Below, piece by piece: positions 1 through 64,000 of a DNA stretch of 64,000 bases; positions within the stretch are counted from its first letter, which is position 1, and each line of letters starts with the position of its first letter. The stretch lies in the NCBI RefSeq assembly GCF_003990045.1, contig NZ_RZGZ01000002.1:1364001-1428000 (forward strand). The letters run 5' to 3'. The translations under genes and the position numbers were made by a program. The notes below the pieces were generated by a model. That model searched no databases. It had not been told where the DNA came from and was given only the letters and a program-made list of their open reading frames with translations. The DNA is from Labedella endophytica. GTDB taxonomy: Bacteria > Actinomycetota > Actinomycetes > Actinomycetales > Microbacteriaceae.

Positions 1-375
1 TGCGCGGAGCGCCGGGACGGAATCGGTCATGTCGCGGCCGGCCGCGAGGTCCTCGAAGGCCGTCCGCATACCGGGGACGTCGTCCGCGGCCTCGCCGTAG
101 CCCATCGTCCACGCCGGGAACATGCGCTCCTCGATCGGCTCCTCGAGGAGCACGTCGACGCCGTCGTGACGAGGGTCGGAGGCGATGATCGCCATACGCT
201 CGCGCAGGACGGGTTCCGGTCCCTCGATGACCTGCAGGAAGATGCCCGCCCGGTAGAGAAGCATGCCCGAGAGGCCGAGCCGCCGATTGTTCCTCCGGCT
301 GCGGAGGAGTACGTCGACGAGGTGCGACGGATCGAATTCCGCCGACGCCTTGCTCGAGTAGAGGATCGACAGCAT
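1..375 (-). CDS. BLUF-domain blue-light sensor (3' end outside window)
   Basis: This is a flavin-binding BLUF photoreceptor. The reading frame is open to the window edge, so only the first 125 codons are visible. The residues needed for the flavin photocycle are all present: Tyr6, Asn30 within SRRNNRRLGLSGMLLY, Gln48 in FLQVIEG, and Trp89/Met91 in AWTMGY. Their spacing equals that of AppA Tyr21, Asn45, Gln63, Trp104 and Met106 as recalled. The ATG at 375 begins the domain directly and has a GGAG about 11 nt upstream. The visible part is almost a whole BLUF domain. A short stand-alone photoreceptor is the likely form, but a C-terminal output domain beyond position 1 cannot be excluded. Confidence 0.9.
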   Translation of the reverse strand, partial: MLSILYSSKASAEFDPSHLVDVLLRSRRNNRRLGLSGMLLYRAGIFLQVIEGPEPVLRERMAIIASDPRHDGVDVLLEEPIEERMFPAWTMGYGEAADDVPGMRTAFEDLAAGRDMTDSVPALRA

Positions 376-536
376 CGGTACCGTTGCTCCGCTCGCTGCC
401 GCGCCGATCCCTGTCACGTGCCCTCCAGTCACCGCTGAACTCCGGGGAGGGCGGTGAGTCCACTCTTCCGGCACGCGTCGGGGGAGCACACGTGGTTGAC
501 AGCGTAGTCGTCGGTCGGCACGTCCGTACCGTGGTC

Positions 537-1907
537 CTACTCGGAGAACGCCCCGCGGTAGGCGGCGGCCGGGTGCGTCGGAGGCAGGAGCGGACCGGCG
601 CCGGGGAACAGCCGCTCGCGCAGCGTCGTCTCGGCGTACTCGGTGCGGTAGCGGCCCCGGCGCTGCAGCTCGGGCACGAGCATCTCGACCACATCGGTGA
701 ACGTCCCGGGCGAGAGGTACTGCACCACGTTGAAGCCGTCGACTCCCGTGATCTCGACGATCTCCTCGAGCCGATCGGCCACCTGCTCGGGCGTGCCGAT
801 CACGTGGAACGCGTCGCTCCATGGATCGCTGAGCGAGTCGATGATGGCCTTCGCCTTGCCGCCCTGGGCCTCCGCGAACTCCTTCTCGCGCGACTCGATG
901 TGCCCGCGGCCGGAGAAGGAGACGCCCTCGTCCTCGGCGAGCGCCGCCACGTCGATGCCCGTCCCGCCGCCGAAGTGCACGAGGTAGCCGTCGAGGTCGC
1001 GATAGCCGAAGACGTCCTCCGCCTTCCGCCGCGCCTCCTCCTCCGTCTCGCCGAGCACGATGTTGATGGAGGTGAAGGCGCGGATCGCGTCGCGCCCGCG
1101 GCCGAACGCCTCGGCGCGGTCGCGCAGGTCCCGCACGTCGGCGGCGACCCGCTCGAGAGTGCGCGAGGACACGAACACACCCTCCGCGTGCCGCGCGGCG
1201 AGGTTCTTCCCCGACTCGGAGCTGCCCGCCTGGTAGATCACGGGAGTGCGCTGCCGGCTCGGCTCGCTGAGATGCGGACCGTCGACGGAGAAGAAGCGGC
1301 CCTCGTGAGCGATCTCGTGCACCTTCGCGGGGTCCGTGTAGACGCGACGCTCGCGATCGAGCACCACCGCGTCCGCGTCCCACGACCCCTCCCACAGCTT
1401 GTAGGAGACGTCGAGGAACTCCTCGGCCACCTCGTAACGCGCGTCGTGCGTCACCTGCTCGCGGAGCCCGAAGTTCCGCGCCGCGTCGGGCAGATACCCC
1501 GTGACGACGTTCCAGGCGATCCGTCCCTTCGTGAGGTGATCGAGCGTCGACAACCGTCGGGCGTTGCCGAACGGCGGCTCGTACGTGGTCGACGCCGTCA
1601 CCGCGAAGCCGAGGTTCCGCGTGACCGCGGCCATGGCGGGCACCACGAGATACGGGTCGTTGTTCGGGATCTGGATACCGCGCTCCACCGCCGGGTCCCG
1701 GCTGCCGCGATACACGTCGTAGGTGCCCACGACGTCGGCGATGAACATCGCGTCGAAGAGCCCTCGCTCGAGGAGGGCGGCCGTCTCGGTCCAGTAATCG
1801 ATGTCGGTGTAGCGGTTCCGCTGGTTCTCCGGGTGCACCCACAAGCCGTGGTTGATGTGGCTGGGGGTGTTCATCTCGAAGCCGTTGAGGTGGATCGGTG
1901 AGGCCAT
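537..1907 (-). CDS. LLM-class flavin-dependent monooxygenase (NtaA/SnaA/DszA type)
   Basis: The 456-residue protein belongs to the bacterial-luciferase-like monooxygenases of the nitrilotriacetate/pristinamycin/DszA subgroup, which use FMNH2 from a separate reductase to oxygenate small organic substrates. Family hallmarks seen are the N-terminal MNTPSHINHGLWVHPENQ block, GLFDAMFIADVVG near residues 49-61, the LSTLDHLTKGRIAWNVVTGY flavin segment and the VIYQAGSSESGKNLAARHAE block. The length fits the family. The start ATG at 1907 is followed directly by conserved sequence. No flavin reductase gene is adjacent, and the substrate is unknown. It lies 25 nt downstream of the glycosylase gene on the same strand, so the two may be cotranscribed. 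Confidence 0.88.
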   Translation of the reverse strand: MASPIHLNGFEMNTPSHINHGLWVHPENQRNRYTDIDYWTETAALLERGLFDAMFIADVVGTYDVYRGSRDPAVERGIQIPNNDPYLVVPAMAAVTRNLGFAVTASTTYEPPFGNARRLSTLDHLTKGRIAWNVVTGYLPDAARNFGLREQVTHDARYEVAEEFLDVSYKLWEGSWDADAVVLDRERRVYTDPAKVHEIAHEGRFFSVDGPHLSEPSRQRTPVIYQAGSSESGKNLAARHAEGVFVSSRTLERVAADVRDLRDRAEAFGRGRDAIRAFTSINIVLGETEEEARRKAEDVFGYRDLDGYLVHFGGGTGIDVAALAEDEGVSFSGRGHIESREKEFAEAQGGKAKAIIDSLSDPWSDAFHVIGTPEQVADRLEEIVEITGVDGFNVVQYLSPGTFTDVVEMLVPELQRRGRYRTEYAETTLRERLFPGAGPLLPPTHPAAAYRGAFSE

Positions 1908-1932
1908 GTCTCGACGCTACCCGTGGTCGCGC

Positions 1933-2772
1933 TCACTCGGGGAGCGGGACACCGCCGGTCTGACACACAGCGCAGTACTGGGCCGCGCCCTTGGAACCCG
2001 GCACGTCGCGAACCACGTCGTCGCCCTCGAGGCACGGTTCACCGGCGCGGCCGTGCACGGCCATCGCGGCGACCTTCGCGGCCTTGAGCTCCGTTGGCGG
2101 TACCTTTCGACGGTCCTCGAACGCGCCACGGAGCACGTCACGGATCGCCGCGAAGAGGCGTGCGCGTTCCTCCTCGTCGAGCGTCGACGCGTGGGCGACC
2201 GGCGAGAGCCGCGCCGCGTAGAGGATCTCGTCCGAGTAGGCGTTGCCGATCCCGGCGAGCGTCTCCTGCTCCTGGAGCAGCGCCTTGAGCTGTTTGCGGC
2301 GGCCCATCACGATTCCGTCGAGGTCTTCGCGCTTGAACCCGTCGGACGCCGGATCGGGGCCGAGCTTGGCGACCGACGAGACCTCCGACGGGTCGTCGAC
2401 GACGTGCAGGCCGAGGGACAGCCAATCCCCGGCGTCCGTCACGGCGAGTTCCGCTCCTCCGTCGAACGCGATGCGCGCGAGCATGGGCGGCGCGTCCGGG
2501 GCGGGCTCCTCCGCGACCGATGTGTCGTCGCGCCACCGCGCCCATCCCGCGCGGCCGAAGCTCACGAGCAGCGTCGGCCCGTCGGTGTCGATCGCGAGGT
2601 GTTTGCCGAACCGTCGCACCCCCGTGACAGCGTGCCCCTCGAGTTCACCGAGCGGCCGGGCCCGCGTCTTGAGCGCCCGGAACTCCTCGAGCTCCACGGA
2701 GCTGATCTGCTTCCCGAGGGCGTGCTCCCGCAGGAACCCGCCGAGCGCCTCCACCTCCGGCGACTCAGGCAT
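1933..2772 (-). CDS. Fpg/Nei-family DNA glycosylase
   Basis: This is a base-excision-repair glycosylase/AP lyase of the formamidopyrimidine/endonuclease VIII family, 279 aa from the ATG at 2772. That start was chosen over an upstream in-frame codon because it gives the obligatory MPESPEVE terminus, with Pro2 as Schiff-base nucleophile and Glu3. Lys57 in RRFGKHLA matches the conserved beta-hairpin lysine, and a helix-two-turns-helix segment (QETLAGIGNAYSDEIL) is clear. The C-terminal zinc finger is degenerate. It has Cys in GEPCLEG and CxxC in YCAVCQTGG, but the second Cys of the first pair is Gly. It is an actinobacterial Fpg-like paralogue rather than classical MutM, and its lesion preference cannot be told from sequence. 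Confidence 0.88.
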   Translation of the reverse strand: MPESPEVEALGGFLREHALGKQISSVELEEFRALKTRARPLGELEGHAVTGVRRFGKHLAIDTDGPTLLVSFGRAGWARWRDDTSVAEEPAPDAPPMLARIAFDGGAELAVTDAGDWLSLGLHVVDDPSEVSSVAKLGPDPASDGFKREDLDGIVMGRRKQLKALLQEQETLAGIGNAYSDEILYAARLSPVAHASTLDEEERARLFAAIRDVLRGAFEDRRKVPPTELKAAKVAAMAVHGRAGEPCLEGDDVVRDVPGSKGAAQYCAVCQTGGVPLPE

Positions 2773-2793
2773 GCGGATTCCCTCCGCCCAACG

Positions 2794-2859
2794 CCCGTGA
2801 GGTGTCACAATCTGCTGCCTCACGAGCCGGAGTGACAACAGATTGCGATACCTCAGGGG
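2794..2859. terminator. Imperfect 28-bp inverted repeat, family 1 copy A
   Basis: Arms at about 2794-2821 and 2832-2859 pair over CCC-TGAGGT-TC-CAATCTG-TG with several mismatches. The hairpin starts 16 nt past the stop of the 2875-3171 gene and lies upstream of the glycosylase gene, so a terminator for the former is the simplest role. The core GGTGTC-CAATCTG-TGCCTC recurs at 28631-28696, which makes it a repeated element as well. Confidence 0.7.
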
Positions 2860-2874
2860 AGGGAGAGGGGGGCG

Positions 2875-3171
2875 TCATGCGCCGGGACCGGACTCGATGC
2901 GCCAGCCGGGACCGGCCTTGAGCTGGGAGCGGAGCGCGGAGGCCGCCGAGCGGGCCTGCTCCACGGTGGGCGCCGAGACGTCGATCGCCACGGGGAGCTC
3001 GTCCCCGAAACCGGCGACGGTCACCGACGCACGGGCGTCGTCGCGCAGCGGAACGGAGGCGTTCGCGGAGCCGGCGCCGTGCACCTCGGAACGGACGGTC
3101 TTCGCGATCGTCGCGAGGACCTCCGGCGCGGTAGCGACGATATGGGCGACGATCGTGACGGTGGTGGTCAT
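2875..3171 (-). CDS. Small protein of unknown function
   Basis: A 98-residue protein that I do not recognise. It opens with a hydrophobic MTTTVTIVAHIVATAPEVL stretch and ends in a basic/Gly-rich tail. The alternation of short beta-like and helical stretches (VTVAGFGDELPVAIDV, then TVEQARSAASALRSQL) would suit a small alpha/beta fold. No signal peptide or Cys pair is visible. It is supported by its position in an otherwise empty gap, by codon use like its neighbours and by the hairpin immediately after its stop. The ATG at 3171 follows a weak purine stretch. It could be a stand-alone transcript between the operon ending at 3259 and the glycosylase gene. Confidence 0.6.
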   Translation of the reverse strand: MTTTVTIVAHIVATAPEVLATIAKTVRSEVHGAGSANASVPLRDDARASVTVAGFGDELPVAIDVSAPTVEQARSAASALRSQLKAGPGWRIESGPGA

Positions 3172-3258
3172 GCGGGCAACCGTACTCGCGCCCGTTGCGG
3201 ATCGCTGCCCCGTTGCGACGGGACGCGGACGAGTGATGACGACGCGGCCGCTTGCGCC

Positions 3259-4212
3259 TCAGGCTCCCAGTCGCTCGATGACGGCACGAGCTGGGTCCAG
3301 TTCGTAGCGGACGAGCGACGCCGTCGAGAGGAACGCCATGTGCGGCGTCACGATCGCGCGCGGATGGTCGCGCAGCGGCGAGTCGACCGCCGGCGGCTCC
3401 CCGTCAAGCACATCCGCGGCGAACGCCCCGAGCCGACCCGAATCGAGGGCATCGAGCACCGCCGCCTCGTCCACGAGCTCCCCGCGCGAGACGTTCACGA
3501 GCAGCGCGCCTGGCCGCATCGTCGCGAGGCGATCGGCCGAGAGGAGCCCCCGACTCTCGGCGGTAGCCGGGAGGTGCAGGGAGACCACGTCGGAGGACGC
3601 GAGCACGTCGTCCAGGGGAATCAGCTCGACCCCGTGTTCCGCCTCGGTTGCGACAGGATCGGCGGCGACGATCCGCGCGAACAGCGGACGGGCGATGCGG
3701 GCGAGTTCCCGGCCGATGCGTCCGAACCCCACGAGGCCGAGCGTGAGCGACCCGATGTCGGGCGGAACGGCGGCGAGGTCGCTCGTCCAGCCGCCGGAGA
3801 CGACGACCGCGCGACCCGCGGGCAGCTCCCGGAGGGCGGCGAGGATGAGCGTGAGCGCGTGCACCGCGACCTCGGCGGTCGCGACCCCGCCGAGGCCGAC
3901 GACCTCGATACCGCGTTCATCCGCCGCGGCGAGGTCGATCATGTCGACACCGGTGGACGTCGTGCAGAGCACGCGGAGGGCCGGCAGTCGGGCGAGTTCC
4001 GCCGCACCGATCGGCGAGAGTCCGACGATCGCGGCGGTCGCGGCTGCAACCCGCTCCGGCAGCGACTCCGCGCTCGATGCGTCGGGAATCCGGCCCGGGA
4101 GCACGACGACCTCGAACCCGCGGCTCTCGAGCAGCACGGCTCCCGCGCCGGGGTCGACGTCGTCGGCTTCCGTGAAGACGACGATCGGCCGGACGCCGGG
4201 TACGCTGCTCAT
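3259..4212 (-). CDS. D-isomer-specific 2-hydroxyacid dehydrogenase
   Basis: An NAD(P)-dependent 2-oxoacid reductase/2-hydroxyacid dehydrogenase of 317 aa. The nucleotide-binding motif GLVGFGRIG lies at 159-167. The catalytic triad is complete: Arg243 in NVSRGELVDE, Glu272 in VLDGEPP and His291 in TPHMAF. The start ATG at 4212 overlaps the TGA of the upstream ThDP enzyme by four bases (ATGA), so the two are translationally coupled. This is the last gene of the eight-gene operon beginning at 11996. In context it may reduce the 2-oxo acid fed to the neighbouring decarboxylase, or clear a side product. The exact substrate is not evident. Confidence 0.88.
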   Translation of the reverse strand: MSSVPGVRPIVVFTEADDVDPGAGAVLLESRGFEVVVLPGRIPDASSAESLPERVAAATAAIVGLSPIGAAELARLPALRVLCTTSTGVDMIDLAAADERGIEVVGLGGVATAEVAVHALTLILAALRELPAGRAVVVSGGWTSDLAAVPPDIGSLTLGLVGFGRIGRELARIARPLFARIVAADPVATEAEHGVELIPLDDVLASSDVVSLHLPATAESRGLLSADRLATMRPGALLVNVSRGELVDEAAVLDALDSGRLGAFAADVLDGEPPAVDSPLRDHPRAIVTPHMAFLSTASLVRYELDPARAVIERLGA

Positions 4213-5873
4213 GCGCCCGCCTCGACGAGCCGGTCGAGGTGCGTCGGTGCGAAGAGCCCGATCTTCTGCGGGAGTACGACGACGGAGGGACCGGACCGCG
4301 ACAGGGACGCCGCGAGGTCCCCGGCCAGATCGGCCGGAGTCGTGACGACGGCGTGCACCCCGAAGGACGCGGCGAGCGCGGCGAAGTCGGGCATCGCGAG
4401 CTCGGTCGCCGTCGCCGCGCCGAACGCGCCCATCATGTACTCCTCGAGGATGCCGTAGCCGCCGTCCGCGACGATGAGCCACGTCACATCGAGGCCGAGC
4501 TGCACGGCCGCGCCGAGTTCCGCGATCCCGTACATCGCCCCGCCGTCGCCCGTGACAGCGAGCACCGGCCGAGCCCGGTCGGCGAAGGCCGCACCGATCG
4601 CGGCGGGGAAGGCGTAGCCGAGACCGCCGGCGCCCTGCGCGGTTGCGAAGCGCCCGTCCCGGCCCTCCCACGCCGACCAGGCCCAGTAGCCGATCATCGT
4701 CATGTCCCAGAAGCTGTCGGCGTCGTCGGGGAGCGCCTCGCGGATGGCCGCGAGGATCCCGAGCTCCGTCGCGAGTCCCTGCCCGTCCACCCGCGCCGCG
4801 ACTGTCTCGGCGACGGCACGCACCTCGGCGGCCCGCACCGCACGCCGATCCGGATCAGTGGTGGAGGCGAGGCGGTCGGCGATGCGTTCTAGAGCGTCGC
4901 GGGCGTCCCCGTGCACGCCGAGGCCGGCATGATTGGAGCCGATGACCCCGAGGTCCGCGTCGAGCTGGATGAACCGTCCGCGCGGGCGGAAGGTGAAGTA
5001 GTTGCTCGACAACTCGCCGAGTCCGCTGCCCACCACGAGGAGCACGTCAGCCTCCTCGAGGTACTCCGTCACGGCGACGTCCTCGAGCCAGGACCCCCCG
5101 GCGAGCACATGCCCGGTGGGCACGGCGTCGCGCCCGGCGAACGTCGAGAAGACGGGAGCGTCGATCGCCTCGGCGACGCGCATCAGGGCATCGGACGCTC
5201 CGGCCCGCGCGGCTCCGCCGCCCGCGAGGATCACCGGTCGGCTCGCGCCGTCCAGGGCGGCGACGACCGCCGCGACGGCCTCGTCCCGTGCCAGGACAGG
5301 CCGCGGCTTCACGGCGACCTCGCCGACGGGCGGCACCGCGTCCCCGACGTCCTGGAGCAGCAGGTCCTGCGGGATCTCCACGAGCACGGGTCCGCGCGGC
5401 GCGGTGGCCGCGAGTTCCCACGCGGCGAGGAGAGCAGACGGGATCTGCGCGACCGTTCGCACGGTCCAGCTGCCCTTCACGACCTGGGCGAATGCGGCCG
5501 ACTGGTCGTCGAGTTCATGCAGGTGTCCGTGGCGCGCTCCCCCGAGCCCGCTCACGGGGATCTGCGCGGACAGGGCGAGGACGGGGACGCTCGACCCCTT
5601 CGCCTCCATGAGCGCCGGCAGCGCGGTGAGGGCGCCGGGGCCTGTAGAGAGGAGGAGCGGTGCGACCGTTCCTCCCACGCGCGCGAGCCCGTCGGCCATG
5701 AACCCGCCGTTGTTCTCCACGCGCGCCGGCAGCAGCTCGATCCCGCCACGGCGGAGGGCATCGAAGAGGCCGAGCGCGTGCTGCCCCGGCGTGCCGACGA
5801 GCCGGTCGACGCCGAGCGCCCGTAGGGTCTCGACCGCGACATCCCCGCCGGTGCGGGCCGTGTCCGGCGTCAT
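4209..5873 (-). CDS. ThDP-dependent decarboxylase-like enzyme (5-guanidino-2-oxopentanoate decarboxylase-like)
   Basis: A 554-residue thiamine-diphosphate enzyme of the acetolactate synthase/benzoylformate decarboxylase superfamily. The catalytic Glu53 sits in RVENNGGFMADG. The ThDP motif begins GDGG at 442, but the usual closing NN is DG (VADGGYG), an unusual variant. A GHLHELDDQ segment near residue 115 resembles, from memory, the LHELPDQ block of AruI-type 5-guanidino-2-oxopentanoate decarboxylases. Known AruI enzymes turn 2-ketoarginine into 4-guanidinobutyraldehyde, which suits a neighbouring guanidino-group hydrolase. ATGA overlaps join it to the genes on both sides. An acetolactate-synthase-like lyase with another substrate is the main alternative. 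Confidence 0.8.
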   Translation of the reverse strand: MTPDTARTGGDVAVETLRALGVDRLVGTPGQHALGLFDALRRGGIELLPARVENNGGFMADGLARVGGTVAPLLLSTGPGALTALPALMEAKGSSVPVLALSAQIPVSGLGGARHGHLHELDDQSAAFAQVVKGSWTVRTVAQIPSALLAAWELAATAPRGPVLVEIPQDLLLQDVGDAVPPVGEVAVKPRPVLARDEAVAAVVAALDGASRPVILAGGGAARAGASDALMRVAEAIDAPVFSTFAGRDAVPTGHVLAGGSWLEDVAVTEYLEEADVLLVVGSGLGELSSNYFTFRPRGRFIQLDADLGVIGSNHAGLGVHGDARDALERIADRLASTTDPDRRAVRAAEVRAVAETVAARVDGQGLATELGILAAIREALPDDADSFWDMTMIGYWAWSAWEGRDGRFATAQGAGGLGYAFPAAIGAAFADRARPVLAVTGDGGAMYGIAELGAAVQLGLDVTWLIVADGGYGILEEYMMGAFGAATATELAMPDFAALAASFGVHAVVTTPADLAGDLAASLSRSGPSVVVLPQKIGLFAPTHLDRLVEAGA

Positions 5874-7108
5874 TCGGAGCGCCCCGAGTCACGCGTGGCG
5901 TCGAGGTCGCCGGCGGCGACGCGGGACAGGACCGCGGTCAGCACCTCGAGGCCCGCGAGCATGTCCGCATCGGAGGTGAACTCACGCTCGTTGTGAGAGA
6001 TCCCGTCCACGCTCGGGACGAAGAGCATCACGGTGGGCACGACCTCCTTCATGTTCGTGGCGTCGTGGCCGGCCACGGTCGCCGAACGGCGGTGGCTGTA
6101 GCCGAGGCGTTCGGCCTCGGCGGCGGCGATCACGATGCCCTCCTCGAGGAACGGCCCGCTCGACCACTCGACGAGACCGCGCACCTCGATGTCGACGCGC
6201 GCCCTCCCCTCGATCACGGCCATCTCGGCCCGCAGCCGCTCCACGGCCGTCTCGAGCACGCCGCGCTCGGGCGAGCGGATGTCGACGAGCATGCGCACCT
6301 CGCGCGCGATCGCGACGGGCGAGTTCGGGTCGAGGTACATCTCGCTCACCGCCGTGTGCAGGAGCTCCGGCTCGAAGCCGTCGACGAGGCGCCGAACGGC
6401 GACGATGAGCTCGGCGGCTCCGTAGAGCGCGTCACGACGGTCGGCCATGCGGGCCGCTCCCGTGTGCGATTGCTCACCCGTGACCACGACCTCGAGCTTG
6501 TGCGCTGTCCAGGTGGTGGACACGAGCCCGATCGTCGATCCCGTGTCCTCGAGATCCCGGCCCTGCTCGACGTGGATCTCGAGGTACGCCACCACGTCGA
6601 TGGGCGCGGCATCCCCGCGGCCATCGATCGCGTCGAGGGCACTCGCCACCGTGACGCCGGACGGATCCGCGGTCGCGAGGGCCGTCTCGAGCGGAAGCAT
6701 CCCGGTGAAGACGGCGCTGCCCATCATGCTCGGCTTGAAGCGGCTGCCCTCCTCGTTGAACCAGTCCACGACGGCGAGGTTGAATGCACCGCCCGGCACC
6801 GCCGCGGCCGCGCGCACCGCGTGCGCTCCGGCGAGCACCCCGTAGGCGCCATCGAACCGGCCGGCGAGCGGCTGGCTGTCGAGGTGGGAGCCCACGACCA
6901 CGTACGGTGCTCCCGGGATCCGCTCGATGAGACCGAAGATGTTCCCGATCGCGTCGACGCGCACAGCGAAGCCGTTGGCCTCGAGCCAGGAGGTGAACCA
7001 TGCGCGGTTCTCGCCGTCGGCCGCGCTCGCGGCCTGACGTTCGACACCGCCCCCGGGGGTGGCGCCGAAGACGGACATGGTGCGGAAGTCGTCGAGGAAA
7101 TCGCTCAT
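5870..7108 (-). CDS. M20-family N-carbamoyl amino acid / allantoate-type amidohydrolase
   Basis: A cytosolic metal-dependent amidohydrolase of 412 aa in the AllC/HyuC/beta-ureidopropionase group. This group hydrolyses N-carbamoyl (ureido) groups to amine, CO2 and ammonia. Metal ligands are visible as His75 in VGSHLDSQ, Asp86 in GRFDGAYG, Glu119-Glu120 in WFNEEGSRF, the His of LEIHVEQG and the His of GISHNEREF near the C terminus. The ATG at 7108 was chosen because it begins the conserved domain, has GGAG just upstream and lies 5 nt after the deiminase stop. Next to that deiminase it would finish removal of a guanidino group by hydrolysing the ureido product. Confidence 0.88.
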   Translation of the reverse strand: MSDFLDDFRTMSVFGATPGGGVERQAASAADGENRAWFTSWLEANGFAVRVDAIGNIFGLIERIPGAPYVVVGSHLDSQPLAGRFDGAYGVLAGAHAVRAAAAVPGGAFNLAVVDWFNEEGSRFKPSMMGSAVFTGMLPLETALATADPSGVTVASALDAIDGRGDAAPIDVVAYLEIHVEQGRDLEDTGSTIGLVSTTWTAHKLEVVVTGEQSHTGAARMADRRDALYGAAELIVAVRRLVDGFEPELLHTAVSEMYLDPNSPVAIAREVRMLVDIRSPERGVLETAVERLRAEMAVIEGRARVDIEVRGLVEWSSGPFLEEGIVIAAAEAERLGYSHRRSATVAGHDATNMKEVVPTVMLFVPSVDGISHNEREFTSDADMLAGLEVLTAVLSRVAAGDLDATRDSGRSE

Positions 7109-7113
7109 CCCGC

Positions 7114-8121
7114 TCAGCTCCAGTCCCGCTGCAGTTCCATCGTGGAGCAGTGCAGTCCTCCGCCGTTCTTGAGCATCTCGCGGAACTCGATCGGTACGAC
7201 CTCCACCCCATGACGGCTTGACAGCATCTCGGCCGTGCGCTCGAGGTGCGCCGGGAGGAGGACCCGCCGGCGGTTCAGCACGAGGAGGTTCGTCGACCAC
7301 TCCTCGTCGGGGTGCACGTCGACCGTCTCGATCCCGAGATCCCACAGCGCCGTCATGAAGTCGTACGGGGCGAGTCGCGGATTGACGAGCGCGAGGTCGT
7401 CGTCGAGCATGACGGCGCACATGTCGAGGTGGATGAGGTACCCCGGCAGGCTCACCTGCTGAACCCGGATCCCGTAAGGCTCGAGGATGCGACCGAGCTG
7501 GCGGCCGCCCTCCGGGTTGCAGCGCACGGACGAGCCGTAGAAGGCGAGGTCGCGGCGCACCTTCATGAAGCTGCCGCCCTCCGCGAGCCCCGCTCCCGTG
7601 ACGGTGCCGAGGATCGGCATACCGGCTCGCGCGACGGTGGCGGCGATCGACTGCTCCTCGCCGCGCCGCATACGCGGGGCGAGGCGGCCGATGACCGCGC
7701 CGCCCGGCACGGTCACGAGCGGGTCGCGCGTGTAGACGGACTTCGTGAACGACGGCGGGAGGTCGGGCGCGAAGACGACCTCGACCCCCTCGCGCTCGAG
7801 GGCTCCCACGAAACCGTCGTACTGCGCGTGGACCAGATCCAGGTCCGGGAGGTCCTCGCCCGTCCAATACCAACGGAGGTCGGGGTCGACGAACGCCCCC
7901 ATGTCGGCGTCATACGCGTCGGTGCGCACGGCGGCGAGCCCTGCGCTCGGCCGACGCATGAGCACGCTCCGCAGCCGACCGACCTCGTCGGCTGCACCCC
8001 ACCGGCGGCCCCACGATCCCTCGAGCTCGCCGAGATCGTGGAACGCGGGCAGCGCCTCCGGGCCCATCAGGCGGTGGAACCGGCCGTCCGCGATCTCCTT
8101 CGTGGAATCCATGATGCTCAT
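7114..8121 (-). CDS. Arginine-deiminase-fold guanidino hydrolase/amidinotransferase
   Basis: A 335-residue member of the guanidino-modifying superfamily (dimethylarginine dimethylaminohydrolase, arginine deiminase, amidinotransferase). The nucleophile Cys325 sits in GGGLHCSTMEL. His231 and Asp233 form the HLDM motif, and EGGS at 181-184 and YTRDP at 130-134 complete the pocket. Such enzymes attack a guanidinium carbon and give a ureido product plus ammonia, or move the amidino group. Pairing with an N-carbamoyl-type amidohydrolase directly downstream favours hydrolysis over transfer. Its ATG overlaps the importer ATPase stop (ATGA). The sequence alone cannot tell which guanidino compound is used. 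Confidence 0.85.
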   Translation of the reverse strand: MSIMDSTKEIADGRFHRLMGPEALPAFHDLGELEGSWGRRWGAADEVGRLRSVLMRRPSAGLAAVRTDAYDADMGAFVDPDLRWYWTGEDLPDLDLVHAQYDGFVGALEREGVEVVFAPDLPPSFTKSVYTRDPLVTVPGGAVIGRLAPRMRRGEEQSIAATVARAGMPILGTVTGAGLAEGGSFMKVRRDLAFYGSSVRCNPEGGRQLGRILEPYGIRVQQVSLPGYLIHLDMCAVMLDDDLALVNPRLAPYDFMTALWDLGIETVDVHPDEEWSTNLLVLNRRRVLLPAHLERTAEMLSSRHGVEVVPIEFREMLKNGGGLHCSTMELQRDWS

Positions 8122-9272
8122 GCGCTGACGCTCTTCCGTGTGGGGGCCGACGCCGCGGTGGTCGCGGTCTCGTCGGCGAGGCGGGTGACGATGGAGGAAC
8201 GCGGGTCCCAGTGCAGGGTGACCGGCTGGCCGACCCCCACGTCGAGCGGCCGGGCGGCATTCTCCCGAGCGATCAGCTCGGCGCCGCCCGCGGTTTCGAC
8301 GATGATCTTGCGGGAGTCGCCCGCGTACACGATGCCGCTCACGCGGCCGTCGACCCGCGAGTGCGCCTCGGGCGCCCGGCCGGGCAGGGTGATCTCCACG
8401 AGGGAGGGCCGCACCATGACGGCGACGGCGCCCGATCCGACGGCGGAGCCGTCGACGAGGGACGGCGGTGAGTAGACGACCCCGTCCGCCACATCGAGCG
8501 ACCCGTCGCCACGCACGGCGCCGCGGAAGATGTTCGACTCCCCGACGAAGGAGGCGGCCGTGTCGTCGACCGGCCGGTGGTAGAGGTCGTCCGGCGAGTC
8601 GAACTGCACGAGGCGCCCCTTGTCGAGCAGGGCGATCCGGTCGCTCATGGTGAGCGCCTCCTCCTGGTCGTGCGTCACGTTCACGACGGTGAGTCCGAGC
8701 TCACGACTGAGGCGGCTGATCTCGAGCTGCAGGGCGTCGCGCAGGTTGCGGTCGAGCGCGCCGAGCGGCTCGTCCATGAGAAGCAGTCGCGGCCGGCTGA
8801 CGATCGCCCGCGCCAGGGCCACCCGCTGCTGCTGGCCACCGGAGAGCTCCGTGATGCGACGCTTCGCGAAGCTCGGGAGGCGCACGGCCTCGAGGGCCTC
8901 GGCGACGCGGCGACGGCGCTCGGACGCGCTCACCTTCCGCATCCGCAGCGGGTAGCCCACGTTCTGCTCCACGTTGAGGTGGGGGAAGAGCGCGTAGTTC
9001 TGGAACACCATCCCGATGTCGCGGCGGTGCACGGGCACCGATCGGAGTTCCTGCCCGTCGACGAGGAGGGAACCCTCGTCGGCGTCGGCGAATCCGGCGA
9101 TGATGCGCAGGAGCGTGGTCTTCCCGGAACCCGACGCCCCGAGGAGCGTGACGAACTCGCCGGCCTCGATGTCGAGGCTCACGGCGTCGACGGCGGGCAC
9201 GTCGCCGTAGCGCTTCGTGATCGAGCGGACGTCGAGAGTGGCGCCGGGGGCGCGGTCTGCTGCTGGACTCAT
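8118..9272 (-). CDS. PotA-like ABC importer ATPase
   Basis: The ATP-hydrolysing subunit of a spermidine/putrescine-type importer, 384 aa. Walker A is GASGSGKTT, the Q loop is VFQNYALFPHL, the signature is LSGGQQQRVA and Walker B is LLMDEPLGALD, followed by the switch His in VTHDQEEAL. The C-terminal third is a TOBE regulatory domain, as in PotA, FbpC and PhnT. The ATG at 9272 overlaps the permease stop by four bases. With the two permeases and the lipoprotein upstream it makes a complete importer. The catabolic genes that follow suggest a cationic guanidino compound or other small amine as cargo. Confidence 0.9.
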   Translation of the reverse strand: MSPAADRAPGATLDVRSITKRYGDVPAVDAVSLDIEAGEFVTLLGASGSGKTTLLRIIAGFADADEGSLLVDGQELRSVPVHRRDIGMVFQNYALFPHLNVEQNVGYPLRMRKVSASERRRRVAEALEAVRLPSFAKRRITELSGGQQQRVALARAIVSRPRLLLMDEPLGALDRNLRDALQLEISRLSRELGLTVVNVTHDQEEALTMSDRIALLDKGRLVQFDSPDDLYHRPVDDTAASFVGESNIFRGAVRGDGSLDVADGVVYSPPSLVDGSAVGSGAVAVMVRPSLVEITLPGRAPEAHSRVDGRVSGIVYAGDSRKIIVETAGGAELIARENAARPLDVGVGQPVTLHWDPRSSIVTRLADETATTAASAPTRKSVSA

Positions 9273-10069
9273 GATCTCGAGCTCCTTCTGGCGAGTCGGG
9301 CACGGATGGGCCCGACGGCGAAAACGATGAGGGCGACGCCGAAGGTGACGACGGTGACGATGAGCGACACCGCCGAGACCGAGGGCTCGACGCCCGAGCG
9401 GATCTGCCCGTACATGAGTACGGGGAGGGTCTGGAAGCGCGCGTCGCTGAGGAAGGTCGCGACGACCACCTCGTCCCACGAGGAGATGAAGGCCAGGAGG
9501 CCGCCGATCACCGTCGCGGGCGCGAGGAGCGGAAGCGTCACCGTCGCGAGCGTCCGGAGCTGGCTAGCCCCGTGGATGCGGGCGGCCTCCTCGATCCGTG
9601 GGTCGAGGGTGCGCAGGAGCGCGAGCACGTTGACGAACACGTAGGGCAGGCCGAGAACGCCATGGGCGAGCGCGAGGCCGACCACGTTGCCCGTGAGTCC
9701 GAGCCGCGCGTAGACGAGGTAAAAGCCGATGGCCCCCACGACGAGCGGGACGATCATCGGCAGCACCGACACGGCGGTGAAGACGGACGCGATCGCCCCG
9801 CGGGCGCGGGCCGCCCCGAGGGCGAGCGCCGCTCCCGCGACCATCGAGAAGACGGCGGCCAGGGCTCCCACGGCGAACGAGTTGCCGAAGGCGCGCATCC
9901 AGCGGCGGTCGCCGAGGACGTCCTCGATCCACCGGAAGGAGAACCCCTGCGGCGGGAACGTCACGGCGGACCCGCCCGTGAAGGCGGTGGCGCAGATGAC
10001 GATCGTGGGGACGACGAGCACGACGGCGATGAGGACACCGACGATGCGGACCGAGACTCCGGCGTTCAT
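9269..10069 (-). CDS. PotC-like ABC importer permease
   Basis: An inner-membrane permease of 266 aa with about six transmembrane helices. The EAA coupling loop is visible as EEAARIHGASQLRTLATVTLPLLAP, the contact site for the ATPase. The ATG at 10069 overlaps the stop of the other permease (ATGA). Order and size match PotC of polyamine importers. Confidence 0.88.
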   Translation of the reverse strand: MNAGVSVRIVGVLIAVVLVVPTIVICATAFTGGSAVTFPPQGFSFRWIEDVLGDRRWMRAFGNSFAVGALAAVFSMVAGAALALGAARARGAIASVFTAVSVLPMIVPLVVGAIGFYLVYARLGLTGNVVGLALAHGVLGLPYVFVNVLALLRTLDPRIEEAARIHGASQLRTLATVTLPLLAPATVIGGLLAFISSWDEVVVATFLSDARFQTLPVLMYGQIRSGVEPSVSAVSLIVTVVTFGVALIVFAVGPIRARLARRSSRS

Positions 10070-10929
10070 CGGGTACTCCTCTCCGTGGCGATGCCGAGCA
10101 CACGACCGAGCCCGAGGAACCGCGCGGCGACTCCGAGGATCACGATCACGATCACGAGGAGGAGCACGGCCATGGCCGATCCCACCCCCGTGTTCAGCAG
10201 GGTGTTGGTCTGTTCGACGATCGACTGCCCGATCACGGGGTTGCCGGCTCCGCCGAGGAGCTGAGGGGTCACGTAGTAGCCGAGCGTGAGCACGAACACG
10301 AGCAGGCTGCCGGCCGCGAGGCCCGGCATCGAGAGCGGGAAGGTGACGCTCCAGAACGCGCGGGTGCGTGTGGCGCCGAGGCCCCTCGCCGCCATCGCGA
10401 GGTCCGGCGAGATGCCGCGCAACTGCGCGTAGATCGCGAGGATCGTGAACGGCACGAGGATGTGCGTCATGCCGATGAGGGTGGCCGCGGGCGTCCGGAT
10501 GAGCTGGAGCGGCTCCTCGATCACCCCGATCGCCTGGAGGAGCTCGTTCACGAGCCCGGTGTCGTTGAGGATGACCTGCCAGGCGTAGCTCCGCACGAGC
10601 AGGCTCGTCCAGAACGACAGCATGAGCGCCGTCATGAGGATCCGCGACATCGTGCGTCCCGAGCGGGCCATCGCGTAGGCGTACGGATAACCGATCACGG
10701 CCGAGCAGATCGTCGTGCTGATGGCGAGCTGCGCGGTGTTGCCGAGCGACCGGATGAAGGAGGCCGAACCGAGTGCGTCCGCGAAGTTCTCGAATCCGGC
10801 GTCGAGGCTCCGCTGCACGACGATCGCGAGCGGGACGACGAGGGCGAGGAGGACGAAGAGCAGGCCGAGGAGGCCGACGCTGACCCACCAGCGCCGGCCC
10901 CCTCCCTCGATGGTCAGGACGCGACCCAT
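10066..10929 (-). CDS. PotB-like ABC importer permease
   Basis: An inner-membrane permease of 287 aa. A first hydrophobic helix (VGLLGLLFVLLALVVPLAIV) follows a short basic cytosolic N terminus. The EAA loop AMAARGLGATRTRAFWSVTF near residue 180 is the ATPase contact. The ATG at 10929 was preferred over an upstream codon. It leaves only a 16-base overlap with the lipoprotein gene and places MGRVLTIEGG just before the first helix. The protein partners the PotC-like permease to form the channel. Confidence 0.87.
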   Translation of the reverse strand: MGRVLTIEGGGRRWWVSVGLLGLLFVLLALVVPLAIVVQRSLDAGFENFADALGSASFIRSLGNTAQLAISTTICSAVIGYPYAYAMARSGRTMSRILMTALMLSFWTSLLVRSYAWQVILNDTGLVNELLQAIGVIEEPLQLIRTPAATLIGMTHILVPFTILAIYAQLRGISPDLAMAARGLGATRTRAFWSVTFPLSMPGLAAGSLLVFVLTLGYYVTPQLLGGAGNPVIGQSIVEQTNTLLNTGVGSAMAVLLLVIVIVILGVAARFLGLGRVLGIATERSTR

Positions 10930-11996
10930 TCGGACACGGTCTCGAGCACGTCGGCGCGGTTGGCGTTCCACCACTCCCAGTCGGGCACGATCGGGGCGTC
11001 GTCTCCGGTGCCCTCATTCGCCGTGGGGACCTCGGCTGCGACGTCGTCGGCGATCTCGGCGTTCGGGTTGCCCGGGCCGTAGGTGATGTAGTCGACGAGG
11101 TCGCCGGCGTGCGCGGTCGACGTGATGTAGGCGACGAGCGCCATGGCGGCGTCCACGTTCTGGCTGCCCTCGGGGATGGCGACGTAGTCGGCCGACTGGA
11201 TCTGCTGGTTCCACGACTGGGCGATCGGCAGGCCCTCGGACTGGGCGAGCGTGACGCGGCCGTTGTAGCAGGCGCCGGCCGTGGCCTCACCGGAGGTGAC
11301 GAGGTCGATGCACTCGGATCCGCTCGTGATGAAGATCAGGTCGTCCTTGATGGGCTCCATGACGGAGAGCGCGCGGTCCACGTCGAGCGGGTAGAGCTCG
11401 TCGCGGCTGACGCCGTCGGCCAGGAGCGCGGCCTCCATGAGGCCGAAGAAGCCTTCACCTGCGTTGAGCGCACGCTTGCCGGGGAACGCGTCGGTGTCGA
11501 AGAAGTCGACCCAGTTCTGCGGCCCGTCCTCGCCGAAGGCGTCCGTGTTGTATGAGACGTTGGTGGAGTAGATGAACATCGGGACGCCCTTGGCGGTGAC
11601 CTCCCAGTTGCCGTCGAAGGCGTCGCACTCGACGATCTCGCAGTCGATGTCGACGAGGTTGTCGTTCGCCTCGGTGAGGTCGAAGTCGAGCCCCACCTCC
11701 GCGACGTCCCACGTGACGTTTCCGCTCTCGATCATCTGGAGGAGCTTGGAGTTGTCCATCGACGGGTCGAGGATCGCATCGACACCGGTCTCGTCGGAGA
11801 ACGGGTCGAGCCACGCGGCCGTGATGCTGTCGCCTCCGGCGCCTCCGTAGCCGGCGAAGGTGACCTCGCCGCTGATCCCGGAGCCGGACGCGCCGTCCGA
11901 GCCGGAGCCCGAGTCGGAGGAACAGCCCGTGAGGGCGAGGAGTGCGACGACGGCGGTGGACGCGGTCGCGAGTGCCGCTGTGCGGGTTCGGAGCAT
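10914..11996 (-). CDS. PotD-like substrate-binding lipoprotein
   Basis: The extracytoplasmic receptor of the importer, 360 aa, first gene of the operon. It has a lipoprotein signal peptide with lipobox LALTGC, a Ser/Gly linker and a PotD-type two-lobe fold beginning EVTFAGYGGAGGDS. The ATG at 11996 was chosen over an upstream start because it opens the signal peptide (MLRTRTAALATAS) and has AAAGG about 8 nt before it. Acidic residues are abundant, as usual for receptors of cationic ligands. The four transporter genes precede the catabolic genes without a break, so uptake and degradation are expressed together. Confidence 0.88.
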   Translation of the reverse strand: MLRTRTAALATASTAVVALLALTGCSSDSGSGSDGASGSGISGEVTFAGYGGAGGDSITAAWLDPFSDETGVDAILDPSMDNSKLLQMIESGNVTWDVAEVGLDFDLTEANDNLVDIDCEIVECDAFDGNWEVTAKGVPMFIYSTNVSYNTDAFGEDGPQNWVDFFDTDAFPGKRALNAGEGFFGLMEAALLADGVSRDELYPLDVDRALSVMEPIKDDLIFITSGSECIDLVTSGEATAGACYNGRVTLAQSEGLPIAQSWNQQIQSADYVAIPEGSQNVDAAMALVAYITSTAHAGDLVDYITYGPGNPNAEIADDVAAEVPTANEGTGDDAPIVPDWEWWNANRADVLETVSEWVAS

Positions 11997-12154
11997 GGTG
12001 GACCTTTCGGGAGTCGATGGTGCAGATGCTGTGAGTTGTGGTGCGGCAGCCCCTCGCCACCTCGGACGTCTCATCGAGGAGCGTGTCCGGTCCGCCTATC
12101 CTGTTGGAAACCGATCAGGTGCCGGAATTGGATGAATGTCCGGATTCGCAGCCG

Positions 12155-12178
12155 GCCGTTGGAGACTTATCCAACGGC
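12155..12178. promoter_or_regulatory. Candidate operator between importer operon and PucR gene
   Basis: A perfect inverted repeat GCCGTTGGA-6-TCCAACGGC lies in the 285-bp divergent intergenic region (11997-12281). GTTGGA occurs again at about 12104. It is the most likely site for the PucR-type regulator and could control both directions. The rest of the gap holds no gene. Confidence 0.5.
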
Positions 12179-12281
12179 GGGGCACCCGCCCGGAGCTTTG
12201 TTTCACGTCGGTTACGAGACGTCGCGCGTCACGTTTCCCGGACGTTTCCGTGAGGGGTCGCACGAACCGGAAGGACTACGC

Positions 12282-13682
12282 ATGAACATCGGAGACCTCC
12301 TCGCCGACCCCGGCCTCGCCCTCGCCCTGGCGGTCCGCGGCGACCTCGACGCTCCCATCGAATGGGTCCACGCGATCGACCGTTACCCGGCCTCCGAGTT
12401 CATGTCGGGCGGCGAGGTGGCGCTCACGTCCGGTCAGTGGTGGCCGGCCACGTCCGCTGACGAGTACGTCCGCGACCTCGCGGAGGCACGGGTACTCGCG
12501 CTCGGCTTCGGCCTCACGAGCACCATCACCGAGCTGCCGACCGAGCTCGTCGAGGCGTGCGAGCGCTACGGGCTCACCTTCTTCCTCGTCCCGCTCGAGG
12601 TGCCGTTCATCCGCGTCATCAAGTCGTTCGTGCAGGCGCAGCGACGGGTCTGGGAGCGGCCGCTCCGTCGCCACCTCGATTACTACTCCACCTTCGTCGC
12701 CGCCCTGCGGGAGGACCGGAGCCTCGGCTCCATGCTCGAGTCGCTCTCCTCGGGGCTCGGCGCTCGGATCGGCCTCGTCGCGGACCGGGAGACCTTCGGG
12801 GTGGATGGGACGGACGGCCTCCACCCCATCCCGCTCCTGAGCGAGGGAGTCATCGACGCCGAGCTGTACAGCGAGGTGGACCCCGCCCGCTTCAGCGTCG
12901 AGCAGGAGGCGGTCCTCTCCGTCGGCGTGCCGTTCATCGCCCTCGAGATCGAACGCATCCGCTCCGTGCGACGAGCGGTCGACGGGTACACGCGCGAACT
13001 TTTCACGTGGTTGCGCAGCGGCGAGCACGACGAGGTGTCGGTGCTCGCCCGGCTGCGGTCCCTCGGCGTCGAGGGCGTGGAGGACCTCGCCGTCGCGGCG
13101 GTGTGGAATGCCGACCCGGAGGCCGTCCTGCTCGCCACGCGGCGCGCGGCCGGTCTGCATGCCGCGGCCGCGCGCTTCGACGACGCGGTGCTCGTGTGCG
13201 TGTCCGGCGGCGACGTCCTCGATCGCCTCGTCGCCGGGCTCCCTCCGAGCGCCTCGGCTGGCATCGGTTCGGCCGGTGGACCCGACCGTCTCCGGCTCTC
13301 CCTCATCCAGGCGGAGCACGCGCTCGCGCTCGCGCGACGGGACGGCCCGGGGACCGTCGTCGGCGCGGACGACCTCAACAGCCCGTCGACCGTGCTCTAC
13401 TCGCAGGCGTCGGAGCTGATGAGGGAGACGGGGAGCGCACTCCTCAGGCCGCTCCGCGACTACGACGAGTCACGCGGCGGCCAACTCCTGCAGACCCTCG
13501 AGGTCTTCCTCCGCACGGGTGGCCGGTGGAGTATCGCGGCGAGCGAGCTCTACATCCACCCGAACACGCTGCGGCACCGCGTGCAGATTATTGAGCAGAT
13601 CACCGGCCGGAGCCTCGACTCCACGCGAGACCGCACCGACTTCGACATCGCGCTCGAGCTCGCCGCCCAGTCGGGCCCGTGA
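12282..13682 (+). CDS. PucR-family transcriptional regulator
   Basis: A 466-residue activator-type regulator. The N-terminal half is a PucR (purine-catabolism-regulator-like) ligand domain (PIEWVHAIDRYPASEFMSGGEVALTS). The C terminus is the PucR helix-turn-helix, seen as AASELYIHPNTLRHRVQIIEQITG. The ATG at 12282 has GGAAGG 8 nt upstream and starts the conserved domain; longer in-frame starts lack a ribosome site. It diverges from the importer/guanidino operon and is its probable controller. Known PucR proteins act in purine, allantoin and other nitrogen catabolism, which fits an operon predicted to release ammonia. Confidence 0.9.
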   Translation: MNIGDLLADPGLALALAVRGDLDAPIEWVHAIDRYPASEFMSGGEVALTSGQWWPATSADEYVRDLAEARVLALGFGLTSTITELPTELVEACERYGLTFFLVPLEVPFIRVIKSFVQAQRRVWERPLRRHLDYYSTFVAALREDRSLGSMLESLSSGLGARIGLVADRETFGVDGTDGLHPIPLLSEGVIDAELYSEVDPARFSVEQEAVLSVGVPFIALEIERIRSVRRAVDGYTRELFTWLRSGEHDEVSVLARLRSLGVEGVEDLAVAAVWNADPEAVLLATRRAAGLHAAAARFDDAVLVCVSGGDVLDRLVAGLPPSASAGIGSAGGPDRLRLSLIQAEHALALARRDGPGTVVGADDLNSPSTVLYSQASELMRETGSALLRPLRDYDESRGGQLLQTLEVFLRTGGRWSIAASELYIHPNTLRHRVQIIEQITGRSLDSTRDRTDFDIALELAAQSGP

Positions 13683-13689
13683 GGCGGCC

Positions 13690-14886
13690 CTAAGAAGACG
13701 CGGCGAGCGCCAGGCGCTCGCTCGCGAGGGTCGCGAGGCCGAGCGCGAGGTCGCCGAGCACGGAGTCGTCGAAGAGCACCTTCGCCGAGTGGTTCCACGC
13801 CGCGGTCACCGGATCGACGTCGGGAGGGGTGGCCGCGAGGAACACGAACGCACCGGGCACCTCGAGCAGCACGCGGGAGAAGTCCTCGGAGGCCATGAGC
13901 GGTTCGTTCCGATCGACGACGCGCTCCGCGCCGAAGACCGACGTGAGTGCGGCCGCGGCGCGATCCGCCTCCGCCCCGTCGTTCACGAGCACGGGGTAGT
14001 CGGCTTCGAACACCACCTCGGCGCGGCACCCGTGGGCGGCGGCGACGCCGTCGGCGAGTCGGGCCACCTCGACGCGGAGCCGCTCGTCCGACTCCCGCGA
14101 CAGCGTCCGGACCGACGCCCCGAGGGAGGCCGCGTCGGGGATGACGTTCACGGCGTCCCCACCGCGCAGCTGCGTGACGGTCACGACCACGGGGTCGAAG
14201 ACGGAGAACCGGCGCGTCACCATCACCTGCAAAGCGGTCACGAGCTCCGCGACCGCCGGGACGGGGTCCGCGGCGGTGTGCGGCTGCGAGCCGTGCCCTC
14301 CGGCGCCGTGCATCGTGATGCGGAGATCGGCCGTCCCGGCCATCATCGTGCCGGCCCTCGTGCTGAAGCGACCGGCCGGCCCGGGGATCACGTGAGCGCC
14401 GTAGGCTGCGATCGCCCGCTCGCCCGACGCGTCGAGCACACCGTCCGCGATCATGTGGGCCGCGCCGTCGACGCCCTCCTCTCCCGGCTGGAACATGAAC
14501 ACGACGTTCCCGGGCAGGTCCTCGCGGGCGGCGGCGGCGAGCAGCCGGGCGGCGCCGACGAGCCCGGCGGTGTGCAGGTCGTGACCGCACGCGTGCATCG
14601 CCCCGTTGGTCGACGCGTACTCGAGTCCGGTCGCTTCCGCGACGGGCAGCGCGTCCATGTCGGCGCGGAGCAGCACCGTCGGCCCGGGACGCCCGCCGCG
14701 GAGCACGGCGGTGACGGAACTGCACGTCGACCCCGTCGAGATCTCGAGTCCCAGCCCGGCGAGCGCGTCGAGGACGAGCGCCTGGGTGCGCGGGAGCTGG
14801 AGGCCCACTTCGGGGTCGCGGTGGAGTCGGCGCCTCAGCGCGACGAGGTCGGGGAGCAGGGCAGGATCACCCACGAGGGAAGGCAT
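13690..14886 (-). CDS. M20D amidohydrolase (amino-acid N-acyl hydrolase-like)
   Basis: A 398-residue metallo-amidohydrolase of the M20D group (hippurate hydrolase, IAA-amino-acid hydrolase, N-acetyl-diaminopimelate deacetylase relatives). It shows ADMDALPV, the metal-binding HACGHDLHTAG with Cys and His ligands, and QPGEEG with the catalytic Glu. The ATG at 14886 leaves a 25-nt gap after the isomerase gene, so cotranscription is likely. It converges on the PucR gene with only 7 nt between stops. A role in removing an acyl group from the substrate of the sugar cluster next door is possible but not shown. Confidence 0.87.
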   Translation of the reverse strand: MPSLVGDPALLPDLVALRRRLHRDPEVGLQLPRTQALVLDALAGLGLEISTGSTCSSVTAVLRGGRPGPTVLLRADMDALPVAEATGLEYASTNGAMHACGHDLHTAGLVGAARLLAAAAREDLPGNVVFMFQPGEEGVDGAAHMIADGVLDASGERAIAAYGAHVIPGPAGRFSTRAGTMMAGTADLRITMHGAGGHGSQPHTAADPVPAVAELVTALQVMVTRRFSVFDPVVVTVTQLRGGDAVNVIPDAASLGASVRTLSRESDERLRVEVARLADGVAAAHGCRAEVVFEADYPVLVNDGAEADRAAAALTSVFGAERVVDRNEPLMASEDFSRVLLEVPGAFVFLAATPPDVDPVTAAWNHSAKVLFDDSVLGDLALGLATLASERLALAASS

Positions 14887-14911
14887 GGAGGAGTCGAGGA
14901 CGCCGATCGGC

Positions 14912-15673
14912 TCAGATGCTCGCTGCGAAGCGATGGCTGTCGGCGAGCGCAGCGTCGTCGTCGCCGACCTCGAACTCCAGCGTGACGGACCGCACACCCG
15001 GCATCGCGCGCACCTGATCGACGATCGCATCGACGCCCGGGGTCGTCCCGAGCAGCGGGCCGCGCGCGGGCGCCGCGAGGTGGACGAGCGTGATCTTCTC
15101 GGCGTACCGCTGCAGGGACTCGATCGGGTCGAGCTCCTCATACGCGAGGTGGTACACATCGGCCAGCAGGCCGGCCCGGTCGTCGTCGATCATCGTCCGC
15201 AGGCGGTCGGAGTCAGCGAGCGAGTTCATCAGGAAGCTCTCCGAGCGGCGGAGGCCTTCGAGCGCGAGCGACACGTCGGCCGGCGCGTCGACGAGCACCT
15301 CGGAGATCGAGGCGGCGGCGCGCTCGAGGCCCCGCAGGCGGATCTCGTCGAGGGTCCAGGCCGTGTTGCGGCACGCGGGAAGGACGACGAGCTGGGAGGT
15401 GCCGAGCTCGTGCGCGAGCTCGAGCGATGCGCGCAGGTACGCCTGCGCCCGGGCCCGCGACGCGGGGTCGGGCGAACCCAATTCGCTCTCGCTGTTCCAC
15501 GCCCAGCAGAGCGACGGCACAATGAGTCCCGCCTCGGCGAGCTCGTCCCGGAGCCGGGCGACGTCGACGTCCGGCGTCGCATCGAGCTCGATCGCGTCGA
15601 AGCCGGCCTCGCGAGCACGCCGGAACGCGGTGGGGCGGTCCCCGAGGACCCATTCGCTTGCACTGATGAACAT
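14912..15673 (-). CDS. Sugar-phosphate isomerase/epimerase-like TIM barrel
   Basis: A 253-residue AP-endonuclease-2/xylose-isomerase-like TIM barrel, a family covering sugar-phosphate and keto-sugar isomerases and some C-deglycosylating enzymes. Barrel strands include FDAIELDA, LVVLPACRN, SLALEGLRR, LLADVYHLAYE and VTLEFEV. The ATG at 15673 was chosen because GAGGAAG lies about 6 nt upstream; an upstream TTG is less likely. It is divergent from the GMC oxidase gene across a 109-bp promoter region and probably forms a two-gene unit with the M20D enzyme. The reaction is not identifiable from sequence. Confidence 0.8.
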   Translation of the reverse strand: MFISASEWVLGDRPTAFRRAREAGFDAIELDATPDVDVARLRDELAEAGLIVPSLCWAWNSESELGSPDPASRARAQAYLRASLELAHELGTSQLVVLPACRNTAWTLDEIRLRGLERAAASISEVLVDAPADVSLALEGLRRSESFLMNSLADSDRLRTMIDDDRAGLLADVYHLAYEELDPIESLQRYAEKITLVHLAAPARGPLLGTTPGVDAIVDQVRAMPGVRSVTLEFEVGDDDAALADSHRFAASI

Positions 15674-15782
15674 GCTCTTCCTCACCGTCGTCGAACTCAA
15701 ACCTTTACGAGTGTTCAGATTATGAGTACGATCGGCGGTGCGTCAAGAGAGCGACGCACCCGGTCCCGATGTGAGGAGCCCC

Positions 15783-17297
15783 ATGCACAGCGACGAGAAC
15801 CACGACGTGCTCATCGTCGGGAGCGGACTCATGGGATCCGCCGTCGCGCGGATGATCCGCGACGCGCGCCCCGACGTCCGCATCGCCATGATCGCCGGCG
15901 GGCCCACGATGGGCACCCGCGCGGGCCAGCACCTCCACGACGTGGCCGACCCCGCCGTGTGGGAGCGCTACAACAAGCGGATCGACTCGGGTGTGCAGGC
16001 CTTCTACACGGGCGTCGCCCCGAGCCCCGAGACGGGCGCGACCATGCACGGCGTCACGCCGGGGATGTACCACCTCACGTCCCTCGGCGAGCGCGCCGAC
16101 GAGATGCCGAGCGCGTCCGTCGCCTGGAACGCCGGCGGCATGGGCATCCACTGGACCGCGGCCACCCCCACGCCGTGGGGGAGCGAGATCCCCACGGACA
16201 TCGACCCGGAGCTCTTCGACCGCGACCTGAGCCGGGCGTCCGAGCTGCTGCGCGTGAACCGCGAGCCCTACCCGCAGACGCCGGCCGGACGAGCCGCCGT
16301 CCGCGCGCTCGGCGCCCACTTCGATCCCGTGTCCGCTCCCGGTCGTCACCTCCAGGACATGCCGATGGCCGTGAACAAGGACGGGACCGGCCTCAAGGAG
16401 CGCACGAGCCCCTCCGTGATCTTCCCGCCCATCGGCGACCCGTCGACCGACGCGAACTTCACGTTCGTGGCCGACGCCCTCGCCACGTCCCTCCTCCACG
16501 ACGACGGTCGGGCGACCGGCGCGCAGTGCCGCCACATCGAGACGGACGAGGCCTTCACCGTGCACGCCACGCATGTGATCGTGTGCGCGGACTCGGTGCG
16601 GACGCCGCAGCTGCTGTTCGCGTCCGGCATCCGCCCGGAGGCGCTCGGCCGCTACCTCAACGAGCACTACTTCCTCACCGGGATCGTGAATGCGGACCCG
16701 GAGCGCCTCGGCATCGACCTCGCCGAGCTCGACCCGCCGACCGACCACGAGTGGTCCTCCGACTGCCTGTGGGTTCCCCACAGCGACGAGACCCAGCCGT
16801 TCCAGGTGCACCTGATGAACAAGGTCGTCGTGGACGAGCATCGTGAGCCCGTCGGCTACGCGGTGGGGATCGAGTACTACATCCGCACCGAGATCCAGCG
16901 CGAGAACCGGCTCGAGTTCTCGGACGACGAGGTCGATGCGCAGGGCCTGCCGCGCATCACGGTGCACTTCCGCTACACCGACGAGGACACCGCCAACCTC
17001 GATCGCGCTCGCGCCGAGCAGGCGACCGCCGCCCGCCTGCTCGGCGACTTCGACCCCGAGACCCAGTCGACGGCGCTCGAGGCCGGCGGATCGCTACACC
17101 TCACCGGCACCGTGCGGATGGGACCGGTCGACGACGGCACGAGCGTGTGCGACCTCGACTGCCGCGTGTGGGGGTTCGAGAACCTCTACGTCGCCGGCAA
17201 CGGCGTCGTCCCCACGGCCCTCGTCTCGAACTCGACCCTCATCGGCATGACCACGGCGGTGCGCGCCGCCGACGCCCTCCTCGAGGCACTGCGATGA
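15783..17297 (+). CDS. GMC-type sugar oxidase (pyranose 2-oxidase / C-glycoside 3-oxidase-like)
   Basis: A 504-residue FAD enzyme of the GMC family. The N-terminal dinucleotide motif is VGSGLMGSAVA. GMGIHWTAATP around His123 matches the pyranose-2-oxidase segment whose His carries the flavin. The active-site pair is His439 (GGSLHLTG) and Asn483 (SNST), 44 apart as is typical. Such enzymes oxidise C2 or C3 of sugars or glycosides; bacterial members include the C-glycoside 3-oxidases of Microbacterium. The ATG at 15783 has GAGGAG 5 nt upstream. Its stop overlaps the TetR start (ATGA). No signal peptide is seen, so it probably acts in the cytosol on imported glycosides. Confidence 0.85.
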   Translation: MHSDENHDVLIVGSGLMGSAVARMIRDARPDVRIAMIAGGPTMGTRAGQHLHDVADPAVWERYNKRIDSGVQAFYTGVAPSPETGATMHGVTPGMYHLTSLGERADEMPSASVAWNAGGMGIHWTAATPTPWGSEIPTDIDPELFDRDLSRASELLRVNREPYPQTPAGRAAVRALGAHFDPVSAPGRHLQDMPMAVNKDGTGLKERTSPSVIFPPIGDPSTDANFTFVADALATSLLHDDGRATGAQCRHIETDEAFTVHATHVIVCADSVRTPQLLFASGIRPEALGRYLNEHYFLTGIVNADPERLGIDLAELDPPTDHEWSSDCLWVPHSDETQPFQVHLMNKVVVDEHREPVGYAVGIEYYIRTEIQRENRLEFSDDEVDAQGLPRITVHFRYTDEDTANLDRARAEQATAARLLGDFDPETQSTALEAGGSLHLTGTVRMGPVDDGTSVCDLDCRVWGFENLYVAGNGVVPTALVSNSTLIGMTTAVRAADALLEALR

Positions 17298-17911
17298 CGA
17301 GCCAGCCGCGCGGACCGTACAAGACCGGCATCGAGTCGCGCCGTCGACTCGTCGAGAACGCGATCCTCGTCTTCGGCGAGCACGGCTACCGCGGCGGATC
17401 ACTCCGCATGATCGCGGAGGCGGTCGGGGCCTCGGCCTCCCAGATCATCAACCTCTTCGGCAGCAAGCACGAGCTCCTCACCGCGGTGCTCGACCGCTGG
17501 GACGAGCAGCAGGTGGGTGAGGAGGCCCGGGAGGGCCTCGCCTACGTCGACACCCTGCGCGAGCGCATCCGCTACAGCCGCGACAACCCCACGTGGGTCG
17601 AGTTCTTCCTCACGCTCGGTTCCGAGGCCACCGGGCAGGGCCACCCGGCGCACGACTACTTCGTCGAGCGCTACGACCACATCACCAATCGCCTCCAGGA
17701 GGAGATCCTGCACGCCGCCGCGAGCGGCGAGATCGCCCCGATGGAGGCCGCGTCCGCGCGCGCCGAGGCCCAGCAGCTCAGCGCCATGATGGACGGCCTC
17801 CAGCTGCAGTGGCTGCTCGACCCGTCCGTCGACCTCGTCGGGACCTTCGACCGCTACCTCGACGTCGTCGTCGAGCGGTGGCGGACGGGGACCGCTCCCG
17901 CGTCCGCCTAG
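17294..17911 (+). CDS. TetR-family transcriptional regulator
   Basis: A 205-residue one-component repressor. The N-terminal HTH is typical: RRRLVENAILVFGEHGYRGG, then MIAEAVGASASQIINLFGSKHELL. The C-terminal ligand domain is helical and rich in Ala and Glu. It overlaps the oxidase gene by four bases and is followed 32 nt later by the isomerase, so it sits inside the sugar-oxidation operon and probably autoregulates it. The inducer is likely the glycoside or a keto product. Confidence 0.9.
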   Translation: MTSQPRGPYKTGIESRRRLVENAILVFGEHGYRGGSLRMIAEAVGASASQIINLFGSKHELLTAVLDRWDEQQVGEEAREGLAYVDTLRERIRYSRDNPTWVEFFLTLGSEATGQGHPAHDYFVERYDHITNRLQEEILHAAASGEIAPMEAASARAEAQQLSAMMDGLQLQWLLDPSVDLVGTFDRYLDVVVERWRTGTAPASA

Positions 17912-17943
17912 ATCCCCGCTCCACCCACTCAGAAAGGTCCGTC

Positions 17944-18810
17944 ATGGCCGTCCAGATCGGAATTCAGCTCTACTCGGTGCGCGACGCCCTCGCCGCCGAC
18001 CCGGAGGCGACGCTCAACGCGCTCGCCGACCTCGGCTTCACTCGCTTCGAGGGCGCCAACCATCGCGCCCGCACCGAGGACGGCATCGGCTTCGGCATCC
18101 CCGCCGACTTCCTCGCCGACATCCAGCGCGAGCGCGGCGTCGAGATCATCGGCTGCCAGATCAACCCGCTCGAACTCGACCGCCTCCCCCAGGTGCTCGA
18201 CTTCCAGGAGAAGATCGGGAACCCGCGCATCGGCTGCGACATCGAGTTCTACCCGTACGGCGACATCGAGTACGTGAAGCGTCGCGCGGAGTTCTTCAAC
18301 GAGGTCGGTCGCCAGTGCGCTGAGCGAGGGATGGGCTTCTTCTACCACAACCATTTCCAGGAGTTCCAGCGCTTCGGCGACCGCACCGTCTACGACATGC
18401 TCCTCGAATACACCGACCCGGAGCTCGTGGCCTTCGAGCTCGACACCTACTGGGCGTACCGCGGCGGTGCCGACCCGCTGCAACTCTTCCGCGACCACGG
18501 CGACCGCTTCGTCATGATCCACCAGAAGGACTTCCCGAAGGACCACCACCAGCCGCTCGACGTCTTCGACGGGGTCCTCGCAGCCGACGCCACGATCACG
18601 ATGAAGACGTTCGACGAGGTCGTGAAGCCCGACGGCTTCACCGAGGTGGGCACGGGCACGCTCCCCATCCAGGAGATCATCGACGCCGTCGACACGCTCC
18701 CGAACTTCAAGTACGTGCTCCTCGAGCAGGACTACGCGCCGGGCCTCGAGCTCGACTCGGTGACGATCAGCCGCGACGCCTTCACGCGCTACGCCAACGT
18801 CGACTGGTGA
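17944..18810 (+). CDS. Sugar-phosphate isomerase/epimerase-family protein
   Basis: A 288-residue TIM barrel of the AP-endonuclease-2-like family. Candidate metal ligands are in FFYHNHFQEF, AFELDTYWAYRGG and FVMIHQKDFPK. The ATG at 17944 has AAGG 8 nt before it. It is not closely similar in sequence to the 14912-15673 protein, but the two share the fold. Placed with a 3- or 2-oxidising GMC enzyme and TetR regulator, it may act on the oxidised keto-glycoside (isomerisation or beta-elimination), as in known C-glycoside catabolic clusters. This is inference from context. Confidence 0.85.
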   Translation: MAVQIGIQLYSVRDALAADPEATLNALADLGFTRFEGANHRARTEDGIGFGIPADFLADIQRERGVEIIGCQINPLELDRLPQVLDFQEKIGNPRIGCDIEFYPYGDIEYVKRRAEFFNEVGRQCAERGMGFFYHNHFQEFQRFGDRTVYDMLLEYTDPELVAFELDTYWAYRGGADPLQLFRDHGDRFVMIHQKDFPKDHHQPLDVFDGVLAADATITMKTFDEVVKPDGFTEVGTGTLPIQEIIDAVDTLPNFKYVLLEQDYAPGLELDSVTISRDAFTRYANVDW

Positions 18811-18837
18811 GCTGACGCGACGGGTGAACTGACACGA

Positions 18838-18870
18838 CGACGGGGCGGCGCCAACGGCACCGCCCCGTCG
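18838..18870. terminator. Bidirectional hairpin terminator
   Basis: An 11-bp perfect GC stem (CGACGGGGCGG / CCGCCCCGTCG, loop 11 nt) lies between the convergent isomerase and epimerase genes, ending 2 nt from the latter's stop. It can serve both transcripts. Confidence 0.8.
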
Positions 18871-18872
18871 CC

Positions 18873-19868
18873 CTACACGGAGGCGGCGTGCGCAGCCAAT
18901 CGGTCGAAGAGCGCGTCGAGCTCGGGGTCGACCTGCTGGAGCTCTGGGTGGGTGTCGTAGTGGGCCAGGATCCGGCGAGCACCCTCGTCGAAGGTGATGG
19001 TCGTGCGGAACGCCGGCGACAACTCACGCACCCTCGTCGCGTCGAACACGACCGAGTGGGTCCTGTCGCCCAGCAGACCGGGGCCGAGGTCGGGCGCTGC
19101 CGCCGCGATCGTGTCACTCGCGACGTGGACGAGGTCGGGGGCGTCGACTCCCGCGGCGTCGGCGAGCCAGCGGTAGATCTGATCCCATGTGGGTGCATGG
19201 GAACCGGTGATCGTGAACGCCTCGCCGATCGCCGCGGGGTTGCCGAGGAGCCCCGTGAAGCCGACCGCGAAATCGTCGCTGTGGGTGAGCGTCCAGAGGC
19301 TGGATCCGTCGCCGTGCACGATGACGGGTCGTCCGGCACGCATCCGCGCGATGTCGGTCCAGCCGCCGAGGGTCGGCAGCAGGGTGTCGTCATAGGTGTG
19401 CGACGGGCGCACGATGGTGACGGGCAGCCCGCGGTCGCGGTGGGCCGCGACCAGCAGATCTTCGCACGCGATCTTGTCGCGCGAATACTGCCAGAACGGG
19501 TTCCGCAGCGGAGTGGACTCGGTGATCGGCAGGCGACGCGGCGGCTTCTCGTAGGCCGAGGCGGAGCTGATGAAGATGTACTGCCCGGCTCGCTCGCCGA
19601 CCGTCGCGAGGACCGTCTCGACGTGCGCGGGCACGAAGGAGAGGAAGTCGGCCACGACGTCGTACGGGCGCTCTCCGACGACGGCGGAGACAGCATCCGC
19701 GTCTCGGACGTCGGCGCGGAGCTCGCGCACACCCTCGGGAAGAGGGCGAGCGCTGCGCCCCCGGTTCAGGACCGACACCTCGTGCCCGGCGGCCACCGCC
19801 GCGCGGACGCACGCGGTACTGATCACGCCGGAACCACCGATGAACAGGATGCGTCGTCGCAGAGTCAT
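18873..19868 (-). CDS. NAD-dependent epimerase/dehydratase
   Basis: A 331-residue short-chain-type (extended SDR) protein. The N-terminal nucleotide motif is FIGGSGVIS. The catalytic region shows FISSASAYEKPP and a YSRDK motif (YxxxK). An extended C-terminal substrate domain follows. The family contains UDP-sugar epimerases, mRNA-binding-like plant homologues and isoflavone-reductase-like enzymes; the substrate cannot be named. It is convergent with the sugar cluster and divergent from the heliorhodopsin-like gene, 76 nt away. It is probably monocistronic. Confidence 0.87.
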   Translation of the reverse strand: MTLRRRILFIGGSGVISTACVRAAVAAGHEVSVLNRGRSARPLPEGVRELRADVRDADAVSAVVGERPYDVVADFLSFVPAHVETVLATVGERAGQYIFISSASAYEKPPRRLPITESTPLRNPFWQYSRDKIACEDLLVAAHRDRGLPVTIVRPSHTYDDTLLPTLGGWTDIARMRAGRPVIVHGDGSSLWTLTHSDDFAVGFTGLLGNPAAIGEAFTITGSHAPTWDQIYRWLADAAGVDAPDLVHVASDTIAAAAPDLGPGLLGDRTHSVVFDATRVRELSPAFRTTITFDEGARRILAHYDTHPELQQVDPELDALFDRLAAHAASV

Positions 19869-19944
19869 GCGTCGACCCTAGTCGCGCCAGGCACCACGGG
19901 ACAGGGGCCGCCGGAAAGGCCGAGGCGAGCGATAACGTCGGAGC

Positions 19945-20643
19945 ATGGCTCCGACATCCTCGCGCACCGCGAACCGTCGGGCGAGCTTCTGCTATGCGGC
20001 ACAGGCCGTGGCGCTCGCGGTCGTTCTCATCATCACGACACGCACCTCCGCCCTCCCGGTCGAGGCGAACTTTCGCGACGGCACCCGGCTCCTCACCTCA
20101 CCGATCGGGACGGTCGACCTCGGCTGGGCTCTCGTCGCTGTTCTGCTCGGCGGCGCCGCGACACACGCCCTGGCTGCGGTGTCCGCCACGCACCCGCACG
20201 CCGCGCGGCCCGGCGTCCTCGTCATGGCGGGGTGGTCGCAAGGTCTCGGCATCGTCGTCTTCCTGGTCGCACAGTCGAACGGCATAGTGGATGCCGCGGC
20301 ACTCGTTCCCCTCTTCGCGCTGAGCGCAGGCGCCGTGTGCCTCCTCGCCGTGGACGACGGTTCGGCGACCGGATGGCGCCGGCCCGCCGCGTGGGCCGCC
20401 GTGATCGGAATCGTGCCGTGGGGCGTGATCGCGTTCGCACAGATCGGGGTGACGATCACCCTCGGTTCACCGCCGCTCGGTGTGCGGGTCGTCACGCTCG
20501 CGGCCCTTGCCGTGGCCGCGCTGAGTTGGTGGATCGCCTGGCGCCGCCCGCGCGCGGCGCGACCGACCGACACCGCCATCATGACGGTAGCGGTATCGGT
20601 TCTCGCGTGGGCGCTCGTGGCGCTGAGCGCTCCTGACGCGTGA
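19945..20643 (+). CDS. Heliorhodopsin-like seven-helix protein lacking the retinal lysine
   Basis: A 232-residue membrane protein with seven hydrophobic helices (about 13-32, 57-80, 91-110, 114-136, 148-170, 179-200, 209-229). By eye it aligns with heliorhodopsin 48C12 as recalled: ANR near the N terminus, His74 for His80, LVAQSNGIVDAAAL for LIAQICGIADIVAL, IGIVPW for AGIVPW, and AVSVLAW for AKSALAW in helix 7. In that alignment the Schiff-base Lys241 is Val217 (GTA) and the counterion Glu107 is Gly96 (GGG). Both losses imply it does not bind retinal. The frame is intact, so it is not an obvious pseudogene. The ATG at 19945 follows CGGAG very closely; a purine-rich GAGGCGAG lies further upstream. 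It is divergent from the epimerase gene. Function is unknown. Confidence 0.75.
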   Translation: MAPTSSRTANRRASFCYAAQAVALAVVLIITTRTSALPVEANFRDGTRLLTSPIGTVDLGWALVAVLLGGAATHALAAVSATHPHAARPGVLVMAGWSQGLGIVVFLVAQSNGIVDAAALVPLFALSAGAVCLLAVDDGSATGWRRPAAWAAVIGIVPWGVIAFAQIGVTITLGSPPLGVRVVTLAALAVAALSWWIAWRRPRAARPTDTAIMTVAVSVLAWALVALSAPDA

Positions 20644-20693
20644 ACCCACGCGGCGTCCCCAGCGATCCCGATGGCAGGCCGGCCGTGACGGGA

Positions 20694-20732
20694 AAGAACA
20701 AACCCCCGGCAGGCTTCTGCCTGACGAGGGTT
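20694..20732 (-). terminator. Terminator of tRNA-Ser(GCU)
   Basis: On the minus strand a 14-bp stem with one mismatch (AACCCTCGTCAGGC / GCCTGCCGGGGGTT, loop AGAA) is followed by TGTTCTTT, a classical intrinsic terminator. It lies 27 nt downstream of the tRNA. Confidence 0.85.
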
Positions 20733-20758
20733 CCCTCGCGATCGAGGTGGAACATCGG

Positions 20759-20847
20759 CGGAGACGGCGAGATTTGAACTCGCGGTCCCCATAAGGGGAC
20801 TCCACCTTAGCAGGGTGGTGCACTAGGCCGGACTATGCGACGTCTCC
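20759..20847 (-). tRNA. tRNA-Ser (GCU anticodon)
   Basis: An 89-nt class II tRNA. The acceptor pairs GGAGACG with CGTCTCC. The anticodon stem-loop is CCACC-CTGCTAA-GGTGG with anticodon GCT. A long variable arm and the T arm with GTTCAAATC follow. The 3' bases after the discriminator are CCG, so CCA is added after transcription. It lies downstream of the LCP gene pair. Confidence 0.97.
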
Positions 20848-20930
20848 ATGTGTGTCGATCCTGCTGACGCACGGCTACCAGCATAACCCGACCACGGGCG
20901 CGAGCCCAACCAGCCGGCGGAACCGCACGG

Positions 20931-22229
20931 TCAGTTCTTGACGACGCAGCTCTCCTGCGCGGCCGACTGGCCGACGAGGCCCGAGATCACACCGTCGCCG
21001 GGAGGCGTCGTCGCGGTGTCGTCGGGCGTCTCGCCGTCGGCGGGCGGGGCCGTCGCGGGATCCGCGGGCTCCTCGATCTCCGCGGGCTCCTCGGGTGGCG
21101 CGGACTCCTCGGGCGTCGTGTCCTCCACGCCCACGCGGCGCACGTCCGGATCGGACGAGAACGACGCGTCTGCCTTGATGGCGGCCATGAGCTGATCGGC
21201 CGTCTCGGTGCTCGGCACCACGCGGTTCGGGTCGTTCGGGGACTCGCCCACCGGGTACTGCACGAGCTGGATGTTGTCGAGGCCGAGGTTCCGCACCGTC
21301 AGCGCCATCGAGATCATGGTGTTCACGTTGGCGAGGTTGCTCGAGAGCGAGACGCTCTCCGCTGCGACCTTCGCGATGCCGAAGAGCTTCGAGGGATCTC
21401 CGAGGGTTCCGTCACTTTTGAGCTTCTTCACGAGCGACGACATGTACATCTGCTGGAGGGCGATGCGCGACAGGTCGCTGCCGTCACCGACTGCCTTGCG
21501 CGTGCGGAGGAAGGCGAGCGCGTCCTGCCCCTGCACCGTGCTGATGCCCTCGGGGAGGTCGAGCCCGGAATTGCGGTCCGTGATCGGTTCCTGGAGGCAG
21601 ACCTCCACGCCGCCGATCGCGTTGGTGAGCTGCACGACGGAGCCGAAGGTGAACTGCGCGGCGTAGTCGATGTCGATGTCGGTGAGCTCCTCGACGGTGG
21701 CGACGGCGCACGCCAGCCCGCCCTTATTCCCGCCCTTCGGGAACGAGGTGTTGATCATCGCGGCGTACTCGTATCCGCGCGTCTCACCCGTCTCCGGATC
21801 GGTGCATTCGGGGATCGGGATGACGAGGTCGCGGGGGAAGCTCACGACGACAGCACTCTGGTGGTCGTCGGCCACATGCACGAGGAGGTTCACGTCGTTG
21901 AGCGCGACATCGCGTTGGCCGTACAGCGAGGTGTCCTGGCCCGAGTCGTTGTCCGCGCCGATGACGAGCATGTCGAAGCCGCCCTCGAACTCCCCGATCC
22001 CCAGATGAGGCGGGTCGGTCGGCTCCTCGCCTCCCGAGATGTCGACGGAGTTGTCGGAGATCCCGGAGGTGATGTCCCAGAACGCGTACGTGGCTATGGA
22101 CGCCCCGCTCACGAGCACGACGGCGAGCGAGACGGCGATGACGCGGAGGATGGCGGCGAACGGTCCGTTCCGTCGTCCGCGCACGTGTCGTGCGGCGGGG
22201 ATCCGCGAGGGGGATGTCGAACGGGCCAT
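20931..22229 (-). CDS. LytR-CpsA-Psr (LCP) family glycopolymer ligase
   Basis: A 432-residue membrane-anchored enzyme that moves undecaprenyl-linked glycopolymers onto peptidoglycan. A basic N terminus and one membrane helix (about 28-50) precede the LCP domain, with GFDMLVIGADN, the arginine-containing VVSFPRDLVIPIP and ALAFLRTRKAVGDGSDLSRIALQQ. The C-terminal tail is rich in Pro, Glu and Thr and ends in CVVKN. The ATG at 22229 has no strong ribosome site and is 32 nt after the stop of the paralogue, so translation may depend on coupling. The pair probably arose by tandem duplication. Confidence 0.93.
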   Translation of the reverse strand: MARSTSPSRIPAARHVRGRRNGPFAAILRVIAVSLAVVLVSGASIATYAFWDITSGISDNSVDISGGEEPTDPPHLGIGEFEGGFDMLVIGADNDSGQDTSLYGQRDVALNDVNLLVHVADDHQSAVVVSFPRDLVIPIPECTDPETGETRGYEYAAMINTSFPKGGNKGGLACAVATVEELTDIDIDYAAQFTFGSVVQLTNAIGGVEVCLQEPITDRNSGLDLPEGISTVQGQDALAFLRTRKAVGDGSDLSRIALQQMYMSSLVKKLKSDGTLGDPSKLFGIAKVAAESVSLSSNLANVNTMISMALTVRNLGLDNIQLVQYPVGESPNDPNRVVPSTETADQLMAAIKADASFSSDPDVRRVGVEDTTPEESAPPEEPAEIEEPADPATAPPADGETPDDTATTPPGDGVISGLVGQSAAQESCVVKN

Positions 22230-22261
22230 TCGTCGATTTTAGGGGGTGACCGGCGGAAAGC

Positions 22262-23563
22262 TCAGCCGTTGCCCTTGGAGCACGTGTAGTCGCCCGCGGT
22301 CTGGCCCTCGATCGAGCTCGGCAACTCCACCGCTTCGTCGCCCCCGGCGGTCGCCGGCGGAGTGGTCTCGGCCCCGCCATCCTCCGGCGGCGTCGTCTCC
22401 TCGGGCGGCGCCGTCTCCTCGGGCGCGGGCGTCTCGCCCGCCGCGGGGGCGTTCGGGTCCTCGACGGACCCCTCCCCGGTCGTTCCCGTGAGGGTCAGCG
22501 GACGGTCCGCCTTGATCGCGTCGAAGAGCTGGGTGGCGGCGTCGGTGAGCGGGAGCACTCCCTGCTGTCCCCCGCTCGAGCCGTAGGCGTTCGGGTACTG
22601 GACGAAGGAGATCTGCTCGAGGGGGATGTCCTTCATCGCCATGGCGATCGACACCATCGTGTTGATGTTCTGGAGACTCGTGGAGAGCTGCATGTTGCTC
22701 GCGGCGGCCTTCGCGATCCCGAAGAGTTTCGTGGGGTCGGAGAGGGTCTCCGAGCTCTGCAGGGTGCGCGCGAGGGACGAGAGGAAGACCTGCTGGTTGC
22801 TGATGCGGCCGAGGTCCGACCCGTCGCCCACGCCGTGACGGGTGCGGAGGAACTGGAGCGCGTCCTCGCCCTGGAGGTTGTGGGTGCCGGCGTCGAGGTA
22901 CGTCTGGGTGTAGTCGTCCGAGATCGGCTCGGCGACGCACACGTCCACGCCGCCGACGGCGTTCGAGAGGGCGATCACGCCGTTGAACTGCACCTCAGCG
23001 GCGAACGGGATGTCGAGTCCCGTGAGCGCCTCCACCGTGAGGACGGTGCAGGCGAGGCCGCCGTAGGAGAGCGTCGTATTGATCTTCTGGGACGACATCG
23101 CGTTGTACGTTCCCGACCCGTCCACTTTCGGGCACTCGGGGATCGGGACGAACAGGTCGCGGGGGAACGAGACGACGGAGGCGCTCGAGTGGTCCTCGGA
23201 GATGTGGAGGAGCATCGTGACGTCGTTCAAGACGCCCGTCTCCTTGTCCGGGTCGCCGTACGCGTCGCCCTGTCCCTGTCGACTGTCGCTCCCCACGAGG
23301 AGGAGGTTCACCCCGCCCTCGATCGCGTCGATGTTGGGGACCGACCCGTCCTGGCCCGCGAGGGTCACGGCCGGCTTCACGCTCGACGCGACGTCCCACA
23401 GCGCGTACGCCGCCACGGCCCCGCCGCTCACGAGCACCACGGCGAGGGCGCCGGAGACGACCTTGAGCGCCGTCACGACCGCGCTGCGACCGCGGCGTCG
23501 CGCGTGCCGGATGATCGTGCGGTCGGTGGCGACGCGTCGGGACGACCGGGGGCTTTCGCTCAC
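22262..23563 (-). CDS. LytR-CpsA-Psr (LCP) family glycopolymer ligase
   Basis: A 433-residue paralogue of the gene below it. The order is the same: basic N terminus (RRRGRSAVVTALK), one membrane helix, then the LCP domain with GVNLLLVGSDSR, VVSFPRDLFVPIPEC and ALQFLRTRHGVGDGSDLGRISNQQ. A Pro/Glu/Thr-rich tail ends in YTCSKGNG. I chose the GTG at 23563, which has GGGAGAGG 8 nt upstream; the frame stays open to 23749 but runs into the tRNA gene. Both paralogues keep the conserved Arg and Asp residues, so both should be active, possibly with different glycopolymers or acceptors. Confidence 0.92.
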   Translation of the reverse strand: MSESPRSSRRVATDRTIIRHARRRGRSAVVTALKVVSGALAVVLVSGGAVAAYALWDVASSVKPAVTLAGQDGSVPNIDAIEGGVNLLLVGSDSRQGQGDAYGDPDKETGVLNDVTMLLHISEDHSSASVVSFPRDLFVPIPECPKVDGSGTYNAMSSQKINTTLSYGGLACTVLTVEALTGLDIPFAAEVQFNGVIALSNAVGGVDVCVAEPISDDYTQTYLDAGTHNLQGEDALQFLRTRHGVGDGSDLGRISNQQVFLSSLARTLQSSETLSDPTKLFGIAKAAASNMQLSTSLQNINTMVSIAMAMKDIPLEQISFVQYPNAYGSSGGQQGVLPLTDAATQLFDAIKADRPLTLTGTTGEGSVEDPNAPAAGETPAPEETAPPEETTPPEDGGAETTPPATAGGDEAVELPSSIEGQTAGDYTCSKGNG

Positions 23564-23704
23564 AGGGGTGCCTCTCCCATCGCGCAGATGCGCGGCTCGG
23601 ATTCCGGGATGCGTCGGAACGGAGCAGTAGTGCACCGGACCGAGGTCGTGCTGATGGAGCGGGTGCCTCGCGGTGCTCGCACACCCTCCATCAGAGGCGC
23701 TCCC

Positions 23705-23792
23705 TGGCGGAGGGCGTGGGATTCGAACCCACGAGACATTTCTGCCCACCAGTTTTCAAGACTGGCTCCATCGGCCGCTCGGACAGCCCTCC
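23705..23792 (-). tRNA. tRNA-Ser (UGA anticodon)
   Basis: An 88-nt class II tRNA with encoded CCA. The acceptor pairs GGAGGGC with GCCCTCC. The anticodon stem-loop is CCAGT-CTTGAAA-ACTGG, anticodon TGA. The T arm contains GGTTCGAATCC. It lies 141 nt upstream of the LCP pair on the same strand. Confidence 0.97.
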
Positions 23793-23957
23793 TGGTGATC
23801 GATCGTGCAAGCACAACCGAGACACGAGTGTATCCGATGCGGTTCCGGCGAGTCTGCCAGCGCGATCTGGGAGCGCCCTGAAACATCCCCCGATCTGGGG
23901 GAATCGCGCGCCCTGCCGGCCAGGGCACTCCACCCGCCCCGTCTGCCATCCGAGTGG

Positions 23958-24080
23958 ACGCGAAACGTCGCCATGTGCCCTCCCACACGACACAACGCGT
24001 CCACCCGAACCCCGGCCACTCCTCGACCGAACGCGAAGCGTCGCCACGCCCCCTCCCACACGACACAACGCGTCCACCCG
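23958..24080. repeat. Two 50-bp direct repeats in a gene-free stretch
   Basis: Copies at 23958-24007 and 24031-24080 (period 73) share ACGCGAA-CGTCGCCA, then CCCTCCCACACGACACAACG and CGTCCACCCG, differing only in a few central bases. In the first copy the ends GTGGACGCG and CGCGTCCAC are inverted, so a hairpin can form. They occupy the 373-bp stretch 23793-24165 between tRNA-Ser(UGA) and the acetyltransferase stop, where I see no gene. Two units are too few, and spaced wrongly, for a CRISPR. Confidence 0.8.
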
Positions 24081-24165
24081 CGCGACTTGTGGCACGGCCC
24101 GGTCCACCGCGTGGGGAGACGGAGGGATTCTGAGCGCGCCGGCCGGGGAGCGCGGTACGACGGGA

Positions 24166-24456
24166 TCAGCGCGAGACGAGCAGGTGAGCGCGTTCCGGGT
24201 GGGCGGCGAACCAGTCGGCGACGTACCAGCACATCGGGATGACGGCGCGGTCGCCGGCCTTCTCGACGTCGTCGACCGCGAAGGCCGTGAGCTCGCCGGC
24301 GTAGCCGTTGCCACGGAAGGGCAGGTTCGTGAAGGCGCGGGTGAACGAGACGGTGCGGCCGTCGTCGCGGTAGTCGAGGGCGCTCACGATGACGCCGCCG
24401 CGTCGCATCGTGTACCGGGAGGCGTCGCGTTCGTTCGCGAACTCGGTCGTGGTCAT
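24166..24456 (-). CDS. Small GNAT-family acetyltransferase (COG2388/NATD1-like)
   Basis: A 96-residue minimal N-acetyltransferase. The core shows SRYTMRRGGVIVSALDYR, then the acetyl-CoA loop FRGNGYAGELTAFAVDDV and the tail WYVADWFAAHPE, the standard arrangement of this short GNAT group. The ATG at 24456 (MTTTEFANERD) was preferred to an upstream ATG at 24489, which would add 11 unconserved residues. It lies downstream of the siderophore importer operon, separated by a hairpin, so it is probably its own unit. Its substrate is unknown. Confidence 0.82.
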   Translation of the reverse strand: MTTTEFANERDASRYTMRRGGVIVSALDYRDDGRTVSFTRAFTNLPFRGNGYAGELTAFAVDDVEKAGDRAVIPMCWYVADWFAAHPERAHLLVSR

Positions 24457-24497
24457 CCCTCCATTCTGCGCCTGCGCTGCCCCATTCATCGCGGAAG

Positions 24498-24545
24498 TGC
24501 GGACTTCCGCCCCCGATGGGCTCCGGAGAGGGCCGAAGTCCGCAC
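24498..24545. terminator. 16-bp inverted repeat after the siderophore operon
   Basis: GTGCGGACTTCCGCCC (24498-24513) and GGGCCGAAGTCCGCAC (24530-24545) pair with one mismatch around a 16-nt loop. The hairpin starts 23 nt past the ATPase stop, so it should end the iron-uptake transcript. Confidence 0.7.
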
Positions 24546-24567
24546 GTCGCGGAAGGAAGGGACGGGG

Positions 24568-25368
24568 TCAGAGGGAGTGGTGGCGGCCGATGGGGACGAC
24601 GAGGGGCGTGCCCGTCACGGGGTCGTCGATCACGCGGGAGGACATACCGAAGACCGATTCGACGGTCTCGGGCGTGACGACCTCGCGCGGCGAACCGGAC
24701 GCGAAGACCCGACCCTCCTTCACGGCGAACAGGTGGTCGGCGTAGCGGGCGGCGAGGTTGAGGTCGTGGAGCACGATCACGATCGTCGTTCCGCGGGAGC
24801 GGTTGAGGTCCGTGAGCAGATCGAGCACGTCCACCTGGTGCGAGACGTCGAGGAACGTCGTGGGCTCGTCGAGCAGGAGCACGTCGGTCTGCTGCGCGAG
24901 TGCCATGGAGATCCACACGCGCTGGCGCTGCCCACCGGAGAGCTCGTCCACCGGGCGCTCAGCGAGCTCGAGCGATCCCGTCGCCTCGAGCGCCTCCGCG
25001 ACGGCCGCGTCGTCCTCGGCCGTCCACCGCGCGAACAGCCCCTGGTGCGGGTAGCGTCCTCGTCCCACGAGGTCAGCCACGACGATGCCCTCGGGGGCGA
25101 TCGGGGTCTGCGGGAGCAGCCCGAGCACCGTCGCGACCTTCTTCGTCGGCATCGCCGAGATGGGGGCGCCGTCGAGCAGCACCGTCCCCGATGTGGGCGC
25201 GAGCAGTCGCGCCATCGCTCGGAGCAGCGTCGACTTCCCGCAGGCGTTGGCACCCACGATGATGCTGATGCGCCCGGGGGGCACGGCCAGGTCGAGGGCG
25301 TCGAGGACGACGCGGTCGCCATAGGCGATCGTGGCGGCGTCGACCTCGAGGGTGTGGGACTCGGTCAC
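24568..25368 (-). CDS. Iron-siderophore ABC importer ATPase (FepC/FhuC-like)
   Basis: A 266-residue ATPase of the ferric-siderophore/heme importer class. Walker A is GANACGKSTLL, the signature is LSGGQRQRV, Walker B is LLLDEPTTFLD, and HDLNLAARYAD is the class-typical switch region. The GTG at 25368 overlaps the upstream permease stop by four bases (GTGA) and has GGGAGG upstream. It is the last gene of a four-gene operon (receptor, two permeases, ATPase) behind a DtxR-type iron box. Confidence 0.92.
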   Translation of the reverse strand: MTESHTLEVDAATIAYGDRVVLDALDLAVPPGRISIIVGANACGKSTLLRAMARLLAPTSGTVLLDGAPISAMPTKKVATVLGLLPQTPIAPEGIVVADLVGRGRYPHQGLFARWTAEDDAAVAEALEATGSLELAERPVDELSGGQRQRVWISMALAQQTDVLLLDEPTTFLDVSHQVDVLDLLTDLNRSRGTTIVIVLHDLNLAARYADHLFAVKEGRVFASGSPREVVTPETVESVFGMSSRVIDDPVTGTPLVVPIGRHHSL

Positions 25369-26438
25369 AGGGATCCTCCCGAGCGGTTGGAGCGGATGAG
25401 CAGGTAGAGAAGGTAGGGCGCGCCGATCGCACCCGTCACGATGCCGACGGGGAACGAGGTGTCGAACGCGAACTGCCCGAGCAGGTCGGCCGTGAGCACG
25501 AGCAGGCCGCCGACGAGACCGGCGGGGATCAGGAGCGAGCGTCCTCCCCCGACGAGTCGGGCGGCGATGGGGCCCGAGAGGAACGCGACGAACGCGATCG
25601 GTCCGGTGGTTGCGGTCGCGACCCCGGCGAGTGCCACGGCGACCACGACGAGGAGGAGCCGGGTACGGTCCACCCGCACCCCGAGCGCCGTCGCCGAGTC
25701 GTCCCCGAGCTGCATCGCCGTGAGCCGCCGCGTGAGCAGCATGATGGCGGGCAGCAGCACGACGAGGCTCGCCGCGAGCGGCGGGATGCCCTCCCAGAAC
25801 GCGCTCCCGAGGCTGCCGGTGAGCCACCGGAGGGCGGCCTGCACCTCGAAGGCGCTCGACTTGAGGAGCAGGTAGCTCACGACGCTGTCGAGCATCGCGC
25901 CCACGCCGATGCCGATGAGGATGAGCCGCGCGCCCGAGAGCCCGCTGCGGTAGGCCAGGAGGTAGATCGCGAGGGCGGTGCCGAGGCCGCACACGACGGC
26001 GAGGACGGACACACCCGCTCCCCCGAGACCGAGGACGGTGATCCCGAACACCGCGGCGGCACTCGCTCCCGACGTGATGCCGATCACGTCCGGACTCGCG
26101 AGAGCGTTCCGGAGCATCGTCTGGAACGTCACACCGGCGAGGCCGAACGCGACGCCGGCGAGAAGCCCGGTGATGGCGCGCGGGAGGCGCAACGTGCCGA
26201 CGGTGAAGGAGGCGCCGGGCACCTGCTCACCCAGGATCACGCGGAAGACCTCGGCGGGGGAATAGAACGTGTTGCCGACGCTCAGGGTCACGAGGAACAC
26301 GAGGACGAGCGCTGCGGCGAGCGCGCCCATGACGAACCCGCGGCGGCGACCGCGACGACGCCGAGCCGACCCGAGCCGGGCGGCGGCATCGCCCGTTGGA
26401 AGCGTCGTGGGCCGGGTGAGCACGTGTTCGCGCGTCAT
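25365..26438 (-). CDS. FecCD-family iron-siderophore permease
   Basis: A 357-residue permease of the BtuC/FecCD type with about ten hydrophobic helices. Family segments include LRLPRAITGLLAGVAFGLAG, NALASPDVIGITSGASAAAV and GLVGGLLVLTADLLGQ. The ATG at 26438 is one base after the stop of the companion permease (TGAGATG). A basic N-terminal extension of about 35 residues (RRRRGRRRG) lies in the cytosol. It forms the heteromeric channel with the next protein. Confidence 0.92.
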   Translation of the reverse strand: MTREHVLTRPTTLPTGDAAARLGSARRRRGRRRGFVMGALAAALVLVFLVTLSVGNTFYSPAEVFRVILGEQVPGASFTVGTLRLPRAITGLLAGVAFGLAGVTFQTMLRNALASPDVIGITSGASAAAVFGITVLGLGGAGVSVLAVVCGLGTALAIYLLAYRSGLSGARLILIGIGVGAMLDSVVSYLLLKSSAFEVQAALRWLTGSLGSAFWEGIPPLAASLVVLLPAIMLLTRRLTAMQLGDDSATALGVRVDRTRLLLVVVAVALAGVATATTGPIAFVAFLSGPIAARLVGGGRSLLIPAGLVGGLLVLTADLLGQFAFDTSFPVGIVTGAIGAPYLLYLLIRSNRSGGSL

Positions 26439-26439
26439 C

Positions 26440-27498
26440 TCACAGCTCCTTGAGCTTCTGTCGGCGCACGACGGCGATGAAGACCGGCGCCCCGATGAGG
26501 GCGGTGATGATGCCCACCTCGATGTCGCTCGGCCGGGTCACGACCCGCCCGACGACGTCGGCGAGAAGGAGCAGGAGAGCGCCGAAGCCCACCGAGTACG
26601 GAAGGATCCAGCGGTAGTCGCTCCCCACGAGCATGCGGGCGAAGTGGGGGACGACGAGTCCGACGAATCCGATGGGTCCGGCGACCGCGGTCGCCGCTCC
26701 GCAGAGGAGGACACCGCCGAGGGCAGCGACGGCGCGCGCGGTCTTGATGCGGCCGCCGAGCCCGGTCGCGAGCTCATCGCCGAGCGCGAGCGCGTCGAGC
26801 GAACGGGCGGAGAGCAGCGACAGTGCCGCTCCGACGACGAGGAACGGCAGCACCGTGCTCATCGCGTCCCAGTTCGCTCCGCCGATCCCACCGATCTGCC
26901 AGAACCGGAACACCTGCAGCGCATCGACGCGCGGCAGCACGATCGCGGAGACGAGTGACCCCAGCGCCGCCGTCGTCGCCGCGCCCGCGAGCGCGAGCTT
27001 CAGCGGGGTCGCCCCGCCGCGCCCGAGCGAGCCGACCGTGTAGACGAAGACGGCGCTCGCCGCGGCCCCGGCGATCGCCAACCAGATGTAGTCGGTGACG
27101 GTCGTCATGCCGAAGAACGCGATCCCGGCGACGACGAAGAGGGACGCACCGGTGTTGACGCCGAGGATTCCGGGATCCGCGAGCGGGTTCCGTGTCACGC
27201 CCTGCATGATCGCGCCGGAGAGTCCGAGGGCCGCTCCGACGAGGAGGCCGAGGACCGTTCTCGGGACGCGCGCGCGGACGGCTTCCTCGGCCAGCCCGGC
27301 GGCCGACGGGTCGGTGAAGGCGCGGAAGATCTCGTCGAGCGAGACCTCCCGCGAGCCGATCGCCACGGAGAGCACCGTCACGACGACGAGGCCGACCAGG
27401 CACCCGAATAATCCGAGCACCCGCCGTCGACGACGGGACGCCGACCGGGACCGCGAGGGTCCGGCCGGCGTCACGACGCGCGGGGGTGCGATGGTCAC
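26440..27498 (-). CDS. FecCD-family iron-siderophore permease
   Basis: A 352-residue second permease of the same importer, with VRARVPRTVLGLLVGAALGL, NPLADPGILGVNTGASLFVV and LADVVGRVVTRPSDIEVGI as family segments. I placed the start at the GTG at 27498, which overlaps the receptor stop (GTGA). The N terminus is basic (RSRSASRRRRRV). The two permeases are diverged paralogues rather than a recent duplication. Confidence 0.91.
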   Translation of the reverse strand: MTIAPPRVVTPAGPSRSRSASRRRRRVLGLFGCLVGLVVVTVLSVAIGSREVSLDEIFRAFTDPSAAGLAEEAVRARVPRTVLGLLVGAALGLSGAIMQGVTRNPLADPGILGVNTGASLFVVAGIAFFGMTTVTDYIWLAIAGAAASAVFVYTVGSLGRGGATPLKLALAGAATTAALGSLVSAIVLPRVDALQVFRFWQIGGIGGANWDAMSTVLPFLVVGAALSLLSARSLDALALGDELATGLGGRIKTARAVAALGGVLLCGAATAVAGPIGFVGLVVPHFARMLVGSDYRWILPYSVGFGALLLLLADVVGRVVTRPSDIEVGIITALIGAPVFIAVVRRQKLKEL

Positions 27499-28538
27499 TC
27501 GGCGTTCTCGGCCGCCTGAGCGAACATCCCGGTGAGCTCGTCGAGCGACCACGGGATGGTGAGGGGCGAGGGGGTGAGGGTCGCGGCGATCGGCAGGCTG
27601 TTGTCCATGACGACGACGGAGCCGTTGGCGACGGCCGGGATCTGGGAGAGCAGCGGGTCGGCCTCGATCGACGGGATCGTCGTCTCGTCGCCGTAGACGA
27701 TGAGGATGTCGACGTCGTCGAAGGTGTCGGCGTTCTCGGCGCTCACGGTTCCGTAGAACTCGGGGTTCTCTTCGGAGAGCTCGATCAGGCTTTCGGGCAT
27801 CTCGAGACCGAAGTCCGTGAGGAACTTGTTCCGGGAATCCTCGGTGGAGTAGTAGCCGATCGTGCCGAGGTCGCCGGGGGTGAAGTAGCCGACCATGGCG
27901 GTCTTACCCTCGAGCGACGGCTCATCGGCGACGGCGTCGGCCATCTGCTTCTCGATGTCGGCGATCAGGGCGTCCGCCTCGGATTCGAGTCCGAGGGCCT
28001 TGCCGTCGAGCTCGGTCATCTCGCGCCATGTGCTGCCCCAGGGGTCGTTCGGGTAGGCGACGGTGGGGGCGATCTGGGAGAGGGTGTCGTAGTCCTCCTG
28101 CGTGAATCCGCCGTAGCCGCCGAGGATCACGTCGGGCGTCGTGTCGGCGACGGCCTCGAAGTCGAGAGCGGAGGCCTCGTCGAAGAGCACGGGCAGCTCA
28201 TCCGTGGCGCCGAGCTCCTCGAGCTTCTCGTACGTCCACGGGAGGATGCCGTCGCCGTCGTCGTCGCCGTACGTCTGCTTCGACATTCCGACCGGGACCA
28301 CGCCGAGCGCGAGCGCGACGTCCTGGTTGGCCCACTGGATGGTCGCGACCCGCTGCGGCTGAGCGTCGATCTCGGTCTCGCCGAACACGTGGTCGACGGT
28401 CACGGGGAAGACGCCGGACGACGCCGATCCGGAGGACTCGGACGACGGGGCGTCGGAGCCCCCGGCGCACGCGGAGAGGCTGAGAGCCCCGGCCGCCGCG
28501 AGGGCGATGACGGAGAGTGTTCGACGAGAAGTGCGCAC
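27495..28538 (-). CDS. Iron-siderophore-binding lipoprotein (FecB/FepB-like)
   Basis: A 347-residue class III receptor and first gene of the importer operon. The signal peptide ends in lipobox LSLSAC. A Ser/Gly linker precedes a FecB-type fold (RVATIQWANQDVALALG, PDVILGGYGGFTQEDYDTL). The ATG at 28538 lies 24 nt downstream of a DtxR/IdeR-like box, so the operon should be repressed by iron. The cargo may be a hydroxamate or catecholate siderophore; no siderophore biosynthesis gene is in the window. Confidence 0.92.
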   Translation of the reverse strand: MRTSRRTLSVIALAAAGALSLSACAGGSDAPSSESSGSASSGVFPVTVDHVFGETEIDAQPQRVATIQWANQDVALALGVVPVGMSKQTYGDDDGDGILPWTYEKLEELGATDELPVLFDEASALDFEAVADTTPDVILGGYGGFTQEDYDTLSQIAPTVAYPNDPWGSTWREMTELDGKALGLESEADALIADIEKQMADAVADEPSLEGKTAMVGYFTPGDLGTIGYYSTEDSRNKFLTDFGLEMPESLIELSEENPEFYGTVSAENADTFDDVDILIVYGDETTIPSIEADPLLSQIPAVANGSVVVMDNSLPIAATLTPSPLTIPWSLDELTGMFAQAAENAE

Positions 28539-28562
28539 GGAAGTCCTTCGAAAGATGCGGGA

Positions 28563-28581
28563 TTAGGCTTGCCTATCCTAA
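28563..28581. promoter_or_regulatory. DtxR/IdeR-type iron box
   Basis: TTAGGCTTGCCTATCCTAA matches the consensus TTAGGTTAGCCTAACCTAA at 16 of 19 positions, keeps the dyad symmetry, and lies directly before the siderophore receptor gene. Repression by an iron-loaded DtxR/IdeR protein is expected. Confidence 0.88.
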
Positions 28582-28630
28582 GCGCAAGTCCCGAGCATTC
28601 GAAAGTCCGTCAGGACAACCCCCTCCAACT

Positions 28631-28696
28631 CCCCTGGGGTGTCGCAATCTGTTGCCTCCCGGGCACTGGAGGCAACAGAATGCGACACCCCCGGGG
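28631..28696. terminator. 29-bp near-perfect inverted repeat, family 1 copy B
   Basis: Arms 28631-28659 and 28668-28696 pair at 27 of 29 positions around an 8-nt loop. It begins 11 nt past the HAD-phosphatase stop and precedes the iron box. The arm core GGTGTCGCAATCTGTTGCC is the same element as the hairpin at 2794-2859. Confidence 0.8.
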
Positions 28697-28707
28697 AGCG
28701 GGGTGAG

Positions 28708-29526
28708 TCAGACGGAGAGGGAGAGGTGCTCCGTGAGGGCCAGGGCGAGGCCGTTCTCGGTGATGGATGCGGTGCGCGCGTTCGCGACGGCCGCGACCTC
28801 GTCGGGAGCCTGTCCCATCGCCACGGCGATGCCGCCGCTCGCGACGGCCCACTCGAGCATCTCGATGTCGTTGCGGCCGTCTCCCGCGACGAGCACACGA
28901 TCGCTCGCGACGCCGAGCGCCTCCCGCACGTGCTCGAGGGCCGTCGACTTGTTGACGCCCTGCGGCGCGATGTCGAGCCAGGCCGTCCAACCGATCGAGT
29001 AGGCGACCTGATGCAGCCCCATGCGCTCGACGCTCTCGAGGAACTCCTGCTCGTCCTGGCCCGGCGACACCACGACCACACGGAGCACGGGCTCGTCGAA
29101 GAGGCGCTCGAACGCCACCTTCTCGGCGTTCTCGAGCGTCCAGTCGACCATGCCCTCCGTGTACTTCCGGAAGCCGTCCGGGAGCTCGACCATGTACCGG
29201 CCGTCGTCGAGGGCCGCATGGATCGTCTCGAGCACGGGACGGGCGTCGAAGGTCTCGATGAGGTGCCGCCGGTAGCCGGACGCTTCGGCGGCATCGCGCT
29301 TCATCACGAGGGCGCCGTTCGCGCACACGACGTACTCGGGCTCGAGCCCGAGCATCTCGAGCACGGGCTGCGTGGAGTCCCAGCTGCGGCCGGTCGCGAG
29401 GGTCACGATGTCACCAGCGGCCGCAGCCGCACGCACGGCGTCGCGCACCTCGTCGGCGAGCGAGCCGTCCTCGCCGAGGATCGTGCCATCGATGTCGAGG
29501 GCGACGAGTCTCATCCCGTCGCTCAT
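28708..29526 (-). CDS. HAD-superfamily (Cof-type) phosphatase
   Basis: A 272-residue cytosolic phosphatase of HAD subclass IIB. Motif I is LDIDGTILG with the nucleophile and acid Asp residues, motif II is LATGR, and motif IV is [12 protein letters not shown]. The cap domain lies between about 85 and 190. It overlaps the seryl-tRNA synthetase stop by four bases (ATGA), so the two are cotranscribed. Linkage to serS is recurrent in actinobacteria in my recollection. Substrates of this class are sugar phosphates, FMN or pyridoxal phosphate; which one is not evident. Confidence 0.9.
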
Positions 29527-30788
29527 CGGATCGGGGTCGCCACGTCGAGGCCGCCGAGGTACGGGCGCAGCACCTCGGGGATGACGACCGAGCCGTCCTC
29601 CTGCTGGTGCGTCTCGAGGATCGCCACGAGCCAGCGCGTGGTGGCGAGGGTGCCGTTGAGCGTGGCGACGGGGCTCGTCTTCCCATCCTCCCCGCGCGAG
29701 CGGATGCCGAGGCGGCGCGCCTGGAACGTCGTGCAGTTGGAGGTGGACGTGAGCTCGCGGTACGCGTCCTGCGTGGGCACCCACGCCTCGACGTCGAACT
29801 TCCGGGCGGCACTCGATCCGAGGTCCCCGGCGGCCGTGTCGATCACGCGGTACGACAGACCGAGGTCCGTCATCATGCGCTCCTGGTAGCCGAGGAGCCT
29901 CTCGTGCTCGGCCTCCGCGTCGTCCGGCGTGGTGTGCACGAACATCTCGAGCTTGTTGAACTGGTGCACGCGGATGATCCCGCGGGTGTCCTTGCCGTAG
30001 GAACCGGCCTCCCGGCGGTAGCACGTGGACCAGCCGGCGTAGCGGAGTGCGCCCTCGCCGAGGTCGAGGATCTCGTCGGCGTGGTACCCGGCGAGCGCGA
30101 CCTCGCTCGTGCCCGTGAGGTAGAGGTCGTCGTCCGGGAGGTAGTAGATCTCGTCCTTGTGCGCCCCGAGGAACCCTGTGCCCTCCATGATCTCCGGCTT
30201 CACGAGCGTCGGCGTGATGAGCGGCACGAAGCCCGCTTCGAGGGCCCGGTCGAGCGCGAGGTTCATGAGCGCGAGCTCGAGACGTGCCCCGATGCCGCGG
30301 AGGAAGTAGAAGCGCGCGCCCGAGACCTTCGTGCCGCGCGTCATGTCGATGGCGCCGAGCAGCTCGCCGATCTCGAGGTGGTCACGCGGCTCGAAGTCGA
30401 ACGCGGGGCGGTCCCCGACCTCGCGGAGCGTGACGAAGTCGTCCTCCCCGCCCGGCGGGACGCCGTCGATGACGATGTTCTGGATCTGCTTCATCGCCTC
30501 GGCGAAGCGCGCATCGGCGTCGTTCTGCTCCTGCTGTGCGCCCTTCACCTGCTCCGAGAGGCCTTTCGCCTCGGCGACGAGGGCGGCCTTCTCCTCCTTG
30601 GGAGCCTGCGCGACGCGCTTTCCGTGCGCGTTCTGCTCGGCGCGGAGCGTCTCGAAACGGGTGATCGCAGCGCGCTTGGCGGAGTCGGCCTCGAGTGCCG
30701 CGGAGACGGCCTCGACGGAGGCACCACGTGCTTCCTGTGAGCGGCGGACGAGGTCGGGGTTCTCACGGAGGAGCGCGGGATCGATCAC
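29523..30788 (-). CDS. serS: Seryl-tRNA synthetase
   Basis: A 421-residue class II synthetase that charges tRNA-Ser. The N-terminal coiled-coil arm spans about 1-110, rich in Lys, Glu and Gln. The catalytic domain shows [40 protein letters not shown] (motif 2) and [13 protein letters not shown] with the motif 3 Arg later in [13 protein letters not shown]. The length is standard. The start ATG at 30788 is 35 nt from the divergent lipid-kinase start. Two of its substrate tRNA genes lie in this window. Confidence 0.97.
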
Positions 30789-30823
30789 AGGGCCCAGTCT
30801 ATGCGGCGGGGTAGGTTGTCCCC

Positions 30824-31864
30824 ATGGGAGCTGCGGAGTCGAGATGGGCCGCGGTCGTCTACAACCCGGTGAAGATCGACGTCGATACGCTCCGTCCGAT
30901 CATCGAGCTCGCGGCGGTCTCCGAGGGCTGGGGCGAGACGCGTTGGGCGGAGACGAGCGTCGAGGACCCGGGTGCCGGGATCACGAGCGCCCTCGTCGCC
31001 GACGGCGCCGCCATGGTCTTCGCCGCCGGTGGTGACGGCACGGTTCGCTCGGTCGCCGAGGCGCTCGGGGAGACGGGCGTCCCGCTCGCGATCCTGCCCT
31101 CCGGTACCGGCAACCTCCTGGCACGCAACCTCGATCTCGTCCTCTCCGACGTGTCGCAGAGCGTGACCCACGCCTTCACCGGCACCACGCGCAACATCGA
31201 TCTCGGCGACGTGCGCATCGAGCGCGAGGACGGCTCGATCGACTCCCACGCCTTCCTCGTGATGGCCGGGGTCGGTATCGACGCGCGCATCATGGCGAGC
31301 ACGAACCCGGCGCTCAAGCGCGCCGTCGGCTGGCTCGCCTACGTGGACGCCGGCCTCCGCGCGATCCCGACCGCGAAGCCGTTCCGCGTCCGCTACCGCC
31401 TCGAGGGGCGGCACGAGCACAGCGCCCACGTCTCGACCGTGATCGTCGGCAACTGCGGGCTGCTCCCCGGCGGGATCGAGCTGCTCCCCGACGCGGCCGT
31501 CGACGACGGTCTCCTCGACATCGCCGTCCTCCAGCCGAAGGGGATCTGGGGCTGGGTGCAGGTATGGCGGCGGGTCACGTGGCAGAACCGCGCCTTGCGC
31601 CGCTCGAGCATCGGCCGCCAGATCATCAAGGCGCGGGCGCGCGGCGTCGCGTCGAAGACGATCACCTACCTGCGCAGCTCCGGCGTGCTCCTGACCCTCG
31701 ACGAGTCGAACGAGATCGAGCTCGACGGCGACGGCGTGGGGAGCGGGCGCTCCGTCCGCTTCACGACGCGGCCGGGTGTCCTCGGTGTCCGCGTTCCGCA
31801 TCCCACGACGACCGCCCGGCGGGGCGAGGCCGGTAGCGCGAGGCCGCCACGAGCATCCCGGTGA
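30824..31864 (+). CDS. Diacylglycerol/lipid kinase family protein
   Basis: A 346-residue lipid kinase of the DgkB/YegS/LCB5 family, which phosphorylates diacylglycerol or related lipids at the membrane face. The nucleotide motif is [16 protein letters not shown], followed by [14 protein letters not shown] and the C-terminal beta-sandwich with [12 protein letters not shown]. The start ATG at 30824 directly precedes the domain. The last 104 nt overlap, in the opposite direction, the 3' end of the membrane-protein gene at 31761. The Arg/Pro-rich tail after about residue 320 is unlike the family and may be a run-on through an old terminator region. Confidence 0.9.
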
Positions 31865-32228
31865 TCGCGAGCACGAGCCCGATGGCGATCGGGGTCGTCA
31901 CGAGGCGCGGGGCCCACGGCCGGGTCAGCGTCACGACCTCGTTCCCTCCGCGGAAGGCGCCGAAGGTGATGGCGATGTACCCGTCCCGGGGGACGAGGTC
32001 CACGCGGGGGACGGCATCGTTCACGAGGGACTCCGTCACCGCTCGTCGCACGAACGCCGGCGTGTCCATGAGGTCCACGAAATATTCGGACCCCGGCTGC
32101 TGAGACGCCGCTGCCTCGATCTCCGTCCTCACGGTCTCCACGCGCGCACGGGACTCGGCGACGAGGAGAGCCGCGCCGCCGACGACGAGCACCATGACCG
32201 CGGTCACGAGGGCGACCGCCCGCCTCAT
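31761..32228 (-). CDS. Two-helix membrane protein of unknown function
   Basis: A 155-residue protein with helices at about 4-22 and 111-129 and an extracytoplasmic region of about 85 residues between them. The pattern resembles the protein encoded just upstream: AALLVAESRARVETV against AALVVADAQSRTAAA, ITFGAFRGGN against ATYGAFGGVF, and RPWAPRLVTTPIAIG against RPWAARLIVAPVAVG. The two are therefore tandem paralogues. Its 3' end overlaps the convergent lipid-kinase gene by 104 nt. It overlaps its paralogue by ATGA. No known domain is recognised; it is part of a three-gene membrane operon. Confidence 0.75.
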   Translation of the reverse strand: MRRAVALVTAVMVLVVGGAALLVAESRARVETVRTEIEAAASQQPGSEYFVDLMDTPAFVRRAVTESLVNDAVPRVDLVPRDGYIAITFGAFRGGNEVVTLTRPWAPRLVTTPIAIGLVLAITGMLVAASRYRPRPAGRSSWDAERGHRGHPAAS

Positions 32229-32671
32229 GCCGGATCGCCTCCGACGCGCTGTCGTGGCGACCAGCCGGCGGCGGCCACGAGGAGTGCCGTCGCGAGGAGC
32301 ACTCCGCCGACGGCGACGGGGGCCACGATCAACCGCGCAGCCCAGGGGCGCTCGAGCGGGATGTAGGAGAAGACCCCGCCGAACGCGCCGTACGTTGCTC
32401 CGAGGAAGTTCCGGTTGGGCTCGGTGGCCAAGTCCGGCAGGGGACCGTCGTTCGCGATCGAGTCCGCGACGATGGATCGCAGGAGCGTCTCGCGGTTACC
32501 GACCTCGTACCCGTCTTGCGTCGCGTAATAGTCGACGAGCTCGTCCACGACCTGCTGTGCGGCCGCCGTCCGCGACTGCGCATCCGCGACCACGAGGGCA
32601 GCGCCCCCGAGGATGAGGATCACGCCGATCGCCGCGATCACGACGACGACCAGGCGTCGGACGCGCGTCAT
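32225..32671 (-). CDS. Two-helix membrane protein, paralogue of the 31761-32228 product
   Basis: A 148-residue protein with helices at about 7-28 and 110-133 and an outside loop of about 80 residues. The start ATG at 32671 overlaps the upstream gene (ATGA), and its stop overlaps the downstream paralogue in the same way. Shared blocks with the paralogue are listed there. The loop has conserved aromatic residues and no Cys. Function unknown. Confidence 0.75.
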   Translation of the reverse strand: MTRVRRLVVVVIAAIGVILILGGAALVVADAQSRTAAAQQVVDELVDYYATQDGYEVGNRETLLRSIVADSIANDGPLPDLATEPNRNFLGATYGAFGGVFSYIPLERPWAARLIVAPVAVGGVLLATALLVAAAGWSPRQRVGGDPA

Positions 32672-33438
32672 GGGTGCGACGCCGGCGACTCGCGTCCGAC
32701 GGCTCCACCGAGGGGCGGGTCCTGCTCGGCCGTGGACGCGGGTCGCCAGCGGACGGCGACGAAGACGATCACGGCCAGGATCGCCGCGATTCCGAGGACG
32801 AACAGCACGGGCCCGAGCGACCACCCGATCTGCATCGACACGAGCTCGGCCACCGGATCCGGCGCCTCCTCCGACGATTGCTCGCCGCCGAAGATCATCC
32901 CGCTCTGCGCGAAGTCGACGTAGATCGTCTCGAGCGCCGAGCGGAACATCTGGAAGCCCACGAGCGCGAGGACGGCGCCTCCTGCGACGAGTCCGATGAG
33001 GTACGGGTTCCTCCACGGGGCCACGGACGACGCAGCAGCCGGCGGCGGACCGGGGCGCGCGTCCGATCCGGATGAGCCGCCACCCACGACGACCATGGGC
33101 TCGGCCTTCGCGTCGTGGGTCGCCGACGTGTCGCGTTCGTCGGCCCCACCGTCGCGCTCGAGCTCACCGAATGGAGACCACTCGGGCATGCTGACACGCG
33201 GGGACTCCGCGTCGCGCGGGGCGGTCGCGCCGCGAGGGCCCGCCGTACGAGCACGCGGCCCCTCGGTTCCATCGGGCTGGGGAGGGGCGAAGAGATCCTC
33301 GTCCGACGAACGCCTCGCGCGCGAACGCCGGGACGGCGCCGCACCGTCCGCCGGCGCCTCGCCACCGTGCACGGCGGGGTCGTACCCGCGCTGATAGATC
33401 GGGTCGTGCCGGGGATCGAGTCCCTGCGACTCTGCCAT
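32668..33438 (-). CDS. Membrane protein with long acidic/Pro-rich cytosolic N terminus
   Basis: A 256-residue protein. About 140 residues of low-complexity hydrophilic sequence (MAESQGLDPRHDPIYQRGYD, then SRRSRARRSSDEDLF and PGPPPAAAS) precede two hydrophobic helices near 147-165 and 206-227. The arrangement of a short outside loop between two helices is like that of the two proteins downstream. The ATG at 33438 was chosen as the first Met after the pheA stop region, 38 nt from it. It may be a scaffold or partner for the two paralogues; no function is recognised. Confidence 0.75.
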   Translation of the reverse strand: MAESQGLDPRHDPIYQRGYDPAVHGGEAPADGAAPSRRSRARRSSDEDLFAPPQPDGTEGPRARTAGPRGATAPRDAESPRVSMPEWSPFGELERDGGADERDTSATHDAKAEPMVVVGGGSSGSDARPGPPPAAASSVAPWRNPYLIGLVAGGAVLALVGFQMFRSALETIYVDFAQSGMIFGGEQSSEEAPDPVAELVSMQIGWSLGPVLFVLGIAAILAVIVFVAVRWRPASTAEQDPPLGGAVGRESPASHP

Positions 33439-33476
33439 GGGTCTCCCTGTCCTTCCGTCGTCCGGGTCGCGGTCCG

Positions 33477-34451
33477 CTAGGGGCCGTCGATCCGCGGGGG
33501 CACGTCCGGTTCGCCGCTCACGATCGCGCGCAGCCAGTCGCGCGCGTCGATGAAGACGTCGTCCCCGTATCGCGGGTCGAAGCTGACACGCGCCCCATCG
33601 GCGCGCGGATAGGAGCCGAGGAACACGACGCTCGGGCTGAAGCGCCGGACCCCGAGCATCGCGTCGGCGACGCGCTCGTCGAGGATGTGGCCGTCGGCGT
33701 CGATGATGAACCGGTATCGACCGAGTTCGTCGCCGATCGGGCGGGACTCGAGCAGACTCATGTTGACGCCGCGCGTGGAGAACTGCTCGAGGAGCTCGAG
33801 CAGCGCACCGGCCCGGTCGACGGGCAGCTCGGCGACGAGGCTCGTCTTGTCCGCCCCTGTGGGCCGGGGCAGCTCGCGCGACGTGGAGACGAGGACGAAC
33901 CGCGTGACCGCGTTGGGGTTGTCGATGATGCCGTGGGCGAGCGTGTCGAGCGCGTAGTGGTCGACGATGTTCGGGGGTGCGACGGCGGCGTCCGCGAGGT
34001 CGTTCTCCAGCAGCCCGGCGGCCGCCTGCACGTTGCTCGACGCGGGGATGTGGGCGTGGCCGGGCAGGGTGCGATCGAGCCAGCCGCGGCATTGCGCGTA
34101 GGCGACGGGGTGCGCGGCGACGACCTTCACGTCCTCGAGGCGCGTCCCGGGGCGCACGACGAGCACGAAACCGACCCGCACGAGGTACTCCCCGATGATG
34201 CGGAGCCCCGGCATCGTCGACAGGGCGTCCTGAGCGACCGAGACCCCGCCCTCGATCGAGTTCTCGATCGCGATCATCGCCGCGGTGCTGCGTCCGCTGA
34301 CGACGTCCTCGAGCGCCTCACCCACGTTGTTGACGGAGCGCCACTCCTGCCCGCGAGCCTCGTCGACCTGGGCGAGCGCCGCCTCCGTGAACGTCCCGCG
34401 CGGCCCGAGATAGCTGTAGCTGCGGGGTTCGGGCGCTGGCGCTGTCGACAT
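33477..34451 (-). CDS. pheA: Prephenate dehydratase
   Basis: A 324-residue enzyme converting prephenate to phenylpyruvate for phenylalanine synthesis. The N-terminal periplasmic-binding-like catalytic domain shows YLGPRGTFTEAAL, AMIAIENSIEGGVS and the catalytic NAVTRFVLVS (Thr-Arg-Phe). A C-terminal ACT regulatory domain (GALLELLEQFSTRGVNMSLLESRPIG) implies feedback by phenylalanine. There is no fused chorismate mutase, as usual in actinobacteria. It is 38 nt upstream of the membrane-protein trio and may share a transcript with it. Confidence 0.96.
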   Translation of the reverse strand: MSTAPAPEPRSYSYLGPRGTFTEAALAQVDEARGQEWRSVNNVGEALEDVVSGRSTAAMIAIENSIEGGVSVAQDALSTMPGLRIIGEYLVRVGFVLVVRPGTRLEDVKVVAAHPVAYAQCRGWLDRTLPGHAHIPASSNVQAAAGLLENDLADAAVAPPNIVDHYALDTLAHGIIDNPNAVTRFVLVSTSRELPRPTGADKTSLVAELPVDRAGALLELLEQFSTRGVNMSLLESRPIGDELGRYRFIIDADGHILDERVADAMLGVRRFSPSVVFLGSYPRADGARVSFDPRYGDDVFIDARDWLRAIVSGEPDVPPRIDGP

Positions 34452-34525
34452 AGGGGAAGCCTAACGGGCACCCCAGCGGTCGGACCCTGTGCATCCGAGA
34501 GCGGTGTCGTGTCCGAACGCTGGGC

Positions 34526-35251
34526 ATGGAACGATCAGGTATGCCCCGCCGCTCCCGCCTCCGCCGCACGCTCGCCGCCATCGGAGCCCTCGTGCTGGGC
34601 GGGTCCCTCGCCGCGTGCTCGGCGACGCCGGACCCCGAGTCCGCCGAGGTGCCAGAGGGCGACGGGCCCGTGGTCGCGTTCTACGGCGACTCGTACACCC
34701 TCGGCACCGGCGCGAGCGATCCGTCCGCCCGGTGGTCCACGGTGATCGCGCAGCAGCATGGGTGGCGCGAAGTGAATCCGAGCGTCAACGGGCTCGGGTT
34801 CGTCAACGCCCGCGGCGCGTTCGGTGAGGGCAGCGGGGACCTGCCGGACCTCATCATCGCGGCGGACCCCGACATCGTCTTCGTCACGATGGGCCTCAAC
34901 GACAACTTCCGGTATGACTCGTCGGCCGACCTCATCCGCGAACAGATCTCGGCCGATCTGACCCGATTGAACGATGCACTGCCCGATGCCCGCGTCATCG
35001 TCGTGGAGCCGTTCTGGTACACGGAGGACCGGCCCGAGTCCGTCTCGACCATCATCGGCTGGGTGGAGGCGGCCGCCGCGGACATCGACGCGGACTACAT
35101 CCCGGGAGCGAGCCGGTGGTTGGACGGCCACTACGCAGGCTCGGACGACAGCTGGATGGCCTCCGACGGTCTCCACCCCGACGACACCGGCTACGCCCAC
35201 ATGGCCGAGCAGATGGACGCGGCCCTCGCCGCCCTCACCCCACCCCTCTGA
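34526..35251 (+). CDS. SGNH/GDSL-hydrolase lipoprotein
   Basis: A 241-residue exported esterase or deacylase. The signal peptide ends in lipobox LAAC, so the protein is lipid-anchored. SGNH blocks are visible: YGDSYTLG with the Ser nucleophile, a Gly in GLGFVNARG, GLNDN with Asn, and DGLHPDDTGY with catalytic Asp and His. An ATG at 34541 (MPRRSRLRR) is an equally plausible start and gives a more standard signal peptide; AGG precedes it by 3 nt. It is likely to act on acyl or acetyl groups of cell-wall polymers or external substrates. It is monocistronic and ends at the large palindrome shared with pgm. Confidence 0.88.
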   Translation: MERSGMPRRSRLRRTLAAIGALVLGGSLAACSATPDPESAEVPEGDGPVVAFYGDSYTLGTGASDPSARWSTVIAQQHGWREVNPSVNGLGFVNARGAFGEGSGDLPDLIIAADPDIVFVTMGLNDNFRYDSSADLIREQISADLTRLNDALPDARVIVVEPFWYTEDRPESVSTIIGWVEAAAADIDADYIPGASRWLDGHYAGSDDSWMASDGLHPDDTGYAHMAEQMDAALAALTPPL

Positions 35252-35258
35252 CCTCCCT

Positions 35259-35326
35259 CTCTCCCCCCTAAAAACTTCGTATGTGCTCGAAAATTCGAAC
35301 ACATACGAAGTTTTCAGGGGGGAGAG
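35259..35326. terminator. 68-bp palindrome, family 2 copy C
   Basis: Arms of 34 bp (35259-35292, 35293-35326) pair at 31 of 34 positions with essentially no loop. It runs from CTCTCCCCCC through AACTTCGTATGTGCTCGAA and back. It fills the whole gap between the convergent esterase and Asp23-family genes, so it can terminate both transcripts. The same core recurs at 39252-39311 between another convergent pair. Confidence 0.85.
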
Positions 35327-35689
35327 TCAGGGGGTGAGGGAGGGGGCGGCGGGGTTGGGGGTCTCGATGTGGGAGGCGGTGACGCGCACGTCGAGACCGC
35401 CGTCGTGCTCCATCGCGTCGAGGTGGGCCCGGACGGCATCACCGACGGTCCGCAGCGTCCGCGGCACGGGGTAGGTGGAGAGGACGCCGACGGCGACCTC
35501 CACCCGCAGGCCCTTCTCCTTATCCCGGACGAGCGACACCTTGGCGGGAGCCTGGTCGTCCGACGCCGCCACGTTGACGACCGTGAGCCCCACCGCACGA
35601 TGGAGCGGACCGGCCGGATAGACGCCCACGACGCCGGGGATCCCGGCGACGAGCGTCGTCAACTCGCGGGACAGGTCGAGATCGTTCAC
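35327..35689 (-). CDS. Small Asp23/Gls24-related protein
   Basis: A 120-residue protein related to the Asp23/Gls24 (DUF322) fold, as in its neighbour. The pattern VVNVAASDDQAPAKVSLVRD followed by RVEVAVGVLSTYPVPRTLRTVGDAVRAHL and LDVRVTASHIETP resembles the beta-alpha units of that family. I placed the start at GTG 35689, which overlaps the preceding stop by four bases (GTGA). It is the third gene of the sigma-factor operon. Assignment is by pattern and context, so moderate. Confidence 0.75.
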   Translation of the reverse strand: MNDLDLSRELTTLVAGIPGVVGVYPAGPLHRAVGLTVVNVAASDDQAPAKVSLVRDKEKGLRVEVAVGVLSTYPVPRTLRTVGDAVRAHLDAMEHDGGLDVRVTASHIETPNPAAPSLTP

Positions 35690-36321
35690 CGGGGGACCTC
35701 CGTGCTCGCCGTCCGCTGGGTGTGGACGTCCTGAATGGTCACATCGATCGAGGTGACGTTGAGTTCGGTGTGCTCGCGGAGCGAGGCCCCGATGACGGCG
35801 CGCATCTCGCGCGCGAGCTCGAGGAGGTTGCGTCCGAACACGCCGGAGGCCGTCACGTCGATCGAGATCGGCTCCCCCGGGACCGTGACGTCCCCGTCGA
35901 GCCGGACCCGGCCGACGATCGCGCCGCCCACTCCGTCGCCGGCCGCGCGGATCAGACCGCGCACCGAACCCTCGGTGACCGTGAGCCGCACCTCGGGATC
36001 GACACTCGTGATCGGGATGTCCCGGCCCGCCCGCGCCTCTCTGCTGATGTTGTCCATCACGTTCTTGATCCATTTGTCGTCGCGCCCGCGATCCTCGGCG
36101 GCCTCGGCCTCGAGCATCGCCCACGTGGCCGACCGCAAGCGGCCGAGCGCGTCGAGGGCGATGAGGCAGCCCGGCGAGTTCTCGATGTCGGGGTTCCGCG
36201 GCGATCGCCCAGAGTCGAGGTAGTCGGAGAGCTCCTCGACGCTGTGACCGTCGAGGAATTCCGGGTCGAGGCCGTCGAGCACCTCCTCGGGACCCACGTC
36301 GCCCTCCTGGTCGTCCCTCAT
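35686..36321 (-). CDS. Asp23/Gls24-family protein with acidic N-terminal extension
   Basis: A 211-residue protein. The C-terminal half is an Asp23 domain (GAIVGRVRLDGDVTVPGEP, LLELAREMRAVIGASLREHT, TSIDVTIQDVH). The N-terminal ~95 residues are acidic and partly helical (HSVEELSDYLDSGRSPRNPD, LDALGRLRSATWAMLEAEAA), unlike a plain Asp23 protein. I chose the ATG at 36321, which overlaps the sigma-factor stop (ATGA) and has GGAGG 7 nt upstream. The position directly after an ECF sigma gene is where an anti-sigma factor normally sits, so the N-terminal part is a candidate for that role. Confidence 0.82.
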   Translation of the reverse strand: MRDDQEGDVGPEEVLDGLDPEFLDGHSVEELSDYLDSGRSPRNPDIENSPGCLIALDALGRLRSATWAMLEAEAAEDRGRDDKWIKNVMDNISREARAGRDIPITSVDPEVRLTVTEGSVRGLIRAAGDGVGGAIVGRVRLDGDVTVPGEPISIDVTASGVFGRNLLELAREMRAVIGASLREHTELNVTSIDVTIQDVHTQRTASTEVPR

Positions 36322-36875
36322 CGCCATTCCTCCATGTCCTTGAGCAGGGCGCGACGGGCACGGGAGAGCAGGCCCCGAACCGTCGACACGGGCAGGTCGA
36401 GCTCCTCCGCGATATCGGCGTACGCCAGCCCGCCGACCTCCTTCAGTACCCAGCATTCACGTTGCTCGGCGGGCAGCCGCCCGAGCGCGTCCGACAGCGC
36501 GCGCATCTGCATGCTCGCCTCGACCTGACGCTCCGGGGTGTTTCGTGCAGGACCCGGGGCGTCCCAATCGGCGATGTCGCGGTGGTACTTGCGTCGGCGG
36601 AGACGTTCGATGGCCTTGTTCGAGACCAGCCGCATGAGCCAGGATCTCACGACGGTCACGTCGGCGAGCTCGGCCACGTGGTTCCAGGCGTTGATGAACG
36701 ACTCCTGCACCACGTCGTCGGCCTCGTCGTTCGATCCGAGGACCTTCACGGCGTAGGCCCGGAGCATCGGACCGTAGCGTCGCATGAGGGCCTCGAACGC
36801 GGCCGGATCGCCGTCGGCGGCCCGGGATGCGAGGATGCCGTCCGAGGCGTCGGAGAGGGGAGAGCGCGCGTCCAT
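36318..36875 (-). CDS. ECF-type RNA polymerase sigma factor
   Basis: A 185-residue sigma-70 factor with regions 2 and 4 only. Region 2 spans about 26-98 (FEALMRRYGPMLRAYAVKVL, DDVVQESFINAWNH, RSWLMRLVSNKAIERLRRR) and region 4 about 128-178 (LGRLPAEQRECWVLKEVGGL, YADIAEELDLPVSTVRGLLSRARRAL). The gene is divergent from an Asp23 gene across 170 bp and starts an operon with two Asp23-family genes. Control of envelope or cell-wall stress is the likely role. No canonical zinc-type anti-sigma gene follows. Confidence 0.93.
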   Translation of the reverse strand: MDARSPLSDASDGILASRAADGDPAAFEALMRRYGPMLRAYAVKVLGSNDEADDVVQESFINAWNHVAELADVTVVRSWLMRLVSNKAIERLRRRKYHRDIADWDAPGPARNTPERQVEASMQMRALSDALGRLPAEQRECWVLKEVGGLAYADIAEELDLPVSTVRGLLSRARRALLKDMEEWR

Positions 36876-37045
36876 CCCACCCTTCCCGTTCGCGGCGAGA
36901 AAAGAATCTCGAGAAATTTCGCGATTCCGCGTGACGAAACCCGCCGTGGTGTCGTCCTATGAGTGACTATCGCACTCGGGCGGTGGTCGGCGAAACGGTC
37001 CACCACCCGCTCACCCGGATCTTGACAAACAGAAGGAGAACCATC

Positions 37046-37471
37046 ATGACGAACACCACGGCCGCGACCACATCCACCGACCTCACCGAGGCCGGCTCGG
37101 GTAAGACGGTCATCGTCGATGGCGTCGTCTCGAAGGTCGCCGGCATCGCCGCGGCCCAGGTTCCCGGCGTCCACGCGCTCGGCGGCGGCGTCACCCGCGC
37201 GATCGGCGCGATCCGCGAGGCCATCAACCAGACCGACAAGGGTCAGGGCGTGTCCGTCGAGGTCGGCGATACGCAGGCCGCCGTCGACATCACGCTCGTC
37301 GCCGAGTACCCGGTATCGCTGCAGAAGGTGGCGGACGACGTGCGCGAAGCCGTCACGACCGCGATCGAGCAGATCGTCGGACTCGAGGTGACGGAGGTCA
37401 ACGTGACCATCAACGACGTGCACCTCCCGACCGACGACGACGCCGAGCAGCACGACGCGCGCGTCCAGTAA
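37046..37471 (+). CDS. Asp23/Gls24-family envelope stress protein
   Basis: A 141-residue cytosolic Asp23 (DUF322) protein, the standard length. The fold pattern is GKTVIVDGVVSKVAGIAAAQVPGVHALGG, then VEVGDTQAAVDITLVAEYPV and VADDVREAVTTAIEQIVGLEVTEVNVTINDVH. I chose the ATG at 37046, which has AGAAGGAG 8 nt before it, rather than the upstream in-frame ATG at 36959. Family members bind membrane partners and respond to alkaline or envelope stress. It faces the ECF operon that carries two relatives, so it is a probable target of that sigma factor. Confidence 0.93.
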   Translation: MTNTTAATTSTDLTEAGSGKTVIVDGVVSKVAGIAAAQVPGVHALGGGVTRAIGAIREAINQTDKGQGVSVEVGDTQAAVDITLVAEYPVSLQKVADDVREAVTTAIEQIVGLEVTEVNVTINDVHLPTDDDAEQHDARVQ

Positions 37472-37484
37472 GGACCCCAGAGCC

Positions 37485-37525
37485 CGGAAGCCCCGACCGA
37501 ACCCCCTCATCGGTCGGGGCTTCCG
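37485..37525 (+). terminator. Intrinsic terminator after the Asp23 gene
   Basis: A perfect 15-bp stem CGGAAGCCCCGACCG / CGGTCGGGGCTTCCG with an 11-nt loop is followed by TTCGTCG, 14 nt past the stop codon. Confidence 0.9.
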
Positions 37526-37621
37526 TTCGTCGTCGGAGCAGCGCCGATCGGCGCGCGTGGCCCTCCCGACGCCCACGGCAACCTCTGGTCGCGCATCCCG
37601 CGGTCCTGCCAGAATGGCCCC

Positions 37622-39238
37622 ATGACCGACCGCGCAGGAACACCCGCAACCGAATCCGATCTCGTCGACCTCGATGCTCTGCACGAGGCGTACTACGCCC
37701 TCAAGCCCGACGTCTCCATCGCCGAGCAGCGCGTCGTGTTCGGCACGAGCGGTCACCGCGGCTCGTCGCTGTCCACCTCCTTCAACGAGGACCACATCGC
37801 CGCGACCACCCAGGCGATCGTCGAGTACCGCGCGAGCCAGGGCATCACCGGCCCCCTCTTCATCGGAGCCGACACGCATGCGCTCAGCCGTCCGGCCCTC
37901 ACGACGGCGCTCGAGGTCCTCGTGGGCAACGACGTGCGCGTGCTCGTCGACGAGTTCGACGACTTCGTGCCCACGCCTGCCCTCAGCCACGCGATCCTCG
38001 CCTACAACAACGCCGGCCACGACGACGAGGCCGACGGCATCGTCGTGACCCCGAGCCACAACCCTCCGCGCGACGGCGGCTTCAAGTACAACCCCCCGCA
38101 CGGCGGCCCGGCCGACTCCGACGCGACGTCCTGGATCGCGAATCGCGCGAACGAACTCATCGCCGCGGGCCTCGCGGACGTCACCCTCGCGGAGCCCACC
38201 GCCGTGGAGACGTACGACTTCCGGAAGGCGTACGTCGACGATCTCGCGAACATCATCGACTTCGACGTCATCAAGACGGCCGGTCTCCGCATCGGCGCCG
38301 ACCCGCTCGGTGGTGCGAGCGTGCACTACTGGCAGGCGATCGCCGACACGTACGGCCTCGACCTCACGGTCGTGAACCCCGACGTCGATCCCACGTGGCG
38401 CTTCATGACGCTCGACTGGGACGGCAAGATCCGCATGGACCCGTCGTCGGCCAACGCGATGGCCTCGGTGCTCGCCCACCGTGACGAGTACGACATCCTC
38501 ACGGGCAACGACGCCGATGCGGACCGCCACGGCATCGTCACGCCCGACGGCGGTCTCATGAACCCGAACCACTACCTCGCCGTGGCGATCGAGTACCTCT
38601 ACGCCAACCGCGACGGGTGGAAGAAGGATGCCGCGATCGGCAAGACGCTCGTCTCGTCGAGCATGATCGACCGCGTCGCCGAGTCCCTCGGCCGCCGCCT
38701 CTGGGAGGTCCCGGTGGGCTTCAAGTGGTTCGTGCCCGGACTCGTCGACGGCTCGGTGGGGTTCGGGGGCGAGGAGAGCGCGGGCGCGAGCTTCCTGCGC
38801 TTCGACGGCACCGTCTGGACCACCGACAAGGACGGCATCCTCCTGTGCCTGCTGGCGGCGGAGATCACGGCGAAGACGGGCAAGACCCCGTCGCAGCTGT
38901 ACGCCGAGCTCACCGAACGCTTCGGCTCCCCCGCCTACGAGCGCGTCGACGCGGCGGCCTCGAAGGAGCAGAAGGCCAAGCTCGGCAAGCTCGACGGCGA
39001 CGCGATCACCGCCACCGAGCTGGCCGGCGAGCCGATCATCGCGAAGCTCTCGGCCGCTCCCGGCAACGGCGCGGCGGTCGGCGGTCTCAAGGTCGTGACG
39101 GAGAACGCGTGGTTCGCCGCGCGCCCGTCGGGCACCGAGGACGTGTACAAGATCTACGCCGAGTCCTTCAAGGGCGCCGAGCACCTCAAGCAGGTGCAGG
39201 CCGAGGCCAAGCAGATCGTCGACGCCGCCATCGCCTGA
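37622..39238 (+). CDS. pgm: Phosphoglucomutase (alpha-D-glucose phosphate-specific)
   Basis: A 538-residue alpha-D-phosphohexomutase interconverting glucose 1- and 6-phosphate. The substrate-entry block is [10 protein letters not shown] at 40-49. The phospho-acceptor Ser145 lies in TPSHNPP, the metal loop is NDADADRHG, the sugar-binding loop is [11 protein letters not shown] and the phosphate site is [10 protein letters not shown]. The length fits the bacterial pgm type. It is monocistronic, with its own promoter after the terminator at 37525, and ends at a shared palindrome. Confidence 0.96.
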
Positions 39239-39251
39239 CCCCTTCCTCTCT

Positions 39252-39311
39252 CCCCCCTTTTAACTTCGTATGTGCTCGAATTTTCAAGCACATACGAAGT
39301 TTTTAGGGGGG
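39252..39311. terminator. Palindrome, family 2 copy D
   Basis: AACTTCGTATGTGC (39262-39275) pairs perfectly with GCACATACGAAGTT (39288-39301). Outer CCCCCCT/AGGGGGG adds a second stem, separated by three T-T mismatches. The outer pairing continues with gaps to about 39247-39316. It lies between the convergent pgm and amidase-like genes. The 19 bases AACTTCGTATGTGCTCGAA are identical to those in the palindrome at 35259-35326. Confidence 0.85.
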
Positions 39312-39325
39312 CGGGAAGGGAGGGG

Positions 39326-40246
39326 TCAGGGGACGGCGTAGTACCAGACGGTGGAGTCGGGGTGGTCGATCGTGATCGCGTCGTCGACGTCGCGGAAGTC
39401 GCGGTTCTCGTTGTGTCCGGCCACCTTGATCTCGAGTCCCTCCGGGCCCTCGACGATGTCGGAGACGACCATCACGTGGTCGGGATTGTCGTTGAAGTTC
39501 CAGTCGAAGAACGCGATATCACCGACCTTGAGCTGGTCGCGCTGGGAGTCGTCGAGTCGCGTGAGCCCGGGGCCCTCGTCGCTCGCGAGCCAGTCCTCGA
39601 GCGACGGGGCGTACACCCATGCCCGCGTGCCCTGCGCGTTCGCGCTCGACCACGCGGGGGTCATCTCCCAGCCACGCGCGAGCAGGGTCTGGGAGACGAA
39701 ATTGGCGCAGTCGCCGCCTGACGGGTTGTAGTCGCCGAAGTCGGCGTTGTAGCTCTCCCAGTGGGTGAGCGCGTAGCCGAGCTGCTTGTCCACGGGGGTG
39801 AGCGCCTCGTAGGTGTACGTGCTGGTGCCGATCTCGGGGATCTTGGTCTCCCCCGCGAGCACCGTGATCTCGGCCGTCGTCGGCTGGTAGTCCGCGGTTC
39901 GCGGGACGGCAGCGGTCACGCGGGTGTCGTCGACCACCGTGAGGGAGGTGACCGGAACGCCGCCCACGAGCACCTGGGTGACCTCGGAGAGTCCGAGGCC
40001 CGTGATGGCGATCTCGCCGCCGCCGCTCACCGGTCCGACGGGTGCGTCGATGTTCGCCACGACGCTCACGTCCATCGAGACGGGCTCGAAGGCGATGGGC
40101 TCGGCCGCGGGGGCCGTCGTGCAGCCGGACATGACCAGCCCGCTGACGACCGCGACGACACCGACCAGGAGGGTCGACCGACGGCGGCGACGGGGCGATG
40201 GTGCGGTCACGGCAGGGGCATCCTCGAAGATCTGGGGTCGCTCCAT
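39326..40246 (-). CDS. Secreted IPT/TIG-domain protein with amidase-like (Amidase_6) domain
   Basis: A 306-residue exported protein. An Arg-rich cytosolic start and a hydrophobic segment end at Cys42 (VMSGCTT), so it is probably a lipoprotein. Residues ~68-132 form an IPT/TIG beta-sandwich (GGGEIAITGLGLSEVTQVLV). The C-terminal domain has GGDCANFVSQTLLARG with catalytic Cys180, WAYAPSLEDW-like sequence and DHVMVVSDI with the likely His, the pattern of the putative amidase domain Amidase_6 in the NlpC/CHAP-like fold. A role in cell-wall cleavage is likely. The ATG at 40246 (MERPQ) was chosen over an upstream in-frame codon. Confidence 0.82.
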   Translation of the reverse strand: MERPQIFEDAPAVTAPSPRRRRRSTLLVGVVAVVSGLVMSGCTTAPAAEPIAFEPVSMDVSVVANIDAPVGPVSGGGEIAITGLGLSEVTQVLVGGVPVTSLTVVDDTRVTAAVPRTADYQPTTAEITVLAGETKIPEIGTSTYTYEALTPVDKQLGYALTHWESYNADFGDYNPSGGDCANFVSQTLLARGWEMTPAWSSANAQGTRAWVYAPSLEDWLASDEGPGLTRLDDSQRDQLKVGDIAFFDWNFNDNPDHVMVVSDIVEGPEGLEIKVAGHNENRDFRDVDDAITIDHPDSTVWYYAVP

Positions 40247-40352
40247 GGTACGACGCGACGATGGGAGGAGGCCGACGGCCACGGCGGTGTCGGGGATCGG
40301 GTCCTGCCGCCCACCGGCTTCCCGAAACCGCCCGGAACATCCTAGGCTGTGA

Positions 40353-40366
40353 TTACAACGATGTAA
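40353..40366. promoter_or_regulatory. Candidate LacI-type operator for the arabinofuranosidase gene
   Basis: TTACA-ACGA-TGTAA is a perfect dyad 13 nt before the ATG at 40380, overlapping the expected promoter or ribosome site. A sugar-responsive repressor is likely. No regulator gene is adjacent. Confidence 0.55.
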
Positions 40367-40379
40367 CCGGGAGACGCAC

Positions 40380-41912
40380 ATGGCTGACGCACGACTGATC
40401 TTCGACCACCGCCGCCCCGTCGGCGCCGTGAACCGGCGCGTCTTCGGGTCCTTCATCGAGCACCTCGGGCGCGCGGTCTACGACGGTCTCCACGAGCCCG
40501 GACACCCCACGGCCGACGCCGACGGATTCCGCGAGGACGTGAAGGAGCTCGTGCGCGAGCTCGGCGTCAGCGCCGTCCGCTACCCCGGCGGCAACTTCGT
40601 CTCCGGCTTCCGCTGGGAGGACAGCGTGGGTCCGCGCGAGGAGCGGCCGAAGCGCCTCGACCTCGCCTGGCACTCCACGGAGACCAACGAGGTCGGCCTC
40701 CACGAGTTCGCCGCGTGGCTCGACGCCGTCGGCAGCGAACTCATGCTCGCCGTGAACCTCGGCACGCGCGGCACCCTCGAGGCGATCGACCTCCTCGAGT
40801 ACTCCAACCTCGCGCAGGGCTCGGCCCTCGCCGACCGGCGCATCGCGAACGGCCGCACGAGGCCGTTCGACGTGAAGATGTGGTGCCTCGGCAACGAGAT
40901 GGACGGCCCGTGGCAGCTCGGTCACCGTTCGGCCGACGACTACGGAAAGCTCGCCGCGCAGACCGCGAAGGGCATGCGCATGTTCGACCCGTCGCTCGAA
41001 CTCGTGGTGTGCGGTTCCTCCGGTCGGGGCATGCCCACGTTCGGCGAGTGGGAGCGCGTGGTCCTGAATCACGCCTACGACGACGTCGACTACATCTCCT
41101 GCCACGCCTATTACGCGGAGAAGGACGGCGACCTCGGCAGCTTCCTGGCCTCGGCGATCGACATGGACTCGTTCATCGAGCAGGTCGTCACGACGATCGA
41201 CCATGTGAAGGCCGTGAAGCGCAGCGACCACGTCGTCAACATCTCGTTCGACGAGTGGAACGTGTGGGACATCGCCCGCTTCGAGAACGTCGACAAGATC
41301 GAGGGCGTCGACAACTGGCCGGTCGCACCGCGACTGCTCGAGGACGCCTACACGGTGTCCGATGCGGTCGTCGTGGGCAACCTGCTCATCTCGCTGCTGC
41401 GCCGGGCCGACCGCGTGACGAGCGCGTCGCTCGCGCAGCTCGTCAACGTGATCGCCCCGATCATGACGGAGCCGGGTGGGATCGCCTGGAAGCAGACGAC
41501 GTTCTTCCCGTTCGCCGTGACGTCGGCGCTCGCGACGGGGCAGAGCGTCCCGACCCGGGTCGATTGCGACACCTACGAGACGAAGGAGTTCGGCGACGCT
41601 CCTCTCGTGGACGCCGTGACGACGGTGGACGAGGAGACGAACAGCGCGAGCGTCTTCGCCGTGAACCGCTCGCAGACCGAGAGCGTGCGCCTGACGATCC
41701 CCGTGGGCGAATTCGGCGACATCGCCGAGGCGACCGCCCAGACGCTGTCGGACGAGGACCCGTACGCCGTGAACACGCTCGAGAACCCAGAGCGTGTCGG
41801 CCTGAAGGCGAACGACTCGATCCGTGTGGAGAACGGAGAGGTCGTCGTCGACCTGCCGCCGATCTCGTGGACCGCGATCGCCCTGACGCGCGCCGTCGGC
41901 GCGACCGCCTAG
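40380..41912 (+). CDS. GH51 alpha-L-arabinofuranosidase
   Basis: A 510-residue glycoside hydrolase of family 51, which removes L-arabinofuranosyl groups from arabinoxylan or arabinan fragments. The (beta/alpha)8 domain begins FGSFIEHLGRAVYDG. The acid/base is Glu173 (GNEMDGPW) and the nucleophile is Glu292 (SFDEWNVW). A C-terminal beta-sandwich follows from about residue 370. No signal peptide is seen, so it acts on imported oligosaccharides. It has a dyad operator just upstream and overlaps the convergent DUF2834 gene by four bases. Confidence 0.95.
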   Translation: MADARLIFDHRRPVGAVNRRVFGSFIEHLGRAVYDGLHEPGHPTADADGFREDVKELVRELGVSAVRYPGGNFVSGFRWEDSVGPREERPKRLDLAWHSTETNEVGLHEFAAWLDAVGSELMLAVNLGTRGTLEAIDLLEYSNLAQGSALADRRIANGRTRPFDVKMWCLGNEMDGPWQLGHRSADDYGKLAAQTAKGMRMFDPSLELVVCGSSGRGMPTFGEWERVVLNHAYDDVDYISCHAYYAEKDGDLGSFLASAIDMDSFIEQVVTTIDHVKAVKRSDHVVNISFDEWNVWDIARFENVDKIEGVDNWPVAPRLLEDAYTVSDAVVVGNLLISLLRRADRVTSASLAQLVNVIAPIMTEPGGIAWKQTTFFPFAVTSALATGQSVPTRVDCDTYETKEFGDAPLVDAVTTVDEETNSASVFAVNRSQTESVRLTIPVGEFGDIAEATAQTLSDEDPYAVNTLENPERVGLKANDSIRVENGEVVVDLPPISWTAIALTRAVGATA

Positions 41913-42289
41913 GGCGATTCCGACCGCTCGTCCCGGCCCTCCGCGAGCGCACGCTCGCGGAGGGCCAGGAAGAGCGGGAAGGCGAATGCGAGCGCGATGA
42001 AGGGCGCGGTGAGGACGACGAGCCAGACGCGCTTCATGCGCAGCCGCCTCCCCTCCACGATCATGAAGATCACCGCGGCGACGGCGACGACGAGGAGGTC
42101 CGTTGTGAGCGATGACACGGACGGGCCGCCCCCGAACCAGTCGCCGAGGACGTCGCGTCGCTCGATGATCGCGATGACGTTGTACGTCCATGTGCCCACG
42201 AGGCCCGCCGCGGCCAGTGCCAGGTAGAGGTATGCGCGCGGGGTCCACCGACGATGAGTCGGGACCGGACGGGACGATGTACCGCTCAT
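41909..42289 (-). CDS. DUF2834-like membrane protein
   Basis: A 126-residue protein with three hydrophobic helices (about 17-39, 62-81, 88-110), typical of the small DUF2834 family (YLYLALAAAGLVGTWTYN, GDWFGGGPSVSSLTTDLLV). The ATG at 42289 overlaps the upstream membrane-protein gene (ATGA). It is the last gene of the MerR operon and converges on the arabinofuranosidase gene with a four-base stop overlap. Function unknown. Confidence 0.8.
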   Translation of the reverse strand: MSGTSSRPVPTHRRWTPRAYLYLALAAAGLVGTWTYNVIAIIERRDVLGDWFGGGPSVSSLTTDLLVVAVAAVIFMIVEGRRLRMKRVWLVVLTAPFIALAFAFPLFLALRERALAEGRDERSESP

Positions 42290-43314
42290 CGGATCGACCC
42301 CCGATCGGACTCCACGGGGCGGACGGCACCGCTCGAGTCGGACGCTCCGCCGGCTCTCCCCCGGACGAGGACGATCACCGTGCTCGTCGCGACCGCGACC
42401 ACGAGCGCGGTGACCACGAGCGTGGTCAGCGCGTCCGGCGAGACGATCGACTGGCCGCGGAGGGCCTGCCACGTGACGATCGCGACCAGTCCGGCGAACC
42501 CGCACACGGCGACGAGCACGAGGCGCGCCCGCACGACCGCATCGCGGAGGACGGCGACCCGCCGTGCCAGCACCTCGAGACCGATCACGACGAGAGGGAG
42601 CGCCTGGAGGGCGTGCATGCCGATGAAGTGCGGAACCCGGAGGTCCCCGCCTTCGGTGCTCCAGCCGAGCAGCGGCAACCCGGGACCGCCGTCGGCCACG
42701 CCCACCGCGTGCGCACCGGCGACGCCCTGGAAATCGTTCAACTGCTCCGACGTGGGACTCGTCATGAGGAACGCGAGCCCCATACCGATGATTCCGATGA
42801 CGAGGCCCGCGCGGATCGCGAGGGCGCGCGCCGGGTCGCCGAGCGGAGCGCGGACGAGCGCGACGGCGACGACAGCAGTTGCCACCCACACCACCACGAT
42901 GGATACCGCCATGAGCGACCATGCGGCCGTTGCGAGCGGGGTCGAGACGTTGAAGTGACTCGTCGTGTTCGTCACCACGGCGCCCACGATGACGACCATC
43001 TCGAGGACGAGCGCCACCACGACGATGTTTCCGACGGCGGACAGGAGTCGGTGCGCTCGGGGAGCGAGGCCGATCATCCACGCGAGCGTCACGGCGTAGA
43101 CGGCGATGGAGAGCCCGAACTTGAGGGGCTTCGCCCATGCCGGCTGGCCGAGGACCTCGCGGGGATCGACGACGACCCCCACGACGCAGACGACGGCGAA
43201 GACGGCCGAGATCACCGCGAGTACGAGGAGGGGCCGGTGGGGGTGGGAGATGGAGAGGAACGGAGCGTTCGCCGGCGGAGCGGCGGAGCGAACGGTGGAA
43301 GCGATACGGGTCAC
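42286..43314 (-). CDS. Polytopic membrane protein of unknown function
   Basis: A 342-residue protein with about eight hydrophobic helices. Segments such as FVGVVVDPREVLGQPAWAKP-type start, KFGLSIAVYAVTLAWMIGLA, HFNVSTPLATAAWSLMA and RVPHFIGMHALQALP contain several His residues in or near helices (TTSHFNVST, VPHFIGMHALQ), which could bind heme or metal. I placed the start at GTG 43314, which has GGAG about 8 nt upstream. It is downstream of the MerR gene by 35 nt and coupled to the DUF2834 gene. Cargo or reaction is not known. Confidence 0.8.
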   Translation of the reverse strand: MTRIASTVRSAAPPANAPFLSISHPHRPLLVLAVISAVFAVVCVVGVVVDPREVLGQPAWAKPLKFGLSIAVYAVTLAWMIGLAPRAHRLLSAVGNIVVVALVLEMVVIVGAVVTNTTSHFNVSTPLATAAWSLMAVSIVVVWVATAVVAVALVRAPLGDPARALAIRAGLVIGIIGMGLAFLMTSPTSEQLNDFQGVAGAHAVGVADGGPGLPLLGWSTEGGDLRVPHFIGMHALQALPLVVIGLEVLARRVAVLRDAVVRARLVLVAVCGFAGLVAIVTWQALRGQSIVSPDALTTLVVTALVVAVATSTVIVLVRGRAGGASDSSGAVRPVESDRGSIR

Positions 43315-43349
43315 GAGGATGACTCCTGTCCGGATGTCGTTTGCGCGGT

Positions 43350-43988
43350 CTACACGGCCGGCGGGGAAGCCGGCGGGGGCGACGGGAAGCGGCGCTCCCC
43401 CTCGGTCGCCTGCGCGATGCGGCGCAGCGACTGGAAGACGACATCGCCGAGCGCCGTCCCGACGGCGACGATGCGGGCCTGGGCTGCGGGATCCGGACGA
43501 CGTTCGAGCTCGTCGAAGTCCGCACGAGCGACGATCGCCGCCGCCTCCGCGTACCGCTCGAGCCACGCGGCACTGATCGGTTCGCCGGCCGCCTCGAACG
43601 TGTCGAGAGCGCGAGCGGCGGACGCCGCCGCGGGGTGACCGACCGCATGCGGATGGATCACGTCGCGTATCGCGTCCGTCGCGTGTGCGGAGGGTTCGGT
43701 CCCGTCCGTCGCGCCGACGAGGGGCACCGCCGACTGCGCCACACCGAACGCCTCATTCACCGGGATGCCGGCATCGAGCGCGCCTGCGATGCGCTTGACT
43801 CCCGCGATGCTCACCCCGGCGGAATCGACGAGCCCGCGGATGAGGCGCAGGCGCGCGAGATGGTCGCCACCATAGGTCGCCCGGTTGGGGCCGTCGGACT
43901 CCCCCGCGGCCAGCACGCCCTCCCGGATGTAGTACTTGATCGAGGCGACACTGACTCCGGAGAGACGACTCAGTTCGGAGATGCGCAT
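43350..43988 (-). CDS. MerR-family transcriptional regulator
   Basis: A 212-residue regulator. The N-terminal winged helix is plain: MRISELSRLSGVSVASIKYYIREGVL and YGGDHLARLRLIRGLVDSAGVSIAGVKRI. The C-terminal part (about 80-212) is helical, without the Cys pattern of metal sensors, so an organic ligand is likely. The start at 43988 lies 3 nt from a perfect dyad, suggesting autoregulation. It leads an operon with two membrane-protein genes, whose expression it probably controls. Confidence 0.92.
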   Translation of the reverse strand: MRISELSRLSGVSVASIKYYIREGVLAAGESDGPNRATYGGDHLARLRLIRGLVDSAGVSIAGVKRIAGALDAGIPVNEAFGVAQSAVPLVGATDGTEPSAHATDAIRDVIHPHAVGHPAAASAARALDTFEAAGEPISAAWLERYAEAAAIVARADFDELERRPDPAAQARIVAVGTALGDVVFQSLRRIAQATEGERRFPSPPPASPPAV

Positions 43989-43991
43989 GCG

Positions 43992-44006
43992 GATAGCGTA
44001 GCTATC
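43992..44006. promoter_or_regulatory. Dyad at the MerR-gene promoter
   Basis: GATAGC-GTA-GCTATC is a perfect inverted repeat 3 nt upstream of the MerR start; related GATAG/CTGTC elements follow to about 44025. It is a candidate autoregulatory site. Between here and 44200 (about 190 bp) I see no gene. Confidence 0.55.
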
Positions 44007-44200
44007 GGATAGTCCGACTGTCTATGAGATCCGACAGACGACGCCGAAGGACTCAGAGTTCGACCGATTTGTCCATCATCTGTCCGATATCTCCTCATTC
44101 AGGCCTGATCGGGCGTGACCCGTTGTGGTGATCCGGTCAGCGGCTTAGCGTTCACCTCAGGTGGTCGGGATCACGGCGGTTAGGCTTTCTGCCCGGTTCG

Positions 44201-44280
44201 AGATCCGCCACCCGTAAGACGGGAGGGTCGGTGTTCGGGCATCGACCCTTTTATGTGCCCGCGGGGAGAACTCCCCGTGG
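44201..44280 (+). promoter_or_regulatory. Structured leader RNA with attenuator-like hairpin, upstream of DUF4870 gene
   Basis: Three consecutive stem-loops lie in the 347-bp gap before the DUF4870 gene. They are CCCGT-AAG-ACGGG (44211-44223); a 9-bp stem 44225-44233/44240-44248 with loop TTCGGG followed by TTTT; and CGGGGAG-AA-CTCCCCG (44262-44277). The middle one resembles an intrinsic terminator within the leader. I do not recognise a known riboswitch class in it. An alternative is an unidentified small RNA. Confidence 0.55.
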
Positions 44281-44335
44281 AGGCGAATGACGCTCGACTC
44301 TAGACTCGGGGGACGCCAAACGCCGGAAGGACACC

Positions 44336-44791
44336 GTGACCAGCCCGACTCCTCCCCCGACCGTCCCGCACGAGGTTCCGCCGCCCGGCTACAAGGGAAC
44401 GGGAGCTTGGGCCCTCGGCTTCCTCGCCTACGTGCCGATCCCCTTCATCGCCCAGATCATGACGGGATTGATCATGGCGGGGGTCTATCCCACGCACAAG
44501 AAGCGCGGAGCGATCGCCCACGCGAACGCCCGTCACGCGGCCAACTGGGGGCTGACCTACTCCACGCTCACCGTCGTCCTGATCCTGCTCGCGATCGGCT
44601 TCGCCGCCCTCATCACGAACGGCGGATCGACCACGGCCTCGGGGTCCGTGACCGCGCTCCCGCTCATCCCCCTCGGGCTCTGGATGCTGGTGAGCCTCGT
44701 GCACGTCATCGTGACGATCATCGGCACGGTTCAGGCGTCGCGGGGAGCGGTCTTCCGCTTCCCGCTGGCGATCCGCTTCATCTCGCAGTAG
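44336..44791 (+). CDS. DUF4870-family membrane protein
   Basis: A 151-residue protein of the DUF4870/Tic20-like type. Three or four hydrophobic helices follow a Pro-rich start: GTGAWALGFLAYVPIPFIAQIMTG, then NARHAANWGLTYSTLTVVLILLAIG and GLWMLVSLVHVIVTIIGTVQASRG. The HANARHAANWGL block is the family signature. The GTG at 44336 has GGAAGG 5 nt before it. It follows the structured leader described above. Function is unknown. Confidence 0.85.
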   Translation: MTSPTPPPTVPHEVPPPGYKGTGAWALGFLAYVPIPFIAQIMTGLIMAGVYPTHKKRGAIAHANARHAANWGLTYSTLTVVLILLAIGFAALITNGGSTTASGSVTALPLIPLGLWMLVSLVHVIVTIIGTVQASRGAVFRFPLAIRFISQ

Positions 44792-44813
44792 GGACGCCGC
44801 GCGATCGCCGTCG

Positions 44814-45821
44814 TCAGGCGGCGACGCGCTCGTGGGCCTCGGCGAGGAGCTCGACGGACCGCAAGCGCGCGGACGTGGTGAGCGACGAGTGCGCGACGAT
44901 GACCTCGTCGACGTCTGCAGAACGAGCGAACTCGGCGACGTAATCGGCGACCTCCGCGGCCGTTCCCACGCCGGTGTAGGTGGTCATGCTCTGCACGTGC
45001 GCTCCGGCCGGGGTCGTGAGGAGGTAGTCGAGCTCCTCGTCGGTGAAGGTGCGATCGAGGGGGATGCGACCGCCCTGGCGCAGCATCATCTCGAGTCGCG
45101 CCCGCTTGGTCCGCGTGAGCTGCTCACGGGCCTCGTCGGCGTCGACCGACGCGATCGCGTTGACGCCGGCGATCGCGTACGGCCGCTCGAGCTGCTCGGA
45201 CGGCTGGAATTCGCGGCGGTAGACGGCGATGGCGTCGTGGAGGGCGTCGGGCGCGAAGTGCGAGGCGAACGCGTACGGGAGGCCGAGAGCCGCGGCGAGC
45301 TTCGCGCCGAACAGCGACGAACCGAGGATGTAGAGGGGCACGTTGGTTCCTGCTCCGGGTGTCGCGCTGACACCGGGGACGCGGGACTGCCCGGCGAGGA
45401 AGCCCTGCAGCTCGACGACGTCCTGCGGGAACTGGTCGGAGGCCGACGGGTCGCGACGCAAGGCGCGGAACGTGGCCATGTCTCCCCCGGGAGCGCGTCC
45501 GAGACCGAGGTCGATCCGGCCGGGGTGGAGGGTCTCGAGAGTGCCGAACTGCTCGGCGATCGCGAGGGGCGAGTGATTCGGAAGCATGACGCCACCGGAG
45601 CCCAGGCGGATGCTCGACGTCTGACTCGCGACGTGCGCGATGAGGACAGATGTCGCGCTCGAGGCGATCGACGCCATGTTGTGGTGCTCCGCGTACCAGA
45701 CGCGCCGGTATCCGCTCCGCTCGGCCTGCTGCGCCAGGGCGACGGATGCCGCGAAGCTGTCGCGCGCCGTTTCACCGGGAGCGATGGGGGCGAGGTCGAG
45801 GACAGAGAGGGGAACGGTCAT
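44814..45821 (-). CDS. Luciferase-like (LLM class) flavin-dependent oxidoreductase
   Basis: A 335-residue protein of the single-subunit luciferase-like group (YhbW/MsnO8-type). Characteristic blocks are [78 protein letters not shown] and [28 protein letters not shown]. The ATG at 45821 begins the first strand. It is distinct from the NtaA-type enzyme at 537-1907. It is convergent with the DUF4870 gene. The substrate is unknown. Confidence 0.9.
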
Positions 45822-45887
45822 AGTGGGTGGAACGTCGGCGAGGGCGATCCTGTTCCCTCCCGTCGCTCGGCCCGCTCGATCCGGCCC

Positions 45888-46205
45888 TCAGGCGGTCGCG
45901 GCGAACGCCTGACGCTCGCCGTCCGCCATCTGGGCGAGCTCGCGGCCCAGGAGGATCGCGGCGAGGCGCACGTTGCTGAGGGCGAGGCGGGCGAGGCGCA
46001 CGTCCTCGTCGTCGACCGTCCAGGGGAAGTCGTCGCCGAGGTAGCCGATCGTCTCCGCGGGGAGCCGGCACAGGAGCCGGTCGGCCTTCTGCTCGGTGGC
46101 CCAGAGCGCGTCCGGGTCGATGTCGGCTCGGCCCGAGATGTCGGCTCGGCCCGAGATGTCGGCACGGAATGCGGCGGCGGTGTTCGCGGTGATGTCGGTG
46201 AGCAT
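45888..46205 (-). CDS. Hypothetical protein with SGRADI repeats
   Basis: A 105-residue protein that I do not recognise. Near the N terminus the hexapeptide SGRADI is repeated (ADISGRADISGRADID), encoded by an 18-bp tandem duplication. The remainder is mostly helical (EQKADRLLCRLPAETIGYLG, DVRLARLALSNVRLAAILLG). There is no signal peptide. The ATG at 46205 has only a weak GAGG 5-8 nt upstream. It is isolated on both sides, and codon use is like its neighbours. Confidence 0.6.
   Translation of the reverse strand: MLTDITANTAAAFRADISGRADISGRADIDPDALWATEQKADRLLCRLPAETIGYLGDDFPWTVDDEDVRLARLALSNVRLAAILLGRELAQMADGERQAFAATA
46120..46163. repeat. 18-bp in-frame tandem repeat
   Basis: Units ATGTCGGCTCGGCCCGAG at 46120-46137 and 46138-46155 are identical, and a third partial unit runs to 46163. 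They encode the SGRADI repeats of the hypothetical protein. Such a repeat can gain or lose units without breaking the frame. Confidence 0.85.
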
Positions 46206-46297
46206 GATGGCCTCGTCTCTTCGGGTGAGCTTCCTACCCCGTGAGACGCAGCCGGTCCGAGATCATGACGCGGGTTCGACCAATACGTCGGCGACCG

Positions 46298-47773
46298 TCA
46301 GATCCCGGGTCGCCCGCTCTCCGCCACGACGCGCGATGGTACCGGCTGTGACGGGTGCGGCTCGTCCCCCAACCGGTGCTGCTCGCGCCACATCGCCGCC
46401 TCGAGGTCCGTGCGCACCTCGGCGTACTCCGGATCGTCGGCGACGTTCCGGACTTCCTCCGGATCGCGCGCGAGGTCGTACAGCTCCCACTCGCCGGGAT
46501 ACGAGAACGGCCCCGTCCCGGCCAGCCCCAGGCCGTCGTTGTAGAAGAAGATGAGCTTGTAGCGTTCCGTCCGATAGCCGTAGTGGGCCGGGGCGTTGTG
46601 GAACACGTCTCCGTTCTCCCAGTAGCGGTAGTACATGCCGACCGCCGGATCGCTCGTGGGCTGCCCGACCAGGTCGCCCCAGAAGCTCCTTCCCTGCATC
46701 CTCGAGACCGCCGGGACGCCGGCCGCATCGAGGATCGTCTGAGCGATGTCGACGTTCGTCACGATCCCGTCGTGCACGCCCCCTGGGCCGACCGCGGCGG
46801 GGTAGCTCACGAGGAACGGCATCCGCAGCGATTCCTCGTACATGAACCGCTTGTCGAACCATCCGTGGTCCCCGAGGAAGAAGCCCTGGTCGGACGCGTA
46901 CATGAGCATCGTGTCGTCGAAATCGCCCCGCTCACGCAGCCAGTCGATGACCCGTCCGACGTTCTCGTCCACGGCGTCGACGCAGCGGAGGTAGTCCTCC
47001 ATGAACCGCTGATACTTCCAGCGTGCGAGAGCGTCGTAGTCGAGGCCGGCCGGCGGATCCTGCTTGAGGTCCTCCGAGTTGAGGTTCTCCGCGAGACGCA
47101 TGAGCGCCCGCCGGGCGGACGCGGTGCGGGTGGCGTAGTCGTCGTCCCACGTCGCCGGCAGCGGGATCGGGTCCGTGTGCCGGTCCGCGTGGCGAGGATG
47201 GGGCTCCCACGACCGGTGCGGCGCCTTGTGGTAGATCAGGACGCACCACGGATCGTCTCCCTCGAGACCCTCCACCCAGTCGAGGGCCAGATCGGTGATG
47301 CGGTCGGTCGCGTACCCCTCCACGGTCCGCTCGCCCTCCGACGAGCGGAACGTGGTGTCCCAGTAGTCCCCCTGCCCGAGGAGCACGTCCCAGTAGTCGA
47401 AACCCTCGGGATCGTGCCCCTCGCCCTCCCCCATGTGCCACTTCCCGATCATCGCGGTCCGGTAACCCGCCGCCTTCAACTGCGAGACGAACGTCGGTTG
47501 TGCCGCGTCGATCGGCGTCTCGAGGGTCGTGACCCCGTTGACGTGACTGTATGTCCCCGTCAGGATGCTCGCGCGGCTGGGGGAGCAGAGCGAGTTGGTC
47601 GCGAAGCAGTTGTCGAATCGCCAACCCTCGCGGCCGATCTCGTCGATGCGCGGCGTCGTCGTGATCGTCGAGCCGTAGGCTCCGATCGCATGGGCCGCAT
47701 GGTCATCGGTCAGGATCATCACGACGTTCGGGCGTCGACGCGAACCCGACGCATCCGCCCCCGCCCCTGTCAC
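46298..47773 (-). CDS. Type I sulfatase
   Basis: A 491-residue sulfatase hydrolysing sulfate esters. The formylglycine site is Cys63 in LCSPSRASILTG. Metal ligands include Asp23-Asp24 near the N terminus and SDQG in the C-terminal part, with GKWHMGEGEG as the family Lys/His block. I placed the start at GTG 47773, which overlaps the preceding sulfatase stop by four bases. No signal peptide is visible, so it should act in the cytosol after uptake of the sulfated compound. The similar domain order suggests glycan or amino-sugar sulfates, but the target is not known. Confidence 0.92.
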   Translation of the reverse strand: MTGAGADASGSRRRPNVVMILTDDHAAHAIGAYGSTITTTPRIDEIGREGWRFDNCFATNSLCSPSRASILTGTYSHVNGVTTLETPIDAAQPTFVSQLKAAGYRTAMIGKWHMGEGEGHDPEGFDYWDVLLGQGDYWDTTFRSSEGERTVEGYATDRITDLALDWVEGLEGDDPWCVLIYHKAPHRSWEPHPRHADRHTDPIPLPATWDDDYATRTASARRALMRLAENLNSEDLKQDPPAGLDYDALARWKYQRFMEDYLRCVDAVDENVGRVIDWLRERGDFDDTMLMYASDQGFFLGDHGWFDKRFMYEESLRMPFLVSYPAAVGPGGVHDGIVTNVDIAQTILDAAGVPAVSRMQGRSFWGDLVGQPTSDPAVGMYYRYWENGDVFHNAPAHYGYRTERYKLIFFYNDGLGLAGTGPFSYPGEWELYDLARDPEEVRNVADDPEYAEVRTDLEAAMWREQHRLGDEPHPSQPVPSRVVAESGRPGI

Positions 47774-49290
47774 GGCGTGGCCCCTTCCGTCCGCGAGCCG
47801 TCGTAGGTGGCCTCATCGAGGCCCGAGAGCGTCGGGTCGTAGCCGAGCTCTCCGACGTCGTACATCGAGGTCATCCAGTGATAGAACTTGTCGCCGCGTT
47901 CGCGGAGCACCGAATAGAGCCGGGTCATGAGCTCGGTCCTCGTGCCGAACATCTCGGGGAGCTCGTAGACGTTGAGGAGTTCGTCCGGATCGACGTGGAG
48001 GTCGTAGAGCTCGTTCACGGAATCCGGATTGACGACGAGCTTGAACCGGTCGGTGCGGATCATCCGCTGCGGGTACGGGAAGTGGTGGCCGTGGAACTCG
48101 CACACGATGTCCTCCTCCCAGGCGACCTCCTCGCCCCGGACGAGCGGGAGCAGGCTCCGCGAGTCCACGGCGGGCGCCGCGTCGAGTCCCGCGAGCTCGA
48201 GGATGGTCGCCGTGCAGTCGAGGAGACTGACGAACTCCTCGCGGACCACGCCCTCGGGCGCCCCCGGCACGCGGAGAAGGCCGGGCGTCCGGTAGATGTC
48301 CTCGTACATGGCCGGCCCCTTGTCGTGCAGCCGATGGGATCCCGTGAACTCCCCGTGGTCGCACGTGAAGAACACCGACGTCTCGTCGGCGAGCCCGAGC
48401 CGGGTCATGGCGTCCATGACCCGGCCGATCTGCTCGTCGATGAGTTTGACGTATCCCCAGTACACCGCGATGAGCTTGCGGCTGACCTCGATGTCCATGG
48501 AATCGAAGGTCCAGTGAGCGCTGTAGTTCTTCTGCACGGGCGGCTTGCCCTCGAACGTCTCGAACATCGACTTCGGCATCTCGATCTGCTCCGGATCGAA
48601 CATGTCGAAGTACTCGTCGGGGACGATGTACGGCAGGTGCGGGCCGAAGAAGTGCAGCGCGAGGTAGAACGGCTTGTCGTCCCGCTGGTAGTCCTCCGCG
48701 TACCTCTCCAATTGCTCGATCGCCCGTGTGGCCAGGTAGTACTCGAACGTCGCCTCCACCGGCTGGTGGAGCCGGGCGGCGAGGAGGTTCCCCGGCCCGC
48801 CGTTCGGAAGGGTTCCACGGATGCGATCACTGATCTCATAGGGCGGCAGGGCGTTCTCGTCGAGGTAGGCGAGGTAGTCCGCGTTGTCGATCGGATTGTG
48901 CCAACCCGGCAGATCCGGGCCGTCGAAGCCGAAGTCCGCGGCCCGCTTCTCGTTACCGACGTGCCATTTTCCGATCAGCCCCGTGTTGTATCCGGCGTCT
49001 CGGAGCGACTCGACGAACGTGAACTGCCCGTCGGAGAGGTCCTCGATGTAGCCGACGTTCCTCTCGTGGTTCGCAAGGAGCTTGTGGCGGAACGGCGCAT
49101 AGCCCGTCAGGAGGCTCGCCCGGGCAGGCGTGCAGATCGCCGTGGGCGTGTACCAGCGGTCGAAACGCGTTCCCGTCCGTGCCAGCTCGTCGAGCACGGG
49201 GCTCGTCCCGGCCGGGTTCCCGTAGGTACCGAGGGTGTCCGAGCGGTGCTGGTCCGTCATGAGGAAGAGGATGTTCCTCGGGGTCGTCAT
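47770..49290 (-). CDS. Type I sulfatase
   Basis: A 506-residue sulfatase, different from the one below it. The formylglycine site is Cys53 in ICTPARASLLTG. Asp13 in MTDQHRSD, GKWHVGNEKR, and CDHGEFTGSH with Asp and His supply the active site. No signal peptide is present. The ATG at 49290 follows the stop of the importer receptor directly (TAGATG), so both sulfatases belong to the importer operon and share its inducer. Substrate specificity is not evident. Confidence 0.92.
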   Translation of the reverse strand: MTTPRNILFLMTDQHRSDTLGTYGNPAGTSPVLDELARTGTRFDRWYTPTAICTPARASLLTGYAPFRHKLLANHERNVGYIEDLSDGQFTFVESLRDAGYNTGLIGKWHVGNEKRAADFGFDGPDLPGWHNPIDNADYLAYLDENALPPYEISDRIRGTLPNGGPGNLLAARLHQPVEATFEYYLATRAIEQLERYAEDYQRDDKPFYLALHFFGPHLPYIVPDEYFDMFDPEQIEMPKSMFETFEGKPPVQKNYSAHWTFDSMDIEVSRKLIAVYWGYVKLIDEQIGRVMDAMTRLGLADETSVFFTCDHGEFTGSHRLHDKGPAMYEDIYRTPGLLRVPGAPEGVVREEFVSLLDCTATILELAGLDAAPAVDSRSLLPLVRGEEVAWEEDIVCEFHGHHFPYPQRMIRTDRFKLVVNPDSVNELYDLHVDPDELLNVYELPEMFGTRTELMTRLYSVLRERGDKFYHWMTSMYDVGELGYDPTLSGLDEATYDGSRTEGATP

Positions 49291-50298
49291 CTACTCACCC
49301 GCCGACGTGAAGATGTCCCCGAGGTAGTACTCGGAGGGCTCGACGGGCGAGGGCAGCTTGCCTGCGCCGACGAAGTACTCGTTCATCCCGGTGAGCCACG
49401 TGTCGATCGTCCCGTCGGCGGTCCAGCCGTCGAGCTCCTCCGTCGACAGGATCTGCACGTTGCCCGCGTCGGCCTCGACCTGGGCGGGTTCGACGGACAG
49501 CATGGCCGCCGTCGCCTCGATGGTGGCGTCGAGGTCCGTGGAACGGAACTCCATCGCCTCGCGGAGAGCAGCGACGACGCGTTCGACCTTCTCCGGCTCC
49601 TCCTCGACGACATCGTTTCCGGCGACGAACGCCGTCGGGAAGGCCACGACGTCCTCGAAGTCGCTGTTCTGCGCGAGCTCGACGAGGTCGGGCACCTGCT
49701 CCTTCACCGTGGCGAGCGCCGGATACCAGAACCCGGCGCCGTCGACCTGCTGCGAGGCGAGCGCAGCCACGATGGCGGCCGGCTCCATCGGGACGAGATC
49801 GACGTCGTCCTTCGTCATGCCCGCCTCCTGGAGGGCGAGGGTGAGGATCATGTCACCGCTCGTTCCCTCCGGCACGGCGACGGTCTTCCCGCGCAGATCC
49901 TCGATGCTCTCGATACCCGGTTGCGCGACCACCCGATCGGCCTGGCCGAGCGTGTTGATCGCGACCACCTTGGCCTCGCCGGAAGCCGGCAGCCACATGG
50001 CCCCCGGGCCGATGTATCCGAAGTCGAGGTCGCCCGTGCCGAGCGCCTGGATCTGCAGCGGCCCGTTGGTGAAGACGCTCGCCGTGACGTTGAGTCCGTG
50101 CTTCTCCCAGATGCCCTGCTCCTCCGCGACGGCGAGCAGGCTCGCCCCGTTGAAGTCTCCGATGTAGCCGAAGTTCACGTCGATCGTCTCCTCTGCCGAA
50201 CCGCCGCCGCCCCCGCCATCGGCGCTGCACCCGGTGATGGCGAGCGTGCTGGCGGCCACGAGCGCGAGGGCGCCGAGGAATTTCTTGTTGAAGGTCAT
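49291..50298 (-). CDS. NitT/TauT-type substrate-binding lipoprotein
   Basis: A 335-residue receptor of the nitrate/sulfonate/taurine importer class. The signal peptide ends in lipobox LAITGC and a Gly-rich linker follows. The fold shows VNFGYIGDFNGASLLAVAEE, TNGPLQIQALGTGDLDFGYI and RGKTVAVPEGTSGDMILTLA, typical of TauA/SsuA. The ATG at 50298 begins the signal peptide. Sulfonate or sulfate-ester cargo is expected because two sulfatases follow directly, as in ats-type gene clusters of Pseudomonas. Confidence 0.9.
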   Translation of the reverse strand: MTFNKKFLGALALVAASTLAITGCSADGGGGGGSAEETIDVNFGYIGDFNGASLLAVAEEQGIWEKHGLNVTASVFTNGPLQIQALGTGDLDFGYIGPGAMWLPASGEAKVVAINTLGQADRVVAQPGIESIEDLRGKTVAVPEGTSGDMILTLALQEAGMTKDDVDLVPMEPAAIVAALASQQVDGAGFWYPALATVKEQVPDLVELAQNSDFEDVVAFPTAFVAGNDVVEEEPEKVERVVAALREAMEFRSTDLDATIEATAAMLSVEPAQVEADAGNVQILSTEELDGWTADGTIDTWLTGMNEYFVGAGKLPSPVEPSEYYLGDIFTSAGE

Positions 50299-50315
50299 GT
50301 CGTTTCTTCTCGTTG

Positions 50316-51167
50316 TCAGGTCGTCGGCGATGACGACGCGGTGCGGTGGTCGGAACTCCCGGCCGTCGCGGTGGATTGGTGGTAGACGGAGTGCCAGACG
50401 CGGTTGCGCAGCTCTCCGAATTCGGGGCTGAGTCGGACGTCCTCGGTGCGGGGATACGGCAGGTTCACATCGATGACGTCGAAGATCCGGCCGGGTCGCG
50501 CCGCCATGACGACGACGCGGTTGGCGAGGAACACCGCCTCGTCGACGTCGTGCGTGATGAACATGACCGTGCGCTTCTCCTGGCTCCACGTGTCGAGGAG
50601 CTGTTCCTGCAGCTTCACGCGGGTGAGGGCGTCGAGCGCGCCGAACGGTTCGTCCATGAGCAGGATCGACGGATTCACGGCGTAGGCACGAGCAATGGCG
50701 CAGCGCTGCTTCATTCCGCCGGACAGCATCTTCGGCAGGGCGTCGGCGAACTGCTCGAGGCCCACCATGCGGATGAAGTAGTCGGCACGTTCACGACGCT
50801 CCGCGCGCGGCACCTTCGCGGTCTTGAGTCCGAACTCGACGTTCTGACGGACGGTGAGCCAGGGGAACAGCGCGTACTGCTGGAAGATGACACCGCGCTC
50901 GGGGCCGGGGCCGTCCACGGCCACTCCATCGACGAGCGCCTCGCCTGCCGTCGGTTCGTCGAGCCCCGCGAGGATGTTCATGAGCGTGGACTTGCCGCAG
51001 CCAGATGGCCCGACGACCGTCACGAACTCGTTGTCGGCGATGTCGAGATCGACGCCGCCGAGAGCGACGAACTCCTCGTTCTTCAGCGTGAAGGTCTTCT
51101 TCACGTCCCTGACCGAGATCTTCGGGGACGCGGTGGCCCCTCGGCGATCCGTCGTCGTGTCGCTCAT
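50316..51167 (-). CDS. NitT/TauT-type ABC ATPase (SsuB/TauB-like)
   Basis: A 283-residue ATPase. Walker A is GPSGCGKST, the Q loop is [10 protein letters not shown], the signature is LSGGMKQR, Walker B is [11 protein letters not shown], and [14 protein letters not shown] contains the switch His. LSGGMKQR and [10 protein letters not shown] are typical of the nitrate/sulfonate class. The ATG at 51167 overlaps the permease stop (ATGA). It belongs to a complete three-part importer with the genes at 49291 and 51164. Confidence 0.92.
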
Positions 51168-51988
51168 CGTCGCTCCTGCCAGCCGGTCAGTTTGGATTCC
51201 GCGAGCAGCAGCAACCGGTCCATGACGAGACCGAAGATCCCGATCAGGACGATTCCCACGAAGATCGTCGCGAGGTCGTAGTAGATCTGCGCCGCCTGCA
51301 TGCGCGCGCCGATGCCGCGCTGCGCACCGAGCAGCTCCGAGGCGACGAGCGTCGCCCACGACGATCCGAGTCCGACGCGCATGCCGACGAGGATGAACGG
51401 CGTCGACGCCGGCACGACCACTCGGGCGAAGATCGTGCCGTCCTTCGCACCGAGCACCCGGGCGGCGTTGAGCATCGTGCGGTCGACGCTCACCACACCC
51501 TGGTAGGTCGAGATGACGCAGGCGAGGAAGGCGGCGAGGAAGATCACGAAGATCTTCGGGATCTCGCCGATGCCGAGGAGGACGAGCACGAGCGGGAGGA
51601 GTGCGAGCGGCGGGATGGTGCGGAAGAACTGGATCCACGGCTCGAGGAGTCCGCGTCCGATGGTGTACCACCCCATCAGGAACCCCACCGGAATCGCGAG
51701 GGCCGAGCCGAGGAGGAAGCCGGAGAGCACCCGGCCGAGGCTCGCGGCGATGTCCTCGACGAGGATCCCCTGCTGCGCCAGCGCGATCCCCTTCTCGAGG
51801 ACCTCCGGCGGCGTCGGCAGCTGGAACCCGTTGAGCGCGAGCACCCACCAGAGGCCGATCCCGCCGATGATGGAGATGGCGTTGAGGACGAGGACGGAGG
51901 AGCGGCTGCCCAGCAGGCGGCTGCGCTTGACGCCGGTCCTCGTCGTGGGCGTCGGGGTGGACACCGTCCGATCGGTCACGGTCGACAT
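51164..51988 (-). CDS. NitT/TauT-type ABC permease (SsuC/TauC-like)
   Basis: A 274-residue permease with about six helices. The EAA loop is [20 protein letters not shown] near 170. [21 protein letters not shown] and [19 protein letters not shown] are class-typical. The ATG at 51988 lies 25 nt after the ROK regulator stop, so the regulator probably heads this operon. Confidence 0.92.
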
Positions 51989-52013
51989 GGTGTCCCCTCA
52001 GGTGTCGGTGCGG

Positions 52014-53255
52014 TCATCGGATCGAGCTCCTCATCGTCGGGGAGGGGGTGACGGCGTCGGCGACGCCCGGGTAGTTGGCCAGAAGGGGGGACTCGCGGAA
52101 GACGGCGGCGATCGCGCCGACCGCCCCCGCCAGGTCTCCGAGGGTGGAGGTGCGGAAGTCGGGAAGCGCCGGCGAGATCGACGCCAACTCGAATCGGAGC
52201 GCCGACCGGGCGGCGTCGACGAGGGCGGGGGCTACGTCGACGACGGGACCGCCGAGCACGATGCTCGAGGGGTTGAGCGTCATCGCCGCGGTCCCGAGGG
52301 CGCGGCCCACCGCCCCTCCGATGTCGCGGAGCACCGCATCGACCACGGGATGAGCGCGTGCGACCTCGCGTCGCAGGTCGTCGAGGTCGTTCACGTCCAC
52401 ACCCCGTCGGCGACACTCGGCGAGGATCTCGGGCGTCGCGGCGACGGTCTCGAGACATCCCGTCTTCCCGCATCGGCACGACCGCGTCCCGCCGGCCACG
52501 GCGACGTGTCCCAGTTCCCCGGCGAGCCCGGCGGATCCGACGACGAGGCGCCCTCCGATCACGAGACCGCCGCCGACTCCGTCGGAGAGCCGGAGGTAGA
52601 TGACGTCGTCCCCACCGCTGCTGCCGATCGACAGAGCCTCGGCGAGAGCCGCGAAGCGGGTGTTGTTGTCGACGACGACTCGGGCTCCGAAGCGGTCGTG
52701 GAAAGCCTCGTCGATGCCCTCGGCCGGCTCCCTCCTGCCCCAGCTCATGCCCGGCTCGGCGGTGGTGGTCCGTGCGTAGGGCCCGGGGACTCCGATACCG
52801 ACGGCCTGGAGGGCTCCGAAGTGGGTTCCCCGCTCCGAGGACACCTCCTCGATGAGGGCGAAGGTCGTGTCGAGGCGCGCGCGCCAGTCGATTCCGTCGT
52901 CGTAGCGGGCTGAGCCCGATGCGATGATCTCGTGGGACGCGTCGGCGACGGCGACCTGGACCCGGCGGTGGCCGAAGTCGACTCCGAGATACTGCCCGGA
53001 GCGGGGGTCGAGGGCGAGACGTTCCGCCGGCCGACCGCTCCCCGAGCGGGAGGTCGCATCGGTGTCGACGACGATGATGGCGCCACGGGCCAGGAGGCTG
53101 CCGGTGATCTCGGAGAGCGTCGTCCGTGAGAGTCCGACGACGGTGGCCAGCTCGCTGCGGCTGAGCGCGCCGCGCTCGCGGAGAGCCACGAGGACGCGGT
53201 CCTCGTGGGTCCGACGGACCAGCGCGTGCACTCCGATGGGCTTCACAACGCTCAC
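52014..53255 (-). CDS. ROK-family transcriptional regulator
   Basis: A 413-residue repressor. The N terminus has a winged HTH (LRERGALSRSELATVVGLSRTTLSEITG). The ROK domain keeps the zinc-binding GELGHVAVAGG and CRCGKTGCLE motifs and the sugar-kinase-like core DGVGGGLVIGG. Known relatives (NagC, XylR, Mlc) respond to sugars or sugar phosphates, so control by a glycan breakdown product is likely. The start is GTG 53255, with GAGG about 10 nt upstream. It lies at the head of the importer-sulfatase operon and probably regulates it. Confidence 0.91.
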   Translation of the reverse strand: MSVVKPIGVHALVRRTHEDRVLVALRERGALSRSELATVVGLSRTTLSEITGSLLARGAIIVVDTDATSRSGSGRPAERLALDPRSGQYLGVDFGHRRVQVAVADASHEIIASGSARYDDGIDWRARLDTTFALIEEVSSERGTHFGALQAVGIGVPGPYARTTTAEPGMSWGRREPAEGIDEAFHDRFGARVVVDNNTRFAALAEALSIGSSGGDDVIYLRLSDGVGGGLVIGGRLVVGSAGLAGELGHVAVAGGTRSCRCGKTGCLETVAATPEILAECRRRGVDVNDLDDLRREVARAHPVVDAVLRDIGGAVGRALGTAAMTLNPSSIVLGGPVVDVAPALVDAARSALRFELASISPALPDFRTSTLGDLAGAVGAIAAVFRESPLLANYPGVADAVTPSPTMRSSIR

Positions 53256-53270
53256 CTTAGGGACCTCAGA

Positions 53271-53301
53271 ATTTTTCCGTCAACCGCCCGGCAGAAAGAA
53301 T
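53271..53301. promoter_or_regulatory. AT-rich imperfect dyad upstream of the ROK gene
   Basis: ATTTTTCCG and CGGCAGAAAGAAT form an imperfect inverted repeat in the 241-bp gap 53256-53496. NagC-type ROK proteins favour AT-rich dyads, so it is a candidate operator. I see no gene in the rest of the gap. Confidence 0.4.
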
Positions 53302-53496
53302 CCGGCAATAAGTCGAAGCCCTGGCAGAACACATCCCGTCGCCTGGCCGACGCCGATGACACTCGCGCCTTTCACCCCCCGTCCGATCGTTCGCGCTCGA
53401 CGCCCGGTGGGCTGTGGCAGACGACCGAATCGCCCTCCCGAGCGGCGCCTTCCGGCGCTCGTCGCCTCGATGACGTTCGCGGCCGACCGATCAGTC

Positions 53497-55278
53497 CTAC
53501 TCGGCGGTCAACGCGTCACCGAGGGCTGCGAGAGCTGTGGCACCGAGCGAGGGGAACATCTGGGCGAGCTCGTAGACCGACGCCCCCGCGTACATGCGAG
53601 CCGTTCGCTCGTCCGACAACATGGGCAGGTGCTCGAGCACCGTCGGCCAGCGATCGTCGTCCTCGGCGACGGACCCGAGCTGCCGGAGGAGGATCGGCCA
53701 GCGCTGCGACACCGTCGTGCGCGAGGGCAGGGCCGTCAACGCCTCCCGCGCGTTGGCGTGCTGCGATCGGGTGAGGAGGTGCCGATCGGTGATCTCTCCG
53801 TGCTCGGGAAGACCGAGCCGCTCGAACTGCGAGGGCGGCGCATCGGCCTCCACCATCGCCGTGACGAGCATCCCCACCATCCGCCGTTCCAGCTCGGGAT
53901 CGACCAGAGGGTGGAGCTGGTCCGGGTCCTCCAAGAGATCGAACAAGAGGGTGCCGAAGCTCCACGGGTCACCCCAGGCCGCAGCGGGCATCCGCAGGAC
54001 GGGGACCTGCTTGCTGAACGCTAGCGGCGGGATCAACTCGGCCTCTCGCAGTTCCTCCGGGCGGAATCGCGACGCCATGTGGGTCGGCATGAGCGTGTGC
54101 TCGTAGAGCGGTCCGTTCTCCGGGGTCGCGCACGCCCGCATGTAGACGTAGCGACCATCCGTGACGTTGACGTGCCCGCCGAACGAGCCGAAGAGCCCGA
54201 CCTCCCGCGGCCGGACGCCCTCGGCGAGGAGCGGCCCGATGGCGGAGCCGAGCATGTCGGCAGGCAGGGGAAGTCCGAAGTAGTCGAGGAGCGTCGCCCC
54301 GAAGTCGATGGTCTGCACGAGGGCGTCCGAGCGCTCCCCCGCTCGACCGCTCCTCGGATCCCAGATGAACAGCGGCGTATGGATATTCTCCTCGAACCAC
54401 GGCTGCACGTTCTTCCCCCACCACCCGCGCTCGCCGAGGAGCAGTCCGTGGTCGGTGCAGACGATCAGGAGCGTGTCGTCCCAGAGGCCCTGCGCGTCCA
54501 TCTCGTCGAGGACGCGTCCGAGCGACTCGTCGCACATCGTGAGGAGGGAGCTGTACTGCTCGCGCATGTGCGCGATCTCGGCATCCGATTCCCCCACCCG
54601 GCCGTAGTCCGGCCAGTCGTAGGCGCCCTCGTCCATCGTCGGGGCGTCGTCCTCGGATCTGTACCAGCGCCGATGCTCCGGATAGCTGACGAACGGCTCG
54701 TGGGGGTCGAAGCACTCGATCTGGAGGAACCAGGAGTCCTCGCCCGAGTTCGTGCGCAGGAACTCGATGCCCGCGTCCACCGTGAGGGTCTGGGGGTGGG
54801 TCTGCGCCGTCGGATAGTACTGGCGGTTGATCCGGTCCTGCCGCACGATCGCTCCCGTGCGACGGCTCACCGTTTCGACCGGATCCGGGTCGCCGACGTG
54901 ACCCTTCCACCGGTCCCCTTCCTGGCCGCGGAAGAACTCGAACGTGTCGTAGCGGGAGTGGTAGGTCGCCCCGCCGTCCTCCCAGTAGTGCTGGTGATCG
55001 GTGACGAGGTGTGTGTACACGCCCGCGTGCGAGAGCAGCTCGGGGACCGAGTCGTCGAAGGGCTCGAGCGGGCCCCACGAACGGTGCAGGAAGTTGTAGC
55101 GTCCCGTGTGCATCTCGCGACGGGCCGGCATGCACGGCATACTGCCCGCGTAGCAGGTGTCGAACGTGACGGATCGCTCGGCCAGGCGCTCGAAGTTCGG
55201 AGCATGGACGCCTTCAGCACCGTACGGCGGCAGGAATCCTCGGTTGAGGGTGTCGAACATCACCATGATCGCCCGCAC
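53497..55278 (-). CDS. Type I sulfatase, long form
   Basis: A 593-residue sulfatase. The formylglycine site is Cys49 in PCMPARREMHTGR. Asp9 in VMFDTLN and CTDHGLLLGERG supply metal ligands. The C terminus beyond about 470 is a long all-helical extension (QFERLGLPEHGEITDRHLLT) not seen in the other two sulfatases. I placed the start at GTG 55278, one base after the PadR stop (TGACGTG) and with GAGGAG 6 nt upstream. It is coupled to the PadR gene and lies 240 bp from the ROK operon. No signal peptide is visible. Confidence 0.9.
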   Translation of the reverse strand: MRAIMVMFDTLNRGFLPPYGAEGVHAPNFERLAERSVTFDTCYAGSMPCMPARREMHTGRYNFLHRSWGPLEPFDDSVPELLSHAGVYTHLVTDHQHYWEDGGATYHSRYDTFEFFRGQEGDRWKGHVGDPDPVETVSRRTGAIVRQDRINRQYYPTAQTHPQTLTVDAGIEFLRTNSGEDSWFLQIECFDPHEPFVSYPEHRRWYRSEDDAPTMDEGAYDWPDYGRVGESDAEIAHMREQYSSLLTMCDESLGRVLDEMDAQGLWDDTLLIVCTDHGLLLGERGWWGKNVQPWFEENIHTPLFIWDPRSGRAGERSDALVQTIDFGATLLDYFGLPLPADMLGSAIGPLLAEGVRPREVGLFGSFGGHVNVTDGRYVYMRACATPENGPLYEHTLMPTHMASRFRPEELREAELIPPLAFSKQVPVLRMPAAAWGDPWSFGTLLFDLLEDPDQLHPLVDPELERRMVGMLVTAMVEADAPPSQFERLGLPEHGEITDRHLLTRSQHANAREALTALPSRTTVSQRWPILLRQLGSVAEDDDRWPTVLEHLPMLSDERTARMYAGASVYELAQMFPSLGATALAALGDALTAE

Positions 55279-55279
55279 G

Positions 55280-55885
55280 TCAGCTCCTCGCCGATCCTGT
55301 AGCGTCGACGCCGCTCGGAGCTGTGACACCCGACGCGTCGAACTCCTCCAGCGTGCGCTCAAGCCACCCGATCCACGTGTCGATCTCGAGCATCCCCCGA
55401 CGGTGGGACGCGTCGGCCAGGACGTTCGCCCGCTCGACGTCCAGTTCCTCGATCGGGTCCGGATAGGTCCGGGTCCTGTCCCGATCGCGGGATTCGGCGA
55501 CCTGGCGCCGCCGCGCGTCGAGCTCGGTGACGAGGAGATTCCGCAACGACTCCGGGTCGAGCGCGCCGGCGATGTCGAAGCGCACATGGAAATCCGCATC
55601 CTGGAACCGCGACGGCGGCGCGTACGGTTCACGCGACCATCGGACGACCTCGGCGCGTCCGGCCTCCGTCATCCGGTACACCTTCGCGTCGGGGCGACCC
55701 GTCCGGGGGTCGACGACGTGTCCGATCCACCCGGCGTCCTCCATTCGTTTCAGGACGCGATAGATCTGGCTCTGATCGGTGTTCGAGCGATAGAACCGCC
55801 CCTCGCGCTGCATCCACTTGCCGATGTCGTACCCGCTGACGGGTCCTCGCGCGAGGAGGCCGAGGAGGATGTACTCGAGTTTCAT
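55280..55885 (-). CDS. PadR-family transcriptional regulator
   Basis: A 201-residue regulator. The N-terminal winged helix is typical: LEYILLGLLARGPVSGYDIGKWM and QIYRVLKRMEDAGWI, with a VYRMTEAGRAEV wing. The C-terminal half is a helical Vir-C-type dimerisation domain (about 95-185). The gene heads a two-gene unit with the third sulfatase and lies just downstream of the Dpp-like importer operon, so it could control either. Confidence 0.92.
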   Translation of the reverse strand: MKLEYILLGLLARGPVSGYDIGKWMQREGRFYRSNTDQSQIYRVLKRMEDAGWIGHVVDPRTGRPDAKVYRMTEAGRAEVVRWSREPYAPPSRFQDADFHVRFDIAGALDPESLRNLLVTELDARRRQVAESRDRDRTRTYPDPIEELDVERANVLADASHRRGMLEIDTWIGWLERTLEEFDASGVTAPSGVDATGSARS

Positions 55886-55961
55886 ATGCCGCCATTCTCC
55901 TGCGATCGGCTCTCAGACGGCACCCCGGACGGAATCGCCCGCTCACGTCGTCGTCGTCCGC

Positions 55962-56807
55962 TCATGCGGCAGGGTTCACGGTCTGGGCCAGCCGGGAGCG
56001 TTCGCGGCGCCGTTCGGCCTGAACGACGGGGTCGGCGACGGGCGCCGCGAGCATCAGCTGTCGCGTGTACGGGTGCTCCGGTGATGCGGTCACCTGGTCG
56101 GCCTCCCCCGTCTCGACGAGGCGCCCGCGGAACATCACAGCGACCCGGTGGCACATCTCTCGGACCACCTGCAGATCGTGCGAGATGAAGAGGTACGACA
56201 CCCCCGTACGTTCCTGAATGCCGATGAGCAGGTCCATGACACGCGCCTGGGTGGACAGGTCGAGGGCCGACAGCGGCTCGTCGCAGATGATGAGACGCGG
56301 CTCGAGTGCGAGGGCACGGGCGATCGCGATCCGCTGTCGTTGGCCACCCGAGAACTGCCGGGGGAAGCGCGACTCGGCGTCCGCCGGCAGATCGACCTGC
56401 TCGAGGAGCTCCCGCACGCGGGACGCTGCATGAACGCGCTTCAGCCCCGCCGCCCTGATCGGCTCGGCCAGGATGTCGCCGACACTCATGGACGGGTTGA
56501 GCGAGGTGTAGGGATCCTGGAAGACGACCTGGATGTCGGCCGCGAGCGCTCGACGTCCGCGGCGTCCGAGTGCGTCGATCCGGCGTCCGTCGAACGAGAT
56601 CGATCCCGCAGTGACGGGCGCGAGACCGAGCACGGCACGGCCGAGCGTGCTCTTCCCCGACCCGGACTCGCCGACGAGGCCGACACATTCCCCCGCTCCG
56701 ATCTGCAGGCTGATGCCATCGAGCACGCGATTCCCGGCGCGGCGGCCAGAGGCACGGTAGGTCACGACGAGGTCCTCGATGCGGAGGAGAGGTTCGGTCG
56801 TATTCAT
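55962..56807 (-). CDS. Oligopeptide-type ABC ATPase (OppF/DppF-like)
   Basis: A 281-residue ATPase. Walker A is GESGSGKST, the Q loop is VFQDPYTSLNPSMSV (typical of the Opp/Dpp class), the signature is FSGGQRQRIA and Walker B is IICDEPLSALD. The C-terminal HPYTRQLMLAAP segment is the class tail. The ATG at 56807 overlaps the fused permease-ATPase stop (ATGA). It pairs with the second ATPase domain in that fusion. Confidence 0.92.
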   Translation of the reverse strand: MNTTEPLLRIEDLVVTYRASGRRAGNRVLDGISLQIGAGECVGLVGESGSGKSTLGRAVLGLAPVTAGSISFDGRRIDALGRRGRRALAADIQVVFQDPYTSLNPSMSVGDILAEPIRAAGLKRVHAASRVRELLEQVDLPADAESRFPRQFSGGQRQRIAIARALALEPRLIICDEPLSALDLSTQARVMDLLIGIQERTGVSYLFISHDLQVVREMCHRVAVMFRGRLVETGEADQVTASPEHPYTRQLMLAAPVADPVVQAERRRERSRLAQTVNPAA

Positions 56808-58570
56808 GAGGTCTTCCTCCTCGAGACGGGCACCACGGGCGCCCTCAGGCGGGTGCCGTTGGGTATGGCGGACAGCAGTTGCTTCGTGTAATCCTCGCGA
56901 GGATCGGCGAACACCGCCGTCACGTCGCCCTCCTCGACGACCCGACCGGTGCGCATGACGACGACACGTTGGCAGAGGTCGGCGACGACACCGAAGTTGT
57001 GCGTCACGAGGAGGACCGCCATGCCGCGTTCCTCCTGGAGCCGCCTGAGCAGGTCGAGGATCTCGGCCTGGACGGTCACGTCCAGGGCCGTCGTGGGCTC
57101 GTCGGCGATGAGGAGCGCGGGGTCGCACGAGACGGCACCCGCGATGAGGACCCTCTGGGCCATTCCTCCGCTGATCTGGTGCGGGTAGGAGGCGAACGTG
57201 CGCGCGGGATCCGCTATCCCGACCTCCTCGAGCAGTTCGAGGGCACGGGCTCGCGCGGCGGATCGGGAGAGTCCTCGAACCGCACGCAGCGGCTCCGTCA
57301 GCTGGGCGCCGATCGTGAAGGAGGGGTCGAGGTTCGACATCGGCTCCTGCGGGATGTAGGCAATCCGCGACCCGCGAAGCCGCGCGCGCTCCGTCGGCGA
57401 CGCGGCGAGCAGGTCCCGGCCGTCGAAGTGCACGATTCCGCGCCGGATCGAGGCCTCCGGCGGGAGCAGGCCGAGGATGCTGAAGGCCGTCTGCGACTTG
57501 CCCGATCCGGACTCGCCCACGAGCCCGACGACCTCGCCGGCCGCGATCGAGAATCCAACGTCGTCGACGACGACGGAGACGCCGTTCCCCGCCGGGTACC
57601 CGATCTGCATCCCGCGGACCACCAGGAGGGAGGTGTCGTCCGGCGTCGGATCCGCGGGAGCCTCCGGCGGGACGCGCCGGGCACGGCTCGGCGCCGATCG
57701 ACCGTTGACGCTGTCCCTCAGGGCGTTGCCGACGAGGGCGAGTGAGGCCACCGTGATCGCGATCGTGATCCCCGGGGGGAAGACGAGGTGCGGGGCAGCG
57801 TAGATGTTGGTGAAGGCGTCGGAGAGCATCTGCCCCCAGCTCGGCGTCCCCTGCTCCCCTAACCCCAGGAACTGGAGCCCCGTCTGGACGAGGACGGCGG
57901 CCCCTGCACTGAACGACGCCTGGATGATGAGAGGACCGCGGACGACGCCGAAGACGTGGCGGGCGATGATGCGCGCGTCACTCAGCCCGGAGACGCGCGC
58001 CGCATCGACGTACAGCTCGTTGCGCACGTTCTGAACCGCTGTCCTCGCCAGCCGGAAGAAGCCGGGCGACAGCAGGATGCCGAACATCGCCATGACGGGG
58101 ATCGTCTGCGGCCCGATCGCCGCGATCACGGCCAGGAGGAGCACCATTCCAGGGATCGCGATGACGATGTTCGCACCCCAGCTCGACACGCTGTCCCACC
58201 ACGAACCGTAGTAGCCGGCCAGCATCCCGGCGGGAACGCCGACGACGACGGCCACCACGAGCGTGACGACGGTGCCGATGAGCGTCAGTCGCCCGGCGAA
58301 GAGGAGCCGTGAGAGGACGTCGCGGCCCGCTCCGTCTCCCCCGAGGAGATGGCCGGCTTCCGGACCCTGACGCGCGAGACCGGGGACGACCTCGTTGGGT
58401 CCGAACGGCGCGAGGAGGGGTGCGGCGATGCTGACGACCACGACGAGGACCAGGACGACGAGCGACGCGAGAGCGAGCGGATTGCGCAGGAGCACGCGCA
58501 GGACACCGCGACGGGCAGGATCGGTGGCGGTCGCGGCGACCACTCCGGCGATCGGGGACGGGGAGGTCAT
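56804..58570 (-). CDS. Fused DppC-like permease and DppD-like ATPase
   Basis: A 588-residue natural fusion. Residues ~1-300 are a DppC-type permease with helices (ALASLVVLVLVVVVSIAAP onward) and an EAA loop YVDAARVSGLSDARIIARHV. Residues ~315-588 are an Opp/Dpp ATPase: GESGSGKSQTA for Walker A, QEPMSNLDPSFTIG, ISGGMAQRV and LIADEPTTALD. The domains are joined by a Pro/Ala-rich linker at about 297-315. The ATG at 58570 overlaps the DppB stop (ATGA). Such permease-ATPase fusions occur in actinobacteria from memory. Confidence 0.92.
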   Translation of the reverse strand: MTSPSPIAGVVAATATDPARRGVLRVLLRNPLALASLVVLVLVVVVSIAAPLLAPFGPNEVVPGLARQGPEAGHLLGGDGAGRDVLSRLLFAGRLTLIGTVVTLVVAVVVGVPAGMLAGYYGSWWDSVSSWGANIVIAIPGMVLLLAVIAAIGPQTIPVMAMFGILLSPGFFRLARTAVQNVRNELYVDAARVSGLSDARIIARHVFGVVRGPLIIQASFSAGAAVLVQTGLQFLGLGEQGTPSWGQMLSDAFTNIYAAPHLVFPPGITIAITVASLALVGNALRDSVNGRSAPSRARRVPPEAPADPTPDDTSLLVVRGMQIGYPAGNGVSVVVDDVGFSIAAGEVVGLVGESGSGKSQTAFSILGLLPPEASIRRGIVHFDGRDLLAASPTERARLRGSRIAYIPQEPMSNLDPSFTIGAQLTEPLRAVRGLSRSAARARALELLEEVGIADPARTFASYPHQISGGMAQRVLIAGAVSCDPALLIADEPTTALDVTVQAEILDLLRRLQEERGMAVLLVTHNFGVVADLCQRVVVMRTGRVVEEGDVTAVFADPREDYTKQLLSAIPNGTRLRAPVVPVSRRKTS

Positions 58571-59508
58571 GCGACACGCACCTTCGGATTGAGCCAGCCG
58601 TTCAGCAGATCGATGGCGAGGTTGACGACCACCACGACGAGGACCATCATCACGACGACGCCGATGACCTGGGGACTGTCGCCGCCGACCGTGGCGTCGA
58701 GCACCATGGAGCCGATCCCCGGCAGCGCGAAGATCCGCTCGATGACGACGGTACTGCCGAGAAGACTGATGAATTCGAGCGAGAGCACGGTGAGCCCCGC
58801 TGGAGCGGCGTTGCGCAGGGCATGCTTCAGCACGATGCTTCGCTCGGGGAGACCGCGGCTGCGCAGGGTCCGCACGTAGTCCTGGCTGAGCGTGTCGATC
58901 ATCGCGCCGCGCACCTGCTGCGCTGTGGATGCGACGGAGCTCACAGAGATCGCCGTCACGGGCAGCACGAGCGCGAGCGCCCACCCGTCGGCCGATCGGG
59001 CGAACGGCACGTAGCCGGTCGCCGGGAACCAGCCGAGTGTGATGGCGAACGCGAGCACGAGGATGAGCGCGAGCCACACGCCCGGCATCGCGAAGCCCGC
59101 GATTCCGACGATCTGGACAGCACGGTCGATCCATCCTCCGCGGTACGCCGCGAACACTCCGAGGAGGACGCTCACGACCCCGGTGACGACGACAGCCGCG
59201 ACGGCCAACGACAGCGTCACCGGGAGCCGGTCGAGCAACGCGTCCGTCACCGGCTGGAACGTCAACCAGGAACTGCCCAGATCGCCCCGGATCGCGTGCT
59301 GCAACCAGTCGACGTAGCGCGTGAAGATGTCGCGGTCGAGACCGAGCTCGGCGAGCTTCGCCGCGATCTGCTCGTCGGTCGCGTTCTCCCCGAGGAGGGT
59401 CCGAGCAACGTTCGTGCCGTTCGCGTTCAGGAGGAAGAACGTCGCCGTCGCGATCACCCACACCATCACGACTCCGGCGAGGAGTCTGCGCACGAGGTAG
59501 GTCAGCAT
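58567..59508 (-). CDS. Dipeptide/oligopeptide-type ABC permease (DppB-like)
   Basis: A 313-residue permease. The N-terminal LTYLVRRLLAGVVMVWVIATA is the family start; EAA-type sequence DYVRTLRSRGLPERSIVLKHAL and the C-terminal LNPKVRVA follow. The ATG at 59508 has GGGGGAGG upstream and was preferred to a longer in-frame start. It forms the channel with the fused permease. Confidence 0.92.
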   Translation of the reverse strand: MLTYLVRRLLAGVVMVWVIATATFFLLNANGTNVARTLLGENATDEQIAAKLAELGLDRDIFTRYVDWLQHAIRGDLGSSWLTFQPVTDALLDRLPVTLSLAVAAVVVTGVVSVLLGVFAAYRGGWIDRAVQIVGIAGFAMPGVWLALILVLAFAITLGWFPATGYVPFARSADGWALALVLPVTAISVSSVASTAQQVRGAMIDTLSQDYVRTLRSRGLPERSIVLKHALRNAAPAGLTVLSLEFISLLGSTVVIERIFALPGIGSMVLDATVGGDSPQVIGVVVMMVLVVVVVNLAIDLLNGWLNPKVRVA

Positions 59509-59551
59509 GCCGCGTCGACCTCCCCCACCGTCGACGTGATCGTCGTCCCGC

Positions 59552-61075
59552 TCACGATGCTGGTGCGTAGTTCGCGATCGACGGGACGATCTGCAACGCC
59601 TGTGCATCCACGTCGACGCCCGCGGTCGAGAAGTAGACGGCGTCGGGGAAGTAGGCGGGGACGAACCAGGCCTTCTCCACGAAGAGCGTGTCGAGCGCCC
59701 GGTAGGCCTCCACCTGCGCGTCTCCCGACGTCGTCCGGATCAGGTCGACGGCAGCCTGGATCTCCGGGTCGGTGTTGCCGAGGGGGTTCCACGGCGCGTC
59801 GGACGCGCCCCAGAAGTTGATTCCCTGCCACGGGTCGCTCGACTGCAACTGGTACCAGACGGCGGCGTACTTGCCGGAGAGGTATTCGTCGTTGGTCTGC
59901 GCCTGCGGGACCTGCGCCCAGTCCACGGTGATCCCCACGGCGCCGAGCTGCTCGGTGAGAAGGGGCGAGAGGTTGGCGTAGACGGGTTCGGGGATGGTCA
60001 TCGAGAATCCGTCGGCGTAGCCCGCCTCGGCGAGGAGCTCCTGAGCACGGTCTGGGTCGTACTCGTACGCGCCCTCGAGCGACTCGTCGTACGGTTCGGA
60101 CTTCGGATTGAACACCTGGTTCGTGATCGTGCCGGACCCGTCGTAGAGGGTGTCGAGGATCGCCTCGCGGTCGATCGCGTAGTTCAGGGCCTGACGCACG
60201 CGCTCATCGGCGAGAGCGGGCACCATCGTGCCGTCACGGTCGAAGAGGAACAGGCCCTGGAAGCCGGGACCGGGGGACGTGGTGACCGTGAGGCCCGCGC
60301 CCTCCGCCTGTTCGGCGTTGATCGCGTCACCGGTGGCACCGTCCACCTCGCCGCTGCGGACGGCGTTGAACCGTGCGGTCGCGTCCGTGATCGGCTTGAT
60401 GACGATGCGATCGTACGGATACGCCTCGGCGTTCCAGTAGTCGTCATTGCGCACGAACGTGTACTGCACCGTCTTGGTCGTCTCGGCCTCGTCGAGGACG
60501 TAGGGTCCGGTGCCAACCGGGGCGTCGGCGAGGGTCCCCGCATCGATCGAGTCGGGGCTGGCCATTGCACCACCGGGAAGCGCGAGCTGCCGGATGATGC
60601 CGGGATCAGGCTGCGTGAAGACGAGGTCGACACTGGTCGCCGAGTTCACGACGATGTCCGAGATCGCGGCGAATGCCACACTCGAGGTCCCCGTCCCCTC
60701 CCGGGTCGCCTCGATGTTCGCCTTCACTGCATCCGCGTCGAAGTCGCTGCCGTCCGTGAAGACGACGTCGTCGCGCAGCGTGAGGCTCAGCGTGGTCTGG
60801 TCGTCGTTCCACTCCCACTCGGTGGCGAGGTCCGCGACGTACTCGCCGTCCGGTGCGATCTGAATGAGCGTGTCGTAGACGGGCTGGTAGTACTGCACAT
60901 AGTGCGCGTCTCGCGAATCTGCGGGTGCGAACGAGTTGATGTCCACGGCGCTCGCGAGCGTCAGGGTCTGTTCACCTCCCTCCGCTGAGTCGCTACCGGT
61001 CGAGCAACCGGCGAATGCGAGCGAGAGGGCGGCTGCTGCGGCGATCGTTGCTGCAGCTTTCCGACGACGAACCAT
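59552..61075 (-). CDS. Family 5 extracellular solute-binding lipoprotein
   Basis: A 507-residue receptor of the dipeptide/oligopeptide/nickel class. The signal peptide ends in lipobox LAFAGC. Blocks such as GEYVADLATEWEWNDDQTTL, GTGPYVLDEAETT, VRQALNYAIDREAI and YDPDRAQELLAEAGYADG are family-typical. The ATG at 61075 begins the operon (receptor, DppB, DppC-DppD, DppF). The proximity of three sulfatases suggests that the cargo may be an oligosaccharide or glycopeptide, as such receptors bind both peptides and glycans. This is inference. Confidence 0.92.
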   Translation of the reverse strand: MVRRRKAAATIAAAAALSLAFAGCSTGSDSAEGGEQTLTLASAVDINSFAPADSRDAHYVQYYQPVYDTLIQIAPDGEYVADLATEWEWNDDQTTLSLTLRDDVVFTDGSDFDADAVKANIEATREGTGTSSVAFAAISDIVVNSATSVDLVFTQPDPGIIRQLALPGGAMASPDSIDAGTLADAPVGTGPYVLDEAETTKTVQYTFVRNDDYWNAEAYPYDRIVIKPITDATARFNAVRSGEVDGATGDAINAEQAEGAGLTVTTSPGPGFQGLFLFDRDGTMVPALADERVRQALNYAIDREAILDTLYDGSGTITNQVFNPKSEPYDESLEGAYEYDPDRAQELLAEAGYADGFSMTIPEPVYANLSPLLTEQLGAVGITVDWAQVPQAQTNDEYLSGKYAAVWYQLQSSDPWQGINFWGASDAPWNPLGNTDPEIQAAVDLIRTTSGDAQVEAYRALDTLFVEKAWFVPAYFPDAVYFSTAGVDVDAQALQIVPSIANYAPAS

Positions 61076-61131
61076 GACGTACTCCTTCGTACAGGTGTGT
61101 GGCTTGCAGCCACCATAGGGGACATGTCCTT

Positions 61132-61147
61132 TAGGTGCAACGACCTA
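61132..61147. promoter_or_regulatory. Candidate operator upstream of the family 5 receptor operon
   Basis: TAGGT-GCAACG-ACCTA is a perfect dyad 57 nt upstream of the receptor ATG. ACATGT lies next to it (61122-61127), which resembles a PadR half-site. A role for the local PadR protein is possible. Confidence 0.45.
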
Positions 61148-61163
61148 TATGCCTTTTGTGCCG

Positions 61164-61212
61164 AGCGGCGAGGGGCAAGCGGCGAGCGGCGAGCGGCGAG
61201 CGGCGAGCGGCC
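61164..61212. repeat. Heptamer tandem repeat AGCGGCG
   Basis: Seven units of a 7-bp period, mostly AGCGGCG (unit 2 is AGGGGCA and the last is AGCGGCC). It lies between the two divergent promoters of the Dpp operon and the beta-glucosidase gene. Seven is not a multiple of three, but it is outside coding sequence as called, so slippage would alter promoter spacing rather than a frame. Confidence 0.85.
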
Positions 61213-61235
61213 GCACGATCCCGCACCCCTCCCGT

Positions 61236-61247
61236 GAGAGCGCTCTC
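61236..61247. promoter_or_regulatory. LacI-type operator for the beta-glucosidase gene
   Basis: GAGAGCGCTCTC is a perfect 12-bp palindrome with the central CG of LacI/GalR operators, 46 nt before the GH1 start. The LacI-family gene 62755-63786 is its likely regulator. Confidence 0.8.
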
Positions 61248-61292
61248 CCGCGCGGTAGGCTTCATCCCAGATCACCGACAGCTGGAGCACCC

Positions 61293-62726
61293 ATGAGCGA
61301 CGACGCCCGCCGTTTCCCCGACCACTTCCTCTTCGGAGCGGCCACCGCCGCCTACCAGATCGAGGGAGCCGCCCACGAGGACGGTCGCACCGACTCCATC
61401 TGGGACGCGTTCAGCCGCGTACCGGGGGCGGTCATCGATGCGCACAACGGCGACGTCGCGACGGACCACTATCACCGCTACCGCGACGACGTGGCGATCA
61501 TGAAGGAGCTCGGCCTCCAGACCTACCGCTTCTCCACGTCGTGGGCGCGCGTGCGGCCCGACGGCGGACCGGCGAACCCGAAGGGGCTCGACTTCTACTC
61601 GCGCCTCGTCGACGAGCTCCTCGGCGCCGGGATCAAGCCGTGGCTCACCCTCTACCACTGGGACCTTCCGCAGGCCCTCGAGGAGCGTGGCGGCTGGACC
61701 AACCGCGACACCTCCGAGGCCTTCCGCGACTACGCGATGACGGTGCACGAGGCCCTCGGCGACCGCGTCGACGTGTGGACGACGCTCAACGAGCCGTGGT
61801 GCTCCTCGTTCCTCTCCTACACGGCCGGCGCGCACGCCCCGGGTCGGCAGTCGGTGGAGGACGGCCTCGCCGCCGCCCACCACCTCATGCTCGGACACGG
61901 ACTCGCCGTGCAGTCCCTCCGCGAGGCGGACCCGGCGCTCGAGATCGGGATCACGCTCAACCTCACGGTCGCGAAGCCCGTCGATCCGAGCAACGAGGGC
62001 GACGTCGACGCCGCGCGCCGCATCGACGGCCAGTTCAACCGCTTCTTCCTCGAACCGATCTTCCACGGCGTCTACCCGCAGGATGTCATCGACGACGTCG
62101 CCGGGAACAACTTCGAGTCGTATGTGAAGGACGGCGACCTCGACATCATCTCCACGCCGATCGACGCCCTCGGCGTGAACTACTACCACGGCGAGCACGT
62201 CACCTCCACGAAGCCGCCGGTGGAGACGGGCGGTCAGGCGGAGACCGAACGCCCCATCCGTTCCCCCTTCCCGGCCGCCGAGAACGTGTACTGGCAGCCG
62301 CAGGACCTCGAGACCACGTCCATGGGCTGGGAGATCGAGCCGTGGCTGCTGCGCGACCTGCTCGTGCACGTGGACGAGGAGTACACGGGACCCGCTGGGA
62401 CCGCGATCTGGGTCACCGAGAACGGCGCGGCGTTCGACGACGTGCTCGAGGACGGCGCCGTGCACGACGACGACCGCTCTCGCTTCCTCGCCGGCCACCT
62501 CGAGGCGATCCTCGACACGATCGACGACGGTGTGAACGTGCGCGGGTATTTCTACTGGTCGCTGCTCGACAACTACGAGTGGGCCTGGGGGTACCACAAG
62601 CGCTTCGGGATCGTGCGCGTGGATTACGACACCCAGGAGCGCATCATCAAGGACTCCGGGCTCTCGTACCGGGACATCATCGCAGCGCGCGCTCTGCCCG
62701 CCCGCGCCCTGCCCGCCCGCCCGTAG
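61293..62726 (+). CDS. GH1 beta-glucosidase
   Basis: A 477-residue glycoside hydrolase of family 1, hydrolysing beta-glucosides such as cellobiose. The acid/base is Glu167 (TLNEPW) and the nucleophile is Glu376 (WVTENGAAF). Family landmarks FLFGAATAAYQIEGA, DGRTDSIWDAF and the C-terminal YFYWSLLDNYEWAWGY are clear. I chose the ATG at 61293 with GGAG 6 nt upstream; longer in-frame extensions read through the heptamer repeat. No signal peptide is present, so it is cytosolic. The C-terminal tail RALPARALPARP is a small in-frame repeat. Confidence 0.95.
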   Translation: MSDDARRFPDHFLFGAATAAYQIEGAAHEDGRTDSIWDAFSRVPGAVIDAHNGDVATDHYHRYRDDVAIMKELGLQTYRFSTSWARVRPDGGPANPKGLDFYSRLVDELLGAGIKPWLTLYHWDLPQALEERGGWTNRDTSEAFRDYAMTVHEALGDRVDVWTTLNEPWCSSFLSYTAGAHAPGRQSVEDGLAAAHHLMLGHGLAVQSLREADPALEIGITLNLTVAKPVDPSNEGDVDAARRIDGQFNRFFLEPIFHGVYPQDVIDDVAGNNFESYVKDGDLDIISTPIDALGVNYYHGEHVTSTKPPVETGGQAETERPIRSPFPAAENVYWQPQDLETTSMGWEIEPWLLRDLLVHVDEEYTGPAGTAIWVTENGAAFDDVLEDGAVHDDDRSRFLAGHLEAILDTIDDGVNVRGYFYWSLLDNYEWAWGYHKRFGIVRVDYDTQERIIKDSGLSYRDIIAARALPARALPARP

Positions 62727-62754
62727 CCCGACCTCGACCCGGACGCCGATCGCC

Positions 62755-63786
62755 GTGAGCACCGTCACCCCCCGCCACACCGTGCGTCATCCGCCGACGC
62801 TCGAGGCGGTCGCCGAGGCCGCCGGTGTCTCGCGCGCCACCGTGAGTCGCGTGGTGAACGGGTCGCCGCGCGTGCGGGGCGAGGTCGTCGAGGCGGTGCA
62901 GAAGGCGATCGCCGAGCTCGGCTACGTTCCGAACCGCGCAGCCCGCTCGCTCGCCTCCAGTCGCACCCATTCGATCGCGCTCCTCGTACCCGAGGAGGTG
63001 TCGCGCTTCTTCGGCGACCCGTACTTCGCGAGCTTCACGACCGGGCTCGACCGCCGTCTCGCCGCCAGCGAGTACGTGCTCAACCTCGTCGTGGCGCGCG
63101 ACGACCCCGATCGCAAGGCCGTGCGCTACGTGCGCGGCGGCAACGTGGACGGCGCGATCGTGGTGTCGCACCACAGCGGCCACGAGTTCCTCGCGCAGCT
63201 CGAGGGTGTCGTCCCGATCGTGTTCGGCGGGCGGCCCGAGGCCGGCATCAGCGCGGAGCCGTACTTCGTGGACGTCGACAACGTCGCGGGCGGCCGACTC
63301 GCCACCGAGCACCTGCTCGGTCTCGGGCGTCGACGCATCGCGACGATCGCGGGACCGGTCGACATGACCGCCTCCATGGATCGACTCGCCGGTTTCCGCG
63401 CGGCCATGGACGACGCCGGCCTCCCGTCCACCGCGATCGACTACGGCAACTTCACCGCGCCGGGTGCCGCCGCTGCCATGCGCCGCCTCCTCGAGGAGCA
63501 GCCGGATCTCGACGGCCTCTTCGTCGCATCGGACCTCATGGCGACGGGCGCGCTCCGTGTGCTCGCAGCCCGCGGCATCCGTGTGCCGGACGACATCGCG
63601 ATCGTCGGCTACGACGACAGCCCCGCCGCGACCTGGGGCGAGATCGGTCTCACGACGGTGAGCCAGCCGTCCGAGCTCATGGGCGCGACGACCGTCGACG
63701 TGCTGCTGCGGCTGCTCGGCGGCGACCCCGACGTGCCGCACGCGAACATCGTGCCCACCGAGCTCATCATCCGCGAGTCGGCGTGA
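62755..63786 (+). CDS. LacI-family transcriptional regulator
   Basis: A 343-residue repressor. The N-terminal HTH is plain: TLEAVAEAAGVSRATVSRVVNG and VRGEVVEAVQKAIAELGYVPN. The C-terminal periplasmic-binding-like sensor domain follows (SIALLVPEEVSRFFGDPYF, VDVDNVAGGRLATEHLLGLG). I placed the start at GTG 62755. It lies 28 nt after the GH1 gene and probably represses it through the palindrome at 61236. Cellobiose or another beta-glucoside is the expected inducer. Confidence 0.93.
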   Translation: MSTVTPRHTVRHPPTLEAVAEAAGVSRATVSRVVNGSPRVRGEVVEAVQKAIAELGYVPNRAARSLASSRTHSIALLVPEEVSRFFGDPYFASFTTGLDRRLAASEYVLNLVVARDDPDRKAVRYVRGGNVDGAIVVSHHSGHEFLAQLEGVVPIVFGGRPEAGISAEPYFVDVDNVAGGRLATEHLLGLGRRRIATIAGPVDMTASMDRLAGFRAAMDDAGLPSTAIDYGNFTAPGAAAAMRRLLEEQPDLDGLFVASDLMATGALRVLAARGIRVPDDIAIVGYDDSPAATWGEIGLTTVSQPSELMGATTVDVLLRLLGGDPDVPHANIVPTELIIRESA

Positions 63787-64000
63787 CGCGCGGGCAGCGG
63801 CGGACCGGGCTGCTCGTGATCGCCGGGCTCGCGCTCCTCGTCGTCGTGGTCGGGATCATCGCGGTCCCGATGATCGCGCAGACGATCATCAACGCCGACC
63901 ACCTTCCCGAAGCGGTGGGCTCGGAGGTCGTCATGACGAAGGAGCAGGCCGAGCTGATGGACCGCGGCGACGGCTTCCCTCTCTGGGGTCCCGTGTTCCT
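63783..64000 (+). CDS. Membrane protein, 3' end outside window
   Basis: The frame opens at GTG 63783, overlapping the LacI stop by four bases (GTGA), and runs to the window end, so at least 72 residues are visible. A short basic start (VTRGQRRTG) precedes one hydrophobic helix (LLVIAGLALLVVVVGIIAVP) and then a hydrophilic stretch. It has the look of a single-pass membrane protein or an anchored protein. It is cotranscribed with the LacI gene. No family is recognised. Confidence 0.6.
   Translation, partial: MTRGQRRTGLLVIAGLALLVVVVGIIAVPMIAQTIINADHLPEAVGSEVVMTKEQAELMDRGDGFPLWGPVF

Follow-up and report, generated by a model that had tools for sequence, protein, structure and literature searches.

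We found that the open reading frame at positions 19945-20643 (+) of the window, the 64,000-nucleotide stretch of DNA analysed here, encodes a diverged heliorhodopsin relative of 232 aa that has neither the helix-7 lysine nor the helix-3 glutamate counterion of retinal-binding heliorhodopsins (HeR), which are replaced by Val217 and Gly96. On balance we lean towards regarding it as a retinal-free, light-independent regulator or scaffold of HeR fold, from a clade that gave up retinal and was seen only in Microbacteriaceae among the samples searched; the regulator or scaffold role of these Lys-less proteins is our best guess. The frame is open throughout its 232 codons from an ATG start, with a GC content by codon position of 0.716/0.595/0.841. 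None of the 232 residues is a lysine, so an internal Schiff base is impossible under any alignment. The window protein would very likely bind no retinal and would probably work independently of light.

Taken alone, the window protein had heliorhodopsin as its best family but scored below the cut-offs (15.4/26.7 bits in Pfam, 18.4/100 in NCBIfam), and the three sequences that phmmer listed from PDB are heliorhodopsins with E of only 1.2-1.5; a single sequence therefore cannot prove HeR identity. We then used a profile of the window protein and 33 relatives, which listed six distinct PDB sequences up to E 10. All six were heliorhodopsins (E 7.7e-37 to 1.9e-15; 48C12, E 8.5e-37), and no unrelated seven-helix family matched better. 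In agreement with this, hhalign of Lys-less against 14 canonical sequences gave a probability of 99.9 (E 7.7e-36, 242 columns). At E <= 0.001, 31 of 34 clade members matched NF038020 and 30 matched PF18761, the window protein being among those that did not, and no other family was listed for the 34 in the Pfam or NCBIfam libraries. PF18761 tells the two kinds apart: it scored full-length canonical HeRs of the family's genomes at 277-326 bits (a canonical match cut by a contig end reached 129) and Lys-less ones at 23-132, and at E <= 0.001 it misses 4 of the 31 Lys-less genes, that of the window included. Judged by these profiles and by the residue alignment, the window protein is a diverged heliorhodopsin by descent, similar across nearly its whole length. 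The homology had been proposed by a sequence-only reading from the motifs LVAQ..GI.D..AL, GIVPW and AxSxLAW, all of which are present.

To place the protein among its relatives, we searched 398 Microbacteriaceae genomes with it and obtained matches at 92 places in 82 genomes. Seventy places were read: 31 genomes each contributed a single Lys-less gene, and the remaining 39 places hold canonical genes with the helix-7 lysine. For the 22 unread places, PF18761 scores of 281-323 bits are like those of canonical HeRs. At least 31 of the 398 genomes thus carry a Lys-less gene, a minimum because the search used one sequence. Ten of these 31 genomes carry a canonical HeR as well, with the two genes at separate places. 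A separate scan added five named records, from Agromyces tardus and four Microbacterium, four of them Lys-less. The fifth, from Microbacterium schleiferi FXH-192 (L035:7710-8264), is frameshifted before helix 7, through either pseudogenization or a sequencing error.

In a 140-sequence maximum-likelihood tree (LG+F+G4), the 35 Lys-less sequences formed a monophyletic clade with a support of 100, a grouping that the sequence-only reading had proposed to look for. L035, in which helix 7 is unreadable, was excluded from both alignment and tree, L018 from the alignment only, and L101, L133-L135 and L138-L140 (fragments, bad extractions or non-HeR) from the tree. The stem of the clade measures 1.01. 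The nearest group consists of five Lys-bearing HeRs of other classes (support 77), not the family's own HeR, and attraction is possible in this placement because the stem is so long. L017 branches first, with a support of 97 for the other 34 members, and the window protein pairs with L031 of Agromyces tardus (support 86). Mean depth is 2.27 in the Lys-less clade versus 0.43 in the family's canonical HeRs, and the window protein has the longest terminal branch of the clade, at 1.87 substitutions per site.

Beyond the family, a clade profile matched 26 of 396 genomes sampled from the order and 107 of 396 sampled from the phylum, of which 24 and 106, respectively, lie outside the family. The outside-family matches amount to 134 loci at 133 places, L101 and L254 being the same gene, and all of them were read. 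The helix-7 Lys motif was found at 127 places, two of them by a looser pattern; the other six were three cut or interrupted HeRs with no readable helix 7 and three sequences that are non-HeR or too short. These order and phylum samples yielded no full-length Lys-less HeR from outside Microbacteriaceae, and no viral or plasmid relatives were found. As far as the samples reach, the clade is restricted to Microbacteriaceae.

For residue comparison, we aligned the 35 Lys-less sequences with 39 Lys-bearing HeRs of Microbacteriaceae and 66 from outside the family, counting 48C12 residue numbers from the PDB profile alignment. All 105 canonical sequences have Lys241, and none of the 35 Lys-less ones does. 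In the window protein, the alignment equates His74 (20164..20166, +) with His80, Gly96 (20230..20232, +) with Glu107 and Val217 (20593..20595, +) with the retinal-binding Lys241, exactly as the sequence-only reading had it; no lysine falls at the Schiff-base position. The loss of lysine is more general, since 25 of the 35 Lys-less proteins have none anywhere, against a mean of 5.3 in canonical ones. Where both genes share a genome (ten cases), lysines number 2-9 in the canonical protein and 0 or 1 in its Lys-less companion, a contrast within one genome which indicates that base composition does not by itself account for the loss.

The loss of the counterion, in contrast, is true of the window protein and not of the clade. 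The Glu107 position holds Glu in 24 and Asp in 4 of the 35 sequences, with Ala in 6 and Gly only in the window protein. The His80 position is Arg in 25 of 35, and His is kept in the window protein and L017. Arg80 goes together with an acid at 107 in 25 sequences; three have the acid only, seven have neither and none has Arg only (Fisher 1.8e-5, not a clean probability, as the sequences are related). The acid was lost in apparently three lineages, all without Arg80: the window protein (P0001), L007/L014/L019 and L037/L043/L056. According to PMC9726877, the Schiff base, Glu107 and His80 belong to a single hydrogen-bond network, and M-state simulations show a salt bridge between His80 and Glu107, which makes an Arg80-Glu107 pair geometrically reasonable. 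An Arg at the His80 position may perhaps replace the Lys-Glu pair in most of the clade. L017 (L017:1450-2166) has an Arg at the Schiff-base position itself and keeps the His80 and Glu107 equivalents; as the first branch, it is a possible intermediate.

The two residues that the sequence-only reading took to be lost from an otherwise intact frame are indeed gone, but further positions have changed with them. PMC9529153 likens Tyr106, Phe204 and Phe207 of AbHeR to Trp86, Trp182 and Tyr185 of bacteriorhodopsin. From their spacing, we equate this pocket trio with Tyr116, Phe214 and Phe217 of the canonical reference sequence L039 and with Tyr108, Phe206 and Phe209 of 48C12. All three show a conservation of 1.0 in the canonical set. 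Among the Lys-less proteins, the commonest residues at the Tyr108 position are Phe (9), Leu (7), Tyr (6), Val (4) and Pro (4), and those at the Phe206 position are Ala, in 20 proteins, then Ser in 9, Thr in 3 and Val and Ile in 1 each. At the Phe209 position Phe is kept in 9 of 35, followed by Glu (7), Val (6), Ala (3) and Trp (3). Met115, presumably also a pocket position of HeR, is invariant in the 105 canonical sequences and is replaced by Thr in 22, Val in 8 and other residues among the 35. New conserved residues appeared elsewhere, with Asn112, Gly160, Ala163, Thr184 and Leu188 common to 35 of 35 Lys-less proteins, whereas Gly113, Pro158 and Trp159 are shared with canonical HeR. Thus, Asn112-Gly113 (20278..20283, +) is invariant in the clade while only its Gly is canonical, Asn not being conserved there, and the invariant helix-5 motif Val157-Pro-Trp-Gly160 (20413..20424, +) ends in a Gly that is not conserved in canonical HeR. 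The alignment indicates that constraint in the Lys-less clade is shifted from helix 7 to helices 3-6.

We also asked whether the host could supply retinal. In the Labedella endophytica genome, BCD, RPE65, type-1 rhodopsin and canonical HeR were each searched for without a match. Since PF01036 at E <= 0.001 has no match in the whole genome, the window protein is not a type-1 rhodopsin without the lysine (Rh-noK). Three Lycopene_cycl matches extend no further than the first 32-46 positions out of 380, one of them scoring 23.7 versus a cut-off of 23.4 bits, and we took them as chance matches to an FAD site. Retinal supply was not found in the host via BCD or RPE65; uptake or another enzyme is possible. 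Among the 31 Lys-less genomes, 20 have BCD over the cut-off and 26 a type-1 rhodopsin, and five have neither of these nor a canonical HeR (G000, G281, G153 and G004, 98-100% complete, and G316, 81%). Retinal-poor hosts were considered as a general cause of the clade and rejected, because with BCD in 20 of 31 genomes the host's lack of retinal cannot explain it. The clade can live without retinal, yet it is not tied to retinal absence. Genomes with only canonical HeR (33 chosen from 51) mostly have no BCD (4 over the cut-off), though 24 of the 33 have a type-1 rhodopsin.

Sequence divergence pointed to continued selection, a point that the sequence-only reading had proposed to check. Ten Lys-less pairs gave dN/dS of 0.17-0.62, all below 1 (two pairs share a member, and one has dS 1.07), and three canonical pairs gave 0.03-0.12; selection on the clade looks purifying but weaker than on canonical HeR. 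The window protein and L031, its nearest relative in the tree, gave dN/dS 0.55, which decides little because dS is 1.06, close to saturation. The other 34 members agree completely at 12 positions; of these, the window protein keeps 10 and departs at two, Ser111 (Leu) and Phe124 (Tyr), whereas each other member keeps all positions of its own leave-one-out invariant set. Its leave-one-out agreement at conserved columns is 28/36, not the clade's lowest; both the acid at 107 and the RW-motif Trp are gone from the protein.

Charge distribution would fit the inverted topology of HeR, with the N-terminus in the cytoplasm. Arg and Lys number 10 on the N/BC/DE/FG side of the window protein versus 2 on the other side, and the inner excess is shared by all 35 Lys-less and all 105 canonical sequences, with loop limits taken from a low-confidence model. 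Two AlphaFold2 models, for which the window protein and four relatives served as a common input of five sequences, had pLDDT of 56.6 and 50.0. The former, of the window protein, has seven helices (5-34, 59-81, 89-111, 116-137, 145-172, 178-200 and 207-228). The helix 1-2 loop, which in heliorhodopsins is long and structured with two beta strands, spans 35-58 there and is strand-free; the model of L031 shows two short strands in it, and confidence is low in both models. Foldseek with the pLDDT-56.6 model gave 384 matches, none at E <= 0.001; the top rows were GPCRs and assorted helical proteins, with a bacteriorhodopsin at rank 17, and given the poor model we let this search weigh neither for nor against the fold.

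At the locus itself, the gene lies between a divergent NAD-dependent epimerase/dehydratase gene (18873..19868, -) and tRNA-Ser(GCT) (20757..20847, -). It is absent from 3 of 3 congeners. Two of them (G108 and G033) have the same flanks, epimerase gene and tRNA-Ser, about 87 bases apart, compared with about 850 bases in the window, so that the missing segment is 19898..20755; in the third (G165) the epimerase gene is not adjacent to the tRNA. The presence/absence difference is a single gene beside the 3' end of tRNA-Ser(GCT), which may have arisen either by gain or by loss.

The regulator or scaffold reading, the one we lean towards, supposes that an inverted seven-helix membrane protein keeps the partner-binding role of HeR and would act, constitutively or in response to an ion, pH or a ligand, on another protein. 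In most of the clade, Glu107 is probably neutralised by the Arg at the His80 position in place of the Lys; both charges are gone from the window protein, for which a purely structural or partner-binding role would be likeliest. Differing neighbours between genera count against this reading, as do the frequency of BCD in the clade at large (20 of 31 genomes), the low confidence of the fold models and the long branch, the two invariant departures and the absence from three congeners of the window copy. A wider proposal, possible but well short of probable in our estimate, is that the whole clade moved from light to another input and forms a retinal-free receptor or regulator. The Lys-Glu pair would first have become Arg-Glu at the same place, as still seen in L017; the Arg-Glu pair would then have moved between helices 2 and 3 (25/35 members), and the emptied pocket would have gained small residues and the invariant polar Asn112 and Thr184. 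If this were true, the core function of HeR would be partner regulation, with no need for light. The main rival, which we consider unlikely though worth serious attention, holds that the window copy is a relict of the Lys-less clade no longer under selection. It would account for the longest terminal branch (1.87), the departure at 2 of 12 otherwise invariant positions, where no other member departs at any, the absence from 3/3 congeners with flanks intact in two, and the lost acid and RW-motif Trp; its Microbacterium schleiferi relative is moreover frameshifted as deposited. However, 232 codons have stayed open with a GC3 of 0.841, 10 of the 12 invariant positions are kept and the 28/36 agreement is not the lowest, while the dN/dS to L031 bears little on the matter.

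The remaining explanations retain less weight. A dark subunit that pairs with and tunes a retinal-bearing rhodopsin, an idea put forward for type-1 Rh-noK in PMC10308929, is improbable: canonical HeR in 10 and type-1 rhodopsin in 26 of the 31 genomes would provide partners, but the window host and four more Lys-less genomes have neither, and in the ten genomes with both HeR genes the two lie at separate places. We regard it as about equally improbable that retinal or another polyene is bound non-covalently and light still sensed, for the aromatic pocket positions are replaced clade-wide and the host has no BCD or RPE65 match, even though BCD occurs in 20 of 31 Lys-less genomes and the helix-5 VPW motif and helix-3/4 region are strongly conserved. 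The idea that the protein belongs to an unrelated seven-helix family, resembling HeR by chance, is almost certainly wrong. Its own sub-cut-off scores and the Foldseek search with a poor model would allow it, but the PDB profile matched HeR only and 30 (PF18761) or 31 (NF038020) of 34 members match HeR families with no other family listed.

Compared with canonical HeR (PF18761, NF038020; 48C12 6su3/6uh3; TaHeR 6is6), the window protein shares nearly full-length homology and the same charge pattern. It differs in having no Lys241 and no counterion, and its clade in the replaced aromatic pocket, the new invariants and faster evolution. Other lineages have likewise kept the rhodopsin fold and lost the retinal lysine, such as Rh-noK (betaproteobacteria, Guillardia theta, fungal ORPs) and FArhodopsins, but the Rh-noK described in PMC10308929 and PMC7714340, which report six of them expressed in G. 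theta, are type-1, whereas the present clade consists of heliorhodopsins. Gluopsins, Lys-less animal opsins (PMC9368030), also lost the retinal lysine within a rhodopsin lineage; they are type-2, for which PMC9601134 describes no detectable sequence similarity to microbial rhodopsins. We found no description of Lys-less heliorhodopsins in the open-access literature. About 600 Rh-noK are counted in PMC7714340 among 5,558 rhodopsin genes, HeRs included, and lists of this sort may therefore contain individual Lys-less HeRs; the sequence set of PMC9601134 was limited to proteins with the helix-7 Lys. These paralogues would have kept fold and orientation under selection and dropped the pigment, some of them in genomes with no detected retinal pathway, and may separate the light-dependent from the light-independent part of HeR function. 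To our knowledge, little is established about what heliorhodopsins do in their native cells.

Candidate partners were sought among the neighbouring genes. A simple gene caller located the clade gene at 26 loci, the other nine of the 35 being set aside, and by inspection of these 26 no neighbour family was seen to recur across many genera. In 3 of 4 genomes of genus g76 (L169, L171 and L177), three consecutive same-strand genes include the Lys-less HeR; in L171 the other two encode an ABC ATPase and an ABC-2 permease, and the trios of L169 and L177 were equated with that of L171 by BLAST clusters. Canonical HeRs are described as regulating glutamine synthetase (PMC9529153) and an ABC transporter (PMC11109279), and the g76 gene adjoins ABC genes. 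SDR or epimerase genes lie near several clade members, though such genes are common, and we treat both the ABC trio and the SDR/epimerase neighbours as weak leads. Beyond the tRNA, the window carries a gene (20931..22229, -) present in all three congeners that we take, from the look of its sequence, to be of LytR-CpsA-Psr (LCP) type. The region 20931-23749 (-) holds two such putative LCP-type genes in tandem, with tBLASTn matches in all three congeners.
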